Part shown: positions 1 to 64,000 of the stretch, in pieces
Layout: each line of letters opens with the position of its first letter
Numbering within the stretch: the first letter of the stretch is position 1
Assembly: GCF_025717515.1 (NCBI RefSeq)
Contig: NZ_JAJIRN010000006.1
Location: 372,001 to 436,000, forward strand
Reading direction: 5' to 3'
Length of the DNA stretch: 64,000 bases
DNA from: Roseateles oligotrophus
Lineage (GTDB): Bacteria; Pseudomonadota; Gammaproteobacteria; Burkholderiales; Burkholderiaceae_C
Notes under the pieces: generated by a model
Databases searched by the model: none
Seen by the model: the letters and a program-made list of their open reading frames with translations, nothing else
What the model was told of the DNA's origin: nothing
Program-made: the position numbers and the translations under genes

Positions 1-938
1 TCGATGGCCAGGCGCAAGGCCTGCGCAGCAGCCCCAGCCTGAACTACCTCGAAGGCGCGGGCGCCTTCCGCTTCAACGCTCAAGGTGATCCGCAGGGCGG
101 CCTGTTCTGGGACGGCCGCGCCGACAGCCGCGAGGCGCAAGCCCGCGGCCCCTTGTTCAACGCCAAGGAGATGGCCAATACCGAAGGGCCGGCCTTCAGC
201 AACAAGCTGCGCGCGCTGAGCTATTTTCCGGACCTGTTGCGCAGCAGTAATTTGACCGCCAGCGCCAACGACGAGCAATTGCTGCAAGCCGTCACCAGCG
301 CCCTGGCGGCCTACCAAGTCAGCGATATCGACTTCCACGCGCACAGCAGCAAGTTCGACGCGGTGCAGGCCGGCCGCGCCAGCTTTACCGCCCAAGAGGC
401 GCGCGGGCTGACCACCTTCAATGACCCGCAGCGTGGCAATTGCGCGGCCTGCCATGACAGCTCGCCCAGGCCCAACGGCCAGCCCGCCGCCTTCACCAAC
501 TTCCGCTACTTCGCCCTCGGCGTGCCGCGCAATAGCAGCCAAGCCACAGCCGACCCCGCCTTTTTCGACCTCGGCCTATGCGGCCCGCAACGCAGCGACC
601 TGAGCGGGCGCAGCGATCTGTGCGGCCTGTTCCGCGTGCCGACGCTGCGCAATGTGGCCTTGACCGCACCCTATTTCCACAACGCATCGCTGCAGTCGCT
701 GGAGGATGTGGTGGGCTTTTACGCCACCCGCGACAGCGATCCGGCGCGCTGGTACCCGGTCGTCGGCGGCCAGGTGCAGCGCTTCAACGACCTACCCGCC
801 GCTTACCGGGCCAATGTGCACCAGGGCCCGCCGTTCGGGCGGCGCGCCAATCAGCCGCCCGCCTTGAGCCCTCAAGACGTCAGCGATGTGGTCGCTTTTC
901 TGCGCACGCTGTCGGACGGATTCAACAGTTCGCCCTAA
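1..938 (+). CDS. Di-heme cytochrome c peroxidase family protein (5' truncated by window edge)
   Basis: The reading frame is open from base 3, so only the C-terminal part is present. It would act in the periplasm, reducing H2O2 with electrons from cytochrome c or carrying out MauG-like chemistry. The visible part begins with a LRSSPSL...FWDGRADS segment typical of the family. A CAACH heme-binding motif is encoded at 441-455, and the C-terminal signature FRVPTLRNVALTAPYFHNASLQSLEDVV follows at roughly 630-705. Only this heme motif is visible; the other heme and the signal peptide would lie upstream. The stop at 936-938 is 66 bases before ppc, with no clear terminator. Family membership is firm, but peroxidase versus MauG-type activity cannot be decided from this fragment. 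Confidence 0.85.
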   Translation, partial: DGQAQGLRSSPSLNYLEGAGAFRFNAQGDPQGGLFWDGRADSREAQARGPLFNAKEMANTEGPAFSNKLRALSYFPDLLRSSNLTASANDEQLLQAVTSALAAYQVSDIDFHAHSSKFDAVQAGRASFTAQEARGLTTFNDPQRGNCAACHDSSPRPNGQPAAFTNFRYFALGVPRNSSQATADPAFFDLGLCGPQRSDLSGRSDLCGLFRVPTLRNVALTAPYFHNASLQSLEDVVGFYATRDSDPARWYPVVGGQVQRFNDLPAAYRANVHQGPPFGRRANQPPALSPQDVSDVVAFLRTLSDGFNSSP

Positions 939-1004
939 TCTGCAGAGGCCAGGCCAGCGGGGCTCAAAGAAACTGTTAAAGTCAGAAACACGTAACTTGG
1001 TTAC

Positions 1005-3866
1005 ATGCCTGTTTCACCCCTTCTGACGAGTCCTGCCATGCCGCCCAAGCCAGTTAGTCCAGTGTCCCGCGCCAAAAAGTCTGCACCCACCGCTGCCGAC
1101 AAAAACCAGCCCTTGATGGATGACATCCGCCTGCTGGGCCGCATTCTGGGCGAGGTGATTCGCGAGCAAGAGGGGCGCGACACCTATGAGCTGATCGAGC
1201 GCATCCGAAAGCTCTCGGTCGCGTATCGTCACAAGGCCGACGCGCAGGCGGGCAAAAGCTTTGACAAGCTGCTCAAGAGCCTGAGCGGCGAGCAAGCGGT
1301 CAGCGTGATCCGCGCCTTCAGCTATTTCTCGCATCTGGCCAATATCGCCGAGGACCGCCACCATGTGCGCCGGCGCGAAATCCATGAACGCGCCGGCAGC
1401 CAACAAGCCGGCTCGCTGGCCTTCGCGCTGGAGCGCTTGCATGAAGCCGGCGTGCGTCCGGCCGAGATCGCCAAGACCTTGCACCACGGCTTCATCTCGC
1501 CGGTCTTGACCGCCCACCCGACCGAGGTGCAGCGCAAGAGCATTCTGGACGCCGAGCGCGCCGTCGCGCAATTGGTCGAGCAGCGCGATGAGCTGCACAC
1601 CGAGCGCGAGCACCGTGACAACGAGGCCGCCATCCGCGCCCGCGTCACCCAGCTCTGGCAGACCCGCATGCTGCGCTACAGCAAGCTCACAGTCGCCGAC
1701 GAGATCGAGAACGCGCTGTCCTACTACCAGTCGACCTTTTTGCGTCAGATCCCCAAGCTCTATGCCGAGCTGGAAGAGGCACTGCCGGGCCATGACTTCA
1801 ACAGCTTTTTGCGCATGGGCCATTGGATCGGCGGCGACCGTGACGGCAACCCCAATGTCACCGCCACGACGATGCGCCACGCGCTGGCACGGCAGAGCGA
1901 GGTGGCGCTGCGCCACTACCTGACCGAGCTGCATGAGCTGGGCGCGGAGCTGTCGATCTCGGCAAGGCTGGCGCAGGTCTCGCCCGCGATGCAGGCCTTG
2001 GCCGAACGCAGCCCGGACCGCAACGAGCATCGCATGGACGAGCCCTACCGCCGTGCCTTGACGGGCATGTATGCGCGCGCCGCCGCCACCCTGCAGCAGT
2101 TGACCGGCACCGAGGCGATGCGCCACGCGGTCGCCCCGCAAGAACCCTATGCGAGCGCCGATGAGCTGCTGGCCGACTTGGCCGTGATCGAGGCCTCGCT
2201 GCGCAGCAACCACGCGCAAGCGCTGATCGCGCCGCGCCTGAAGCCGCTGATGCGTGCGGTCAGGGTGTTCGGCTTTCACCTGGCCACGCTGGACCTGCGC
2301 CAAAGCTCCGATCAGCATGAGGCGGTGCTGGCCGAGCTGCTGCAGATCGCTCGGATCGAATCGGATTACTCCAGCCTGAACGAGGCTCATAAGCGCGAGC
2401 TGCTGCTCAAGCTCTTGAACGACGCCCGCCCCCTGCGCGTGCATGGTGCCGCCTATAGCGAGCGCAGCCTGACCGAGCTGGCGATTTTTGAGGCCGCGCG
2501 TGAATCGCTGCAAATTTTCGGCCGCGAGTCGCTGCGCCACTACATCATCTCGCACACCGAGTCGGTCAGCGACCTGCTGGAAGTCTTATTGCTGCTGAAG
2601 GAAGTCGGCCTGCTGCGCGGCACGCTGGATGAGGGCAGCGCCGTCAACGACTTGATCGTCTCGCCTCTGTTCGAGACCATTGGCGACCTGCGCGAGGCGC
2701 CGGCCATCATGGCCGAGTTCTATGAATTGCCCGGCATCGCCGACATGCTGATTCGCAGCGGCGCCGAGCAAGACATCATGCTGGGCTACTCCGACTCCAA
2801 CAAGGACGGCGGCGTCTTTACCAGCAGCTGGGAGCTCTACCGCGCCGAGATCGCGCTGGTGGATATGTTCGAGAAGCTAAGCAAAGCGCATGGCATCACG
2901 CTGCGGCTCTTCCACGGCCGTGGCGGCACGGTCGGCCGCGGCGGCGGCCCGAGCTACCAGGCCATCCTGGCCCAGCCTCCGGGCACCGTCAACGGTCAGA
3001 TCCGTCTGACCGAACAGGGCGAGGTGATCGCCTCCAAGTACGCCAACCCCGAGATCGGCCGGCGCAATCTGGAGACGCTGGTGGCGGCGACGCTGGAAGC
3101 CACGCTGCTGCACCCGACCAAGAACGCGCCGAAGAGCTTTCTGGAAGCGGCGCAAACGCTGTCCGACGCCAGCTTCAAGGCCTATCGCGGTCTGGTCTAT
3201 GACACGCCCGGCTTTGCCGACTACTTTTTCGCCGCCACGCCGATCCGCGAAATTGCCGAGCTGAATATCGGCTCACGCCCGGCCTCGCGCAAGGCGACCC
3301 GCGCGATCGAAGACCTGCGCGCCATCCCCTGGGGTTTCAGCTGGGGCCAGAGCCGCGTTGCGCTGCCGGGCTGGTGCGGCTTCGGCTCGGCGGTGTTGGA
3401 ATTCTTGGGCGAGGAAGGCTCGGTTCAACACCAGCAAAACTTATCCCTGCTCAAGCGCATGCTCAAAGGCTGGCCGTTCTTCCGCACCCTGCTGTCGAAC
3501 CTGGACATGGTCTTGGCCAAGACCGATCTGGGCATCGCCGAGCGCTATGTGGAGCTGGTCGAAGACAAGCGCCTGGGCAAAAGGATTTTTGCCGCCGTCA
3601 AGGCCGAGTTTTTGCGCACGCAGCAAGCGCTGAGCCTGATCACCGGCGAGGCCAACCGCCTGGCCGGCAACCCGGCGCTGGCGCGCTCAATCGAGCACCG
3701 CTTCCCTTATATCGACCCGCTGAACCATTTGCAGGTCGAGCTGATGCGGCGCTACCGCGCCATTCCGGCGGACAAGCGCGCCGAAGATCCAGCGCTGGAG
3801 CGCGTGCAGCGCGGCATTCATTTGTCGATCAACGGGATTGCGGCGGGGCTGCGCAATACGGGTTGA
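1005..3866 (+). CDS. ppc: Phosphoenolpyruvate carboxylase
   Basis: It carboxylates PEP with bicarbonate to oxaloacetate, the anaplerotic feed into the TCA cycle, and is cytosolic. At 953 residues it is somewhat longer than the E. coli enzyme; the extra part is an alanine/proline-rich N-terminus before the conserved [16 protein letters not shown] segment. The LTAHPTE motif carries catalytic His171. [10 protein letters not shown] contains Lys600. The mobile loop [13 protein letters not shown] starts at His637, and the protein ends in the family-typical [10 protein letters not shown]. The start at 1005 is the first ATG; 1038 is a possible alternative and neither has a strong Shine-Dalgarno. The 3' end overlaps the next gene, on the opposite strand, by 49 bases. 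Confidence 0.97.
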
Positions 3867-5053
3867 GTGAGCGGGGTCGTTTGAGAGGCGAGTCGGCTAA
3901 ACACCCGCCACTCGCCATCACGCAACAGCTCTTGCATCCTGTCGTGACGTGCTGCCAGCTGCTTGCATGTGATTGGGCCAGTGCCCACTGCCTCTTCATG
4001 CATGCGCGAGCCGGCCGCCTGCACGGCCTTGACGGTTTGCTCCCGTTGAGCCCAGTCAGACCCTGCGCCGGCTTGGCTCTTGCCGATCAGAACCGCCAGC
4101 GATTTTTCAAGCAAGTTGGCGCGCTCGCTCTGCCAGACCCGCTCGGCCAACTTGACACAGGCGGAGACCGTGGCGGGGCGTTTGTCCCGGCGGCAAACCA
4201 TGGCCCAACTCGCCACTTGGGGCCCACTGCCCGCCCAAAACAATGATTCCAACGCTGATTGCTCGGCCACACGACGCAAACCTTCGCTGGCAGTACGGGG
4301 CAGACTCTGAAAGAACTCGGCCCAAAACCGCTGTGACTCAGTATCCGCCTGGGCTTCGGCCAAGCGCGCCAAGGCCTCCAGCCGCCTTGGGCTGTCGGGC
4401 GGAAGAAGATTGAACTGCCAGCCCAAGGCCAACTCATTGCGAGGCTCCAGCAACAACCAACGCGTCACCAGGTCTTGGCATCTGGCCTGCACAGGTTCAC
4501 AGCTCAGCTGCGTAGCCAAAGCCAGCACGCGACCGTCCTGGCTATTCAGCGCTCGCCCTTGCAACGGGCCGAGCGCCCAACGCTGTTCAGACATCTGCAA
4601 GGCCATGGCCTCCAAGTAGTCGGCCGCAGCCAATGAACGGAGATCGCCACGCTGTTGCAGAAGATGCGCCCAACGCAGCAAGGTCTGGTGCATCGCCAGG
4701 GTCAAACTAAGCTCCTCCGAGTGCTCTTCGTTCGCTGGGGCCGCCGCCTGCGTCGCCCGTAACGCACACCAAGCGGAGTCCTTGGCCGGGTCCAACCAGG
4801 CCAAGGCTTTTTGAACCTCGATTGGCAAAGCCTGCGAATCATCTCCGCCTGAAACTTCGGCACGATTCAACAAGGCCCAAGGGTCATTGGAGGCAGCCGG
4901 CAACATTTGACCGGACGCAGCGCTAGCGATCAAGGCCGCACTATCCGCCCGGGCCGGCTGCGGCGCAGACACGGCCGTGCCTTCGCCATTGCCCAGCCAC
5001 AAAAACCCCGCCGCCACCAACAAACCCAAGAGCAAACCGCCCAGAACCCTCAT
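3818..5053 (-). CDS. Hypothetical membrane-anchored protein
   Basis: I do not recognise this family. The frame could open at 5077, but the ATG at 5053 is preceded by a strong GGGAGGG ribosome-binding site, so I prefer it (411 residues). It starts with [21 protein letters not shown], a single N-terminal membrane segment or uncleaved signal. An alanine-rich linker and a long, mostly helical region follow, with repeat-like patterns ([23 protein letters not shown]) and scattered cysteines. A periplasmic location is likely. The C-terminus is encoded antisense to the last 49 bases of ppc. It stands alone on its strand here, next to the YjfB/response-regulator genes. It is probably a real gene because of the ribosome-binding site and sustained codon bias. 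Confidence 0.7.
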
Positions 5054-5179
5054 CCCTTGCCCTCCCAGGCCAGCCATCTGACGCGCAGGCGGATGATAGC
5101 GACAAGCTCGGCCATGGGCGGCTCAAGTTATGCCCTTGCGAGCCGATAGCTCTGGAACGTCCTTCAAGGAGCTCGCAGC

Positions 5180-5383
5180 ATGGAACTCGCCAACACCGCC
5201 CTGGTCAACAACGCCGGCTCAGCCTCGCCCGGCTCGGTGGAAAGCGCCGCCCAGATGATGGTGCTCAAGAAGGCCATCAATCTGCAGACACAAGGTGTTA
5301 TGGACCTGCTCGGCAGCTTGCCGCCTCAACCGGCATTGGCCAGCAGCGGCCATCTGGGCACGCAGTTAAATACCTATGCGTGA
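5180..5383 (+). CDS. YjfB-family putative motility protein
   Basis: This is a 67-residue protein matching the small YjfB family, seen near motility and signalling genes in many proteobacteria and bacilli; its biochemical role is not established. The core MMVLKKAINLQTQGVMDLLGSLPPQP and the end LASSGHLGTQLNTYA are typical. A clear ribosome-binding site (AAGGAG) lies 9 bases before the ATG. It sits 150 bases upstream of the receiver-TPR response regulator on the same strand and could be cotranscribed with it, which would point to a motility or surface-behaviour output for that signalling pair. The last link is inference. Confidence 0.75.
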   Translation: MELANTALVNNAGSASPGSVESAAQMMVLKKAINLQTQGVMDLLGSLPPQPALASSGHLGTQLNTYA

Positions 5384-5532
5384 ATCCGGGAGAAGTCTGG
5401 GCCTGAAACAAAGCTTGTTACTGCGCTTGTGCTCGCGGCGCAGCCGTTCGTCCGGTAAGCTTGCGGCTTGCGAGCAAAACTCATTGCGCCGCGCCCGCCT
5501 GTCAGGCCGGGGCGCCAGACCAAGGTAAGCCC

Positions 5533-7218
5533 ATGCATATAGAGACACCTTACGCCAAGATCGACGCCTTGGTGGTTGACGATATGGCCACCCAGCAGAC
5601 CACGCTGCGCGGCCAGCTGGGTATGTTGGGCATCGGCAAGATCGACGCGGCCGGCTCGGCCGAAGACGCGCTGCGCATGATCAAGGCCAAGCGCTACGGG
5701 CTGATTCTGTGCGACTACAACCTCAACCACCGCACCGACGGCCAGCAGTTGTTCGAGTTGCTGCGCGATCAACGCGTGCTGGCGCCCGATTGCCTGTTCT
5801 TCATGATCACGGCCGAGAGCAATTACAACTCGGTGGCCTCGGCCAGCGAGCATATGCCCGATGCCTATCTGCTCAAGCCCATCACCGCCGGCGACATCGA
5901 AGACCGGCTGAAAAACCAACTCGACAAGCGTCAAGCGCTGCTCGAAATCAATCGCCACCTGAACAAGAACGACCTGGCCGCGGCGGTGACCGCCTGCGAC
6001 ACGCTGTTGGCCAAAAAAGACCGCTGGTATATGCATGCGCTGCAGATCAAGGGGCAGGCGCTGCTCGATCTGGGTTGCCCCGATGACGCCAAACGGATCT
6101 ATCAGGACGCGCTGGCCTTGCGCGACGGCTTGATGTGGGCACAGCTGGGCTTGGTGAAGGCTGCCAAGGCATCCGGCAAGTTCGAGGAATCCAAGCGCTT
6201 GGGTCAAGAAATTCTTGATAGCCAGGAGGGTTCCAAATGCCTGGTCGCCTTTGACCTGGTGGCGGCCTCGATGGAGGCCTTGGGGGATACGAACAGCGCA
6301 CTCACTCTGATGAAGCAGGCAGCCCAGGTGGTGCCGTCGGCCAAGCGGCTGCGCGTGCTCTCAGAGAGCGCCTACCGCAACGGTGACCTCGCCACCGCCA
6401 AGGCCAGTCTGAGCAAGGCCTTGAAGTCAAGCCAGGGTGCGATGACCGCTAACTCGCAAGATCTGCTGATCATGGCCCAAACCCAGATCGACATGGGCGA
6501 GGCCAAAGAAGCGCTGGAAACACTTTGCGAAGCCGCCACCCGGGGCTCCCACACGCCTGAATTCGACAACGTGGCCCTGGCCATACGCGCGCAGGCCCAT
6601 GCCTTGCTGGGGGACACCGACAAGGCGCAAAAGGAAGCTGCCCAAGCGCTCGCCAGCATGCGTCAGGGCAAGGCCGATTTCGCCACCGTCACCGTCGCAA
6701 GGGCAGCACTGCAGGCCGGGCAGGTCGAGGCAGGTCTGGCCTTGCTGCGTCAAGCGGTCAACGCCGACCATGAAAATTCAAGGGTGCAGCAACTGATTTG
6801 CAAGGCTTTGACCGACACCGGTCATACCGAGCAGATAGAGTTGCTGGTCAAGACGGCCACTCAGGGCTTAAAGACCCGCTTGCATGAGGCCAAGCGCCTG
6901 CTACGCGCCGGCGAATTGGATGAAGCACTGGTGGCCATCGAAGGCGAGTTGGCTGCCTTTCCCGACAACACCACCGTGCTGCTGGAATGCGCGCAGATGA
7001 ATTGCATGTCGCTGCGCCTTAAAAAATCGCTTGACGACCGCCGCGTCGAGCAGGTGCGCGACTATCTGGCGCGGCTGGAAAAACTGCTGCCGGCGAATGA
7101 CCGCGTGGCAAGCATGCGCCGCTATTTGCGCGAAACGCTGGCGGCCTTGCAGACCAAGGGTTCGGCGATTGAAATCTCCAGCGGCCCCGCGTCGAGCTTG
7201 GTGAAAATGGTCAAGTGA
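5533..7218 (+). CDS. Response regulator: receiver domain fused to TPR repeats
   Basis: A cytosolic two-component output protein of 561 residues. The receiver domain spans about residues 8-130: acidic pair Asp16/Asp17, phospho-acceptor Asp61 in LILCDYNL, conserved Thr in MITAE and Lys115 in YLLKPI. The rest, about 135-545, is a chain of tetratricopeptide-type helical repeats with no DNA-binding, GGDEF or EAL domain, so the output is presumably protein-protein interaction. A TTG at 5461 in the same frame would add 24 residues outside the receiver fold, so I chose the ATG at 5533, just downstream of GGTAAG. The small histidine kinase follows 21 bases later and is the obvious partner. Confidence 0.88.
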   Translation: MHIETPYAKIDALVVDDMATQQTTLRGQLGMLGIGKIDAAGSAEDALRMIKAKRYGLILCDYNLNHRTDGQQLFELLRDQRVLAPDCLFFMITAESNYNSVASASEHMPDAYLLKPITAGDIEDRLKNQLDKRQALLEINRHLNKNDLAAAVTACDTLLAKKDRWYMHALQIKGQALLDLGCPDDAKRIYQDALALRDGLMWAQLGLVKAAKASGKFEESKRLGQEILDSQEGSKCLVAFDLVAASMEALGDTNSALTLMKQAAQVVPSAKRLRVLSESAYRNGDLATAKASLSKALKSSQGAMTANSQDLLIMAQTQIDMGEAKEALETLCEAATRGSHTPEFDNVALAIRAQAHALLGDTDKAQKEAAQALASMRQGKADFATVTVARAALQAGQVEAGLALLRQAVNADHENSRVQQLICKALTDTGHTEQIELLVKTATQGLKTRLHEAKRLLRAGELDEALVAIEGELAAFPDNTTVLLECAQMNCMSLRLKKSLDDRRVEQVRDYLARLEKLLPANDRVASMRRYLRETLAALQTKGSAIEISSGPASSLVKMVK

Positions 7219-7239
7219 GCACATGCTGGAGCTAAACGC

Positions 7240-7851
7240 ATGAACCGGGAGTTGCTGGCCCTGTTTGTTCACGACATCAAGAACCAATTGGGCGTACTCG
7301 AAGCCGAGTTGTTTCTGCTGGAGGCTGAACCCGACCGGCCACGCGCACACCGCGCGCACCAGCATTGCTCGCAGTTGCGCCAAAGGCTGATCGCCTATCT
7401 GACCTTGTATGCCTCCGACGATAGGCCGATGAGCGCGCAGGCCGAAGACGAATCGCCACTGGACTTCTTGCACAAACTATTGAAGGTCGACTCCCGCCCG
7501 GACGGCACGCCGCTGCGCTTGGGCGACTGCACGGAGGCCCCGCCATTCTGGTATTTCGATGCCCGGCTGGTGCTGCTGGCCATGGAGGCCGCACTGCACA
7601 ATGCCTGGAGATTTGCTCGCTCCGACGTTCAAATTGGTGCCAAGCAAATAGGAAGTTACCTGGTGTTCTCGGTCGAGGATGATGGCCTCGGCCTGGGCGC
7701 CAAAGACCCCTCCAGTCGTTCCTCCACCGGACTGGGCATGGAGCTGTGCGCGGCCGTCGCTCGTGCCCATAAGCATGGTGAACACCAAGGTCGGGTTACG
7801 CTGGAGCCCAGGCCGCAAGGCGGCACCAAGTTTGAAATCTGGCTGCCTTAA
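7240..7851 (+). CDS. Small soluble histidine kinase without sensor domain
   Basis: At 203 residues this is little more than a kinase core. It starts MNRELLALFVHDIKNQLG, where His11 is the likely phospho-acceptor in an HDIKNQ-type H box. The ATP-binding half has an N box (ALHNAWRFA), a G1 box (VEDDGLGLG) and a G2 box (STGLGMELCAAVARAH). There are no membrane segments and no PAS or GAF domain, so the signal must come from a partner. It lies 21 bases downstream of the receiver-TPR gene, with a GGAG 12 bases before its ATG, and the two almost certainly form an operon and a signalling pair. It converges on the AlgR-like gene, leaving 47 bases between them. Confidence 0.85.
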   Translation: MNRELLALFVHDIKNQLGVLEAELFLLEAEPDRPRAHRAHQHCSQLRQRLIAYLTLYASDDRPMSAQAEDESPLDFLHKLLKVDSRPDGTPLRLGDCTEAPPFWYFDARLVLLAMEAALHNAWRFARSDVQIGAKQIGSYLVFSVEDDGLGLGAKDPSSRSSTGLGMELCAAVARAHKHGEHQGRVTLEPRPQGGTKFEIWLP

Positions 7852-7898
7852 AACTCGAACTACTCGCTCGGCGCCACTGCCCGGATCGGCTGGCCGGT

Positions 7899-8735
7899 TT
7901 AGCGGCCCTGCGCGGCCAAGGCCTCACGCACCGCCGCAACCTGCCGCCTCGAGACCGCCAGCCATTCATTGACGCCGGCAATCCGCACCGCCCAGCCCTC
8001 GGCCCCCTCACTGCCTTCACCGGCAGCTTCATCCTCGCCGCCATGGGTCGGCGCATGCCGTTCCAACTCGCGCACCGCCGATTTGGCCACCAAGGCATTG
8101 CGATGGACGCGCAAAAAACGTTCACCCAGACGCGGCTCCAAGTCCGACAGGCTGCCGTCCATAACCAGGCTTTGGCTCGCGGTGCGCAGGGTCAAATATT
8201 TCAGCTCGGCCTTGAAATACAGCACTTCGGCCAGCGGCACCCGCAAGAGCCGGCCGCGATCCGTCACATTGATCACGCCACTCGCCTCCTCGCCGGGCAA
8301 GGCCTGACCCTCTGGACTTGCGAGCATGGCCGCCCGCTCGGCCATGCGCTGCGCCACACGCGACAGGGCCGCTTGCAGGCGCTCGCGCCGCACCGGTTTG
8401 GTCAGGTAATCAGTTGCATCCAATTCGAATGCCTGCAGCGCATGCTCGGCATGGGCCGTCACAAACACAAGTGCCGGACTCGGCCTGCCCTGCTCGCCTT
8501 GCGCGCGCAGGCTGGTGGCCAAAGCCAGTCCGTCGGGGCCGGGCATTTGCACATCCAGCAAGACCAGATCGCAGCCATGCTCGCGCAGCCAGGCTTGAGC
8601 CTGCGAAGCAGTGCCCGCCTCCGCGACGACCTCGGCGCACGGATCAGCACAGCCCTCCAGCAAACTGCGCAAGCGCAGCCGCGCCAAGGGCTCGTCGTCA
8701 ACCAGCAAAACTCTCAATGTGACAGGCAAAGACAT
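7899..8735 (-). CDS. LytTR-family response regulator (AlgR-like)
   Basis: A DNA-binding response regulator of 278 residues. The receiver domain at 7-130 has Asp14/Asp15 and phospho-acceptor Asp61 in DLVLLDVQMPGPDG, with Lys in YLTKPVRRE. A LytTR domain at about 152-275 carries GRLLRVPLAEVLYFKAELKYLTL and ERFLRVHRNALVA. A low-complexity Gly/Glu-rich insert (EDEAAGEGSEGAEGW) sits inside the LytTR domain. It lies 24 bases downstream of a LytS/AlgZ-type kinase, and the pair is divergent from argH. This is the arrangement around algR-fimS-argH in Pseudomonas aeruginosa, where the pair controls alginate and type IV pili. Targets here are unknown. Confidence 0.93.
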   Translation of the reverse strand: MSLPVTLRVLLVDDEPLARLRLRSLLEGCADPCAEVVAEAGTASQAQAWLREHGCDLVLLDVQMPGPDGLALATSLRAQGEQGRPSPALVFVTAHAEHALQAFELDATDYLTKPVRRERLQAALSRVAQRMAERAAMLASPEGQALPGEEASGVINVTDRGRLLRVPLAEVLYFKAELKYLTLRTASQSLVMDGSLSDLEPRLGERFLRVHRNALVAKSAVRELERHAPTHGGEDEAAGEGSEGAEGWAVRIAGVNEWLAVSRRQVAAVREALAAQGR

Positions 8736-8759
8736 CGAATCGATTCCCCAAAAATCCGC

Positions 8760-9845
8760 TCAACGGGGCAGCACAATGCGCACGCTGAAGCGAGTCGGCT
8801 CCCGGTTCAGCTCGAAACGCGCTGCCACATCATGCATCAGCCGCAGGCGTTGGCGCACATTGCGCAGCGCCAAACCGTGACCAGATGTTTGCGCCGGCAG
8901 GCCCACCGTATTGAGCACGCAAATCTCCACCTCGCTGCCCAGGCGCCTTGTGCTGATTTCGACCTCGCCGCCGGCCTCGTTCGGCTCAACGCCATGGCGC
9001 ACCGCATTCTCGACCAATGGTTGCAGCAGCAGGGGTGGCACCTTGGCCGCGCCCGCCGCCGGATCCAGGCGCCAATGAATGCGCAAGCGCTCGCCAAAAC
9101 GGACCTGCTCAATGTCGAGGTAACGGCGGGCCAATTCAATCTCGGCGTCTAGGCTGACCACTGCGGTCGCATCGGCCAACGCGACGCGAAACAACTCGCT
9201 CAAATCCTCCAGCAAACCCTCGGCCTTTTGGGGGTCCAAGCGCACCAAGGCAATCGCGCTATTGAGCGTATTGAACAAGAAATGCGGGCGAATGCGGGCC
9301 TGCAACTCGACCAGTTTCGCCATCGCGTCGGCCGGCCGCTGCGCCCGTTCGCGTTGCTTCAACCAGGCCAAAAGCTGCCCGGCGGTGGCGGCCCCCGCCA
9401 AGCCAATGCTGAGGACTCGAAAGGCGCTGCTGGGCTCATCGCTGGCCAGACTCAGCAACTCCCAGCCGAGCAAAGCGCATAGCGCGCCCAAACTCATCAA
9501 CAACAGCCATTGCCAGATGGGCGGCAGCCTAGCCAACTGGCGACGCGCGCTGCAAACCAGCAGCAGCCAGGCCAGCACGGCCGACATCGTCACCACCGTG
9601 CCGCTGGCCATGCTTTGCATCCATGTGGCCAAGTCGCGCGATGCCAGCGCCAGACCCAAGGCGAGCAAACCCTGCACACCCAACACCGCCCGCAAGACCA
9701 CGCCGACATGGCAGACGTCAAAGACCCGCTCGGGATCGAACAAAGGCAGGAGCACGGCGTCACCCGTATCGCTTGACGCAAAGCCCAAGATGCTGGATTG
9801 AGGGGGGCTATCGGGCCAGTCCGACGGCTTGCTGCGTGGTCTCAA
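8760..9845 (-). CDS. LytS/AlgZ-type sensor histidine kinase
   Basis: Membrane sensor kinase partner of the LytTR regulator. Four hydrophobic segments are visible, around VGVVLRAVLGVQGLLALGLALA, MSAVLAWLLLVC, WQWLLLMSLGALCALLGWELL and VLSIGLAGAATAGQLLAWL. They are followed by the PF06580-type phospho-acceptor region QARIRPHFLFNTLNSAIALVR and a HATPase domain with LVENAVRHGV and GHGLALRNVRQRL. The N-terminus is uncertain. No ATG lies before the first membrane segment. TTG at 9845 has a weak GAGAAAG site, TTG at 9788 is closer to the conserved part, and a GTG at 9944 would run into the argH promoter. Organisation with argH resembles P. aeruginosa fimS. Confidence 0.88.
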   Translation of the reverse strand: MRPRSKPSDWPDSPPQSSILGFASSDTGDAVLLPLFDPERVFDVCHVGVVLRAVLGVQGLLALGLALASRDLATWMQSMASGTVVTMSAVLAWLLLVCSARRQLARLPPIWQWLLLMSLGALCALLGWELLSLASDEPSSAFRVLSIGLAGAATAGQLLAWLKQRERAQRPADAMAKLVELQARIRPHFLFNTLNSAIALVRLDPQKAEGLLEDLSELFRVALADATAVVSLDAEIELARRYLDIEQVRFGERLRIHWRLDPAAGAAKVPPLLLQPLVENAVRHGVEPNEAGGEVEISTRRLGSEVEICVLNTVGLPAQTSGHGLALRNVRQRLRLMHDVAARFELNREPTRFSVRIVLPR

Positions 9846-9962
9846 TGTTTGCTTTCTCTGTGCGAAGCCTGGTAAGTGTGCGACTCGATAGAATCGCCCT
9901 GCTCCGGATTGTGTGTCAAACCGGCCGCATTTTTCCTTCCCCACTCAGCCGTCCAGCCCGCC

Positions 9963-11369
<1,407 letters not shown>

Positions 11370-11400
11370 CAGGATCGATTCAACCCAGGGCGGTCGAAGC

Positions 11401-11424
11401 GGGGGCGGTGGCACAACCGCCCCC
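11401..11424 (+). terminator. GC-rich hairpin after argH, possible terminator
   Basis: Perfect 9-bp inverted repeat GGGGGCGGT / ACCGCCCCC with a 6-base loop, 31 bases after the argH stop. There is no T-run after it, so it may act with Rho or only stabilise the mRNA end. Confidence 0.45.
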
Positions 11425-11655
11425 AAGCCACACGGCAACACCAGAAAGCCAAGCCGCTTTTGCCGGCTACAACAATGCCCTATGGGTGACCAGCTCCCGA
11501 CCCATGATGGCGCGGGCAGCGGTATGGCTCCACGGGCGCCCAGGCAGCAGCATTGAGCGGCCAAGGTGAGGCCCAAGTCCGGCCATGCACCGAACATCAC
11601 AACTGTCTATTCACCCAAGCCAACGCTGACACAAAGGCGGTACACCGGCGGGGAA

Positions 11656-11674
11656 TTTCAAGCTCGGCTTGAAA
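11656..11674. repeat. 8-bp perfect inverted repeat upstream of the metzincin gene
   Basis: TTTCAAGC (11656-11663) and GCTTGAAA (11667-11674) separated by TCG. It could be an operator half-site pair or a small RNA hairpin. No matching regulator is recognisable, and it lies 270 bases before the start codon. Confidence 0.4.
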
Positions 11675-11943
11675 CAAGCTAACTCCAAGAGACCACTGAT
11701 AGCCAACTGGCACCGGGAAACCCACGTTCACCGAAGCGGTGTGCATTGCAATTGCTGTTTCGCAATCAGGACGGTCAATGGCGGCCTAATATTTTTTTGC
11801 GGTTCATCTCTGCTCGGCGATATGAATGGATAGAACTTTGATGTTTTTGAGATGTCGAAGTTTGTAGTTCGCTGACCTTGCAAATACGGCTCTGAGGCCA
11901 GTGAATCGAGTGTTGACTTAATCACTAACTCAAGGAGATTGAT

Positions 11944-14031
11944 ATGGCTTACGAAGATCCGACAAGCTCTTCCTTTGACAATTTGGTGGACGAATATCCG
12001 GCGGATCTCGCCGATGTTGCCGAGCTCTCAATCGAAGATCGGCTTGATGTGTTGACCGCCGCAGAGCCTACGGCCGGTGTTGAGGGGCAGATCGCTCAGG
12101 CGATAGCGCCCGCTCCTTTGCCTGTCATTCATAGAACCAGCAGCGGGCTCTACCGAAGCCCCACAACAGCCGGCATTCAACTCGAATTGCGTGTTGACGT
12201 TGATGGCGTGCACCCGCTGCGCAAGGTCAGCGGGGACTTCTTCACGATGGCCGGCGCCACCGTCAACTATTACGGATCCTTCATCGTCGACAGCCCCGCC
12301 ATCACCACCACGAGCAACGCGATCGTGATTCGTGGTCAGGGTCGTTTCACCTGGAGTGCCGGAGCGCCCGTCGTACAAGTGACGATCCAGCGACGTTCGA
12401 TATTTCAGCCCGCAGCGCCTGCTGTGCTGCAATTCTTCACCAGCAGCGGCGCGCCCGGAGCCAGCTACCTTTGCCAATTCGGGGCGCATCATTTCCGCTC
12501 GGTCTTCATTGAAACAGACCGGGTATCTGATGTCACGACTCCGGTATTCAGCAGCTACAACACGGCGACGCTACCCTCGGGTGGCCCGGGCCGGACTTTG
12601 TCGGTCGTGTCCGCCTACGCCGAAGCAGGCATCCAACTGGTGCCCACCGCCGGCACAGATGTGATCGATATTCGTGAAGCCGGGGGGGATGTGCGTTGGT
12701 CAGATGCCGAACTCCATGCCTCGATGGTCAGGCATTTCTCCTTGTGGCGCGATGTTCCCCAATGGGCGGTATGGCAGGTCGTTTGTCAGCACCATGAGTT
12801 GGGTGACGGGTTGCTGGGCATCATGTTCGATCAGGCCGGGCGCCAACGCCAAGGTTGCGCGGTATTTCATGCCGGGCTGGGTGGCAGCACGCCCGACAGG
12901 CTGCGCGAACAACTCTACTGCTATGTGCATGAACTGGGGCACTGCTTCAATTTGCTGCATTCCTGGCAAAAGTCCCTCGGCAACCCACCGGGCGCCAACC
13001 GGCCTAACGCCAAATCCTATATGAACTATCCATGGCGCTACCCCGGTGGAGCGGCGGCGTTCTGGGCCGCCTTTGGCTTTGTCTTTGACGACCCGGAACT
13101 GACTCATCTGCGCCATGCTTTCCGCAACAACATCATCTTGGGCGGCAACCCCTTCGCCACGGGGTCCTCCCTCAGCAACCCCGAGTTGATGGCCGAGCCG
13201 ATCAGTGATCAGTCGGGATTGCAATTCCATATCAATGGCGTGCATCCGAGTTTTGCCTTGGGTGAGCCTGTGGTCATTCATCTCAAGCTCAGCCCGACCG
13301 ACCTGCGCGGCAAGACCGTCATTCCACATGTGCACCCGAACCAGGGCATGTGCAGCGTGGTGATCGGAAGGCCCAACGGCAGCGTGGTTCTTTATGAGCC
13401 CTACATCGACCATTTGATGGCCAGCAAGACAAAGTTCCTGCCGGCTGGCAAGGTCATTGAAGACAGTGCCTATATCGGGTTCGGCAAGGGTGGACTCTAC
13501 TTTGATCAGCCCGGCATATACACATTGCGGGCCGTCTATCACGCCCTGGATGGATCGCAAGTCATGTCCAACGTGCTGTCGGTACGGGTTCGCTATCCGG
13601 GATCGGCCGAAAATGAAGAGGTGGCAAACCTGCTTCTGGGCGAAGAACAAGGCACCTTGTTCTTCCTGAAGGGTTCCGACTCTGAATTCTTGCGCTCAGG
13701 CAATGAGGCTTTTGAGACCATGCTCGAAAAGCATCCAGGCCATCGCTTGACGGACTATGTCCGATTCGCCCGAGGAGTGAATGCGGGACGGACGTTCAAG
13801 ACGATCTCCAAGGACAAAGAGCATGGCGTGCTTGTGCGACAGTCAAATCTGGCCGATGCCAACGCATTGCTGATGGCCGCCACCTCGGGCAAGAGTGTGC
13901 TGGATGATTTGAGCAAGCAGAACTGCCTCGAATCGCTCGCCTCGATTCATCGCAACAAAGGTGACGAAAAGTCGGCGAAATTGGCCCTCAAAATGGCGCA
14001 GGACATTGCCAATATGCGCGCCGCGAAATGA
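11944..14031 (+). CDS. Predicted metzincin-type zinc metalloprotease, no signal peptide
   Basis: Unrecognised 695-residue protein with a strong zinc-protease signature. HELGHCFNLLH at residues 329-339 is the metzincin pattern HExxHxxxxxH, with Asn where Gly is usual. SYMNY around Met360, 21 residues after the third His, fits the Met-turn. Layout: acidic N-terminal tail (1-55), beta-rich region (60-270), protease core (about 270-400), a beta-sandwich-like part (about 420-575, with IPHVHPNQGM and QPGIYTLRAVYHALDGS), and a helical TPR-like end (about 580-690). There is no signal peptide or membrane segment, unusual for this protease class. An AAGGAG ribosome-binding site precedes the ATG. A strong terminator lies 120 bases downstream. 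Activity is inferred from the motif; substrate and location are unknown. Confidence 0.78.
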   Translation: MAYEDPTSSSFDNLVDEYPADLADVAELSIEDRLDVLTAAEPTAGVEGQIAQAIAPAPLPVIHRTSSGLYRSPTTAGIQLELRVDVDGVHPLRKVSGDFFTMAGATVNYYGSFIVDSPAITTTSNAIVIRGQGRFTWSAGAPVVQVTIQRRSIFQPAAPAVLQFFTSSGAPGASYLCQFGAHHFRSVFIETDRVSDVTTPVFSSYNTATLPSGGPGRTLSVVSAYAEAGIQLVPTAGTDVIDIREAGGDVRWSDAELHASMVRHFSLWRDVPQWAVWQVVCQHHELGDGLLGIMFDQAGRQRQGCAVFHAGLGGSTPDRLREQLYCYVHELGHCFNLLHSWQKSLGNPPGANRPNAKSYMNYPWRYPGGAAAFWAAFGFVFDDPELTHLRHAFRNNIILGGNPFATGSSLSNPELMAEPISDQSGLQFHINGVHPSFALGEPVVIHLKLSPTDLRGKTVIPHVHPNQGMCSVVIGRPNGSVVLYEPYIDHLMASKTKFLPAGKVIEDSAYIGFGKGGLYFDQPGIYTLRAVYHALDGSQVMSNVLSVRVRYPGSAENEEVANLLLGEEQGTLFFLKGSDSEFLRSGNEAFETMLEKHPGHRLTDYVRFARGVNAGRTFKTISKDKEHGVLVRQSNLADANALLMAATSGKSVLDDLSKQNCLESLASIHRNKGDEKSAKLALKMAQDIANMRAAK

Positions 14032-14152
14032 GGGGTTCGACCCTTGGCGTCGAGTCGATCGGCAGCCAAGTTCAAGCAAGCCGCGTGAAGTCTCGGGCAG
14101 GGCTAAACAGTAGCGGGAAACCTTAACGCCCCTGATTCGCCAAGCTCGTGAC

Positions 14153-14187
14153 AAGGTCTCGTGTCATCTTCACGAGACCTTTTTTTG
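14153..14187 (+). terminator. Rho-independent terminator after the metzincin gene
   Basis: Perfect 11-bp stem AAGGTCTCGTG / CACGAGACCTT (14153-14163 and 14171-14181), 7-base loop, then a T-run through 14187. This is a textbook intrinsic terminator. It separates the protease gene from the next small gene, unless that one has its own promoter between 14187 and 14242. Confidence 0.9.
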
Positions 14188-14241
14188 CTCGGCCAACGGT
14201 GCGAGCATCGGCTCATTCGCAATATCAAAGGGAGAGCGGCC

Positions 14242-14550
14242 ATGAGTCGACTACAGATTGATCTGCAAGACGGTTTTCAAGGTCAGGCGGTGACCATTGA
14301 GGTGAATGGAAGGCAAGCCTACAGTCGGTCGGGGGTTTCTACAGATTTGAGAATCTCGCGCGCCGACGCCTTGGAACTCGACCTAGAGGATGGATCTCAT
14401 CCGACCAAGCTGCGAGTATTGGTTGAACCCGGCCACCACCAAGCGCTGTTCGAGCTGGATGTCGAGTCGACCCCTTTTCTGGCAATTTCCTTGCGGGATG
14501 GCACCACGATCGAGTTCACGGCGTCCAAGGAGATGCCGCGATATATGTGA
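14242..14550 (+). CDS. Hypothetical small beta-rich protein
   Basis: A 102-residue protein that I cannot name. The ATG at 14242 is chosen because a GGGAGAG ribosome-binding site lies 6 bases before it; the frame is open further upstream to 14161 but overlaps the terminator. The sequence alternates short hydrophobic strands (SRLQIDLQDGFQGQAVTIEV, TKLRVLVEPG, HHQALFELDV, FLAISLRDGTTIEF) and ends MPRYM. It has no cysteines, signal peptide or long helices, consistent with a small beta-sandwich. It follows the metzincin gene on the same strand but beyond a terminator, so it may be a partner, chaperone or inhibitor. That is speculation from position only. Confidence 0.65.
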   Translation: MSRLQIDLQDGFQGQAVTIEVNGRQAYSRSGVSTDLRISRADALELDLEDGSHPTKLRVLVEPGHHQALFELDVESTPFLAISLRDGTTIEFTASKEMPRYM

Positions 14551-14658
14551 GCTCTTGGGCGCATATGCTGGCCGGGACCAACATCGCCGGCTCCGGTCAG
14601 CATGGGACCGGCGCCGGCATTGCCAAACCGCCAAAGTTGCGCAGCCCATTGCCTGCGC

Positions 14659-14684
14659 TTGCGCATCCGTTTTGCGCATCCGTT
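14659..14684 (+). repeat. 13-bp perfect tandem duplication
   Basis: TTGCGCATCCGTT occurs twice back to back at 14659-14671 and 14672-14684, in the 209-base spacer upstream of the hemerythrin gene. It is probably a replication-slippage product; it could also double a protein-binding site in that promoter. Confidence 0.8.
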
Positions 14685-14759
14685 TGAGTCTGAAGCTTGA
14701 AACCGACCTCCTTGATCTGAGACAAGCTCGCGCGCCAGCGTTCACGCTAAGCTTTCGGT

Positions 14760-15239
14760 ATGAGCATCTTGACCTGGACCGACGCGCTGGCCTTGCAGCA
14801 GCCGCAAATTGATCAAACCCACCAAGAGTTCGTTGTCTTGCTCAATGAACTTGCCTTGGCCCTGCAAACCGAGGACAGCGCCCTGCCCGTCTACCAGCGT
14901 CTGCTGGCTCATACCGAGCAGCACTTCGCGATGGAAGAAGGCTTTATGGCGGCGACCGGCTTTGCCCCGGACAACTGCCACAGCAAGCAGCATGCGATGG
15001 TGCTAGACGTGATGCGCCAAGTGCTGGTGCACACCCACGCCGAACATGATTTGGAGCCGATGCGCAATCTGCTGCCGGAGTTGGTCAACTGGTTTCCATC
15101 GCATGCCGAGATGATGGACGCGGCCTTGGTCTTTCACATGAGCCAAGTCGGCTTCGACCCAGCGACCGGCGCATTCAGCAAACCCGCCATGGTCGGCGCC
15201 GAGCCTATCAGTTCCTGCGGCAGCGGTAGCTGCGGCTGA
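14760..15239 (+). CDS. Bacteriohemerythrin
   Basis: A single-domain hemerythrin of 159 residues that would bind O2 at a non-heme di-iron centre in the cytosol, for oxygen storage, sensing or delivery. Iron-ligand pattern: His21 (DQTHQEF), His51/His55 with Glu59 (HTEQHFAMEE), His in NCHSKQHAMVL, and HAEMMDAAL near the C-terminus. It ends in a short Cys-rich tail SSCGSGSCG, unusual for the family. Its own promoter probably lies in the preceding 209 bases. The dinB gene follows 63 bases later. Confidence 0.9.
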   Translation: MSILTWTDALALQQPQIDQTHQEFVVLLNELALALQTEDSALPVYQRLLAHTEQHFAMEEGFMAATGFAPDNCHSKQHAMVLDVMRQVLVHTHAEHDLEPMRNLLPELVNWFPSHAEMMDAALVFHMSQVGFDPATGAFSKPAMVGAEPISSCGSGSCG

Positions 15240-15302
15240 ACGCCTGAGCCGGCGGCGTCGCTGCTGACAAAGCCTGACAGCAGCAGCATCGACAATGGCG
15301 GC

Positions 15303-16547
15303 ATGGCGACGCCGCAGAACATCCCTCCACAGCTCCCCGAGCGCTTGATCGCGCATCTGGACATGGACGCGTTCTACGCCTCCGTGGAGTTGCTGCGTTA
15401 CCCCGACCTGAAGGGTCAGGCGGTGGTAATAGGCGGGCGCCGCAGCCACGCACCGGTGACGCTGGAAGACGGCAGCCGGCGCTATTCCAGACTGCGCGAC
15501 TACACCGGCCGCGGCGTCATCACGACCTCGACCTATGCGGCCCGCGACCTCGGCGTGTTCTCGGGCATGGGCCTGATGAAGGCGGCCTTGCGCGCGCCCG
15601 ACGCCATCCTCTTGCCGACCGACTTTGACGCCTACCGCTTGTACTCGCGCCTGTTCAAGGCGGCCGTGGCCGAGCTGGCGCCGGTGATCGAGGACCGGGG
15701 TATTGACGAGATCTACATTGACCTGAGCGACATCCCCGGCATCCGCGAAGCCGTCGGCCACGACCCGCTGGGCGGCGTGCGGGCGATCGCCCGCGAGATC
15801 AAGAATTCGGTCTTTCGTGCCACCGGCCTGACCTGCTCGATCGGCATCACGCCCAACAAGCTGCTCTCCAAGATTGCCTCCGATCTGGACAAGCCCGACG
15901 GCATCACCATCTTGACCGAGGCCGATATCCCGACCCGCATCTGGCCCTTGGGCGTGCGCAAGGTCAACGGCATCGGCCCAAAAGCGGCGGCCAAGCTCTT
16001 GGCGCTGGGCATAGAAACGGTCGCCGAGCTGGCGGCCGCCGAGCCGCCAATGCTGATCGGCCAATTCGGCAACAGCTTCGGCGCCTGGCTGCACGAAGCG
16101 GCACATGGGCGCGACAAGCGCGCCGTGGTCACGCACAGCGAGCCGGTATCGATCAGCCGCGAGACGACCTTCGAGCGCGACCTGCACGCGGTGCTCGACA
16201 AGGCCGAGTTGGGCGCCGTCTTCACCCGGCTGTGCGAGCAGTTGGCCAGCGACCTGACGCGCAAGGGTTATCAGGGCCGCACGATCGGGCTGAAGCTGCG
16301 TTTTGAGGGCTTTCACACCGTCACGCGAGACCTGACCCTGGAGTTGCCAACCCAGGACGCGCAGGCCATCCGCCGCGCGGCCGGAGCCTGCCTGAAGCGG
16401 GTGCCGCTGGACAAGCGGATTCGGCTGCTGGGCGTGCGGGTCGGGGGGCTGAGCCGGCCGGGGGTGCCTGACCTGGGGGCGGGCAAGCGCGCGCGGCTCA
16501 AACCAGCAGCAAGCGGGCCAAAGCCGGAGAACTTGGCCTTGTTTTGA
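15303..16547 (+). CDS. dinB: Y-family DNA polymerase IV (DinB), variant with a loop insertion
   Basis: Error-prone translesion polymerase of 414 residues. Active-site carboxylates are Asp20 (HLDMDAFYASVE) and Asp135/Glu136 (GIDEIYIDLSD). CSIGITPNKLLSKIASDLDKPDG, the helix-hairpin-helix VNGIGPKAAAKLLALGI and a little-finger domain follow. Two oddities: the usual S-x-DE-A-Y motif reads GIDEIYIDLSD, and about 25 extra residues (RRSHAPVTLEDGSRRYSRL) sit between VVIGG and RGVITTSTYAAR. So this is a divergent DinB subfamily rather than the classical dinB. The stop overlaps a possible TTG start of the following kinase. No LexA box is obvious in the 63-base upstream spacer. Confidence 0.92.
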   Translation: MATPQNIPPQLPERLIAHLDMDAFYASVELLRYPDLKGQAVVIGGRRSHAPVTLEDGSRRYSRLRDYTGRGVITTSTYAARDLGVFSGMGLMKAALRAPDAILLPTDFDAYRLYSRLFKAAVAELAPVIEDRGIDEIYIDLSDIPGIREAVGHDPLGGVRAIAREIKNSVFRATGLTCSIGITPNKLLSKIASDLDKPDGITILTEADIPTRIWPLGVRKVNGIGPKAAAKLLALGIETVAELAAAEPPMLIGQFGNSFGAWLHEAAHGRDKRAVVTHSEPVSISRETTFERDLHAVLDKAELGAVFTRLCEQLASDLTRKGYQGRTIGLKLRFEGFHTVTRDLTLELPTQDAQAIRRAAGACLKRVPLDKRIRLLGVRVGGLSRPGVPDLGAGKRARLKPAASGPKPENLALF

Positions 16548-16606
16548 GTACCCCACAAAGCTTCGACTCCGCGCGGCAGCGCTGCAACACCCCGGACAAG
16601 GCCGCA

Positions 16607-18991
16607 ATGACAGCGCGCGGCCAAGCCGTTATCCTTGCGGCGGGTCTGGACGCGCTTGCCCGCGTCGAAGCGGCCCACAAAGCCCGGAGTGCCGACCAAG
16701 TGCCTGTTCCCTGTTCTGCGCTGGAAGACCTGCTCAAACGCTTGGCCCAAATGGCCAAGCGGCACCCGCTGTGCGCGCAGCGCCGCTATGCAACGCTGGA
16801 GCAAGCGATGCGTAGCCAAGGCCGGCTGGCCGAGGCGATAGACACCCTGTATATCCGCTTCAATCTGCTCGAACATAGAGGCCGCGCCCAAGAGTTGCGC
16901 GGCAGCTTGAGCCAGGCTCAACAGCAGGCCGCTTCGGCCGGCTTGCAAGCCCAAGCCGCCCGCATGTTCGAGGCGCTAGGCCGGATTGCCTACCAAGTTG
17001 GCGACTACCTGGAGGCCACCGAAAAATGGTCAAGAGCGGTCGACCTGGCACAGTTGGCGGGAGAACTCCGCGTCGGTGTGGCGGCACGCATCGGCTTGGG
17101 GCAGATCCATTACGCCGTCGGTGCATGGGACAGTGGCCGGCGCTTTCACCGCGACGCCGCCAACTTGCTGGCCAATCTGGACGACAGCTATCTGGAGGCC
17201 AAGCTGGCGCTCAATCTGGGCGTTGGCAACCTGGAGAACTCGCAACTCGAAGAAGCCGAGCGGCAGTTCAAGGAAGGTTTGGCGGCGGCGCGGCGCGGCC
17301 AACACCAGGAGTTTGAAGCGGAGGCCTTGTGGCAAATGGCGCGAGTCTTGCTGGCCCGCGGCCAAGCCGATTTGGCCACGCAACCCTGCCGCATGGCGCT
17401 TGATCTGGCCTCAAGCCTGGGGCACTCCTGGTTAGAAAGTGTGGCCAGCCAAACCTGGACCGAAATTGCCTTGGAGCGCAACGATCAGGGCGAGGCGTTA
17501 AAGAGCGCCCAATTCGCACTTGAGCGGGCACAGCGCATTCAATCGCGGGCGCAGGAAAGCCGCTCGCACCAGCAGTTGGCTCAGCTCTATCAAGCGCAAG
17601 GCGATTTGAATCTGGCGCTCAAACATCTTTGGCGGCATGTCAAGGTGCAAGCCGAAATAGAACGCCTGAACCTGCCCGAGCGGCTGGCCAAACTGGCCCA
17701 TTACGACATCTCGCGCAAGCCGCCGGAAATCATGTTGCTGGAGCTATCGAACCAGCAGTGGCCGCTCAACAACGCCGACGATATCGGCAAGGCCTGCATG
17801 GAGCTGACCGAAAAAGCCCGCCAGATCCTGTCGCTGGACGGGGTCAGCTTTTGGTGGGCAAACGAGTTGCCCGGCGTTTATGCACTGCAGCAGCATGCCG
17901 GCTTGGACGAACAAAGCCGCGGCTTCAGCTTGAGCTCCCCAGACCAGGCGAGCTACCTGGAAATGTTGACGCAACGGGGCGTGCCTCTGGTGCTGGCGGA
18001 TCTGCGCCTTCACCCCTGCCTGAACGAGTTTCTGGGGTTGCCCGGCATCGAGCAGGCAAGTTCACAAATCGAGATCCCCTTGTTCGTGCAGCAGCAATTG
18101 CGCGCCGTCTTGTGGCTGACTCAGACCGGCCAGAGGGCCTGGACGCGCGAAGACCAGTTGCAAGCAAGTCATCTGGGCAAGGTCTTTGAGCGCGTGCTGT
18201 TGAGTGCCGATCTGGCCCTCGCCCAACAAACACAGGCCTCGATGGAGCAAGAGAAGGCCGACGCCTTGGGCCGCCTGGTGGCCGGCGTCGCGCATGAGGT
18301 CAACACGCCGATCGGCGTGGCCGTTACGGCCGCGTCCAGCGTGTCCGACAACGCTCAGCGCCTGGTCGACATATTGGCCGGCGACCGGATCAGCCGCAAC
18401 GAGTTGCAGCAATTGTCGGTCCGCTTGAAGACCGGCTCCGAGTTGGTGGAGCGCAATCTGGAGCGTGCCGCCGCCTTGATCGGGAATTTCAAAAAGGTCA
18501 CCGTCGATCAAGCCTCAGAGGCGGTCAGCGAGTTCAACTTGGCCGACTACCTAAGCAGCGTGCTGTCGGTGCTCAGCCCCGCGCTGCGCAAGGCGGCAGT
18601 GGAGGTTTCGCTCGACGTCAACACCGAGATCGAACTTTGCATGGCCTCCGGTCTGCTGACCCAAGTGCTGTCCAACCTGGTCATGAACGCGATCAATCAC
18701 GCCTTCCCGGAACGCCGCGGCGGCAAGATTTTGATCAGTGCCCGGCTTCATGGGCGCCAGGTCTTGCTCGATGTGACGGACGACGGTGTCGGGGCGAGCG
18801 CGGCCGTGCGGGCTCGCATGTTCGAACCCTTCTTCACCACCAAGCGCGGCAAGGGTGGCTCAGGCCTGGGGCTCTATATCGTGCAGTCGATCGTGCAGCG
18901 CCTCGGCGGCAGCATCGAGTTGCCGGAGGTCGAACAAGGACTCTGTGTGCGGGTTCGATTGCCGCTTGAGCCGGTATCGGCTGAGTGCTGA
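16607..18991 (+). CDS. TPR-GAF hybrid-input sensor histidine kinase
   Basis: A cytosolic histidine kinase of 794 residues from the ATG at 16607. A TTG at 16544 would add 21 residues and overlap the dinB stop by 4 bases. Order of parts: TPR-like helical repeats at about 60-370, a GAF-like domain at about 400-545 (ending VFERVLL), the dimerisation helix with His563 in LGRLVAGVAHEVNTPIGVAVTAASS, and a HATPase domain with LVMNAINHAFPE, DVTDDGVGAS, FEPFFTTKRGKGGSGLGLYIV. There are no membrane segments. No response regulator is adjacent, so it is an orphan kinase. The tight junction with dinB suggests cotranscription. Confidence 0.9.
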   Translation: MTARGQAVILAAGLDALARVEAAHKARSADQVPVPCSALEDLLKRLAQMAKRHPLCAQRRYATLEQAMRSQGRLAEAIDTLYIRFNLLEHRGRAQELRGSLSQAQQQAASAGLQAQAARMFEALGRIAYQVGDYLEATEKWSRAVDLAQLAGELRVGVAARIGLGQIHYAVGAWDSGRRFHRDAANLLANLDDSYLEAKLALNLGVGNLENSQLEEAERQFKEGLAAARRGQHQEFEAEALWQMARVLLARGQADLATQPCRMALDLASSLGHSWLESVASQTWTEIALERNDQGEALKSAQFALERAQRIQSRAQESRSHQQLAQLYQAQGDLNLALKHLWRHVKVQAEIERLNLPERLAKLAHYDISRKPPEIMLLELSNQQWPLNNADDIGKACMELTEKARQILSLDGVSFWWANELPGVYALQQHAGLDEQSRGFSLSSPDQASYLEMLTQRGVPLVLADLRLHPCLNEFLGLPGIEQASSQIEIPLFVQQQLRAVLWLTQTGQRAWTREDQLQASHLGKVFERVLLSADLALAQQTQASMEQEKADALGRLVAGVAHEVNTPIGVAVTAASSVSDNAQRLVDILAGDRISRNELQQLSVRLKTGSELVERNLERAAALIGNFKKVTVDQASEAVSEFNLADYLSSVLSVLSPALRKAAVEVSLDVNTEIELCMASGLLTQVLSNLVMNAINHAFPERRGGKILISARLHGRQVLLDVTDDGVGASAAVRARMFEPFFTTKRGKGGSGLGLYIVQSIVQRLGGSIELPEVEQGLCVRVRLPLEPVSAEC

Positions 18992-18997
18992 GCAGTC

Positions 18998-19396
18998 TCA
19001 GGGCTTGCGCGTCGGCAAACTCCATAACCACCAGGCCACGCAGGCACAGCAAGCCGCCGGCAGCCAAGCCCAGAGCAGCGGCAGCTTGAATGCCGCCGTG
19101 ACCGAGCCGATAGCCATCATCACCGTGGCCAACTGTTTGGCCCGCAGCGGCACCGCCCGCGTCGCGCGCCAGTCGCGCACCATCGGGCCGAATAGTTTGT
19201 GATTGAGCATCCAGCGCTCGCAGCGACTGCTGCCACGCGAGAAACAAAACGCCGCCAGCAGCACAAAAGGCGTGGTCGGCAGCAGCGGCACAAAGATGCC
19301 GACGAAGCCAAGCACCAGGCAAGCGATGCCGGCCAGCAACCACAGCACGCGCTGCCAGGTGGGCAAGGGACTTGCGAGATTCTCAGCGACTGGCAT
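18998..19396 (-). CDS. YbaN family (DUF454) inner-membrane protein
   Basis: A small membrane protein of 132 residues with two N-terminal hydrophobic segments (VLWLLAGIACLVLGFVGIFVPLLPTTPFVLLAAFCFS) and two near the C-terminus. The motif GIFVPLLPTTPFVLLAAFCFSRGS and the segment NHKLFGPMVRDW are the hallmark of the DUF454/YbaN family, whose function is not known. It converges on the TPR-GAF kinase with a 6-base gap and is divergent from lldD. Confidence 0.9.
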   Translation of the reverse strand: MPVAENLASPLPTWQRVLWLLAGIACLVLGFVGIFVPLLPTTPFVLLAAFCFSRGSSRCERWMLNHKLFGPMVRDWRATRAVPLRAKQLATVMMAIGSVTAAFKLPLLWAWLPAACCACVAWWLWSLPTRKP

Positions 19397-19514
19397 CGGC
19401 TACTCATTGGTGGCAAAAATGGAAACGACAAACTGCGTCCGCGTTCAACATTCTCTCAGCTCGCTCCGCTAGCATTAGCGCCAACAAGACCTTAAAACAC
19501 CCAGAGACCTCACC

Positions 19515-20663
19515 ATGCCCGTGATCACCTGCATCGAAGACCTGCGCATCCTGGCCCAAAAGCGCGTGCCGAGAATGTTCTACGACTATGCCGATTCCGG
19601 CTCATGGACCGAAGGCACCTACCGCGCCAACTCGGCGGACTTCCAGGCCATCAAGCTGCGCCAGCGGGTTGCGGTGAATCTGGAAAACCGCTCCACCGCC
19701 ACGCAGATGATTGGCGTCGATGTAGCGATGCCGGTCGCGATTGCGCCGACCGGACTGACCGGCATGCAGCATGCCGACGGCGAGATTCTGGCCGCCCGCG
19801 CGGCCGAAAAATTCGGCATCCCCTTCACCTTGTCGACGATGAGCATCTGCTCGATCGAAGACGTCGCCGGCCGCACGCAGGCGCCGTTCTGGTTTCAGCT
19901 CTACGTGATGAAGGACCGCGCCTATATTGAACGTTTGATCGACCGGGCCAAGGCCGCACGCTGTGGCGCTCTTGTACTGACGCTGGACTTGCAGATCCTC
20001 GGCCAGCGTCACAAAGACATCAAGAACGGCCTGTCCGCGCCGCCGAAGCCGAGCATCGCCAACCTGATCAATCTGATGACCAAGCCACGCTGGTGCCTGG
20101 GCATGTTGGGCACACCCAGGCGGCAGTTCGGCAATATCGTCGGCCATGTCAAGGGTGTCGAGAACATGGGCTCCTTGTCCGAATGGACCGCCCAGCAGTT
20201 CGACACTGCGCTCAATTGGGGCGATGTCGAGTGGATCAAAAAACGCTGGGGCGGCAAGCTGATTTTGAAAGGCATACAGGACGTCGAAGATGCAAGGCTG
20301 GCCGTCAACTCGGGCGCTGATGCCTTGATCGTCAGCAACCACGGTGGGCGCCAACTCGACGGCGCCGAGTCCAGCATCCACGCGCTGCCCGCCATCGTCG
20401 AGGCGGTGGGCAAGCAGATCGAGGTGCATATGGACGGCGGCATCCGTTCGGGCCAGGATGTGCTGAAGGCGCGCGCGCTGGGCGCGCGCGGTACCTATAT
20501 CGGCCGGGCGTTTTTGTACGGCCTGGGGGCGATGGGCGAAGCCGGTGTCAGCAAAGCGCTGGAGATCATCCACAAGGAGTTGGATCTGACCATGGCGTTT
20601 TGCGGCCATACGCGAATCGATCAGGTCGGGCCCGGCGTCTTGCTACCGCCCAGAATGCGCTGA
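19515..20663 (+). CDS. lldD: FMN-dependent L-lactate dehydrogenase
   Basis: Oxidises L-lactate to pyruvate at the membrane and passes electrons to the quinone pool. It has 382 residues, normal for LldD. It begins MPVITCIEDLRILAQKRVPRMFYDYADSGSWTE. It has the FMN-binding PVAIAPTGLTGMQHADGE segment, the catalytic base His276 in SNHGGRQLDG, and VHMDGGIRSGQDVLKARALGARGTYIGRAFLYG. It stands apart from the permease/D-lactate operon and faces the opposite way, so it must have its own promoter in the 118 bases after YbaN. No TGGT-ACCA operator like the two at 26.0-26.1 kb is obvious in that spacer. Confidence 0.94.
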   Translation: MPVITCIEDLRILAQKRVPRMFYDYADSGSWTEGTYRANSADFQAIKLRQRVAVNLENRSTATQMIGVDVAMPVAIAPTGLTGMQHADGEILAARAAEKFGIPFTLSTMSICSIEDVAGRTQAPFWFQLYVMKDRAYIERLIDRAKAARCGALVLTLDLQILGQRHKDIKNGLSAPPKPSIANLINLMTKPRWCLGMLGTPRRQFGNIVGHVKGVENMGSLSEWTAQQFDTALNWGDVEWIKKRWGGKLILKGIQDVEDARLAVNSGADALIVSNHGGRQLDGAESSIHALPAIVEAVGKQIEVHMDGGIRSGQDVLKARALGARGTYIGRAFLYGLGAMGEAGVSKALEIIHKELDLTMAFCGHTRIDQVGPGVLLPPRMR

Positions 20664-20671
20664 ACTTTTCC

Positions 20672-20689
20672 GGGCCAGCGCGCTGGCCC
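20672..20689. terminator. Perfect 18-bp palindrome between two convergent genes
   Basis: GGGCCAGCG followed directly by CGCTGGCCC fills the 27-base gap between the lldD stop and the stop of the converging gene. It is symmetrical, so it can serve both transcripts. It lacks a T-run, although TTTT precedes it on the plus strand. Confidence 0.55.
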
Positions 20690-20690
20690 C

Positions 20691-21206
20691 TCAGCGCTCC
20701 AAACGCCGCACCTTGGCGGTCTCGTTGCTGGCCTCGAACTCCATCACATAAGTGCCCATAATGCCGCGGCGTACCTTGACCTTGGGGTTCTTCAAATAGA
20801 GCACGGCCGAGCTGTCGTCCACGATCTGCCAAAGCTGCCCATTGGCGAACCGGATCACATGCTTGGGGCCCCAACCCTCAAACAGCCCGCTGATTTCGCT
20901 TTCGACCTCCTGAGCTTCGGACTTGCGGGCCTGCTGCTCCAGGCCGAAGCCGGCTGCGGCCGGCGCTGCCGCCGGGGCAGCAGCGGGAACAAGCGCAGGC
21001 GCTGCAGCCAGAGCAACTTGGCCTGCCGTCTTTCTGCCCGCCACCTGCGCGTCCACCCAGCCGTCGTAGCAAAGCAGCCTGGCTTGCGCATCCGCCAAAG
21101 CCCTGCATTGCTCAAGCGCCACCGGCTGTGCAGGGACCGTCAGCCAAGTCAATGCGAGGCCCAGGCCCGCTACCGGGCCCATGAATTTACGCGTTAGTTT
21201 CATCAT
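20691..21206 (-). CDS. Hypothetical secreted protein
   Basis: 171 residues with an N-terminal signal peptide (MKLTRKFMGPVAGLGLALTWLTVPAQP). Next comes the pattern EQCRALADAQARLLCYDGW, resembling the CxxxxDxxxRLxCYD stretch found at the mature N-terminus of many small periplasmic proteins of proteobacteria. An alanine/proline-rich linker follows, then a basic beta-rich domain (VIRFANGQLWQIVDDSSAVLYLKNPKVKVRRG). Function unknown; periplasmic location inferred. It converges with lldD and lies 186 bases from the permease gene, which is upstream of it on the same strand. Confidence 0.8.
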   Translation of the reverse strand: MMKLTRKFMGPVAGLGLALTWLTVPAQPVALEQCRALADAQARLLCYDGWVDAQVAGRKTAGQVALAAAPALVPAAAPAAAPAAAGFGLEQQARKSEAQEVESEISGLFEGWGPKHVIRFANGQLWQIVDDSSAVLYLKNPKVKVRRGIMGTYVMEFEASNETAKVRRLER

Positions 21207-21392
21207 GCCTAAGTCAATCGTGAACAGCTGAGTTCAGCATAGCATTTGGATCTCCAGCCCATGCCGCGTGCCGACAAAGGTCTAGTCGGCAAGCAACAAC
21301 TTCAGCCCCTTGACCCGCAAGCTCTTGAGAACCTTGATGCTGATCTCGCAAGGCCGGTGTATCCCGGCCGACGCTCGCGCCCCAAACCCGCC

Positions 21393-23054
21393 TTACTTGA
21401 CCACCATCAGCGTGAACGGCCAGACATAGGCCTGCAGCGTCACCAGCACGCCGACCAGACTGGCCAGGGCGATCGAATGGAAGAAGACAAAGCGCAGGAT
21501 GTCGCCTTCATGGTTGAACCAGCGTGTGGCGGTGGACGCCACCACGATCGACTGCGCATCGATCATCTTGCCCATCACACCGCCCGAGCTATTGGCCGCC
21601 CCCATCAAGTTCGGCGACAAGCCCAGTTGCTCGGCCGCGACCCGCTGCATGCCACCGAACAACACGTTAGAGGCGGTGTCAGAACCCGTCATCGCCACGC
21701 CGATCCAGCCCATCAAGGTGCCGAAGAAGGGGTAGAACACGCCGCTATTGGCGAAGGCCAGGCCCAGCGTGGTGTCGGTACCCGAGAAGCGGGTCAGCGT
21801 GCCCAGACCCAGCATCAAGACGATGGTCAGCAGCGAATAGCGCACCAGCCAGAAGGTACGCACAAAGGTGCGGGCAATTTCCATCGGCCGGTACTTCATC
21901 ACCAGCGCGCCAACGATGGCCGACAGCAGGATGCCGGTACCGGTGGCCGAGAGCAGACCCAAGACATAGACGGCACCTTCCTTGGTCGGCTTGAGCACCA
22001 CCGGCGGCATCTTCTCGACCAGATTGTGCAGACCGGCCATCGGGAAGCTTGGCGCGTAAAGGCTGTTAAGAAAGGCCTTGACCGGCGGCAAGCCCCAGAC
22101 GAACACGAATACGGTCAGGATCAACCAGGGTGTCCAGGCGCGCGCCAATTCGGCACGTGAGTAGTGCTGAATCGGCTCGGCCGCCTTGGCCTCGCCGCCG
22201 TCGGTCTCATGGCCCTTCAGATTCGGCGAGGTCCAGATCTTCTTTGGCTGCCAGACGCGCAGGAACAGCACCAGGCTGGCCATCGAGACAATCGCCGCGA
22301 TGATGTCGACCAACTCGGGGCCGATGAAGTTCGACACCATGTATTGCGGAATCGCAAACGACAGGCCGGTGACCAGAATGGCGGGCCAGATTTCCATCAT
22401 CGCCTTGCGCCCGGCAAAGGCCCAGATCAGCCAGAACGGCACCAGCAACGAGAAGAACGGCAGCTGCCGGCCAATCATCGCGGTAACCTCCATCAGGTCA
22501 TAGCCGTGCACCTTGGCCAGCGTGATGACCGGCGTGCCGAGCGCACCGAAAGCGACCGGCGCGGTGTTGGCAATCAGGCTCAGGCCCGAGGCGGCGAGTG
22601 GCGAGAAGCCCAGGCCGATCAGGATGCCGGCCGTCACCGCAACCGGGGTGCCGAAACCCGCCGCGCCCTCGAAGAATGCGCCGAAGCAGAACGCGATCAA
22701 GAGCAGTTGCAAACGCCTGTCATCGGTGATGCCCGACAGCGAGGCCTGCAAGACCTTGAAGCTGCCGTTTTGCTCGGCCAGTTGCTGCAGAAAGATGATG
22801 TTGAGCACGATCCAGCCGATCGGCAACAGGCCGGTGAAGCCGCCATACATGGCCGCCGTGCCCGCCATGCCGACCGGCATGCCGTAGGCGAACACCGCCA
22901 CCAACACGGCGGTCAGCAGACCAAGCCCGGCGGCGATATGCGCTTTGATGTGAAGAAAGCCCAAGGACACTAGCATCACCACCACCGGCGTGGCCGCCAG
23001 CAAGGTGGAAATCACCATATTTCCGAACGGGTCGTAGATCTGTTGCCAACTCAT
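21393..23054 (-). CDS. lldP: L-lactate permease family transporter
   Basis: Inner-membrane lactate/proton symporter of 553 residues with about 13 hydrophobic segments. It begins MSWQQIYDPFGNMVISTLLAATPVVVMLVSLGFL and contains GAFFEGAAGFGTPVAVTAGILIGLGF, WIVLNIIFLQQLAEQNG and MTGSDTASNVLFGGMQ, all characteristic of the LctP family; glycolate is a known alternative substrate. AAGGAG lies 7 bases before the ATG. It is the second gene of an operon with the D-lactate-type dehydrogenase (37-base spacing), whose shared promoter region carries the regulator's operators. Confidence 0.94.
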   Translation of the reverse strand: MSWQQIYDPFGNMVISTLLAATPVVVMLVSLGFLHIKAHIAAGLGLLTAVLVAVFAYGMPVGMAGTAAMYGGFTGLLPIGWIVLNIIFLQQLAEQNGSFKVLQASLSGITDDRRLQLLLIAFCFGAFFEGAAGFGTPVAVTAGILIGLGFSPLAASGLSLIANTAPVAFGALGTPVITLAKVHGYDLMEVTAMIGRQLPFFSLLVPFWLIWAFAGRKAMMEIWPAILVTGLSFAIPQYMVSNFIGPELVDIIAAIVSMASLVLFLRVWQPKKIWTSPNLKGHETDGGEAKAAEPIQHYSRAELARAWTPWLILTVFVFVWGLPPVKAFLNSLYAPSFPMAGLHNLVEKMPPVVLKPTKEGAVYVLGLLSATGTGILLSAIVGALVMKYRPMEIARTFVRTFWLVRYSLLTIVLMLGLGTLTRFSGTDTTLGLAFANSGVFYPFFGTLMGWIGVAMTGSDTASNVLFGGMQRVAAEQLGLSPNLMGAANSSGGVMGKMIDAQSIVVASTATRWFNHEGDILRFVFFHSIALASLVGVLVTLQAYVWPFTLMVVK

Positions 23055-23091
23055 GTTTGTCTCCTTGGGTCGATGAAAAAATAGCGACGGC

Positions 23092-25881
23092 CTAGCAACT
23101 CGTTTGCAGCGACTCGCGACTGCATTCCTCGAGCAGATAGGCGATCGATCGATAGCTGCGCCCGGTCTCGGCCGTCAGGCCGATCTCGCAGGTTCGGTTG
23201 GTCGACACGCCCGAGCAGCAATTGCTCGGCAGCGCCGCGTGAACCTTGCGCAGCGCGTGGCGATTGAGCTCGGGCACGGCGAAGCCACGGTCGCCACCAA
23301 AACCGCAGCAGCCGACACCGGTCGGCTCGATGATTTGTTCACTACAGGCGTTCAACAACGCACGCAGCTTGGCGTCACTCTCTTGACGACGCACGCTGCA
23401 ATTGATGTGCAGCGCGATGGGCCCGGCCTGGCGCGTGATGCGCAGGCGCGGCAACAACGCGTCATGGGCGAATTCGTGGAAGTCATACAGGCGCAAGTTC
23501 GAAGGCAGTCCGGCGAGGATTTGCTGCAAGCGTGCCGAGCAAGCGCTGGCATCCGAGATGACCGGGTAATAGCCGCCTTGGCCGTCATCGGCCGCCGCCA
23601 GCAAGGCCGCCACGACGGCCTCGGCCATCGCACCGGCCGCCTCGGCCTGGCCCTTGCTGGCCAAGCTCTGGCCGCAGCAAAGCTTGTCAAAATCCTTGGG
23701 CAGACGCGGCGCGTAGCCGGCACGCACCAACAAGTCGCTGACGACCTCCGGCAAGCTCGCCTCAGCGGAATGATTGGCGCCAAAAATGCGGCCGGCACAG
23801 GCCGGGAAATAGACCACCGGATCACCGGCGCCGCGGTAAGACCGGGGCGGCTTGCCGGCACGCGGCATGCCGGCCTTCCAGGCACCGCCGGTCAGGCGCG
23901 CCAGTGGGCCGTCGCCGATCACGCCGGCGGCCATTTGGCCGGCGCTCAAGGCCAGCCTTGCCACCCCGACCACGCTGCCGAAATGGTCAGCGGTCCAAGC
24001 CCCAAGCCTGCGCGCGACCGGGCTGCTTTGGCGGCCGCGCAGCAAACGCGTCAACTCGCCGGTGTCGATGCCGACCGGGCAGGCGGTGGAGCACAGGCCG
24101 CAGCCGGCGCAGGTGTCCAGGCCCTGGTAGGCAAAGGCGGTCTCCAGCTCGCCGGACGGCTCGCCCGCGGCCGCGCGCCGCGACAGCTCGCGCCAGCTGA
24201 CGATGCGCTGGCGCGGTGAAAGCGTCAGCCCATGCGACGGGCAATGCGGCTCGCAGAACCCGCATTCAATGCAGCGGTCGATCAGCGACTCGGCCGACGG
24301 CATCGGTTTCAGATGCTGCAGATGCGCTTGCTGATCGGGGTTGAGGATAACGCCTGGGTTGAGCAGATGCTGCGGATCGAGCAGTTGCTTGATCCTGTGC
24401 ATCAAGGCGGTCGCCTGGGCGCCCCACTCGCGCTCGACAAAGGGCGCCATATTGCGGCCGGTGCCATGCTCGGCCTTCAAGGAGCCGTCGTACTTGTCGA
24501 CCACCAGCGCGCAGACCGCCTCCATCAATTTTTCATAACGGTCCAGCTCGACTGCGCCGGAGAAGTCCTGGGTGAAGACAAAGTGCAGATTGCCCTCCAG
24601 CGCATGGCCGAAGATGATGGCCTCGTCGTAACCATGGCGCTGCAACAGCGCCTGCAGATCAAGCGTCGCCGCCGCCAGCGATTCGAGCGGAAAGGCGACG
24701 TCCTCGATGATCACCGTCGTGCCGGCGCGGCGCATCGCACCGACCGAGGGGAAAGTGCCCTTGCGCACCTTCCAGTACATCTCGCAGGTGGCGGGGTCGG
24801 TGGCAAAGGCCGGCGCCTCGATGGTTTCGATGCCGGTCAGTGCCGCCAGCACGGCGCCGCTGCGCAACTGCAGGGCGACAGCGGTTTCGGCCCTCACCTC
24901 GATCAACAAGGCTGCTGCGTCGGCGCCCAGCGTGCGCATCACGGCGGGCAGGCCGGGCTTGTACTCGACCGAGCGCAGCGCGGCGCGGTCAAGCAACTCC
25001 ACCGCCGCGACCGGCGTCGCCTTCAAACGCGTCACCGCCTGGCAAGCGATCTCTATGCTGGGGAAGAACAACAAAGCGCTGGCCTTGCAGGGGTCCTCGA
25101 CCACCGTGCTCAGCGTCAAGCTAGCGATGAAACCCAGCGTACCTTCCGAGCCGATCATCAGGTGAGCGAGGATGTCTATGGGGTTCTCGAAGTCGATCAG
25201 CGCATTGAGGCTGTAGCCGGTGGTGTTCTTGATCTTGTACTTGCGGCGGATGCGTGCGGCCAAGGCATCGTCCGCCCGGGTGGCGCGGCCCATTTGCGCG
25301 AGTTCGGCCAGCAACGCGGCATGGCTGACGCGAAACGCGGCCACGCTGGCGGCGTCCTCGGTGTCGAGTCGGCTGCCGTCGGCCAGCAGCACGCGCAGGC
25401 CGGCCAGCGTTTGATAACTGTTGTGCGCGGTGCCGCAGCACATGCCCGAGGCGTTGTTGGCGGCGATGCCACCGATCTTGCAGGTGTTGATGGAGGCCGG
25501 ATCAGGGCCGATCTTGCGGCCGTATGGTGCCAAACGGGCGTTGACCTCGGCGCCGATAAGGGCTGGGCCCATCTTGACGCTGGTGGCATCGGCGCCGATC
25601 TCGCAGCCGGCAAAACCTTCGCCGATCAGCGCCAGCACGCCGTCGGTCACCGCCTGGCCCGACAAGCTGGTGCCGGCGGCACGGAAGGTGACCTTGCGGC
25701 CATGCTCGCGCGACGCCCGCAGCAAGGCCTGCACCTGCGGCTCCGATTCGACCCGCACCACCAACTCCGGGGTCAGCCGGTAGAAGCTCGCGTCGGTGCC
25801 GTAGGCCAGACGACGCAGCGGGTCGGTGATCAGTTGCTCCGCCGGCAGCAAGCGGGCCAAGTCTTGCAAAAAGGTGTTCAT
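23092..25881 (-). CDS. FAD and 4Fe-4S D-lactate dehydrogenase-type oxidoreductase
   Basis: A 929-residue membrane-associated dehydrogenase. The N-terminal FAD-binding domain of the VAO/PCMH type (FRAAGTSLSGQAVTDGVLAL, GGIAANNASGMCCG) is followed by the FAD-oxidase C-domain. Then come two cluster motifs, CIECGFCEPHCPSHG and CAGCGLCSTACPVG. A CCG-type C-terminus has VYFPACAGRIFG, CCGQSLASKGQ and GVGCCGFGGDRGF. This layout matches the Dld-II type D-lactate dehydrogenase known from Shewanella; 2-hydroxyglutarate or glycolate are possible alternatives. The frame opens at 25929, but the conserved start is the ATG at 25881. It is cotranscribed with the lactate permease, which supports lactate as substrate. 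Confidence 0.9.
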   Translation of the reverse strand: MNTFLQDLARLLPAEQLITDPLRRLAYGTDASFYRLTPELVVRVESEPQVQALLRASREHGRKVTFRAAGTSLSGQAVTDGVLALIGEGFAGCEIGADATSVKMGPALIGAEVNARLAPYGRKIGPDPASINTCKIGGIAANNASGMCCGTAHNSYQTLAGLRVLLADGSRLDTEDAASVAAFRVSHAALLAELAQMGRATRADDALAARIRRKYKIKNTTGYSLNALIDFENPIDILAHLMIGSEGTLGFIASLTLSTVVEDPCKASALLFFPSIEIACQAVTRLKATPVAAVELLDRAALRSVEYKPGLPAVMRTLGADAAALLIEVRAETAVALQLRSGAVLAALTGIETIEAPAFATDPATCEMYWKVRKGTFPSVGAMRRAGTTVIIEDVAFPLESLAAATLDLQALLQRHGYDEAIIFGHALEGNLHFVFTQDFSGAVELDRYEKLMEAVCALVVDKYDGSLKAEHGTGRNMAPFVEREWGAQATALMHRIKQLLDPQHLLNPGVILNPDQQAHLQHLKPMPSAESLIDRCIECGFCEPHCPSHGLTLSPRQRIVSWRELSRRAAAGEPSGELETAFAYQGLDTCAGCGLCSTACPVGIDTGELTRLLRGRQSSPVARRLGAWTADHFGSVVGVARLALSAGQMAAGVIGDGPLARLTGGAWKAGMPRAGKPPRSYRGAGDPVVYFPACAGRIFGANHSAEASLPEVVSDLLVRAGYAPRLPKDFDKLCCGQSLASKGQAEAAGAMAEAVVAALLAAADDGQGGYYPVISDASACSARLQQILAGLPSNLRLYDFHEFAHDALLPRLRITRQAGPIALHINCSVRRQESDAKLRALLNACSEQIIEPTGVGCCGFGGDRGFAVPELNRHALRKVHAALPSNCCSGVSTNRTCEIGLTAETGRSYRSIAYLLEECSRESLQTSC

Positions 25882-26000
25882 GGCCGTCCGCCCCCAATCA
25901 CCCCGATCGAAAAAATACGGGCGCCACATGGCGCATGTGGAAAGGACTTTGGGTTTTGACGGGGGTCTTTTGAATTCACTCCGGCCTCAGCTTCCTTGAG

Positions 26001-26027
26001 TGGTTAAATGGTCTTACCAGTTAACCA
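26001..26027. promoter_or_regulatory. Nested palindromic operator 1 of the lactate regulator
   Basis: Core TGGTCTTACCA at 26009-26019 is a perfect TGGT-n3-ACCA palindrome, the recognition pattern of PdhR/LldR-type FadR-family regulators. Outer arms TGGTTAA (26001-26007) and TTAACCA (26021-26027) are symmetric about the same centre, so 26 of the 27 bases around the central T fit one palindrome except for a single mismatched pair. Likely the main site repressing the dehydrogenase-permease operon. Confidence 0.85.
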
Positions 26028-26114
26028 AATGTTAGAAGACTCGAAAATGGATTGAATAGGTGTTTCCCCTTGGTGACATGGGCTGGCACGCGCGACAATC
26101 GTGTACCATTTGAA

Positions 26115-26125
26115 TGGTCTTACCA
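26115..26125. promoter_or_regulatory. Operator 2, just upstream of the regulator gene
   Basis: Repeats the same core TGGTCTTACCA as operator 1, 106 bases away and 13 bases before the regulator's ATG at 26138. The position implies autoregulation. An ATG overlapping its left end (26114) is in frame with the regulator but is probably not the start. Confidence 0.85.
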
Positions 26126-26137
26126 CTTGCCTTAGCC

Positions 26138-26893
26138 ATGACATTGAACCGATCTGCCGTGCCCCGCCTTGCCGATACGGTTGCTGCTGAGCTTGAAAAA
26201 CGCATCCTCGAGGGCTCGCTCAAGCCTGGTGACGCCCTGCCCTCAGAGCGAACTCTTGCGCTGGACCTGGGCGTCTCGCGGCCCTCGCTGCGGGAGGCCA
26301 TCCAGAAGTTGGTCTTGAAGGGTTTGCTGAGCACGCGCCATGGCGCCGGCACCTATGTCACCGACAAGTTGGAGGCGCATTTCGCGGACCCTTGGCAGGA
26401 GATGGTCAAGGATCACCCGATGCTGCACCGGGATCTGCTTGAGTTCAGGCAAATGCTGGAAAGCCAAGCCGCGGGCTTGGCCGCCGAGCGGGCCACAGAC
26501 CTTGATATCAAGCGTCTGGACGCGCTCTATGCAAAGATGGAACTCGCCTACGACGGCGAGGATTTGGCGGTATCGATCAATGCCGATGTGGCCTTCCACC
26601 AAGCGATTGCCGAGGCCGCCCACAATGTCTTGATTGGGCATTTGACCGCCAGCCTGATGCGTGCGATCCACGGCCATGTATCGACCAATCTGGAGCATCT
26701 GCACACGCGCCCGCAACGCTGGGAGCAATTGAGGGCCCAGCACCGCGCCATTTGGCAAGCTATTCGCGAGCGCAATCCGGCAAAAGCGGAGCAAGCCGCG
26801 CGCGCCCATATCGAATTCGTGCGCGACAGCATCGAACACAATTCAAAGGAAGAGGAGCGCCGCTCCAGCGCCTTGCGCCGTTCGAACGATTGA
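26138..26893 (+). CDS. FadR-family GntR transcriptional regulator (LldR/PdhR-like)
   Basis: DNA-binding regulator of 251 residues. The winged helix at about 10-75 has LADTVAAELEKRILEGSLKPGDALPSERTLALDLGVSRPSLREAIQKLVLKGLL and HGAGTYVTDK. The all-helical FCD effector domain follows, with FRQMLESQAAGLAAERAT, the metal-binding DVAFHQAI and HRAIWQAI His residues, and AARAHIEFVRDSI. It is divergent from the lactate dehydrogenase-permease operon and flanked by operators of the PdhR/LldR type, so it most likely represses that operon in the absence of lactate. An in-frame ATG at 26114 lies inside operator 2, so I prefer 26138. Confidence 0.92.
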   Translation: MTLNRSAVPRLADTVAAELEKRILEGSLKPGDALPSERTLALDLGVSRPSLREAIQKLVLKGLLSTRHGAGTYVTDKLEAHFADPWQEMVKDHPMLHRDLLEFRQMLESQAAGLAAERATDLDIKRLDALYAKMELAYDGEDLAVSINADVAFHQAIAEAAHNVLIGHLTASLMRAIHGHVSTNLEHLHTRPQRWEQLRAQHRAIWQAIRERNPAKAEQAARAHIEFVRDSIEHNSKEEERRSSALRRSND

Positions 26894-26955
26894 TTTGCTT
26901 GAGGACTGGACCACAAATCTCGCGGCCGCTTTGGTGAAGCCCACATTTTTGGACG

Positions 26956-26995
26956 AAAAAAAAATGCCCAAGTCGTTGATTTACTTGGGCATTTT
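26956..26995. terminator. Bidirectional intrinsic terminator between the regulator and tmRNA
   Basis: Stem AAAATGCCCAAGT / ACTTGGGCATTTT (26961-26973 and 26983-26995) with a 9-base loop. On the minus strand it is followed by nine T residues, ideal for ending ssrA. On the plus strand a shorter T4 can end the regulator transcript. Confidence 0.88.
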
Positions 26996-27025
26996 CACTT
27001 TCTTGCATCCCCTGGGATGCTAAAT

Positions 27026-27397
27026 TGGTGGAGCCGGGGGGAATTGAACCCCCGTCCGCAAGCCATCACCGGGCAGTTCTACATGCTTAGCCGTCTGATT
27101 TGAATCTCACGGTTGAATCGCGCAGTGGCACGCTATCCTTCCCGCCAGTCACTTGATCTTGTCCTGTACCTTGTAACCCGATGCAGAACCAGCCAATGTG
27201 TATGACTTCTCAGCCTTCAGCCTTGCGACTTAAGCCCGGCCCATTGGCCAACCGTTGAGAAGCTCACGCGCAATTAAGCGGCGAGTGCGAACGTAGAGTC
27301 GTTTGCAGTTACTTTGTTTCCAGTGGTTTTACGAGCGAACTGGTGCTCGGCATGCCCTACTCCGGATCCGCACCCACGTCGAAACCTGGTCGGCCCC
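27026..27397 (-). ncRNA. ssrA: Transfer-messenger RNA (tmRNA)
   Basis: Rescues stalled ribosomes together with SmpB. Read on the minus strand, the 5' end is GGGGCCGACCAGGTTTCGAC (from 27397) and the 3' end has a T-arm GGGGGTTCAATTCCCCC followed by GGCTCCACCA ending at 27026. The acceptor arms GGGGCCG and CGGCTCC pair with one G-U. The tag frame at 27274-27306 begins with a GCA resume codon and encodes ANDSTFALAA before TAA. This is a variant of the usual betaproteobacterial AND...ALAA tag. Length 372 nt with encoded CCA. It lies directly downstream of gph, with its promoter in the gph 3' end and a strong terminator at 26956-26995. Confidence 0.97.
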
Positions 27398-27407
27398 AGA
27401 ACTGTGT

Positions 27408-27434
27408 ATTTTAAGCCAATCCGAGCAACTTCAA
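27408..27434 (-). promoter_or_regulatory. Predicted ssrA promoter inside the 3' end of gph
   Basis: On the minus strand, TTGAAG (27429-27434) and TAAAAT (27408-27413) are 15 bases apart, about 10 bases before the mature tmRNA 5' end; precursor trimming by RNase P would cover that gap. The TAA of TAAAAT is also the gph stop codon (27411-27413). Confidence 0.6.
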
Positions 27435-28109
27435 GATCCCGGATGGCGAAGAAAGAATAATATCGGCATTCCAGGCCTCAATCGGCTTGCCATTGCCCAA
27501 ATATCCCCAGCCCGCTGCCACCGTACCCATGCCAGCAGCCCGACCGGCAATGATGTCGCGCTCATCGTCTCCGATATAGACGCAGCGCTGCGGATCTATG
27601 CCGCCGCGTTTGGCCGCCTCGAGCAGCGGCGCGGGATGCGGCTTCGCATGCGCTGTTGTATCCCCGCCAATGACGGCAAAGGCCGCCTCATCCAAACCCA
27701 GCTCGCGCGTCAGCGGCAGGGCAAATCGCTCGGCCTTATTGGTGACGATGCCCCATGGAATACCAGCAAGCCTAAGCCCACTCAGCAACTCTAGCACCTG
27801 ATCAAACAGCTGCGTTTCTCGCGCCATACGCGCTTCATAGCGATCCAAGAACTCGCTCCTGCTGGCTTCGTAATCGCTGTGAGCGGGGGTCATTTGCAGC
27901 GCCACTTCCAACATGCCGCGCGCGCCAGTACCCACCAACGGCCGCAGAGTTTCCAGCGGCAACGCAGCCAAACCCCGGCTCAAACGCATTTCATTGGCTG
28001 CACCGGCCAAATCCGGTGCGCTATCGACCAAAGTGCCGTCAAGGTCAAATAGCAGTGCATGAATGGCGGAAGGTGAATCTTGCCATTTCCTGGGGCAATC
28101 AAATGTCAT
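27411..28109 (-). CDS. gph: Phosphoglycolate phosphatase
   Basis: HAD-superfamily hydrolase of 232 residues that removes 2-phosphoglycolate. Motif I is [16 protein letters not shown], motif II WGIVTNK, and motifs III/IV are [10 protein letters not shown] and [14 protein letters not shown]. The ATG at 28109 overlaps the ubiG stop in an ATGA junction, the usual coupling of ubiG-gph; a TTG at 28124 is a weaker alternative. The gene ends 13 bases before the tmRNA 5' end and carries the ssrA promoter in its last codons. HAD specificity is assigned by similarity and by the ubiG neighbour. Confidence 0.92.
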
Positions 28110-28810
28110 AACGGTCTGCGACAAGCGACAAGGTAATTGACATCGGTATCCGAGCCCAAGCTGTAGCGCTGAGTCAAAGGGTTGTAACTCAGGCCTCGGC
28201 TGCTTTGCAGATCCAAGCCCGCATCACGACAGAATTGCGCCAACTCCGAAGGCCGCAAGAAACGCGCATATTCATGCGTGCCGGCCGGCAGCATCTTCAA
28301 CACATACTCTGCGCCCAGGATGGCAAACAAGAAGGACTTGACGTTTCTGTTCAGCGTCGACAAAAAGACCCAGCCGCCCGGCTTGACCAACTCGGCGCAA
28401 GCACGCACGACCGAGGACGGATCGGGCACATGCTCAAGCATTTCCATGCAAGTCACAACATCGAAACTGGCGGGCCGCTCGGCGGCCAAGGCCTCAACCG
28501 CGACTTCACGGTAGTCCACACCCTCGGTGCCGGTTTCCATCGCATGCAGTTGCGCGACCTTGAGCGCCTTGGTCGCCAGATCGATACCCAGCACTTGGGC
28601 GCCGCGACGGGCCATCGAGTCACTCAGGATGCCACCGCCGCAACCGACATCCAGCACTTGCTTGCCGGCCAATGGGCTAAAGCCACAAATCCAGTCCAGA
28701 CGCAAAGGATTTATTTGGTGGAGCGGCTTGAACTCGCTCTCGGTATCCCACCAGCGGTGGGCCAAATCGCCAAACTTGGCAAGCTCTTGAGGGTCGGCGT
28801 TGATCATCAT
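28106..28810 (-). CDS. ubiG: Ubiquinone biosynthesis O-methyltransferase
   Basis: SAM-dependent methyltransferase doing both O-methylations of ubiquinone synthesis. 234 residues: [41 protein letters not shown], the SAM motif [16 protein letters not shown], and [39 protein letters not shown], the membrane-binding segment typical of UbiG. The frame is open to 29062, but the conserved N-terminus starts at the double ATG at 28810/28807. Translationally coupled to gph downstream (ATGA). Confidence 0.96.
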
Positions 28811-28913
28811 GGCGCAATCGTAGCGGGTTGACGTTGAGGGGAAGTAAACAGGCTCTTTTGGCGCTTTGCCATTGGGTATTGACTCTTCAGCCACAAAGCC
28901 GCTTAACCAAAAG

Positions 28914-28940
28914 AAAAAACCCCGCATCAGCGGGGTTTTT
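28914..28940. terminator. Intrinsic terminator after the OmpA-family gene
   Basis: Stem ACCCCGC / GCGGGGT with an ATCA tetraloop, flanked by A6 on one side and T5 on the other, so it works in both directions. It lies 40 bases past the stop of the minus-strand OmpA gene and separates it from ubiG. Confidence 0.9.
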
Positions 28941-28979
28941 GATTTCAGCAAAACAAGCGCCAAGGCGCTTGCTAGCTGA

Positions 28980-29639
28980 TTACTTGGTGTCGCGTGTACC
29001 GACCACTTCGATCTCAACACGGCGGTTCTTGGCACGGCCTTCGGCGGTCTTGTTGTCAGCAACAGGAGCCTTCTCGCCCTTGCCTTCGGTGTAGACGCGA
29101 TTCTTCTCGGCGCCCAAGCTCACCAAATACGCCTTGACGGCTTCCGAACGACGGACCGACAGTTTCTGGTTGTATTCATCGGTACCGACCGAGTCGGTGT
29201 GACCCACGGCGATGATGACTTCCAGATTCAGCGCCTTGGTCTTGCCGTACAGGTCGGCCAACACGGTCTTGCCTTCTGGCTTCAGCACAGACTTGTCGAA
29301 GTCAAAGAATGCGTCAGCGGCGAAGGTGACCTTCTCGCTGGTTGGCTTTGGAGGAACAACCACTGGCTTAGGAGCAACAGGAGCAACAACCGGAGGTGGG
29401 GTTGGAGCAACAGGTGCGGCCTTAACAGCAGGCTTCAAAGCACCGTCGCATTCCTGGAGTGCCGTCGCTGGCGTCCAGTTGCTGTCACGCCAGCACAACT
29501 CGTTGGTACCGTTCTTAACAGCGGTACCGTCTGCGGCGCGCCAGTTATCAACGGTCTGTTGTGCGGTCTGCGCGAAAGCGCCGGACGCGGCAACCGCTGC
29601 GATAGCGAAAAGCGACGCCACTCGATTCAATTTCTTCAT
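28980..29639 (-). CDS. OmpA-family outer-membrane/peptidoglycan-binding protein
   Basis: 219 residues. Signal peptide [23 protein letters not shown], then a short N-terminal domain with two cysteines ([20 protein letters not shown]). A Pro/Val/Ala-rich linker (about 75-100) leads to an OmpA-like domain with [52 protein letters not shown] and [12 protein letters not shown], the peptidoglycan-binding core. There is no beta-barrel, so it is the short betaproteobacterial type that anchors the outer membrane to the wall. An excellent GAGGAG ribosome-binding site and its own terminator suggest high expression. Confidence 0.93.
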
Positions 29640-29905
29640 GATTCTCCTCTCAAGGAATGCCGCAGTTGCCCTGCGATTGCCTAGTACTGGAACAAAAAAC
29701 CTCGGAAACTCCCACAGTACGGGTTTCTCCTAGGGACTCATCGATTGTGCCATAGGGCACCGATAACTTCGTATTGTGGCGGGGCTTGGCGACAAGGTTC
29801 GCGGCAATGTTGCGCCGCTGCTACAGCCGCAGGCCTTTAGAATGCCGGTTCCTGTCCCCAACGATGCAGGCCGCCCCCGCTGGGTGCGAGCCGAGCACAT
29901 AGAGC

Positions 29906-32575
<2,670 letters not shown>

Positions 32576-32577
32576 GC

Positions 32578-33189
32578 TTGAACAAGTCCATGAAGATTTT
32601 GGCCACAGCGGCCCTCGCAGTTTGCGTCAATGCCGGCTTCGCACAGGCCGCCACGCCCGCTGCCCCGGCTACTGCTGCCGCTCCGTCGGCCGCCAAGAAG
32701 GAATTGATTGCCAAGCTGATTCAGCTGCAGCAACCCGGCGTCGAGAACATTGCCCGCATGCTGATTCAGCAGCCGGTCGGTCAGCTGATGCAAGGTGCCG
32801 GCCAGGCCTTGCAAACCCAAGTGCCCGCCGAGAAGCGCGAAGCCACCGCCAAGGCGATTGAAGCCGAAGTGCGCAAGTTCGTTGATGAGTCCGTGCCGAT
32901 GGTGAAAGACAAGGGCGCCAAGATGTCGGCCGGCGTCTGGGCACCGATGCTGGATGAGAAATTCAGCGAAGAAGAGCTGAAGCAGATCATCGTTTGGTTG
33001 GAGTCACCCGCCAGCAAGAAGTACCAGCAGATCGGCGCCGAAATGCAAAACGCGCTGGGTCAAAAACTGATGGCCGATGTCGGCCCTGGCCTGGACGGCA
33101 AGTTCAAGACCTTGCAGGCAAGTATTGCCAAGCAGTTGGGCATCACGCCCAAGCCTGCCGCTCCAGCCGCCTCAGCCGCCAAGAAGTAA
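32578..33189 (+). CDS. DUF2059 domain periplasmic protein
   Basis: 203 residues with a signal peptide (MKILATAALAVCVNAGFAQA) and the DUF2059 pattern (KKELIAKLIQLQQPGVENIARMLIQQPVGQLM and KFSEEELKQIIVWLESPASKKYQQIGAEM), ending in a Lys/Ala/Pro tail. Function unknown. I prefer the TTG at 32578 because AAGGAA lies 7 bases before it, while the ATG at 32590 is 19 bases away. It sits 2 bases behind gyrA and 30 bases before serC, so it is probably translated from the gyrA-serC transcript. Confidence 0.88.
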   Translation: MNKSMKILATAALAVCVNAGFAQAATPAAPATAAAPSAAKKELIAKLIQLQQPGVENIARMLIQQPVGQLMQGAGQALQTQVPAEKREATAKAIEAEVRKFVDESVPMVKDKGAKMSAGVWAPMLDEKFSEEELKQIIVWLESPASKKYQQIGAEMQNALGQKLMADVGPGLDGKFKTLQASIAKQLGITPKPAAPAASAAKK

Positions 33190-33219
33190 ACGCTCAAACC
33201 TCTCTATTGCCTCGATCCG

Positions 33220-34341
33220 ATGAGCCGTCGTCCGTTCAATTTTTCCGCCGGCCCTGCCGTCTTGCCTGAAGAAGTATTGCAGCAGGTCGCCGCCGAAATG
33301 TTGGACTGGCAAGGCTCGGGCATGAGCGTGATGGAGATGAGCCACCGCGGCGCGGAGTTCACTTCGATTGCAGCGGCGGCCGAAAGCGATCTGCGCGAGC
33401 TGCTGCAGGTACCGGCCAACTTCCGCATCCTGTTCATGCAGGGCGGGGGCTTAGCCGAAAACGCCATCGTGCCGATGAACTTGGCGCGCGGCGGCAAGGT
33501 CGACGTGGTTGTCAGCGGCTCCTGGTCGAAGAAAAGCGCCGACGAGGCGAAGCGTTATGCCGATGTCAGCGTAGTGGCCAGTGGCAGTGAAAGCAAGTTC
33601 ACCGCCCTGCCCGCCCCAAGCGCCTGGCAATTGCGGGGCGATGCGGCCTATGTCCATATCTGCTCCAACGAGACGATCGACGGGGTCGAGTTTCACGAAC
33701 TGCCCGACCTGAAGGCGCTGGGCAGCGACGCACCGCTGGTGATCGACTGCTCTTCGCATCAGCTCTCGCGCAGCATAGATTGGTCACGCGTCGGCCTGGC
33801 CTTTGGCGGCGCGCAGAAAAACATCGGCCCGGCCGGCCTGACCCTGGTGTTTGTGCGCGAAGACCTGCTCGGTCATGCGATGGCGATTTGCCCGTCCGCC
33901 TTTGACTTCAAGGTCGTGGCCGAGGCCAAGTCCATGTACAACACGCCGCCGACCTTTGGCATCTATGTGGCCGGTCTGGTGTTCCAGTGGCTGAAGCGAT
34001 TCAGCTACGCCGGCAAGACCGGCGTGGCGGCGATCGAGCAACGCAATATCGACAAGGCCCAACTGCTGTACGCGGCGCTGGACGCCTCGACCATGTTTGA
34101 AAACCGTGTGGCGGCGGACTGTCGCTCACGCATGAATGTGCCCTTCTACCTGAGCGGCAAGTTCAATACCGAAACACTCACTCAAGCCTTCCTGACCGGA
34201 GCGAAAGAGAGACAGCTGCTGCAACTCAAGGGCCACAAGTCCGTGGGCGGCATGCGTGCATCGATCTATAACGCCATGCCACTCGAAGGCGTGCAAGCGC
34301 TGGTGGCGTATCTGAAGGACTTTGAGGCTCAATATGGCTGA
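33220..34341 (+). CDS. serC: Phosphoserine aminotransferase
   Basis: PLP enzyme of serine and pyridoxine synthesis, converting 3-phosphohydroxypyruvate to phosphoserine. 373 residues. Begins [22 protein letters not shown], has [11 protein letters not shown], the PLP-lysine region [19 protein letters not shown], and ends with [32 protein letters not shown]. The stop overlaps the pheA start by 8 bases, so the two are translationally coupled, as in other Burkholderiales and pseudomonads (serC-pheA-tyrA-aroA-cmk-rpsA). Confidence 0.97.
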
Positions 34342-35473
34342 AGTACCGGCTGACAAATCAGCTGAAACACCGGGCGCGGCCCAAACAACCGCCGCGCCGG
34401 AACTGCTGGCGCTGCGCCAGCAAATCGATTCACTCGACACCCAGTTGCTGACGCTGCTGAACCAACGCGCCCAAGTGGCCGAGCAAGTCGGCGAGATCAA
34501 GCGCCGCGAAGGTTCGCCTTTTTTCCGCCCCGACCGGGTGGCGCAGGTGATCGAGAAGATCAAGAGCGCCAACACCGGGCCCTTGAAGGCCGAGCATGTG
34601 AGCGCGATCTGGCGCGAAATCATGTCGGCCTGCCTGGCGCTGGAAAGCCCACAGCGCGTCGCCGTGCTCGGCCCCTTGGGTACCTTTTGCGAGCAGGCGG
34701 CGATCGAGTACTTCGGCGGCGCCGCCGACCTGATTTATTGCAATAGCTTTGACGAGGTCTTCCACGCCACCGCCAGCGGCAGCGCGCAATACGGCGTGGT
34801 TGGCGTCGAGAACATGACCGAGGGCGTGGTGACGCGCTCGCTGGACTTGTTCTTGCACACCCCCACGCATGTAGTCGGCGAGGTCAGCCTCTTGATTCGC
34901 CACAATCTGCTGCGGCTGGACAATTCGCAAGTCGGTATCGAGGTCGTACTGGCCCATCCACAGGCCTTGGCGCAATGCCAGAACTGGCTCAGCAAACATC
35001 TGCCGAATGCCGAGCGGCGCGCGGTCTCCAGCAATGCCGAGGGCGCACGCCTCGCGGCCACCAACCCGGCCTGGGCGGCCATCGCCGGCGAGCGCGCCTC
35101 GACCATCTTTGGCCTGCATATCGTCGCCCACGCGGTTCAGGACGAAGCCTATAACCGCACCCGTTTTGCCATCATCTGCCTGCCGCAGACCATGGCCACG
35201 CCGCCCGCTTCGGCGCATGACTGCACCAGTCTGATCGTCTCGGTACCGAACCGGCCCGGCGCCATGCATGACCTGCTAGTCCCGCTGAAGACCCACGGTG
35301 TGTCGATGACGCGACTGGAGTCGCGCCCGGCCCGCACCGGCCAATGGGACTATTATTTCTACATCGATCTGGATGGTCATCCCTCGCAGCCCAATGTGGC
35401 AGCGGCCTTGGCCGAGTTGCGTGAACTGAGCGCCTTTTTCAAGGTGATCGGCTCCTACCCCTTGAAGGCGTAA
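34334..35473 (+). CDS. pheA: Bifunctional chorismate mutase / prephenate dehydratase
   Basis: P-protein for phenylalanine synthesis, 379 residues. A chorismate mutase helix bundle at about 20-110 ([34 protein letters not shown]) is followed by a dehydratase domain at 110-285 ([56 protein letters not shown]). A C-terminal ACT domain for phenylalanine feedback has [34 protein letters not shown]. The ATG at 34334 overlaps the serC stop and has GAGG before it; the frame upstream from 34322 is an unlikely start. A 12-base extension of Ala/Pro-rich residues precedes the mutase fold. Confidence 0.96.
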
Positions 35474-35478
35474 GGCAA

Positions 35479-36366
35479 GTGGCAGTGATGTTCAATCAGC
35501 TCGGAGTCATCGGCTGTGGCCTGATGGGCGGCTCCTTCGCCCTGGCGCTCAAAAAGGCTGGCCTGGTCAAGCGCGTGGTCGGCTACAGCAAATCACCGTC
35601 AACCACCGAGATGGCCAAACGCCTGGGCGTCATCGATGTGGCGGCCGAATCGGCGCTGCTGGCGGTATCCGGCTCGGATATCGTCTTGCTGGCCGTGCCG
35701 GTGTCGGCCACCGAGTCGACGCTGAAGGCGATTCGCCACATGGTCAATCCGAACGTGCTGGTGATGGATGTCGGCTCGACCAAGGGCGATGTAGTCAGCG
35801 CCGCCAAACGCGCCTTGGGCAAGCATATTGACGCCTTTGTGCCGGCGCACCCGATCACCGGCAAGGAGTCCGGCGGCGTCCAAAATGCCGATGCGACGCT
35901 GTACGCCGATTGCCAAGTCATTTTGACGCCCTTGCCACAGACCAACGCAAGCCTGGTGCAGCGAGCCACCGATGTCTGGTCGGCGCTGGGCGCAAGAGTT
36001 CTCAAAATGACGCCTGAGAATCACGACGCCGCCTTCGCAGCCGTCAGCCATCTGCCGCATTTGCTCGCCTTCGCCTACTTCCAGTCGGTAGCCGCACAGC
36101 CGGCGGGGCGCGACTACCTGAGCCTGGCCGGCCCAGGGTTTCGTGATTTCACCCGCATCGCCGCCAGCGAGCCGTCTGTCTGGCGAGACATTCTGATGGC
36201 CAACAAGGCCGAGGTCTTGATCCAATCGCAGCGCTTTCGCCAAGCACTGGATGCCATTGAAGCGCTGCTCAAGGACGACGATGCGTCCGGGCTCGAAGCC
36301 CGCATCCGCTTGATCTCGGAAGCGCGCGCGCAGTGGCAACTGCCAGCACCGCGTCAGCCCAAGTAA
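35479..36366 (+). CDS. tyrA: Prephenate dehydrogenase
   Basis: NAD(P)-dependent oxidative decarboxylation of prephenate (or arogenate) for tyrosine synthesis. 295 residues with a Rossmann motif [16 protein letters not shown] at the start, [13 protein letters not shown], the catalytic His in [14 protein letters not shown], and [18 protein letters not shown]. There is no fused chorismate mutase or ACT domain. The GTG at 35479 is used here; the ATG at 35488 is an equally good start. It follows pheA by 5 bases and precedes the aroA/cmk fusion by 47, in one aromatic-amino-acid block. Confidence 0.95.
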
Positions 36367-36413
36367 GGCGCGCTCGGCGACCCGCCAGCCGCAGCAATTT
36401 ATTCTCGATAGCC

Positions 36414-38441
36414 ATGTTCAAAATTCCCTTTCTCGATCTGCCGCCGCTGCGCAGTGCCAGCGGCACCGTTCGCTTGCCCGGCTCCAAAAGCATCTCCAAC
36501 CGCGTGCTGCTCCTGGCAGGCCTGTCCGAGGGCGTGACCGAGGTGCACGACCTGCTCGATTCCGACGACACCGCCGTCATGCTGGACTCGCTCAAGGCTT
36601 TGGGTTGCCGGCTCGAAACCTCCGACCATGGCGTGCTGCAAGTCACCGGCATCGGCGGGCGGCTGAAGGTCGATGCAGCGCAACTCTTCCTCGGCAATGC
36701 CGGCACGGCGATGCGCCCGCTGACCGCCGCGCTGGCCTTGCTGGCCGCGACGCAAGGCGGTGATTTCGAACTCAGCGGCGTCGCCCGCATGCATGAACGG
36801 CCGATCGGCGATCTGGTCGACGCCTTGCGCCTGCTCGGCTGCCGGATTGAATGCCTGGGCCAAGAAGGCTATCCACCGCTGAAGCTCACCGGCCCGTCCC
36901 AGCTGGACCTGGCCCGGCCGGTCAAGGTGCGCGGCGATGTGTCCAGCCAGTTCCTGACCGCCCTGCTCTTGGCCTTGCCCTTGGTCGCCACCGAACAGGA
37001 CGTGGTGATTGAGGTAGTCGGCGAGCTGATCTCCAAGCCCTATATCCACATCACGTTGGAGTTACTCAAGCGCTTCGGCATCCAGGTGCAGCGTGAAGAT
37101 TGGCAGCGCTTCACCATCCCCGCCGGCAGCCGCTACCGCTCGCCCGGCGCGGTGCATGTCGAGGGCGATGCCTCCTCGGCCTCGTATTTCGTGGCCCTGG
37201 GTGCGCTGGCCGCCACCGAGGCGCCGCTGCGCATTGAAGGCGTCGGCAGCGCCTCGCTGCAAGGCGATGTGCGTTTCATCGAGGCGGCGCAGGCGATGGG
37301 CGCGCGGGTCGAGGCCGGGCCTAACTGGCTGGAGGTACGGCGTGGTGCCTGGCCCTTGCACGGCATCAGCCTGGACTGCAACCACATCCCCGACGCGGCG
37401 ATGACCTTGGCCGTGATGGCGCTGTATGCCGATGGCCCGACCACGCTGACCAACATCGCCAGCTGGCGGGTCAAAGAAACCGACCGCATTGCGGCGATGG
37501 CCGCCGAGCTACGCAAGCTCGGCGCCACGGTCGAAGAAGGCGAGGACTGGCTGCGCGTGCACCCGCTGCTGAGCTGGAAAGCGGCCAGCATCCACACCTA
37601 CGACGACCACCGCATCGCAATGTGCTTCTCGCTGGCGGCCTTCAACGGCCTGGTGGCGGGCAAAACCAGCCCGGCCGTGCCGGTGCGGATTCTTGAGCCG
37701 CATTGCGTGGCAAAGACCTTCCCCGACTATTTCGAGACGCTGTTCGAAGTCAGCAAGGCGCGCAGCAAAGACATTCCGGTCATTTGCATCGATGGCCCGA
37801 CTGCGTCCGGCAAGGGCACGCTGGCCGATGAGGTGGCGCATGCTTTGGGCTACGTAGTGCTGGACTCCGGCATGCTCTACCGTGCCAGCGGCCTGGCCGC
37901 ACAGCGCGCCGGCGTCGATCTGGATGACGGCCAAGCGGTCGCCGCCGTGGCCGCCCGGCTCGATCTGCATTTCCGCAAAGGCCGGGTGACGCTCGGTGAG
38001 CTCGACATCACCGAGGCCTTGCGCCTGGAAACCACCGGCCTGCTGGCCTCCAAGGTTGCCACCCACCCGGAGGTGCGCCACGCGCTGAACCAGTTGCAGC
38101 TCGACTATCGCCGCCTGCCCGGCTTGGTCGCCGATGGCCGCGATATGGGCACGGCCGTGTTCCCCGACGCCGCGCTGAAGGTTTTTCTGTCGGCAACCGC
38201 CGCAACAAGGGCCGAGCGGCGCTATAAGCAATTGATTTCCAAGGGGATTTCGGCTAGTATCGCGGGCTTGCGTCAAGATTTGGAGGCGCGTGACTTGCAG
38301 GACAAAACCCGCAAGGCCTCGCCCCTGGCCCCTGCCGCAGATGCGCTGGAGCTCGACAACTCGGCCCTGTCCATTGAGGAATCAAAGGATTTGGTGCTGG
38401 CTTGGTGGGCCAAGGCGGGGCCTTTTTCGGATCAGCGTTGA
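36414..38441 (+). CDS. aroA: Bifunctional EPSP synthase / cytidylate kinase (AroA-Cmk fusion)
   Basis: A single 675-residue reading frame joins two enzymes that are separate in E. coli. Residues 1 to about 440 are 3-phosphoshikimate 1-carboxyvinyltransferase: [37 protein letters not shown] and [19 protein letters not shown]. From about residue 455 it is cytidylate kinase, with the P-loop [17 protein letters not shown] at about 459, the [13 protein letters not shown] segment and [14 protein letters not shown]. No stop or start sits between them. The fusion is known in Comamonadaceae-type Burkholderiales and is a taxonomic hint. The ATG at 36414 gives the canonical N-terminus ([12 protein letters not shown]). 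rpsA follows 168 bases later. Confidence 0.96.
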
Positions 38442-38609
38442 TCCGGGCGAGGCTCAATAAAACCCGTCGACTACTGCTGTCGGGCCCAGTGCAAAGCTTG
38501 GGCTCGCCGAAGTCGGCGATATCAACAACCTAACCCGTCCGGCGGTCAAACGTCAGACACCCACCGTCGGTTCGCCAAACGCCTTGACCGCGCCGACACA
38601 GGAAACACC

Positions 38610-40331
38610 ATGACAAAAATCAAGAATCTCGCCGAAGTTACTTCGTTCGAAGCTGGCTCCTTTGGTGCCATGTTCGAAGAGTCGCTGCAGCGTTCCGACC
38701 TGCGCGCCGGTGAAGTTATCTCCGCCGAAGTGGTCCGTATCGAGCACAGCTTTGTGGTCGTCAATGCCGGCCTGAAGTCCGAAGCCTACGTGCCAATCGA
38801 AGAATTCAAGAACGACCAGGGCGAGCTGGAAGTTCAAATCGGTGACTTCGTTTCCGTCGCCATCGACGCGATCGAAAACGGCTACGGCGACACCATCCTG
38901 TCACGCGACAAGGCCAAGCGTTTGGCTTCGTGGCTGTCGTTGGAAGTGGCGCTGGAATCGGGCGACTTCGTCACCGGTACCGTGTCGGGCAAGGTCAAGG
39001 GCGGCCTGACCGTTCTGGTCAACGGCATCCGCGCCTTCCTGCCGGGCTCCCTGCTGGACACACGTCCGGTCAAGGACATGAGCCCGTACGAAGGCAAGAC
39101 CATGGAGTTCAAGGTCATCAAGCTGGACCGCAAGCGCAACAACGTCGTGCTGTCACGCCGCGCTGTGGTCGAGGCTTCGATGGGCGAAGAGCGCGCCAAG
39201 CTGCTGGAAACGCTGGCCGAAGGCGCCATCGTTCAGGGCGTGGTCAAGAACATCACCGAATACGGTGCGTTCGTGGACCTGGGCGGCATCGACGGCCTGC
39301 TGCACATCACCGACATGGCATGGCGTCGTGTGCGTCACCCATCGGAAGTGGTCACGGTTGGTCAGGAACTGACCGCCAAGATCCTGAAGTTCGACGCCGA
39401 GAAGAACCGCGTTTCGCTGGGTCTGAAGCAGTTGGGCGACGATCCATGGTTCGGTGTCGCACGTCGCTACCCAACCAGCACCCGCCTGTTCGGCAAGATC
39501 ACCAACATCGCTGACTACGGCGCATTCGTTGAAATCGAGCCGGGCATCGAAGGTCTGGTGCACGTGTCCGAAATGGACTGGACGAACAAGAACATTGCAC
39601 CTTCGAAGCTGGTCACCCTGGGTGATGAAGTCGAAGTCATGGTCCTGGAAATCGACGAAGACAAGCGTCGCATCTCCTTGGGCATGAAGCAGTGCAAGGC
39701 CAATCCTTGGGAAGATTTCGCTGAAACCGTCAAGCGCGGCGACCGCGTCAAGGGCCCCGTCAAGTCGATCACCGACTTCGGCGTGTTCGTTGGCCTGGCT
39801 CAAGGCATCGACGGTCTGGTGCACCTGTCCGACCTGTCCTGGAACGAGACTGGCGAAGCAGCTGTCCGCAACTTCAAGAAGGGCCAAGAAGTTGAAGCCC
39901 TGGTCTTGGCCGTTGACGTCGAGCGCGAGCGCATCTCCCTGGGCATCAAGCAGCTGGACAGCGACCCGTTCACGACTTACACCACGGTCAATGACCGCGG
40001 CATGATCGTGACCGGCAAGGTCAAGACGGTTGACGCGCGTGGCGCCGAGATCGACCTGGCCGACGAAGTCACCGGCTATCTGCGTGCTTCGGAAATCTCC
40101 CGCGACCGCGTGGAAGATGCCCGCACCATGCTGAAGGAAGGCGACGAAGTCTCGACGCTGATCGTCAGCATCGACCGCAAGACACGCAACATCCAGTTGT
40201 CCATCAAGGCCAAGGACAACGCCGACAACCAAGAGGCTATGCAGCGTCTGTCGGCAACCAGCGAGCGTGAAAACGCCGGCACCACCAGCCTGGGCGCTTT
40301 GCTGCGCGCCAAGCTGGACAACCAAGGCTAA
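38610..40331 (+). CDS. rpsA: 30S ribosomal protein S1
   Basis: mRNA-binding ribosomal protein of 573 residues made of six S1 repeats. The first two bind the ribosome, and the later ones (for example [89 protein letters not shown]) bind RNA. The coding sequence uses more of the highly-expressed-gene codons than its neighbours. The 168 bases upstream are non-coding and probably hold its promoter and the autoregulatory leader known for rpsA. A strong terminator follows at 40392-40426. Confidence 0.98.
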
Positions 40332-40391
40332 ATCGGCTGTCATTGGCAAGGCCTCACAGAGGTCTTGCCGATCCATAGCTTGATTGCCACG

Positions 40392-40426
40392 AAGGCCCGC
40401 CTCCTCAAGGAGGGCGGGCCTTTTTT
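40392..40426 (+). terminator. Intrinsic terminator after rpsA
   Basis: GC-rich stem AAGGCCCGCCTCC / GGAGGGCGGGCCTT with a TCAA loop and one bulged G, followed by T6. It ends the rpsA transcript 60 bases past the stop and leaves ihfB with only 33 bases for its own promoter, so some read-through is likely. Confidence 0.92.
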
Positions 40427-40459
40427 ATGAATACGTACAAACTTTGAGGCCACCAAGCC

Positions 40460-40759
40460 ATGACCCGATCCGACCTCGTTGTATTGCTGGCCGAGCGCTT
40501 CGGTCAACTGGCGCAGCGTGACACCGAATTCGCCGTCAAGACGATTCTGGACGCCATGTCCGATTCGCTCGCGCGCGGCCACCGGATCGAGATTCGCGGC
40601 TTCGGCAGCTTCTCCGTCAACCGCCGCCCACCCCGCATGGGCCGCAACCCACGCAGCGGCGAGCAGGTCTTGATTCCGGAGAAGTTGGTGCCTCACTTCA
40701 AGCCCGGCAAAGCGCTGCGCGAGGGCGTTGATGCCGACAGCACAGCGGCAAAGAATTGA
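40460..40759 (+). CDS. ihfB: Integration host factor subunit beta
   Basis: DNA-bending nucleoid protein, partner of IhfA. 99 residues: [88 protein letters not shown] is the complete HU/IHF fold, with the intercalating proline in GRNPRSG. The C-terminal dozen residues are a variable tail. The place after rpsA is the same as in E. coli. Confidence 0.97.
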
Positions 40760-40828
40760 TCGCTACGCAACAGATTGCGCGCTAAGTAGCGTCGAGGGCC
40801 ACGGCAGCGGCACTAGAATCCCCGCTCA

Positions 40829-41122
40829 ATGCGTATCCTTGTTTGGGTCTTCAGGGCCTTCCTCTTTTTTGCACTCTTCGCCTTCGCGCTGAACAACAGC
40901 CACGAGGTCGTCGTACGCTGGTTCTTCGGTCACGAATGGCGTTCGCCGCTGGTGATCGTGGTCTTGCTGGCCTTCGGAATGGGTTGCGCCCTGGGTGTGC
41001 TGGCGATGGTGCCTGCTTGGTGGCATCACCGCCGCATCGCGAGCCGCAACCCTGCTGCCGTCACTCCGGCAAATGGCAGCGACGAGCCCCAGTCGCCCGG
41101 CGTGATCCACGATGGAATTTGA
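40829..41122 (+). CDS. lapA: LapA-domain (DUF1049) inner-membrane protein
   Basis: 97 residues with two membrane helices (ILVWVFRAFLFFALFAFALNN and PLVIVVLLAFGMGCALGVLAMV) and the motif NNSHEVVVRWFFGHEWRSPLVIVVLLAFGMG of LapA/YciS. It works with LapB in controlling LPS synthesis through FtsH-mediated turnover of LpxC in E. coli. It overlaps lapB by 11 bases, as in E. coli, which supports the assignment. Confidence 0.9.
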   Translation: MRILVWVFRAFLFFALFAFALNNSHEVVVRWFFGHEWRSPLVIVVLLAFGMGCALGVLAMVPAWWHHRRIASRNPAAVTPANGSDEPQSPGVIHDGI

Positions 41123-42257
41123 TCTTCGCTGGTTGCTGTTTGCTCTGCCCGCGGCCTTTGCCATCGGCTGGCTCGCATCCAAGCTCGACACCAGGCAATG
41201 GAAGCGTGAGCAAAAGAACTCGCCCAAGGCTTATTTCAAAGGGCTCAACCTCTTGCTCAATGAGCAGCAAGACAAGGCCATCGATGCCTTCATCGAGGCG
41301 GTTCAAAACGATCCCGACACCTCGGAGCTGCACTTCGCTCTGGGCAATCTATTCCGCCGGCGCGGCGAATACGAGCGCGCGGTGCGGGTACACCAGCATC
41401 TGCTGCAGCGCGGCGACCTGCCGCGCTCCGAGCGCGAGCGCGCTCAGCACGCCTTGGCCCAGGATTTCTACAAGGCCGGTCTGTTTGACCGCGCCGAAAG
41501 CGCCTTCACCGCGCTGGCCGGTACACCCTTCGAGAGCGAGGCCGAACTGGCCTTGCTGGCGCTGTACGAGCGCACCCGCGACTGGCGCAAGGCCGCCGAT
41601 GTGGCGCGCCATCTGGAACAAACCGGCACCGCCTCCTTTGCCACCCGCATAGCGCATTACCTGTGCGAACTGGCACTGGAAGCGCAGGCACGGGATCACG
41701 ACGATGATGCAGCCAACTTGCTGGCCGAAGCCCGCAGAATTGCGCCCCATGCCGCGCGCGCGCATGTCTTGGCCGGGCAGATGCAAGCCAGGTTGGGCGA
41801 GCCCAAATTGGCGATGGCGGCCTATGCCGAATTGTTGGCGGCCAACCCTGAAGCCTTCAATCTGGTGGCACGGGACTTTGCCGAGGCCGCGCAGGCCTGC
41901 GGATGCCACGAGCGCGCCTTGGCCATTCTGAGTGATCAATACTGCCGCACGCCGGGCATGCATTTGCTGCAAGCGATCGCCAAGCTGGAACCAGCCGCCG
42001 ACCTGCAGCGTGAACGCCTGAGCCGCCATTTGCGCGAGCAGCCCAATCTGTCAGCCGCACGTTTGCTGCTGACCCAAGCCCAGTTCAAACTCAGCGAGGT
42101 GGAAGCCCCCCTGGTGGGTGCAGCCATCGACCGCGCAGTGCGCCCCTTGCAGCGCTACCGCTGCGCCGCCTGTGGCTTCGAGGCCCAGCATTATTTCTGG
42201 CAATGCCCTGGCTGTTTGAACTGGGACACCTACCCGCCACACCATGTCGACGAATAG
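41112..42257 (+). CDS. lapB: Lipopolysaccharide assembly protein LapB
   Basis: 381 residues. One N-terminal membrane anchor (LRWLLFALPAAFAIGWLASKLD) is followed by TPR repeats (about 45-330) and a C-terminal rubredoxin-type metal knuckle with Cys351/Cys354 and Cys365/Cys368 in YRCAACG..WQCPGCLNWDTYPP. LapB (YciM) tunes LPS synthesis by presenting LpxC to FtsH. It overlaps lapA by 11 bases and the heptosyltransferase gene by 14, so the three are coupled, consistent with a joint role in LPS. Confidence 0.94.
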   Translation: MEFDLRWLLFALPAAFAIGWLASKLDTRQWKREQKNSPKAYFKGLNLLLNEQQDKAIDAFIEAVQNDPDTSELHFALGNLFRRRGEYERAVRVHQHLLQRGDLPRSERERAQHALAQDFYKAGLFDRAESAFTALAGTPFESEAELALLALYERTRDWRKAADVARHLEQTGTASFATRIAHYLCELALEAQARDHDDDAANLLAEARRIAPHAARAHVLAGQMQARLGEPKLAMAAYAELLAANPEAFNLVARDFAEAAQACGCHERALAILSDQYCRTPGMHLLQAIAKLEPAADLQRERLSRHLREQPNLSAARLLLTQAQFKLSEVEAPLVGAAIDRAVRPLQRYRCAACGFEAQHYFWQCPGCLNWDTYPPHHVDE

Positions 42258-43329
42258 GCCGGTGCCGTCGGACCCTGATCGCATCCTGATCGTCCGCTTG
42301 AGCGCCCTGGGCGATGTCGTGTTGAGCTCGGGGCTGATCCCCTCACTGCTCAGCCGTTGGCCCAAGGCCCAAATCACATGGCTGGTGGAGCCCGCGGCCG
42401 CCCCTCTGCTCAAGCACAACCCGCGTCTGCACGAAGTTATTGTTTTGCCGACGGCCGAATGGAAAAACTTGTGGCGGGCAGGAAAGCGGCTACAGGCGCT
42501 GCGCGAAATCTGGCGCTTTCGGGCCAGCCTGCGTGCGGCCCGCTTCGACCTGGTCATCGACCCGCAAGGCTTGCTCAAAAGCGGCCTGATGGCCTGGTTC
42601 ACCGGCGCGCCCCGGCGGGTCAACCTGAAGCCGCGCGAATCGAGTCAATGGCTGATGCATGAGAGCGTGCGGCCTGGGCCCGGTGTGGGGATCGACGCGA
42701 CACTGCCCATCGTTGCCCATGAATACCGCGATCTGGCGGTCTATCTCGGTGCCGCGAGCGACAGCTACCGGATGGATCTGGCCGTGGGCGAGGCGGCTCG
42801 GCAACTGGCTAGCGCTCGCTTGGAGCAAGCCAAGGTCGGCTCCAGGTACGCGGTCTTGGCGGCCTTCACCACGCGGCCGCAAAAGCATTGGATAGAGAGC
42901 AACTGGGCCGCCCTGGCGGACGGCTTGCTCGCACAAGGCCTCACGCCGCTTCTGCTCGGTGGCCCGTCCGATCTGCCTGCGGCACAGCGCATCGCCGCCA
43001 GCAACCCGGCCATCGTCAATCTGGTCGGCCAATTCAAGCTCGACGAAACCGTGGCCGTCATCAGCCGAGCCAGCCTGCTGGTCGGCGTCGACACCGGCCT
43101 GAGCCATATGGCGATCGCGTTGAACATCCCCACCGTCGCCTTGTTTGGTTCGACCACCCCCTATTTGCGCGGCCCCGATGCGCGCACCCAGGTTCTCTAC
43201 GAGCGGCTGGACTGCTCGCCCTGCAACCGCAAACCCACTTGCCATGGTCGCTTTGACTGCATGCGCCAGTTGGATGTGGCCCGCGTCTTGAAGGCCACAT
43301 CCGAAGTCCGGCAAGCCAGTACCCTCTAA
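42244..43329 (+). CDS. waaC: Lipopolysaccharide heptosyltransferase I
   Basis: Family 9 glycosyltransferase of 361 residues that adds the first heptose to Kdo of the LPS inner core, using ADP-heptose at the inner face of the inner membrane. Typical stretches: ILIVRLSALGDVVLSSGLIPSLL, FDLVIDPQGLLKSGLMAWFTGAPRRV, LLGGPSDLPAAQRIA, and VGVDTGLSHMAIALNIPTVALFGSTTPYLRGP. WaaC rather than WaaF is favoured by IDPQGLLKS and by context. It overlaps lapB by 14 bases. ADP-heptose is supplied by genes at 45.8-48.4 kb. Confidence 0.93.
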   Translation: MSTNRPVPSDPDRILIVRLSALGDVVLSSGLIPSLLSRWPKAQITWLVEPAAAPLLKHNPRLHEVIVLPTAEWKNLWRAGKRLQALREIWRFRASLRAARFDLVIDPQGLLKSGLMAWFTGAPRRVNLKPRESSQWLMHESVRPGPGVGIDATLPIVAHEYRDLAVYLGAASDSYRMDLAVGEAARQLASARLEQAKVGSRYAVLAAFTTRPQKHWIESNWAALADGLLAQGLTPLLLGGPSDLPAAQRIAASNPAIVNLVGQFKLDETVAVISRASLLVGVDTGLSHMAIALNIPTVALFGSTTPYLRGPDARTQVLYERLDCSPCNRKPTCHGRFDCMRQLDVARVLKATSEVRQASTL

Positions 43330-43335
43330 AAGCCT

Positions 43336-44460
43336 ATGTCAACCCAACTCATCCCCAACGACCTGCTGGCGAAGTCGCAAAAGATTCTGTTCATCACCCA
43401 TCTGGCCCTGGGCGACTACACCTATTTGCAGAACTTCTTCCAGGCCTTTTCGAAGCAATACCCGCATATCGAAGTGCATATCTGGGTCGATGAATTGCGC
43501 CGCAGCAATCGGCCTGCGGACTGGGTGCATCTGAAAAAATATGCCTTGTACGACTGGCTGGCGGCCTGCCCTTTTGTCGCCAAGACCTATGACAAGACCT
43601 ATAGCCCGGCGCTGTACAAGGCATCGATTCAAGAAGCAAGGCAACAACAATATCCACTGGTCGTTTCACTGGCCACGCTGCGCCCGCATCTGTACGCGGC
43701 CTTGGCCCGCGAGATCTGCCCGAACGGTTTTGTGGCCGGCATGAAGCATCAGCCCGGTCTCTTGGCCTTGCACAGGCGCTGGGCCTATAGAAAGCTGAAT
43801 GCGGCCTTGAATCCGGACGGCTTGACGCAAGCCGGTCAACACATAACGGCGATTTACAACGGCTGGTTCAAGTCATTTTTTGGCATGAATCTGGCCGAAG
43901 ATCGGCGCTTCCCCTTTCTCGACATTCCGCCGCAATGGTTGCAGGCCAGCCAGCAACAACTGCGGCAATGGGGTTTTGCCGCTGAAGGCCAACAAGCCGC
44001 TCGCGCCGTCTTCATCAACCCATTCGCGAAGAACAACAAGCGCTGCTGGCCTTTGTCTCGGGTGGTAGAGCTGATCCAGGCAATGCGCAAACTGCCGGCT
44101 TGGGCGAATACCTGTTTTGTCGTCAATGTGGTGCCGGAGCAAATGCCCCAGGTGCGGGCCTATTTCGCGACCCAGGGCCTGGAGCGGGTGCAGCTATTCA
44201 GCGCCGAGGAAAACTTCTTTCAATTACCTGCAATGTTGAGTCAATGCGGCTTGATCATTTCGGTTGAAACGGCCGTCATGCACTTGGCCAATGCGGTGCA
44301 TATTCCGGTGATCGCCTTGATGCGTCAAAAGAACCCGGAATGGGCTCCGATTGACGAGAAAAACAGTACTGTGATCACGACGCTCAAGCGCAGTGATTGG
44401 GTCAAGGCGATCACGGCGGAACAGGTCATCGAAGTATTGGGCCTTGCCGGCGCGCATTGA
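43336..44460 (+). CDS. Family 9-type glycosyltransferase, LPS core
   Basis: 374 residues, 6 bases behind waaC. It has a GT9 layout (KILFITHLALGDYTYLQNFFQAFSKQYPHIEVHIWVDE; FINPFAKNNKRCWPLSRVVELI; GLIISVETAVMHLANAVHIPVIALMRQKNPEWAPID) but is diverged from WaaC and WaaF. It probably adds a core sugar to LPS, heptose or another. The acceptor and donor cannot be read from the sequence. Confidence 0.85.
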   Translation: MSTQLIPNDLLAKSQKILFITHLALGDYTYLQNFFQAFSKQYPHIEVHIWVDELRRSNRPADWVHLKKYALYDWLAACPFVAKTYDKTYSPALYKASIQEARQQQYPLVVSLATLRPHLYAALAREICPNGFVAGMKHQPGLLALHRRWAYRKLNAALNPDGLTQAGQHITAIYNGWFKSFFGMNLAEDRRFPFLDIPPQWLQASQQQLRQWGFAAEGQQAARAVFINPFAKNNKRCWPLSRVVELIQAMRKLPAWANTCFVVNVVPEQMPQVRAYFATQGLERVQLFSAEENFFQLPAMLSQCGLIISVETAVMHLANAVHIPVIALMRQKNPEWAPIDEKNSTVITTLKRSDWVKAITAEQVIEVLGLAGAH

Positions 44461-44499
44461 TCGCCGTCGGGTATGTGGCACTGAAAACTGAATCTTCCC

Positions 44500-45810
44500 A
44501 TGATCTACATTGACGTCACCGACCTCATCCTGTGGGTTCGCCGCAAGTCCACCGTCACCGGCATCCAGCGTGTGCATATCAACTACGCCGTCAATGCGCT
44601 GGATCATGGCGCGAAATGCTTGATGTTCTATGGCCGCGACTGCCGCAAGGTCGCGCTGGTCAGCGATGAATTCGTACGATATATGGGCGATGTGCTGAGC
44701 AGCCGGGTGCCGATGGACAAGGCCAAGTTTTTCACCATGTGCCCGAACGCTCGGCTATTCCCCTGGCCAGACTACCGCCAGAAATACGCTCACCGCCCGC
44801 TCAAACGCGTGCTGCACACGCTGGGCGGCCATCTGCGCTTTCATAGCCAGCGCTGGCTGTTCGAACGCAAAGCGCCAAGCCCCGAATTCCAACCCGGTGA
44901 CGCGTTGCTCAGCATCGGCCGCGACTGGACGATGGAGGGCTATGTCGCCAATATCCAGCGCCTGAAGGATGAATACGGCATCCGGCCGCAGCTTTTTCTG
45001 CACGACATGATCCCGATCCCGGGCGAAAAGCAGGCCGGCACGGCCAAGCGTTTCCTGAGCTTTGTCATCGATGCGTTCAAGACCTTCGACCGCTTTTTCA
45101 CCAGCTCGGACTACAACCGAGGCGAGATCATCAAATACATGCATGAGTTTGTCGGCTACGAGAAGCCGGTCGAAAAACTCGGCTTCGGGCAAAACATCAA
45201 CGCGATGGGCCTGGCCCCGACCGCCTTGCCCGCTGGGCTAGAGGCTGGCCGTTATCTCTTGTGCGTGGGCCGGGTTGCGGCCTCGAAGAATCAGATTCGC
45301 TTGATGAAGGCCTGGCACAAGCTCGTGCAGGCAGGCGCCGACAGCGGCGTGAAGCTGGTGCTGCTGGGTGAACTCAGCGGCAGCTACCGGGAATTCAATG
45401 ACTATCTCAACAATGCCAAGGCCTTGACGGGCAAGTTGATCTTGCTGGAGAAGGCGTCCGACCAGTTGCTCAACACCCTTTATCAGAACTGCCTGTTCAC
45501 CGTGTTCCCGTCAACCATCGAGGGCTACGGTCTTCCGGCGGCCGAGTCGGTCGCCTACGGCAAGTTCTGCCTAGCCTCCAACGCCACCTCCATCCCCGAG
45601 GCGGCGGGCATTTATGCCGACTATTTCGATCCCTATGACGAGGACGAGATGCAGGCCAAGCTCAGTCATTACCTGAACGATGCCGCCGCCCTGCAAGCCC
45701 GTGAGGCCTTGATCAAGGCCGCACCGATCAGAACCTGGGCCCAGGCCAGCGCAGAGTTGCTGGAGCGCGCCGGCAGGCCTTTGGACGCAGACTCAAGCCA
45801 GCAAGGCTGA
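44500..45810 (+). CDS. Family 4 glycosyltransferase, LPS/surface polysaccharide
   Basis: 436 residues. It begins MIYIDVTDLILWVRRKSTVTGIQRVHIN, a start I associate with a subgroup of surface-glycan GT4 enzymes. It ends with the retaining GT-B signature LLCVGRVAASKNQIRLMKAWHKL and FPSTIEGYGLPAAESVAYGKFCLASNATSIPEAAG. 39 bases separate it from the preceding glycosyltransferase, and its end overlaps gmhB on the other strand by 18 bases. A role in LPS core extension is inferred from position. Confidence 0.88.
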   Translation: MIYIDVTDLILWVRRKSTVTGIQRVHINYAVNALDHGAKCLMFYGRDCRKVALVSDEFVRYMGDVLSSRVPMDKAKFFTMCPNARLFPWPDYRQKYAHRPLKRVLHTLGGHLRFHSQRWLFERKAPSPEFQPGDALLSIGRDWTMEGYVANIQRLKDEYGIRPQLFLHDMIPIPGEKQAGTAKRFLSFVIDAFKTFDRFFTSSDYNRGEIIKYMHEFVGYEKPVEKLGFGQNINAMGLAPTALPAGLEAGRYLLCVGRVAASKNQIRLMKAWHKLVQAGADSGVKLVLLGELSGSYREFNDYLNNAKALTGKLILLEKASDQLLNTLYQNCLFTVFPSTIEGYGLPAAESVAYGKFCLASNATSIPEAAGIYADYFDPYDEDEMQAKLSHYLNDAAALQAREALIKAAPIRTWAQASAELLERAGRPLDADSSQQG

Positions 45811-46341
45811 CACGGCCAGCGCCAAGCTGCCGAAGCGTTCGGGAGCCAGCTCTGGCAAGTCAGGAGGATCGCCAAGCCCGTCCTTGGCCAATAGAAACGC
45901 ACGCCCTAGCCCGGCCGCCTGCGCGGCCTCGATATCGGAGGGTTTGTCGCCAAACAAGACCGACAGGCTCAGATCAAGTTGCAAGTTACGCGCCGCGCGC
46001 AAAATCATGCCCGGCGCCGGTTTGCGGCAATCGCAGTTCTGCCGGTACTCAGCCACCTGCCCATCCGGCAAATGCGGGCAATACTCGACGGCCGCCAGCG
46101 GCACCTGCTGTGTCAGCAAGAACTCGCTCATCTGCGCTGTCAGCCGCAGAAAATCGGCCTCGCTGTATTTGCCCCTGGCAATGCCCGACTGATTGGTCAC
46201 CACGACCAGCGCATAGCCGGCCCGATGCAGCCGGCGCATCGCCTCAATCGCGCCGGGCACGAACTCGAAATCTTCCCAGCGACCCACATAAGCATGGTCG
46301 ATATTGATCACGCCGTCACGGTCCAAAAATGCTGCCTTCAT
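45793..46341 (-). CDS. gmhB: D-glycero-beta-D-manno-heptose 1,7-bisphosphate phosphatase
   Basis: HAD phosphatase of ADP-heptose synthesis, 182 residues. Catalytic Asp7/Asp9 in FLDRDGVINID, VVTNQSGIARG, the zinc-binding CPHLPDG..YRQNCDCRKPAPGM and LFGDKPSDIEAAQAAG. Last gene of the gmhA-rfaE1-rfaE2-gmhB run on this strand. Its end converges with and overlaps the GT4 gene by 18 bases. Confidence 0.95.
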   Translation of the reverse strand: MKAAFLDRDGVINIDHAYVGRWEDFEFVPGAIEAMRRLHRAGYALVVVTNQSGIARGKYSEADFLRLTAQMSEFLLTQQVPLAAVEYCPHLPDGQVAEYRQNCDCRKPAPGMILRAARNLQLDLSLSVLFGDKPSDIEAAQAAGLGRAFLLAKDGLGDPPDLPELAPERFGSLALAVSALLA

Positions 46342-46848
46342 TCAGGTGGCTCGCAGGCTGCGCACCAGCGCCGTGGTCGAGTAGCCACCGACAAAAGACA
46401 GCGCCTCGGAGCGGCCGCCCCAGGAGCGCACCAGGCGGGTTTCTTCCAGCAACTCCATATCGTAGTCACCGCCCTTGACGTAGATATCGGGCCGAATGCG
46501 AGCCAACAAGGCGCAGGGCGTGGGCTCATCGAAGAAAGTTACGCAATCCACCGCCGCCAAGCCGGCCAGCACCAGCGCCCGGTCGAGCTCGCGGTTGATC
46601 GGCCGCTCCGGCCCTTTGCCCAGGCCGCGCGCCGAGGCGTCGGTGTTGATCGCGACGATCAGACTGCCGCCGAGTTGACGCGCCGCATGCAAATAGCTGA
46701 CATGGCCTCGGTGCAGGATGTCGAACACCCCGTTGGTGAACACCCAGGGGCGGGGCAAGGCAGCCAAGCGTGCCGCCAGGGCCGCATCGTCGAGCGCGGC
46801 CGCGTCCAGCAGCTTGTCTTGCAGGCTCCAGCTCATGCCCACGCTCAT
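46342..46848 (-). CDS. rfaE2: D-glycero-beta-D-manno-heptose 1-phosphate adenylyltransferase
   Basis: 168 residues, cytidylyltransferase fold with WVFTNGVFDILHRGHVSYLHAARQLG (HxGH nucleotide motif) and DIYVKGGDYD. It activates heptose-1-phosphate with ATP to ADP-heptose. In E. coli this is the C-terminal half of HldE; here the kinase and adenylyltransferase are separate genes joined by an ATGA overlap, the split arrangement common in betaproteobacteria. An in-frame ATG at 46836 is possible, but the overlap start at 46848 is preferred. Confidence 0.94.
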   Translation of the reverse strand: MSVGMSWSLQDKLLDAAALDDAALAARLAALPRPWVFTNGVFDILHRGHVSYLHAARQLGGSLIVAINTDASARGLGKGPERPINRELDRALVLAGLAAVDCVTFFDEPTPCALLARIRPDIYVKGGDYDMELLEETRLVRSWGGRSEALSFVGGYSTTALVRSLRAT

Positions 46849-47795
46849 GCTTGCAACTCCTCATAGCTGACCGTCGCGGTGCCGAACTTGCCGACCACGA
46901 TGCCGCCGGCCCGGTTGGCCCACCGCATCGCCTCTTCCATGCTCAGACCCGCCGCCATCATCACCGCCAAGGTGGCGATCACCGTGTCGCCGGCGCCGGT
47001 CACATCGAACACCTCGCGCGCTTGCGCGGGCTCATGGCTGATGCCGTCCGCGGCGAACAAGCTCATGCCCTCCTCCGAGCGCGTCAGCAACACCGCCTCG
47101 ACACCGATCTCGGCCCGCAAGGCATCAACCTTGGCTGTCAAGTCCGCTTCGCTGCGCCATTGGCCGCTGACCAGCGCCAGCTCGGCCCGGTTCGGCGTGA
47201 TCACGGTGGCACCCGCATAACGCTGGAAATCACTGCCCTTGGGGTCAACCAGGACCGGCTTGCCGGCCGCACGGGCCAAGGCAATCATCTGCGGAATATG
47301 CGCCAGGCCGCCCTTGCCGTAGTCGGAAAACAGCACCAGGTCATGCGAGGCCAGTTGCTGCTCGAAAGCGTCCGTCATCTCGCCCAGCAACTCATGGTCG
47401 GGCTCGTTTTCAAAGTCGATGCGCAGCAGTTGCTGGGCCCGCCCGATCACGCGCAGCTTGACGATGGTCTGCAGCTTGGGGTCGTCGCGCAAAACCGTCT
47501 CCACGCCTTGCGCATGCAGCAACTCGCGCAGCTTGACGGCGGGCTGATCTCGCCCCACCACGGTCAACAAGGTCGTGCGCGCGCCCAGCATCTTGACGCC
47601 CAGCGCCACGTTGGCCGCGCCACCCAGACGCTCCTCCTCGCGCTCAACCCGCACCACCGGCACCGGCGCCTCGGGCGATATGCGCTCGACCGCACCATGC
47701 CAGTAGCGATCCAGCATCACATCGCCGACCACCAGCACGCGCTTGGCCGCCAGCAGCTCGCGCGCGGGAAGGCCTTGAAGTAAGTTCTTAGTCAC
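46845..47795 (-). CDS. rfaE1: D-glycero-beta-D-manno-heptose-7-phosphate kinase
   Basis: PfkB-type kinase of 316 residues, the N-terminal half of E. coli HldE. VLVVGDVMLDRYWHGAVERISPEAPVPVV, GGAANVALGVKMLGA, and the anion-hole/catalytic motif FDVTGAGDTVIATLAVMMAAG are present. Start is GTG at 47795. It sits between gmhA (13 bases) and rfaE2 (ATGA overlap) in one heptose-activation operon. The epimerase hldD is not in this window. Confidence 0.95.
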   Translation of the reverse strand: MTKNLLQGLPARELLAAKRVLVVGDVMLDRYWHGAVERISPEAPVPVVRVEREEERLGGAANVALGVKMLGARTTLLTVVGRDQPAVKLRELLHAQGVETVLRDDPKLQTIVKLRVIGRAQQLLRIDFENEPDHELLGEMTDAFEQQLASHDLVLFSDYGKGGLAHIPQMIALARAAGKPVLVDPKGSDFQRYAGATVITPNRAELALVSGQWRSEADLTAKVDALRAEIGVEAVLLTRSEEGMSLFAADGISHEPAQAREVFDVTGAGDTVIATLAVMMAAGLSMEEAMRWANRAGGIVVGKFGTATVSYEELQA

Positions 47796-47808
47796 AGGCC
47801 CGCCCCGA

Positions 47809-48378
47809 TCAGTCCAAGCCGAGTTCGGCTTCGATCAGCCCGCACAAGGTGTGGCCGATCAAGATATGCGCCTCCTGGATGCGCGCCGTCACCTGGTGCG
47901 GCACCACGATGGCCGCGTCACACAGGCCGCGCAGCTGACCGCCGTCGCGCCCCAGCAGACCCAGGGTGTAAACGCCGGCCGCCTTGGCCGCCTCGACCGC
48001 GCGCAAGACATTGGCCGAATTGCCCGAGGTGGAGATCGCCACCAAGGCGTCGCCCGAGCGCGCCAGCGCCGTCAGCTGACGCGCGAACACCTGCTCGAAC
48101 GCATAGTCATTGGCAATGCAGGTCAACGCCGAGGTATCGGTGTTGAGCGCAATCGCCGCCAGCGGGCGCCGGTCCTTGATGAAGCGGCCGGTCAACTCGG
48201 CCGCCAGATGCTGGCTGTCGGCCGCCGAGCCGCCATTGCCGCAGAACAGGATCTTGCCGCCCTGCGTCAGCACCTTGGCCAACTGCTGCCCGGCCTCGGC
48301 GATGGCGGGGTCCAAGTCATGCAGCAAGTTCATCAATTGCTGATGCTCGGCAAGGTTGCGCAGAAACAGTGAATTCAT
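47809..48378 (-). CDS. gmhA: Sedoheptulose 7-phosphate isomerase
   Basis: 189 residues, SIS-fold isomerase that makes D,D-heptose 7-phosphate, first step toward ADP-heptose. GGKILFCGNGGSAADSQHLAAELTGRF, LTCIANDYAFEQVFARQL, AISTSGNSANVLRA and RIQEAHILIGHTLC are typical of GmhA. The frame extends to 48519, but the conserved N-terminus begins at the ATG at 48378. First gene of the heptose operon, divergent from msbA with 164 bases between them. Confidence 0.92.
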   Translation of the reverse strand: MNSLFLRNLAEHQQLMNLLHDLDPAIAEAGQQLAKVLTQGGKILFCGNGGSAADSQHLAAELTGRFIKDRRPLAAIALNTDTSALTCIANDYAFEQVFARQLTALARSGDALVAISTSGNSANVLRAVEAAKAAGVYTLGLLGRDGGQLRGLCDAAIVVPHQVTARIQEAHILIGHTLCGLIEAELGLD

Positions 48379-48542
48379 TGATGGAAATCCATGAAAAGTA
48401 AAAAGTGGATCAAGCCGATGAGGGCTTGTGAGCGCTCGCCAGGGCCAAACTCTGGGCCAATCACATCGCGCCATTATCAACGCAGGCGCGCACGCAACAG
48501 GGCTCGGGCCGCAAGCCAAAACAGCAGCGACAATCCCCCGCC

Positions 48543-50279
48543 ATGACGACTGATTCTCCCGAACTCAAACCCGTTGCCAAGCGCCTGATGCGCTTTGTCA
48601 AACCGTACCGCACCGGCCTGTCGCTGACCTTGCTGGTCTACGCCTTGGCGGCGGCCACCGAGCCGCTGATCCCGCACCTGATCAAGACCGTGTTTGGCCA
48701 GGGCTTCGCGACCAACTCCTTTTCGGTCTGGTGGGTGCCGGTGGTTTTGATTGGGCTGTTTGCGCTGCGTGGCCTGCTGGGTTTTGTGGGTCAGTACCTG
48801 CTCAACTGGTCGGTAACGCGGGTGGTGCTGGACTTCCGCTGCGCGCTGCTTGATGCGCTGTTGAAGGCCGATGCACGCGTGTTCACCAGCTTGCAGCCGG
48901 GCACGGCGGTCACCAAGGTGGTGAACGACCCGCAGCAAGTGATGGGCATGCTGACCAACCCCTTCATCAGCGTGTTGCGCGACGGCCTGCCGGCTATCGC
49001 GATTCTTGGCTATCTGATCATGCTGAACTGGCAGCTGACCCTGCTATCGATGATCACCACGCCCTTGATGGCCTTCGTCATGCGCCGGGTCGCCACGCGG
49101 GTGCGCCGGCTCGGTGGCATCGCCTACGACGCGCAATTGCAGTTGGTCAACAAGGTCGATGACCTGACGCGCGCCTGGCGGGTGGTGCGCAGCTTTGATG
49201 CGGCCGACCATGAGCGGGCTCAGTTCAATGCGCTGGCCAAGCAGGTGCAACGCAACAACCTGAAATCGGCCGCAGCGGCTGCCATGACGCAGCCGCTGTC
49301 GCAGTTCGTGGCGAGCTGGGGTTTGTCCTTGATCGTCTGCCTGGCCTTGCTGCAAGCGCGCCAAGCCAACACCGGTGTGGGTGAATTCGCGGCCTTCATC
49401 ACCGGCCTGCTCTTGCTGACTTCGCGTCTGCGCCATCTCAGCGACCTGATGCCCCCCATCACCAGCGCCCTGGTCATCGCGCGCGGCTGCATGAGCCTGC
49501 TGGACATGCCGGTTGAACCCGACAAAGGCAGGCGTGAACTCAGCGACTGCAAGGGCGAGATCCAGATGAAGGACGTGCATCTGCAATACCCGGACGCCGA
49601 CCGCCCGGCGCTGAACGGGCTGACCCTCAACTTTGCGGCCGGCCAAACCACGGCCCTGGTCGGAGCCTCGGGCGCGGGGAAAAGCTCCATCGTGCATTTG
49701 CTCCTGGGCTTTGGCCAAGCCGACACGGGTCAGGTCACGATCGACGGCGTCGAGGTCAGCGAGCTTCGCAAGGGCAATCTGCGCCGCCAGTTTGCGGTGG
49801 TGTCGCAAGACATTGTGCTGTTTGACGCCTCGGTGGCCGACAACATCGCCTACGCCCAGCCGCGCGATGAGGCCAAGTTAGAGCAGGCCTTGCGCGCTGC
49901 CAATCTATGGGACTTTGCCTTGGGTCTGCCGCAGGGCCTGGAGACCATCATCGGCGCCAACGGCAGCAAGCTCTCCGGCGGCCAGCGCCAGCGTCTGGCC
50001 ATCGCGCGAGCTCTCTACCGCGACGCACCCATCTGGGTTTTTGATGAAGCCACCTCCGCGCTCGACACCGAGAGCGAGCGCGCGGTTCAGCAAGCCTTGG
50101 AGCAATGGCAGGGCCGCAAGACGCTGATCGTCATTGCGCACCGCTTGTCCACCATTCGCTCGGCCGACATCATCCATGTGCTGGGCGCCGGCCGGGTTTT
50201 GGAAAGCGGCCCGCACACCGAACTGCTTGAACGCGACGGTGCCTATGCCGCGATGGTGCGGGCACAGCACGGCGAATAG
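48543..50279 (+). CDS. msbA: Lipid A export ABC transporter permease/ATP-binding protein MsbA
   Basis: Half-transporter of 578 residues that flips core-lipid A across the inner membrane. A six-helix membrane domain (about 20-320) with KVVNDPQQVMGMLTNPFISVLRDGLPAIAILGY precedes the nucleotide-binding domain: Walker A VGASGAGKSS at about 373-381, signature LSGGQRQRLAIARAL at about 477, Walker B IWVFDEATSALD and VIAHRLSTIR. Divergent from gmhA, so LPS precursor synthesis and export genes share one intergenic region. Confidence 0.93.
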   Translation: MTTDSPELKPVAKRLMRFVKPYRTGLSLTLLVYALAAATEPLIPHLIKTVFGQGFATNSFSVWWVPVVLIGLFALRGLLGFVGQYLLNWSVTRVVLDFRCALLDALLKADARVFTSLQPGTAVTKVVNDPQQVMGMLTNPFISVLRDGLPAIAILGYLIMLNWQLTLLSMITTPLMAFVMRRVATRVRRLGGIAYDAQLQLVNKVDDLTRAWRVVRSFDAADHERAQFNALAKQVQRNNLKSAAAAAMTQPLSQFVASWGLSLIVCLALLQARQANTGVGEFAAFITGLLLLTSRLRHLSDLMPPITSALVIARGCMSLLDMPVEPDKGRRELSDCKGEIQMKDVHLQYPDADRPALNGLTLNFAAGQTTALVGASGAGKSSIVHLLLGFGQADTGQVTIDGVEVSELRKGNLRRQFAVVSQDIVLFDASVADNIAYAQPRDEAKLEQALRAANLWDFALGLPQGLETIIGANGSKLSGGQRQRLAIARALYRDAPIWVFDEATSALDTESERAVQQALEQWQGRKTLIVIAHRLSTIRSADIIHVLGAGRVLESGPHTELLERDGAYAAMVRAQHGE

Positions 50280-50282
50280 CCG

Positions 50283-50942
50283 CTACGGCTTGGCGGTGTT
50301 CTCAACCACCAGCGCCGGGTTCAGGCGCGGGTCGTTGTACATCTTGAACTGCCGGTAGACCTTGAAGTAGGCGCGGCCCGCAGCGGAGTCGGCCAAGAGT
50401 TCGTCGTAGCAGTCACCCAGGTCATCGCGCTGCTGCCGCAAGCGGGTGAGGCGTTCGCGGCAAGCGGCAAGGTGGGCCTCATCGACGTCGCTGCGCAAGG
50501 TCTGCAAGCGCATCGCCTCGATCTTCAGAGCCATGATGGACATGCGGTCCACCATGCTGCCGGCGGTCTCGCTATTGAGTCGCGCACCCGCTTGCTGGGT
50601 TGAGCGCGGCGTCAAGCTGCCGATGCTGCTGGCATCAACCAAGCCCAAGGCGCTGAGCAGCCATTCATCGATGCGCTCGATCGCGTCATTGCGAGCCTGG
50701 TTGAAACGATCAATCGCGCGCTTGTTGGCGACGATTTCCGCATCCAGCGCTTTTTGGCGGCGGGCAAGGTCTTCCTCGGCCCATAGGCTGGCGTTGTAGA
50801 AATGATTGACGCGCGCCCAACCTAGCACATCATCGGCCAGGGGCGCGGTGCTGCTTGGGCCGGCCGCCACGGCTGCCGTATGCAGCGCAATGATCTCGCG
50901 CGCGGCTGGCAAGGTAATGGCGGGTTGCTCAGAAGTTGTCAT
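50283..50942 (-). CDS. DUF4254 domain protein
   Basis: 219 residues from the ATG at 50942, chosen over ATG 50978/TTG 50981 because it is closer to the conserved part. It is mostly helical: [88 protein letters not shown] and a C-terminal [14 protein letters not shown]. This matches DUF4254, whose function is unknown and which is often found beside LPS glycosyltransferases, as here (msbA behind, GT9 divergent in front). A role in LPS or cell-envelope assembly is inferred. Confidence 0.85.
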
Positions 50943-51038
50943 GGTGTTCTCGAAATCAAGGTCGGCGTCAGTTCGCATCAATGTGCATCAAGCGCGGTGG
51001 CAGAATGCCGCCGCAGAGCATAACCGGGAGTATTCGCC

Positions 51039-51995
51039 ATGATAGAGACAGTTGGAGCGCGGCCTTTGATCGTGCGCCTGCGCAATTTTGTCGGCGACGC
51101 GGTGCTCGGTCTGCCGGCCCTGCGACTGCTGGAACAACATGGCTATCAACTTCATCTGGTGGGCAAGGGCTGGGCGCGCGAGTTGTTTGAAAGTGAAGGC
51201 TGGCCGGTGCTGGTTCGCCCCAAAAAGCTGCGTGACCGCGTCAAGCAACTGCGTGCGCTGCGCGCCGAGGCCTGCCGCATTGACCCTGGCTTTGACAAGC
51301 GGCCCAATGCCTTGGCCTTCCCCGGCGCCATCTCGGCAGCGCTCGATATGCGGCTGGCGGGTTTGCGGGCCGAAGCCTATGCCTGCGATGGGCGCAGTTG
51401 GCTGCTGACACGCGCCCACCCGATGGATATGAAGGTCCATGCTTTGCGCAGCTATTGGGATTTGAGCTGCGCCTTCCTGGGCATCAAGGAGGCGCCGCCG
51501 GCCTCGATCGACTTCAAGATCAGCCCCGCTCAATATGCTCAGGCCGATGCGATGCTGCAGCAGCGAGGCATCAAGCCGGGCTATGTGCTGGTCTGCCCGT
51601 TTGCGAATGGCACGACCGCCTTGGTCGACAAGACTTGGCCGCAATTCATGAGCTTCGTGGAACGGCTTTCCGCCAGCGGGCAGCAAGTGGTGATCTGCCC
51701 GGGGCCGAACGAGGTCGAGGGCGCACGCAGCATGTACCCGACCGCGCTGCGGCTCGAAGGCGTCGGCCTGGGTGTCTACAACGCCTTGCTGGCGCGTGCG
51801 AAGTTGGTGGTGGCCAATGACACCGGGCCCGCTCATATGGCGGCGGCGGTCGGCGCGCCGCTGCTCAGCGTGTTGGGCCCGACCCCGCTTGAGCAATGGG
51901 CGCCCTGGGGGCCTAATGTCGAGATCATGCAGCGCTACCCGGTGTGGTACACGGCCGACGAGGTGTTGGCCAGAGTGCAGCAGCGCCTTTCATGA
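51039..51995 (+). CDS. Family 9 glycosyltransferase (heptosyltransferase-like)
   Basis: 318 residues with the GT9 pattern PLIVRLRNFVGDAVLGLPALRLLEQHGYQLHLVGKGWARELF, VLVCPFANGTTALVDKTWPQFMSFV, and VVANDTGPAHMAAAVGAPLLSVLGPTPLEQWAPWG. Resembles heptosyltransferase II (WaaF) more than WaaC, but the specificity is not certain. Divergent from the DUF4254 gene. Its stop overlaps the next start as ATGA. Confidence 0.87.
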   Translation: MIETVGARPLIVRLRNFVGDAVLGLPALRLLEQHGYQLHLVGKGWARELFESEGWPVLVRPKKLRDRVKQLRALRAEACRIDPGFDKRPNALAFPGAISAALDMRLAGLRAEAYACDGRSWLLTRAHPMDMKVHALRSYWDLSCAFLGIKEAPPASIDFKISPAQYAQADAMLQQRGIKPGYVLVCPFANGTTALVDKTWPQFMSFVERLSASGQQVVICPGPNEVEGARSMYPTALRLEGVGLGVYNALLARAKLVVANDTGPAHMAAAVGAPLLSVLGPTPLEQWAPWGPNVEIMQRYPVWYTADEVLARVQQRLS

Positions 51996-52300
51996 TGCAC
52001 GGCAAGCGATCAGCCCCCCTGACACGGCGCTGCTTGCTGATTGCCATGCTGAGCGGATCTTGTGCAAGCTTGGCTGCACAGCCAAAACCCTTGGAGCTCA
52101 ATCAAGCCAGTCGAGCCGAGCTTGAATCGATGCCGGGCCTGGGGCCGAGTTTGGTCGAACGCCTGCTGGTCGAGCGAGCCAAGGCGAGCTTCGTTGACTG
52201 GGCCGATATGCGTTCGCGGGTGAGCGGCCTAGGCGCAAAAACCGCCAAGAAACTCTCCGCGATGGGCCTGCGCATCAATGGGCTCGCCTACCCCGATTGA
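51992..52300 (+). CDS. ComEA-like helix-hairpin-helix protein
   Basis: 102 residues with an N-terminal signal or anchor (LTRRCLLIAMLSGSCASLAAQ) and the motif PLELNQASRAELESMPGLGPSLVERLLVER of the ComEA DNA-binding domain. A second HhH-like part, FVDWADMRSRVSGLGAKTAKKLSAMGL, follows. Single-domain proteins of this type bind DNA at the cell surface in competence, or are secreted with unknown roles. Translationally coupled (ATGA) to the GT9 gene, an unusual partner. It converges on the patatin gene with a 13-base overlap. Confidence 0.85.
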   Translation: MMHGKRSAPLTRRCLLIAMLSGSCASLAAQPKPLELNQASRAELESMPGLGPSLVERLLVERAKASFVDWADMRSRVSGLGAKTAKKLSAMGLRINGLAYPD

Positions 52301-53619
52301 CCGATAGTTCCGGGCACCGTTTCGGCAAAACCGGCCTTGCGCCGTCGCATCGAGGCCGGATCGCATTGCAAGGCCTGCGCCGGCCAGCCAAAAAAGGCCT
52401 GCACCTCGGCGCGCCGCGCCAGCGTGTCGCTCATGCCCAGATTGATCAACTCGCCGGTGAACGAGGGTTCGAACAGCAAATAGCTGGTCAAGGCCGAGCC
52501 GCTGGCACCCTTGCCCTCACCCGCCACGCCGACACTGCGCAACAAGCCCTTGATCGCCGGCGGCAGGCTGCCCTGATGCTCGGCAGCCAGGTCATCCAGG
52601 CGCCGGCTCGGCGCAATCACCAACACATCGATCGGCCGCAGCGGCGTCTCCGCGCGGGCATCGGGCGGCAACAAGGACAGCGTGTTATTGATGCGCTGCA
52701 AACGTTCCACATCCACCGCCAGCGCGTCCAAGAAGATGTTCGACAAGGCATGGCCGGCGATTTGCGCCATGCTGGGGTGGCCGCTGACCAGTTGCGCGCG
52801 CCGAGTCCCCGGCGGCTCATGCATGCGGCCGGCGCCTATCACCAAGACTTTCTCGGCGCCGAGATGGATGGCCGGTGAGATCGGCGCGCTCTGACGCATA
52901 GAGCCGTCACCAAACCACTCGGCCTGCCCGTCCAGATCAAGCGATTGGGCCGGAAAGATGAAGGGGATCGCCGATGAGGCCGTCAGGTGCTCGACCGTCA
53001 GTTGCGCCGGCACGGCAATGCGTTGCGACCGCATCCAGGGCGTGATGGTCTTATGGGTTTGATAAAACGTAACATGTTGGCCCGACGTGTAGCTGGAGCC
53101 GCTGATGGCCAGCGCATGCATATGGCCGGCGCTGAGCATTTCGTCCACGCGCTCCATCTTCACCCAGCGATGCAGCAAGGCGGCCAAGGGGGAATTGTCG
53201 AGCAGGCTACGCGGCTGCGTGCGCCGCCAACGAGCGACCGCCCAGCCCAGGCTCATCATCGTCAACCAGCGGGCGCCGGTGCGGATGATGCCAAAGGCGT
53301 CGGCGCTGTAGATTTGATCGACATGCAGGTTCTGCCAGAGGTGGACCAGGCCGTCCACCGCGCCATCGAAGTCATCGGCATGGCAGGCCAAGGTGGCCGC
53401 ATTGATGGCGCCGGCCGAAGTGCCGGCGATGATGGGAAAGGGGCTGGCGCCGCTGAGGCCCGCGTCACGGCGCAACTGCGCCACCGCCGCCAGCACGCCC
53501 ACCTGGTAGGCCGCACGAGCGCCGCCCCCGGTGAGGATGAGTCCGCAAGGCCCCACCACAGGGTGCTGGGGCGCTGGCGAATCGCTGGGTTGAGGATGAG
53601 CGTTTGGCATGGTCGGCAA
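52288..53619 (-). CDS. Patatin-like phospholipase
   Basis: 443 residues, a serine lipase of the patatin family acting on phospholipids or acyl chains. The oxyanion loop GLILTGGGARAAYQVGVL is near residue 30, the nucleophile Ser68 is in GTSAGAINAATL, and the catalytic-dyad Asp238 is in FGDGSMRQSAPI. It has an extended C-terminal region with DVLVIAPSRRLDDLAAEH. There is no signal peptide, so it is cytosolic or peripheral. It ends 13 bases inside the converging ComEA-like gene. Confidence 0.92.
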   Translation of the reverse strand: MPTMPNAHPQPSDSPAPQHPVVGPCGLILTGGGARAAYQVGVLAAVAQLRRDAGLSGASPFPIIAGTSAGAINAATLACHADDFDGAVDGLVHLWQNLHVDQIYSADAFGIIRTGARWLTMMSLGWAVARWRRTQPRSLLDNSPLAALLHRWVKMERVDEMLSAGHMHALAISGSSYTSGQHVTFYQTHKTITPWMRSQRIAVPAQLTVEHLTASSAIPFIFPAQSLDLDGQAEWFGDGSMRQSAPISPAIHLGAEKVLVIGAGRMHEPPGTRRAQLVSGHPSMAQIAGHALSNIFLDALAVDVERLQRINNTLSLLPPDARAETPLRPIDVLVIAPSRRLDDLAAEHQGSLPPAIKGLLRSVGVAGEGKGASGSALTSYLLFEPSFTGELINLGMSDTLARRAEVQAFFGWPAQALQCDPASMRRRKAGFAETVPGTIGQSG

Positions 53620-53698
53620 TGCGCTGAATCATCGCCTATTTGCGCGCGCTCTAGCCTCCAAACAAGGGGCAAAAAAGCAAGTAAAGCGCCCCGGGTCC

Positions 53699-56600
53699 TC
53701 AGTCGTAGATGATTTGCGACACCGACCCCGGCTTGGCATCCTGTGTTGCGAGCCTGAGCTGAGCCAAGGCCTCATCGCAGGGCCAGAATCGGCTGTCTTC
53801 ACCCAACTCGATCTTGAACTCCGCACCCTCTTGCTCGCCAGACAAGAAATGGTGAGTGATCATTTTGAGGCCCTGCGCGACCTGACCCTGCTCGGTACTC
53901 GTCACGCGCGCCGGCCATTGCTTGATGACGTCTTGCAGCGCCGGCAGCTTGGCTCTCACCGGCACATAGAAATACTTGCCGAAGCGGGCGCGCGCACCGG
54001 CCAGGTCCCAGACCGCCTGCACATTGAAGCGAAAGCCCCCGGCGAAACGGTCCATCTGCACCTTGCCTTGCAGGATCAGCAACTCGTCATCGACCAACAA
54101 GTCCTTGTGCAAATTCAGCAGTTCCTCGTTGGCCACCGCCTCGATGAAATCGCTCTTGTCGTCAAGCTTGAAGATCGCCACACGGCCGCGATTGCCATTG
54201 ATGACGCGCAGATCGCTGACGATGCCGGCCAGCATCACCACCTCGCGGCTCTGCGCCGCATCCTCGATATTGGCGACCCGGCGCTTGACCATGCGGCGCA
54301 CTTCCTCGCCGCTCTGATCAAACAGATGGCCGCTCAGGTAATAACCGATCGCGGTCTTCTCCAGCGTCAGCCGCTCCTTGATGCTCCAGGGCGCGGCCTC
54401 GACCAGATCGGGCTCGGCGGTGCTCGACGCATGCGAGTCGCCAAAGTCGAACAGCCCGCCCTGATCGGCATTTGCTTCTTGCGTCTCCGCATGGGTGTAG
54501 CCGCGCGCCACGCTGGCCAGCAGGCGCGCCCGGTCGGGCTGCAGGGCGTCGAAGGCACCACCCTTGATCAAGGCATCAACCACCCGCTTGTTGACCGCCT
54601 TGCGGTCGATCCGGTTGCAGAAATCATAAAAACTCGTGAACGGGCCGCCGCTTGTGCGCACCGCCACGATTGACTCGATCGCGCCCTTGCCCGTGCCCTT
54701 GATCGCCCCAAGGCCGTAATTGACGCGCTTGCAGGGCTTGGTAGGCCCGGTCGTGGGCTGCCCGTCGTTGGGCAAGATTGGCGAGATCGGCTCGAACCGG
54801 TGCACACCGAGATTGACGTTAGGCGGCTCGAAATCGATGCCGAACAGCTTGGCATCATTCATCAAGACCTTGAGCTTCTCGGAGTCGTCGGCCTCGATGG
54901 TCATGTTGGCGGCGAAGAACTCGGCCGGGAAATAGGCCTTGAGCCAGGCCGTGTGATACGACAGCAAGGCATAGGCAGCCGCGTGCGACTTGTTGAAGCC
55001 GTAGCCCGCGAACTTCTCCATCAAGTCGAAGACTTCGTCGGCTTTTTCAGCGCTAATGTCCTTCTCGGCCGCGCCCTTGCGGAAGATGCCGCGATGCTCG
55101 GCCATCTCCTCGGCCTTTTTCTTGCCCATCGCCCGGCGCAGCATGTCCGCGCCGCCCAGGCTGTAGCCGCCCAGCACCTGGGCCGCCTGCATCACCTGTT
55201 CCTGGTAGACGAACACACCGTAGGTTTCCGCCAGCACCTGGCCCAACAGGGGATGCGGATACTCGATGACTTCCTTGCCATGCTTGCGCGCCACAAAAGA
55301 AGGGATCAGGTCCATTGGCCCGGGCCGATAGAGTGACACCAGCGCGATCAAGTCCTCGAAGCGCGAGGGCTTGGCGTCCTTGAGCAGGCGCTGCATGCCG
55401 GGCGATTCGAACTGGAACACGCTCTCCGAGTAACCGTCGCTGAAGAGCTTGAAGACCTTGCGGTCGTCCAGCGGCACGGTCTCCCATTTGAAATTCTTTT
55501 GCTCCGGGTAGCGGGCAATGATGAAATTCTTGGCCAACTCCAGAATCGTCAGCGTGGCCAGACCCAAAAAGTCGAACTTGACCAGGCCCACCGCCTCGAC
55601 GTCGTCCTTGTCGTATTGGCTGACCGCGCTGTTCGAGCCGGGCTGCTGGTATTGCGGGCAAAAGTCGGTGATCTTGCCGGGCGCAATCAACACGCCCCCG
55701 GCATGCATGCCGATATTGCGCACCATGCCTTCGACGCGGGCGGCCAGCTTGAGCAACTCGGCCACTTCTTCTTCCTGTGCCTCGCGCTGATCGATCTCGG
55801 GCGCCTCATGGCGCGCGTAGATCATCTTCTCCTTGGCCGGGTCGAAGTTCTCCGGCAGCTTGGCCAGCGTCACCGTCTTGCCGGGCGGCGCGGGGATCAG
55901 CTTGGCGATCGAGTCGACCTGGCCATAACCCATGCCCAGCACGCGGCCGATATCGCGCAGCGCCGCCTTGGCCGCCATGGTGCCGAAGGTCGCAATCTGG
56001 CTGACCGCCGGGCGGCCATATTTGTCCTTGACATAGTCGATGACGCGGTCGCGGTTGCCCTGGCAGAAGTCGATGTCAAAGTCGGGCATCGAGACCCGTT
56101 CCGGGTTCAAGAAGCGCTCGAACAGCAGGTTGTATTGCAGCGGGTCGAGGTCGGTGATCTTCAGCACATAAGCGACCAGGGAGCCCGCGCCCGAACCCCG
56201 GCCGGGCCCGACCGGGCAGCCATTGTTCTTGGCCCACCAGATGAAGTCCGACACGATCAAGAAGTAGCCCGGGAAGCCCATCTTCACAATCGTCTCGAGC
56301 TCGAACTCCAGGCGGGCGATGTAACGCGGCATCTGCTCGGCGCGCTTGTCCTCGTTCGGGTAGAGCAGCACCATCCGCTCTTTCAGCCCCTCATGCGATG
56401 CATAACGGAAATAATCATCGGGCGTCATCTTGACGCCGTCGACCAGCGGGGTCGGGAACTCCGGCAGCTGCGGCTTGCCCAGCACCAGGCTCAGGCTGCA
56501 GCGCCGCGCGATCTCCACCGTATTGGCAATCGCCGAGGGGATGTCGGCAAACAGCGCCTCCATCTCGGCCTGGCTGCGGAAAAACTGACCCGGCAAAAAG

Positions 56601-57289
56601 CGTTTGATGCGCTTGGGATTGGTCAGCGTCTCGCCTTCGGCCACGCAGACACGCGCCTCATGGGCCTCGAAGTCCTCGGTGCCCAAAAACTGCACCGGGT
56701 GGGTGGCGACGACCGGCAGCCCCAATTCGGCCGCGAAGGGCACGCTGGCCTGCACCAGCGCCTCTTGGCCGGCCAGCCCGGCGCGCTGCAGTTCGATGTA
56801 GAAGCGCTGCGGGAAGATCTCTTGAAAGCGCCCGGCCCAATCGAGCGCGCGCGGCTTGTCACCGGCCAGCAAGGCGGCACCCAGGCCGCCAAACTGCGCG
56901 CCCGACAGGCAGATCAAGCCTTCGTTCAACTCGCTCAGCCATTCCCATTTCATGCAGGCTTGGTTGCGCTGCACGTTTTGAATCCAGGCTCTTGAGAGCA
57001 GCTCGCACAGGTTCAGGTAACCCTGCTTGTTTTGCACCAGCAGCAAGAAACGGCTGGGGTTCTTGTCCGAGCCTTCCGGCTCCAGCCAGCAGTCGGCACC
57101 CAAAATGGGTTTGACGCCCTTCTTGCGCATGCCGCTGTAGAACTTGATGCCGCCAAAGAGGTTGGCCAGGTCGGTGATCGCGCAGGCGATTTGCCCGTCC
57201 TCGGCGGCCGCGGCGGCCGCGTCGTCGATTCTGAGGGTGCCGTCAACGACGGAGAATTCGGTGTGGGTGCGGAGGTGAACAAAGGCCAT
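53699..57289 (-). CDS. dnaE: DNA polymerase III subunit alpha
   Basis: Replicative polymerase, 1196 residues, DnaE1 type. N-terminal PHP domain (FVHLRTHTEFSVVDGTLRIDD), catalytic palm with MPDFDIDFCQGNRDRVIDYVKDKYG starting at residue 401, the finger/thumb region GYGFNKSHAAAYALLSYHTAWLKAYFPAEFFAANMT, a helix-hairpin-helix, an OB fold (VVMLAGIVSDLRVINGNRGRVAIFKLDD), and a C-terminal tau-binding part. The start at 57289 is the first ATG of the conserved N-terminus. Upstream begins the repeat island. Confidence 0.97.
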   Translation of the reverse strand: MAFVHLRTHTEFSVVDGTLRIDDAAAAAAEDGQIACAITDLANLFGGIKFYSGMRKKGVKPILGADCWLEPEGSDKNPSRFLLLVQNKQGYLNLCELLSRAWIQNVQRNQACMKWEWLSELNEGLICLSGAQFGGLGAALLAGDKPRALDWAGRFQEIFPQRFYIELQRAGLAGQEALVQASVPFAAELGLPVVATHPVQFLGTEDFEAHEARVCVAEGETLTNPKRIKRFLPGQFFRSQAEMEALFADIPSAIANTVEIARRCSLSLVLGKPQLPEFPTPLVDGVKMTPDDYFRYASHEGLKERMVLLYPNEDKRAEQMPRYIARLEFELETIVKMGFPGYFLIVSDFIWWAKNNGCPVGPGRGSGAGSLVAYVLKITDLDPLQYNLLFERFLNPERVSMPDFDIDFCQGNRDRVIDYVKDKYGRPAVSQIATFGTMAAKAALRDIGRVLGMGYGQVDSIAKLIPAPPGKTVTLAKLPENFDPAKEKMIYARHEAPEIDQREAQEEEVAELLKLAARVEGMVRNIGMHAGGVLIAPGKITDFCPQYQQPGSNSAVSQYDKDDVEAVGLVKFDFLGLATLTILELAKNFIIARYPEQKNFKWETVPLDDRKVFKLFSDGYSESVFQFESPGMQRLLKDAKPSRFEDLIALVSLYRPGPMDLIPSFVARKHGKEVIEYPHPLLGQVLAETYGVFVYQEQVMQAAQVLGGYSLGGADMLRRAMGKKKAEEMAEHRGIFRKGAAEKDISAEKADEVFDLMEKFAGYGFNKSHAAAYALLSYHTAWLKAYFPAEFFAANMTIEADDSEKLKVLMNDAKLFGIDFEPPNVNLGVHRFEPISPILPNDGQPTTGPTKPCKRVNYGLGAIKGTGKGAIESIVAVRTSGGPFTSFYDFCNRIDRKAVNKRVVDALIKGGAFDALQPDRARLLASVARGYTHAETQEANADQGGLFDFGDSHASSTAEPDLVEAAPWSIKERLTLEKTAIGYYLSGHLFDQSGEEVRRMVKRRVANIEDAAQSREVVMLAGIVSDLRVINGNRGRVAIFKLDDKSDFIEAVANEELLNLHKDLLVDDELLILQGKVQMDRFAGGFRFNVQAVWDLAGARARFGKYFYVPVRAKLPALQDVIKQWPARVTSTEQGQVAQGLKMITHHFLSGEQEGAEFKIELGEDSRFWPCDEALAQLRLATQDAKPGSVSQIIYD

Positions 57290-57394
57290 GGGCGTGATTG
57301 TAAGGAGGCATCATTTTTGCTCCGACTTTCGAGGCATGCACGGCGAATTCGCCGATGGTGGGTGCTGCTCGCTTCCGGCTGATTTGCTCTACCC

Positions 57395-57694
57395 GCACGA
57401 TGCCGGGAGTTCGCCCCGGCGGGCGACCCACTTCTCTTGCTTCGCCAAGAGAAGTGGGCAAGAGAAGGCGACCCTGCCGCATGGCCCTGCGGGTCCGCTC
57501 GGTGCTCAAATTTGCCGGGCCGCGCCCAACTCACTGCGCTACGCTCCGTTCAGACAAGGGGCGCGAAGCCAGTTCTTGAAGTCGCTGCGCGACGCCCGGC
57601 AAATTCTGCGCTCCTCGCCCATGCAGAAGGGGTTTCCCAAGAACACGGCTCGCTGCGCGTCGCCTTGATGGGTGCTGCGCTGCGCGCTGGCACC
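57395..57694 (-). repeat. Structured intergenic repeat, copy A (full length, inverted)
   Basis: About 300 bases, non-coding, near-identical in layout to copy C but in opposite orientation. Parts on the plus strand: a 13-bp perfect hairpin CCCACTTCTCTTG / CAAGAGAAGTGGG (57427-57439 and 57446-57458), a 97-bp core (57509-57605) closed by AATTTGCCGGGC and GCCCGGCAAATT, and a GC-rich hairpin near 57672-57694. Together with the neighbouring sequence it fills most of the 478-base gap upstream of dnaE. No transposase is nearby. Confidence 0.9.
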
Positions 57695-57713
57695 TCGAAG
57701 GTCGAAGGCTTCA

Positions 57714-57733
57714 GGGTCAAGTCTTGCCTATAT
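57714..57733 (+). repeat. 20-bp imperfect inverted repeat, left end of lipoprotein segment
   Basis: GGGTCAAGTCTTGCCTATAT. Its inverse recurs at 58363-58382 with 18 of 20 bases matching, on the other side of the lipoprotein gene. A further direct copy of its first 16 bases is at 59083-59098. TGAGACCTGACC follows at 57736-57747 and recurs inverted at 58601-58612. Confidence 0.85.
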
Positions 57734-57767
57734 TCTGAGACCTGACCTCGAGTGCCGCGCTAACTTG

Positions 57768-58301
57768 CTATTCCGCGCGCAATGCCAAATCAATGTGATG
57801 CGCAATGACAAACCATTCCGAGTCCATGCGTCGCCACACAATCAGGTAGGGTCGCCGCTGTTTTTCGCCATTGAGAGTGAGGTGGTACTGCCCGCCAAAC
57901 ACTTGAACCTCGCAATGGCTGCCAAAGCCGTAGAACAAGTCTTCGGTCTCGAAGCGTGCCCCCCGAGCTACCAACTGCTCTTGCAGGTACAGGCGTACCC
58001 AGGCGGGGCCTAGGTAGGAGATTTGTCCGCGGTTAGGCGCCACAACGATGGCATCCGGCGCATAGATCGCCAGCGCCTGATCCACATTCCCGGCATTCAG
58101 GGCAAGCAGCAACTTACGGTGGCGATTGAAGATTTCGAGCGTGCGGGCTTCTTCGAGCGAGCGGGCTTCATCAAAGCCTTCCACGCAAGAGGCGCTGGGG
58201 GGGGCTGCGGGGGCAACTGGGGTAGGCGGAGCCTGAACCGCGCAGCCTTGAATCAATAGTGCGCTGAGCGCCAGAGTGAAGGAAGAAGCTGTGAAGCGCA
58301 T
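57768..58301 (-). CDS. Small lipoprotein with SnoaL/NTF2-like domain
   Basis: 177 residues. A lipobox-like signal LALSALLIQGC at the N-terminus predicts outer- or inner-membrane lipidation at the Cys. A Pro/Ala-rich spacer and an NTF2/SnoaL-like fold follow (LEEARTLEIFNRHRKLLLALNAGNVDQALAIYAPDAIVVAPN and VFGGQYHLTLNGEKQRRPYLIVWRRMDSEWFVIAHHID). Enzymatic activity is unknown; such domains often bind small molecules. The gene is surrounded by repeats, bracketed at 57714-57733 and 58363-58382 by an inverted 20-mer, and stands alone on its strand. It may have been moved in as a unit. Confidence 0.8.
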   Translation of the reverse strand: MRFTASSFTLALSALLIQGCAVQAPPTPVAPAAPPSASCVEGFDEARSLEEARTLEIFNRHRKLLLALNAGNVDQALAIYAPDAIVVAPNRGQISYLGPAWVRLYLQEQLVARGARFETEDLFYGFGSHCEVQVFGGQYHLTLNGEKQRRPYLIVWRRMDSEWFVIAHHIDLALRAE

Positions 58302-58362
58302 AAATCTGAGTCTCCCGAGAGTTTGAGGACACGCCGCCGAAATTCGCCGTCATGTTTCAAAT

Positions 58363-58382
58363 ATATAGGCAAAACCTGACCC
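58363..58382 (-). repeat. 20-bp imperfect inverted repeat, right end of lipoprotein segment
   Basis: ATATAGGCAAAACCTGACCC, the inverse of 57714-57733 with two mismatches. It lies 61 bases upstream of the lipoprotein start codon, so the pair brackets the gene and its immediate promoter. Confidence 0.8.
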
Positions 58383-58401
58383 TCACTACAAAGACATACG
58401 A

Positions 58402-58590
58402 GGTGCATGCGCGCAGCGCATGCACCCATCGAGGCGATGCGCAGCGAGCCGAATTTATTGACCCCCCTTCTGCATGGGCGAGGAGCGGAGAATTTGCCGG
58501 GCGTCGCGCAGCGACTACAAGAACTGGCTACGCGCCCCTTGTTTGAACGGAGCGTAGCGCAGTGAGTTGGGCGCGGCCCGGCAAATTTGA
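58402..58590 (+). repeat. Structured intergenic repeat, copy B (truncated)
   Basis: Same orientation as copy C. It begins with a perfect 11-bp hairpin GGTGCATGCGC / GCGCATGCACC with loop GCA (58402-58426) and contains the complete 97-bp core with AATTTGCCGGGC at 58491-58502 and GCCCGGCAAATT at 58576-58587. It then stops; the GCGAAG-loop hairpin found in A and C is missing. Confidence 0.9.
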
Positions 58591-58594
58591 AAAA

Positions 58595-58675
58595 GGCCGG
58601 GGTCAGGTCTCAAACCCAAAGGCCTGCCGGCCTTTAGACGCTTCTTTTGCAAGCCGGAAAAAGCTGGCCCCGGCC
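58595..58675. repeat. Nested inverted repeats between copies B and C
   Basis: Outer arms GGCCGGGGTCAG (58595-58606) and CTGGCCCCGGCC (58664-58675) pair over 12 bases with one G-T wobble. Inside, AAAGGCC-TGCC-GGCCTTT (58618-58635) is a perfect hairpin. The unit starts 8 bases after the end of copy B's core and is unlike copies A to C. Confidence 0.75.
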
Positions 58676-58732
58676 GCAATGCTTACTTTCATTCTAAGCG
58701 GATATCCCGACACTCAAAGCACCGGCTTGAGC

Positions 58733-59035
58733 GGTGCTTGCGCGCAGCGCAGCACCCTTCGAGGCGACGCGCAGCGAGCCATGTTCTTGGGCGTTCCCCC
58801 CTTCTGCGTGGGCGAGGAGCGGAGAATTTGCCGGGCGTCGCGCAGCGACTTCAAGAACTGGCTTCGCGCCCCTTGTCTGAACGCAGCGTAGCGCAGTGAG
58901 TTGGGCGCGGCCCGGCAAATTTGAGCACCGAGCGGACCCGCAGGGCCATGCGGCAGGGTCGCCTTCTTTTGCTTACTTTTCTTGGCGAAGCAAGAAAAGT
59001 GAGTCGGCCGCCGGGCCGAACTCCCGGCATCGTGC
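58733..59035 (+). repeat. Structured intergenic repeat, copy C (full length)
   Basis: About 303 bases. GCA-loop hairpin (58733-58756, one bulge), 97-bp core with AATTTGCCGGGC at 58825-58836 and GCCCGGCAAATT at 58910-58921, then the GCGAAG-loop hairpin CTTACTTTTCTTG / CAAGAAAAGTGAG (58972-58984 and 58991-59003). Compared with copy A, two stem positions changed on both sides and one to a wobble, so pairing is kept. With copy B it fills most of the 887-base gap before the cyclophilin gene. Confidence 0.92.
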
Positions 59036-59082
59036 CGAACGAGCAGCAGCGCCAAGACGCGCCGGATAAAAAATTGACGAAG

Positions 59083-59098
59083 GGGTCAAGTCTTGCCT
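59083..59098 (+). repeat. Third copy of the GGGTCAAGTCTTGCCT motif
   Basis: Exact 16-base match to 57714-57729 in the same orientation, at the right edge of the repeat island, 90 bases before the cyclophilin start codon. Confidence 0.85.
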
Positions 59099-59188
59099 GC
59101 ATGTTCAATATCTAACCCCGGAAGGCCCGTCGCACCGGAAGCCACCCTGCAAAGGACGTATGCTGCCGCACCTGGAGAAGACCCCAAG

Positions 59189-60238
59189 ATGCCAACAAAA
59201 CTCACCCCCCTCATCACGCTGCTGAGCGCGGCCCTGCTGATCAGCACCGGCGCCGGCGCCACGACGACCCACAAAAATACGGCCAAGAAGACGCCGGCGC
59301 AAGCTTCGGCAACAGCGAAGAAGAAACCCGCCGGCAAGCCGGCAGTGGCACCCAAACCAGCGGCCACCGCCAAACCCATCCCCAAGCCACGCAGCGGGGC
59401 CGAAATTCTGGCGCAGTCCCCGGACAGCCACTGGCGCGGGCTTGACCCCGAGAACACCTTGCTGATGGAACTGCCGCAGGGCCAGACCAAGGGTCAGGTC
59501 TTGATCGAACTGGCACCGCGCTTCGCGCCGCTGCATACGCTCAATATCCGCGCGCTGGCCCACGGCGGCTACTACGACGGCTTGGCCGTCGTGCGCGTGC
59601 AAGACAACTTCGTCACCCAATGGGGCGACCCCAATGCCGACGACACCGCGCTGGCCAAGCCCTTGGGCGCCGCCGCCCCCAAACTACCGGCCGAATTCTC
59701 GATTCCGCTGAAAGACCTGCCGCTCGCCCGCCTGCCCGATCTGGACGGCTGGGCGCCGGTAACGGGTTTCGTCGACGGCTTCTCCGTCGCCGCCGACCCC
59801 AAGACCGGCCGGGCCTGGCTCGCGCATTGTTATGGGGCGGTAGGTGCCGGCCGCAGCGATGCGGTCGACTCCAGCACCGGCGCGGAGCTGTATGCGGTGA
59901 TTGGCCAAGCGCCACGTGGCTTGGACCTGAACATCACCCTGGTCGGGCGCGTGCTGAAGGGGATCGAGTTGCTGGCCAGCCTGCAGCGTGGCGGGCCGAA
60001 TATGGGTTTTTACGAGCAAGCCGAGCAACGCCAGCCGATCCAGCGCGTTCGACTGCTGGCCGATATGCCGCTCGAGGATCGCCCTGCCCTGCAGGTGCTG
60101 CGCACCGACAGCAACACCTGGACCGAACTGCTGGCCTCAAGGCGCAACCGTGGCGGCTGGTTTGTGCACAATCCCAATCATGTCGATCTGTGCGGCATCA
60201 CCCCGCCGACCCGGCCGGCCCCGACGACCAAGCAGTAG
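59189..60238 (+). CDS. Cyclophilin-type peptidyl-prolyl isomerase, exported
   Basis: 349 residues from the ATG at 59189, preceded by GGAGAAG; the open frame upstream to 59093 lies in the repeat island and is unlikely. Signal peptide MPTKLTPLITLLSAALLISTGAGA, then a Lys/Ala/Pro-rich linker (about 25-70), then a cyclophilin domain (GQVLIELAPRFAPLHTLNIRALAHGGYYDGLAVVRVQDNFVTQWGDP; RAWLAHCYGAVGAGRSDAVDSSTGAELYAVIGQAPRGLDLNITLVGRVLKGIELLASL). It would assist folding in the periplasm. The usual substrate-loop Arg/Phe pattern is altered (VVRVQDNFVTQWGD), so isomerase activity is not assured. It ends in six consecutive in-frame TAG codons. Confidence 0.85.
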   Translation: MPTKLTPLITLLSAALLISTGAGATTTHKNTAKKTPAQASATAKKKPAGKPAVAPKPAATAKPIPKPRSGAEILAQSPDSHWRGLDPENTLLMELPQGQTKGQVLIELAPRFAPLHTLNIRALAHGGYYDGLAVVRVQDNFVTQWGDPNADDTALAKPLGAAAPKLPAEFSIPLKDLPLARLPDLDGWAPVTGFVDGFSVAADPKTGRAWLAHCYGAVGAGRSDAVDSSTGAELYAVIGQAPRGLDLNITLVGRVLKGIELLASLQRGGPNMGFYEQAEQRQPIQRVRLLADMPLEDRPALQVLRTDSNTWTELLASRRNRGGWFVHNPNHVDLCGITPPTRPAPTTKQ

Positions 60239-61634
60239 TAGTAGTAGTAGTAGCAGTAGCCACAGGCCTGGCTTGATTGCAGCGCGACAGTGCAAAAGCA
60301 CCGAAGCGCGTTTGCTGATCCAACTCGGCAAAAGCCTCGCCGACCAAGGCGATCAGGCGCTGCGGATCGGCGACCTGGTTGCGGTCGGCGAACATGCTGA
60401 CCTGCACCTGCCCGGCATAAGACATCAGCGCAAAGCCCACGCCCATGGTGCCGGCCTGCGGTACCCAGCAAATAGCGCCCTGCAGCAGCGAGCCGGCCAG
60501 ATAGCGCGGCTGCGGCGGGCCCTCCACATTGGTCAACACAACCGAGCCCTTGGCCGTGAAGAGTTTGAGCAAGACGGTTTGCAGGCGCGCCGGCAAATAG
60601 CCGCTCAGGCTCAAAAAGAACATCGTCGCGTGCGGCTGATGCGAGGCCTTGATGGCATTCATGCGCGCGCTGGCCAGCGCTAACCTGTCAAGCGGACGGG
60701 ATCTGTCGCTGGGCAGATCCATCGCCACCAGGCCAAAGTGATTGCCTAGCAAAAAGGCATCGCCCTTGTTGCGCAAATTGAAGGTCACGGCCGCCCGCAA
60801 GGAGTTCTTGGCCGCCGGCTCGCCGCGCTCTTGCAGATAGGCACGCAGCGCGCCCGCCACCGCCGCCACCCACACATCATTGACGGTGGCCTGCATGCTC
60901 TTGGCAATGCCGCGCACCAGATCGAGTGGCATGGCCGGCAGTTGCAGCAGGCATTTGTCGCCACTCAGCGGCCGCTTTAGCGAACTGCGGCGATCCGGTA
61001 TCAACAAAGCCAAACGGGCCAACTGCGCGGTGATGCGGGTCCAGAACACAAGGCGATGCAGGCGCTTGCACAGCAAGGCCGGGCCTTGGGGCTTGGCATG
61101 GGCCGGGTGCCATTCCAGCGAGGCTTGGCCCTCGTGCTTGATGCTGTCATCGGTCAGATGCTTCAGCACATGAACCAGGCCCAGCCCATCGGTGATGCAG
61201 TGATGCAGGCGAAACAAGATCGCAAAGCCTCCGCCCGCGCGGGCAAGCACCTGCATATGCCATTGCGGTCTGTCCTTGGCCAAGGGCAGCAAGGCTTGCC
61301 GCCCAAGCAAATCATGCAGCTCGCTCTCGGTGAGCGAGGGTGCCGAGGCATCGAAGGCCAGATGCCGTGCAATTTCAAAGTCAGGATCATTGATCCAGCG
61401 GGCCTTGGCCAGCAGCCCGCCCCGGCTCACGCACACCCGCTGAGTAAAACGCGCGTAATTGGGCAGGCGCTGCGCGATCGTGTCGCGCAGCTTGTTGAAG
61501 TCCAGTGCGCCCTCGAACATCAACACGCTGTTGATGACCATCAGATTGCTCGGCCCGTCCATGCGGAACCAGCAATAGTCGCGCCGCGACATCGCTGCAT
61601 CTGCGCAATCGCCACGCGGCTTTTGATCCAGCAT
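60198..61634 (-). CDS. WS/DGAT-type acyltransferase
   Basis: 478 residues from the ATG at 61634, which has AAGGGG before it; the frame is open to 61712. Wax ester synthase/diacylglycerol acyltransferases make storage wax esters or triacylglycerol from acyl-CoA. The catalytic HHCITDG is at residues 144-150 within FAILFRLHHCITDGLGLVHVLKHL, and NDVWVAAVAGALRAYL, NLRNKGDAFLLGNHFG and VVLTNVEGPPQPRYLAG are family-typical. N-terminal SRRDYCWFRMDGPSNLMVI also fits. The last 25 residues are low-complexity (TTTTTT) and antisense to the cyclophilin 3' end (41-base overlap). Substrate not predictable. Confidence 0.9.
   Translation of the reverse strand: MLDQKPRGDCADAAMSRRDYCWFRMDGPSNLMVINSVLMFEGALDFNKLRDTIAQRLPNYARFTQRVCVSRGGLLAKARWINDPDFEIARHLAFDASAPSLTESELHDLLGRQALLPLAKDRPQWHMQVLARAGGGFAILFRLHHCITDGLGLVHVLKHLTDDSIKHEGQASLEWHPAHAKPQGPALLCKRLHRLVFWTRITAQLARLALLIPDRRSSLKRPLSGDKCLLQLPAMPLDLVRGIAKSMQATVNDVWVAAVAGALRAYLQERGEPAAKNSLRAAVTFNLRNKGDAFLLGNHFGLVAMDLPSDRSRPLDRLALASARMNAIKASHQPHATMFFLSLSGYLPARLQTVLLKLFTAKGSVVLTNVEGPPQPRYLAGSLLQGAICWVPQAGTMGVGFALMSYAGQVQVSMFADRNQVADPQRLIALVGEAFAELDQQTRFGAFALSRCNQARPVATATTTTTTAWSSGPAGSAG
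60236..60259 (+). repeat. TAG trinucleotide microsatellite at a convergent gene junction
   Basis: Six TAG units, one CAG, one TAG. On the plus strand the first is the cyclophilin stop, followed by five more in-frame stops. On the minus strand the same bases encode a run of threonines (ACT codons) near the C-terminus of the acyltransferase. Length changes in this tract would not shift either frame. Confidence 0.9.
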
Positions 61635-61765
61635 CTTGATGCCCCTTGCTTGGCTTGTTTTTGCAGCCGCCGATGATGGCGGCAGGAGCGCCGAAGCGGG
61701 CCGACTTTGCAAGCCAAGCTATTGGCCCTGCATACCCTCCATTCGGAGAGGCGGGAAAGCCCTGA

Positions 61766-62563
61766 TCAAGCGAGAACGCGGCGCAATCTGTCGCTGAGCA
61801 AGTCCACCAGCGCGACCAGCAGCAGCATCGCGAGCAGGACGGTGGCGGTCTTGTGCATATGGAACAGCCCCATATGAAAGGCCAGCAGCTGACCCAGGCC
61901 GCCCGCGCCCACCACACCGAGCACGGCGGCGGCGCGGATATTGTTCTCCCAGCGGTACAGCGTGTAGCTGATCAGCTGCGGCAAGATCTGCGGCAGCGTC
62001 GCGTACAAAAACACCCGCAGGCTGCCGGCCCCCTGCACGCGCAGCGCAAACCCCGGCCCCTCGGCGCAGTTCTCGATTGCCTCGGCGAACAGCCGCCCCA
62101 GCACGCCGGTGGTATGCACCGCCAAAGCCAAGGTACCGGCGAAGGGCCCGAGGCCGGCCGAAATCAACAGCAGGCTGGCCCAGACCAGCTCCGGCACCGC
62201 CCGCAAGGCATTCAAAAGCCAGCGCGTCGGGCGCCGCGCCAGGGCCGCGTCCTGGCCATGCAGGCGAGCCGCCGGCAAGGCCAGCGCCAGCCCGAACAGC
62301 GCGGCAATCAAGCTGCCCAAGGCCGACATGGCCAAGGTTTCCAGGCTGGCCCAGCCGACCTTGGCGACAAAAACCGGGCTCAAATCGGGCGGGAAGAACT
62401 CCGCCACAAAGCGCCCCATGCTGCGCGCGGCGTCCGCCGAAAACATCTGCGCCCATTGCAGATCCAGCGAACCGAAGCTCGCCACCACCAGCGCCAGCAT
62501 GGCCAGCAGCACGGCCAAGCCGCGGCGACTCAGCTGCGCTTGAGGCGCTGGGCAGGGTTTCAT
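61766..62563 (-). CDS. phnE: Phosphonate-type ABC transporter permease (second PhnE)
   Basis: 265 residues, about six membrane helices, inner-membrane subunit. ARLHGQDAALARRPTRWLLNALRAVPELVWASLLLISAGLGPFAGTLAL and the EAA-type loop YTLYRWENNIRAAAVLGVVGAGGLGQLL are typical of PhnE. The ATG at 62563 overlaps the preceding permease's stop as ATGA; the longer frame to 62740 is out of family. Last gene of the phnC-phnE-phnE run. The acyltransferase begins 131 bases further on and may be read from its own promoter. Confidence 0.9.
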   Translation of the reverse strand: MKPCPAPQAQLSRRGLAVLLAMLALVVASFGSLDLQWAQMFSADAARSMGRFVAEFFPPDLSPVFVAKVGWASLETLAMSALGSLIAALFGLALALPAARLHGQDAALARRPTRWLLNALRAVPELVWASLLLISAGLGPFAGTLALAVHTTGVLGRLFAEAIENCAEGPGFALRVQGAGSLRVFLYATLPQILPQLISYTLYRWENNIRAAAVLGVVGAGGLGQLLAFHMGLFHMHKTATVLLAMLLLVALVDLLSDRLRRVLA

Positions 62564-63402
62564 GCCAGGCCCCGCCTGATGCCGGCGCTCAAGGCATCGG
62601 CCAGGGCCACCAAGAGCACAAACACCAGCAGCATGGTGGCGACCTCGCCGCCATTGAACATCTTCATCGACGAGTCGATCTGCTGACCCAAACCGCCGGC
62701 GCCAACAAAGCCCAGCACCACCGAGGAGCGAATCGCGCATTCCCAGCGGTAGACCGTGTAACTGCTGAGTTCAGCGGCATTCTGCGGCAGCAAGGCGTAG
62801 AAAAATGCCTGCACGCGCCCGGCCCCATTGCGCAACAAGGCGCGCGTGGGCTCGGTGTCGCCGCTCTCCAGCACCTCGGCATAGACCTTGCCCAACATGC
62901 CGGCATAGCTGAGCGCAATCGCCAGCACACCGGCGGTCACGCCCAGGCCAACCACGCGCACAAAAATCAAGGCCCAGACCAGCTCCGGCACGCTGCGCAA
63001 CAAGATCAACAGCCAACGCACGCTCAGGCGCAGCAGTGCCGGCCCCCTCGCCATGCGCCCGCTCAAGGCCGAGACCGAGAGGCTGCGCGTGGCCAGCAGC
63101 GCCAGCGGAGCGGCCGCCAACAAGGCAAGGCTGATACCGGCCGTCGCGATGGCCACCGTGCGCCAGGCCTCGCGTGCGACCATTCCCAAGAATTCCGGCT
63201 CCAGCTTGGGCGGCATAAAGTCGGCCAAGAATCGCGCCGTAACGGCCAGGCTCTGCGGCTCCAGCAAGACCCAAGGGCGGAACTCGGTCGCGACCATCAA
63301 GGGCCAGAGCAGGACCAAGGCGAGGCTGAAGCCAAAAATGCGCCCCAGCCAAGCCGGGTCGCGTGCCGGCACGCGGCCGCTGGCATGCAAACTCATCGGC
63401 AT
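62560..63402 (-). CDS. phnE: Phosphonate-type ABC transporter permease (first PhnE)
   Basis: 280 residues, about six membrane helices. LSVRWLLILLRSVPELVWALIFVRVVGLGVTAGVLAIALSYAGMLGKVYAEVLES and YTVYRWECAIRSSVVLGFVGAGGLGQQIDSSMKMFN match PhnE. Two permease genes of the same family in tandem imply a heterodimeric channel. Start 63402 overlaps the ATPase gene by 10 bases; ATG 63396 gives an ATGA overlap and is equally possible. Substrate is phosphonate or a related phosphorus compound by family, unproven. Confidence 0.9.
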   Translation of the reverse strand: MPMSLHASGRVPARDPAWLGRIFGFSLALVLLWPLMVATEFRPWVLLEPQSLAVTARFLADFMPPKLEPEFLGMVAREAWRTVAIATAGISLALLAAAPLALLATRSLSVSALSGRMARGPALLRLSVRWLLILLRSVPELVWALIFVRVVGLGVTAGVLAIALSYAGMLGKVYAEVLESGDTEPTRALLRNGAGRVQAFFYALLPQNAAELSSYTVYRWECAIRSSVVLGFVGAGGLGQQIDSSMKMFNGGEVATMLLVFVLLVALADALSAGIRRGLA

Positions 63403-64000
63403 GGCGTTGAAAGCAAGGCAGGCCGGGCCGCGGCCGCATCAACCGAGTTGGCCGAGTTGGTCACCGCTGCGTGCAACTCCTCTTCATGCTGGGCATAAAG
63501 CTGGGCCAACAAGGCCGGCGTGACCTCGGAAGCCGGCAGGTCGAACAAGACCTGACCCTGGCGCAGGCCCACAATGCGCGGGAAATGCGCCAAGGCCATC
63601 TCCACATGGTGCAGCGAGGCCAGCAGCGTCACGCCGCGCCGAGCGGCCTGCTCGATCAAGGTCTGGGCCGCCTGGCTTGTGCGCAAGGGGTCAAGCGCGG
63701 ACAAGGGCTCATCCATCAGCCACAACTTTGCCGGCGTCACCAAGGCCCGCGCCAGCCCGACCCGCTGGCGCTCGCCGCCCGAGAGCCGGTCGACCCGCTC
63801 GAACAGCTTCTCCTCCAGATCAAAGCTGGCCAGCGCCGCATGCGCCGCCGCGATATCGCTGGGGTAGACCAAGGAGCGCAGGCTGCGCAGCAGGCTCCAA
63901 GCGGGCAGGCAGCCGGCCAAGACGGCGGTGATGACGCGTTGCCTGGGCGGCAGCGGCGGCATTTGCGGCGCCAGAAACAAGCGGCCGCGCAGCGCCTGCA
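63393..64000 (-). CDS. phnC: Phosphonate-type ABC transporter ATP-binding protein (N-terminus beyond window)
   Basis: The frame is open through the window edge at 64000, so the Walker A end is missing. Visible: RGRLFLAPQMPPLPPRQRVITAVLAGCLPAWSLLRSL (Q-loop region), the ABC signature RLSGGERQRVGLARAL, Walker B KLWLMDEPLSALDP and the switch His in LASLHHVEM. This pattern with GRLF..PRQ..TAVLAG is of the PhnC type. The C-terminal tail (about 25 residues) is low-complexity Ala-rich. Translationally coupled to the first permease. A periplasmic-binding protein would be expected beyond the edge. Confidence 0.88.
   Translation of the reverse strand, partial: QALRGRLFLAPQMPPLPPRQRVITAVLAGCLPAWSLLRSLRSLVYPSDIAAAHAALASFDLEEKLFERVDRLSGGERQRVGLARALVTPAKLWLMDEPLSALDPLRTSQAAQTLIEQAARRGVTLLASLHHVEMALAHFPRIVGLRQGQVLFDLPASEVTPALLAQLYAQHEEELHAAVTNSANSVDAAAARPALLSTPCR

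Follow-up and report, generated by a model that had tools for sequence, protein, structure and literature searches.

Here we report a single repeat type that, as judged from sequence comparison, bounds slots for foreign genes at fixed sites in Paucibacter/Roseateles; the sites are kept while the gene in the slot varies and sometimes belongs to virus defence. We favour an explanation in which inverted arms of structured RNA, or of an RNA-like fold, act at these fixed sites as homology anchors for cargo exchange, and we give it a probability of somewhat under 60%. The support for the arms comes from their outward pairs, common sites, cargo that differs and is low in GC, recombination between arms, and covarying structure.

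The window, by which we mean the whole 64,000-nucleotide stretch of Roseateles oligotrophus DNA that was analysed, contains one unit of arm, gene and arm, with the arms pointing away from the gene, and one extra arm (Table 1). A preliminary description had reported three copies (A, B and C) of one layout around a fixed 97-bp core with common 12-base ends. The cores are indeed 97 nt each with identical ends, and the coordinates of all three were as claimed. The hairpin layout was also recovered, A and C carrying both the GCA-loop and the GCGAAG-loop hairpins and B carrying the core and the GCA hairpin without outer hairpins, and no transposase is present in the window element. The parts of the common layout were therefore correct, whereas the common orientation was not, since A is inverted relative to B and C (reverse complement). 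The strong similarity reported for the inner core bases holds once A is flipped, when its core matches C at 96/97 and B at 94/97 positions, as compared with only 47/97 positions for unflipped A and C. The gene between A and B had been overlooked, as had the fact that A and B/C flank it on either side within a single gene-bearing unit.

Table 1. Features of the arm-bounded unit and of its flanks in the window
Feature	Coordinates	Strand	Basis and remarks
Left neighbour (flank, outside the element): dnaE-type DNA polymerase III alpha gene	53699..57289	-	Pfam
Left arm, copy A, outward-facing	57395..57694	-	Inverted match to C, 248 nt, 94% complementary; motif positions
Outer end of A, GCACGATGCCGGG	at 57395	-	Motif positions
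GCGAAG-loop hairpin of A	57429..57458		
A core, 97 nt	57509..57605	-	In the consensus fold, one closing helix plus two inner hairpins; 12-base ends at motif positions 57509/57605
GCA-loop inner hairpin of A	57670..57694		
Inner-end inverted doublet GGGTCAAGTCT...AGACCTGACC, cargo side of A	57714..57747	none	
Cargo gene, 177 aa, DUF4440/SnoaL-like	57768..58301	-	Pfam PF14534, E 1.5e-6, over cut-off
Inner-end remnant ATATAGGCAAAACCTGACCC, cargo side of B	58363..58382	none	
Right arm B, truncated past its core	58402..58590	+	129 nt at 96% to C; core 58491-58587 (12-base ends at 58491/58587)
GCA-loop inner hairpin of B	58402..58426		
Boundary remnant of an earlier cargo, B-C spacer	58591..58732	+	79-84% identity to the cargo-side ends of four arms
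Right arm C, complete	58733..59035	+	Core 58825-58921 (12-base ends at 58825/58921); outer hairpins 58975-59000 and 59010-59028
GCA-loop inner hairpin of C	58733..58756		
GCGAAG-loop hairpin of C	58975..59000		
Right neighbour (flank, outside the element): cyclophilin-type peptidyl-prolyl isomerase gene	59189..60238	+	Pfam PF00160

The SnoaL_2 match of the cargo protein in this slot falls just below the Pfam cut-off, and its start reads, by eye, as a lipoprotein-like leader. Among the other genomes of the genus the protein had no match except for a weak one (29%) in genome G006. The B-C spacer of 142 bp resembles the cargo-side ends of other arms (L038, L017, L041, and L042), and C therefore retains the boundary of an earlier cargo. 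Thus, the present cargo and the truncated arm B were joined onto the boundary remnant beside C. Elsewhere in the window, a tmRNA gene with the tag ANDSTFALAA is located on the minus strand at 27026-27397.

Outward pairing extends to the other copies of the repeat. In a set of 117 arms, from which split pieces, short fragments, and the window copy B were excluded, the neighbouring pairs less than 2.5 kb apart are outward without exception (46/46) and 25 arms are unpaired; counting B in adds B-C as one ++ neighbour. The arms are GC-rich and about 270-300 nt long. In genomes G000, G001, G003, G005, and G012, the gap between paired arms is 460-2182 bp for 19 pairs and there is none for 2, and in G004, G007, G009, G015, and G017 it is 18-226 bp, including near-empty palindromes with centres of 18-164 bp in the first four of these. 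The gap sizes thus define two forms, an empty palindromic form of about 600 bp and a cargo-bearing form. The GC content of the cargo was lower than that of the flanks in 19 of the 19 measured cases, by 11 points on average.

A search with the arm as a query returned 17 matching places in its own genome, the second-best copy having an E-value of 7.9e-125, far above chance. Matches were obtained in 14/17 relatives from the same genus and in 22/39 genomes overall, the own genome counted, as well as in at least 27 of 250 genomes drawn from the family, which is a lower bound because three candidates were scored per genome. These counts bear out the earlier proposal of a dispersed, structured, and non-autonomous repeat family. 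Exact matches to the core pattern in named contigs comprised 33 stretches, all labelled Paucibacter or Roseateles. A closer look at eight of the family genomes gave, on a reading of the list, eight pairs of neighbouring arms spread over four genomes from other genera; every pair is outward, and three are palindromes of about 600 bp. In G022, from another genus, 264-nt arms at L171:1595-2570 are 92.8% complementary with 449 bp between them. Carriage by phages or plasmids was rejected: the phage collection had no arm match, the plasmid records had just fragments (in 3 of 72,556, with no more than 24% of the query covered), and the viral contigs had no exact match to the core pattern. The outer hairpins of the window (58955-59035, query positions about 219-294) match without the core in other genera and in families of other orders, and may therefore represent an older and wider repeat.

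The arms fold into a common structure. For 27 arms, the consensus fold of the outward strand scored -101.9 with a covariation of 2.76, as compared with -83.4 and 0.00 for the other strand, and its core consists of a closing helix and a pair of inner hairpins. When the fold was tested on 48 arms outside the derivation set, 93% of cells were paired, with 176 G-U vs 4 A-C cells. When these 48 arms were aligned separately together with one reference arm, 28 pairs changed on both sides, 10/13 pairs of the core closing helix showed such two-sided changes, and the covariation was 0.227 vs 0.110 after shuffling (0/500) and at most 0.054 when the fold was slid; one of five covariation measures, the number of further pair types, was not above the shuffles (67 vs 65.1, 127/500). 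One-sided changes in stems were C>U (60) and A>G (24) vs G>A (4) and U>C (0), whereas loops had C>U (56) and G>A (107), and plain mutational bias is no explanation for such different spectra. The fold derived from the other strand, read in its own letters, had 126 G-U and 74 A-C cells, a comparison in which folding the outward strand itself favours G-U somewhat; the 42 pairs common to the folds of both strands hold just 5 G-U and 0 A-C cells, too few to decide. Rfam covariance models had no match in 57300-59150 up to E 1. From the aligned sequences, the arms are a covarying structure with apparent selection on the outward strand, and an arm would act as RNA or as a strand-specific fold of single-strand DNA, both of which fit equally here.

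The sites were compared using one genome per species, with cargo names from Pfam and PADLOC that are at the annotation level. Site I has a radical-SAM/BATS (biotin-synthase-like) gene on one side and a biotin-carboxylase gene on the other; it is occupied in six genomes, with flanks that are mostly 79-92% identical. One insert encodes a 119-aa protein, one has 460 bp in which no ORF reaches 80 aa, and three encode a 173-aa protein, an Ivy-like protein, and a 237-aa protein, whereas the sixth genome has an empty palindrome. After trimming 100 nt per end, the five inserts had nothing in common at E 1e-3; a 16-nt motif close to one edge is common to three of them. At site II, the window site, four species carry three cargos, one of them the DUF4440 gene described above. 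The inserts of G003 and G005, which are 89% identical, encode another protein (248 and 274 aa). G001 carries the defence reverse transcriptase Drt9 (PADLOC E 2.8e-206) next to an arm, and the orthologous isomerase region (79.7% over 2.66 kb) follows this arm; here the site is represented by its isomerase side only, with the other end lost at the contig end. The dnaE and isomerase genes adjoin without an element in six genomes (G002, G006, G008, G011, G012, and G013), and in G004, G007, G009, and G010 the fetched stretch has no arm and the two genes are not adjacent there.

Other sites are similarly diverse in content. Site III contains GNAT and tautomerase genes, a DUF4326 protein with others, or a bSEFIR TIR protein (PADLOC E 1.4e-76) with a 114-aa protein. 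Site VII contains either an insert whose attC match is short or a candidate defence protein, PDC-S14 (E 1.3e-105), with one flank aligned over 1466 nt and the other over 66 nt only. Two inserts at site VI have 192 nt in common at one edge. The empty site of G003/G005 and several empty sites of G004, G007, G009, and G015 hold no cargo at all, and at some sites both of the compared species are empty. A defence annotation is missing from most cargo proteins, and Pfam found no transposase or integrase among 19 proteins of 16/19 cargos (L011, L030, and L032 being left out). As far as the alignments go, the flanks are orthologous while the cargo varies across species at one site. As a part of the whole arm and slot explanation, and with the probability given to it, we consider the sites to be old and inherited with the chromosome, and the slot gene to be foreign and replaced now and then. 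In G001, a HipA-type gene adjoins an arm and a ribonucleotide reductase gene (L176:137-1516).

Recombination among arms was evident in the set of 27, where 978/2145 pairs of informative sites are incompatible. A phi-type statistic, calculated for these arms with an analysis-specific script, was 0.366 vs 0.455 (p 0.0005), with fewer incompatibilities between neighbouring sites, and an insertion variant and a hairpin variant are present in all four combinations. By fifths of the arm, the identities of same-site/different-site arms were 0.916/0.894, 0.935/0.938, 0.929/0.927, 0.940/0.934, and 0.853/0.823. Residual site identity is confined to the innermost (p 0.017) and outermost (p 0.040) fifths, with p values uncorrected, and in the middle three fifths same-site arms are no closer than different-site arms. 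The site identity of the innermost fifth runs against a pure swap of cargo, which ought to erase that part first. The simple proposal that arms stay and cargo alone moves was not fully borne out, because arm identity tracks the site only weakly.

In the favoured explanation, each arm would be a conserved structured RNA of about 270-300 nt, or a strand-specific fold of single-strand DNA, that reads outward, and two inverted arms would bound one cargo slot. The content of the slot would be replaced by homologous recombination between similar arms, either from other sites or from the DNA of other strains. The arms would be transcribed and may help cargo expression; as both arms of a slot read outward, a sense arm would follow the cargo gene whichever way it points, which might serve transcript ending or stability. 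The window would carry the trace of such an event in the order A, cargo, B, boundary remnant of the earlier cargo, and C. The attC sites in 4/19 cargos suggest an integron as one source of cargo. Counted against exchange are the presence of one and the same site II cargo in G003 and G005, the sites that are empty in both species, and the 16-nt motif common to three site I inserts. A related, doubtful possibility is gene capture by an element whose arm RNA, or its single strand or cDNA, is active, the RNAs of a pair recruiting accessory and defence genes to fixed chromosomal sites or holding them there; in that case, the palindrome centre would correspond to RNA 5' ends, the geometry expected of a self-primed (snap-back) RNA copy.

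The fixed outward orientation of the two ends, the many dispersed copies, and the sites filled in some species and empty in others, such as the six genomes with adjacent dnaE and isomerase genes, would also be expected of a non-autonomous transposon with long terminal inverted repeats, either a MITE or a cargo-bearing insertion cassette, mobilised by a transposase in trans with the cargo carried along. However, the occupation of identical positions in several species by different cargo, the strand-specific structural selection, and the lack of a transposase among the scanned cargo proteins make such an origin unlikely; furthermore, no target duplication was seen by eye in the outer flanks of copies that may be old, and the arms far exceed the 4-30 bp usual for MITE ends in the consulted portion of PMC10969869. 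A chromosomal integron integrase could instead insert attC cassettes into the arms as side-sites. One cargo attC is 95% identical to the G003 integron array and an arm fragment adjoins intI in the own genome, whereas 15/19 cargos have no attC by the model used (the match in L011, one of the four with attC, is a short one) and G008 has intI but no arm match, so that we find this origin very improbable. An integron as the sole mover was rejected on the attC count. At the end of contig 53 of the own genome (L014:4045-6339), an integron integrase gene, an arm fragment, a ribonucleotide reductase gene, a GNAT cassette, and attC occur together.

Long palindromes are unstable, and the slots could have been filled when a palindrome centre was cut at replication, the break captured foreign DNA, and the insert stabilised the palindrome as a spacer. 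The near-empty palindromes described above agree with such breakage, as does the start of the site I cargo where the palindrome arm stops, at one short sequence in most arms. Nevertheless, the arms of the window group each have their own inner hairpin and boundary sequence and are not halves of one centre, and the selection on the outward strand is left unaccounted for, which leaves breakage as a rather improbable origin.

The arms add a large covarying family of putative RNAs without an Rfam match here. In practical terms, accessory and defence genes carried as single-gene cargo can be found simply by looking between outward arm pairs in these genomes. The element also raises a testable question of how solitary foreign genes swap at one position without a recombinase in the unit. 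Among the open-licence papers listed in literature searches, no title or abstract opening described such an element.

Cargo-bearing insertion cassettes are non-autonomous and have inverted ends. The repeat resembles MITEs in being non-autonomous, structured, and dispersed in intergenic copies with inverted ends. MITEs are, in the same portion of PMC10969869, shorter than 500 bp with terminal inverted repeats of 4-30 bp, whereas the palindromes here are about 600 bp with arms of about 270-300 nt; the arms are also GC-rich, have a covarying strand-specific fold, and bound differing cargo at shared sites. The MITE or REP membership proposed in the preliminary description was not upheld, given arms of about 300 bp, their GC richness, positions common to species, and the lack of an arm in 13 stretches around RAYT genes from six same-genus genomes, of which two had only 19-20-nt matches. 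RAYT-type genes are present in 18/18 same-genus genomes whatever the arm count, and the REP/RAYT system was rejected. In PMC2817692, a RAYT gene is flanked by two inverted copies of a repeat, and REPs are imperfect palindromes with compensated changes. The arms resemble REP doublets in being imperfect palindromes that come in inverted pairs and whose changes are compensated, and differ from them in being much longer, few per genome (17 matches in the own genome), and absent beside the sampled RAYT genes. Doublets of a GGTCAGGTCT / GGGTCAGGTCTTG-like motif occur at many inner arm ends, and the motif is also present near several RAYT loci; in the window, this 13-mer motif has 14 matches vs 1.25 expected with up to 2 mismatches. 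Autonomous transposons and IS elements encode a transposase, in contrast to the unit as scanned here. With integrons and cassettes located away from an integrase, the repeat shares single small accessory genes, fixed chromosomal positions, and attC in some cargos; in contrast, its boundaries are inverted structured arms, the scanned cargo has no integrase, and most cargos have no attC. Finally, defence hotspots in phages, satellites, and transposons have varying accessory or defence genes at one position, according to the consulted parts of PMC9122126 and PMC8649781; those hotspots are located in mobile elements, whereas here a repeat of probable structured RNA bounds slots at many chromosomal sites.
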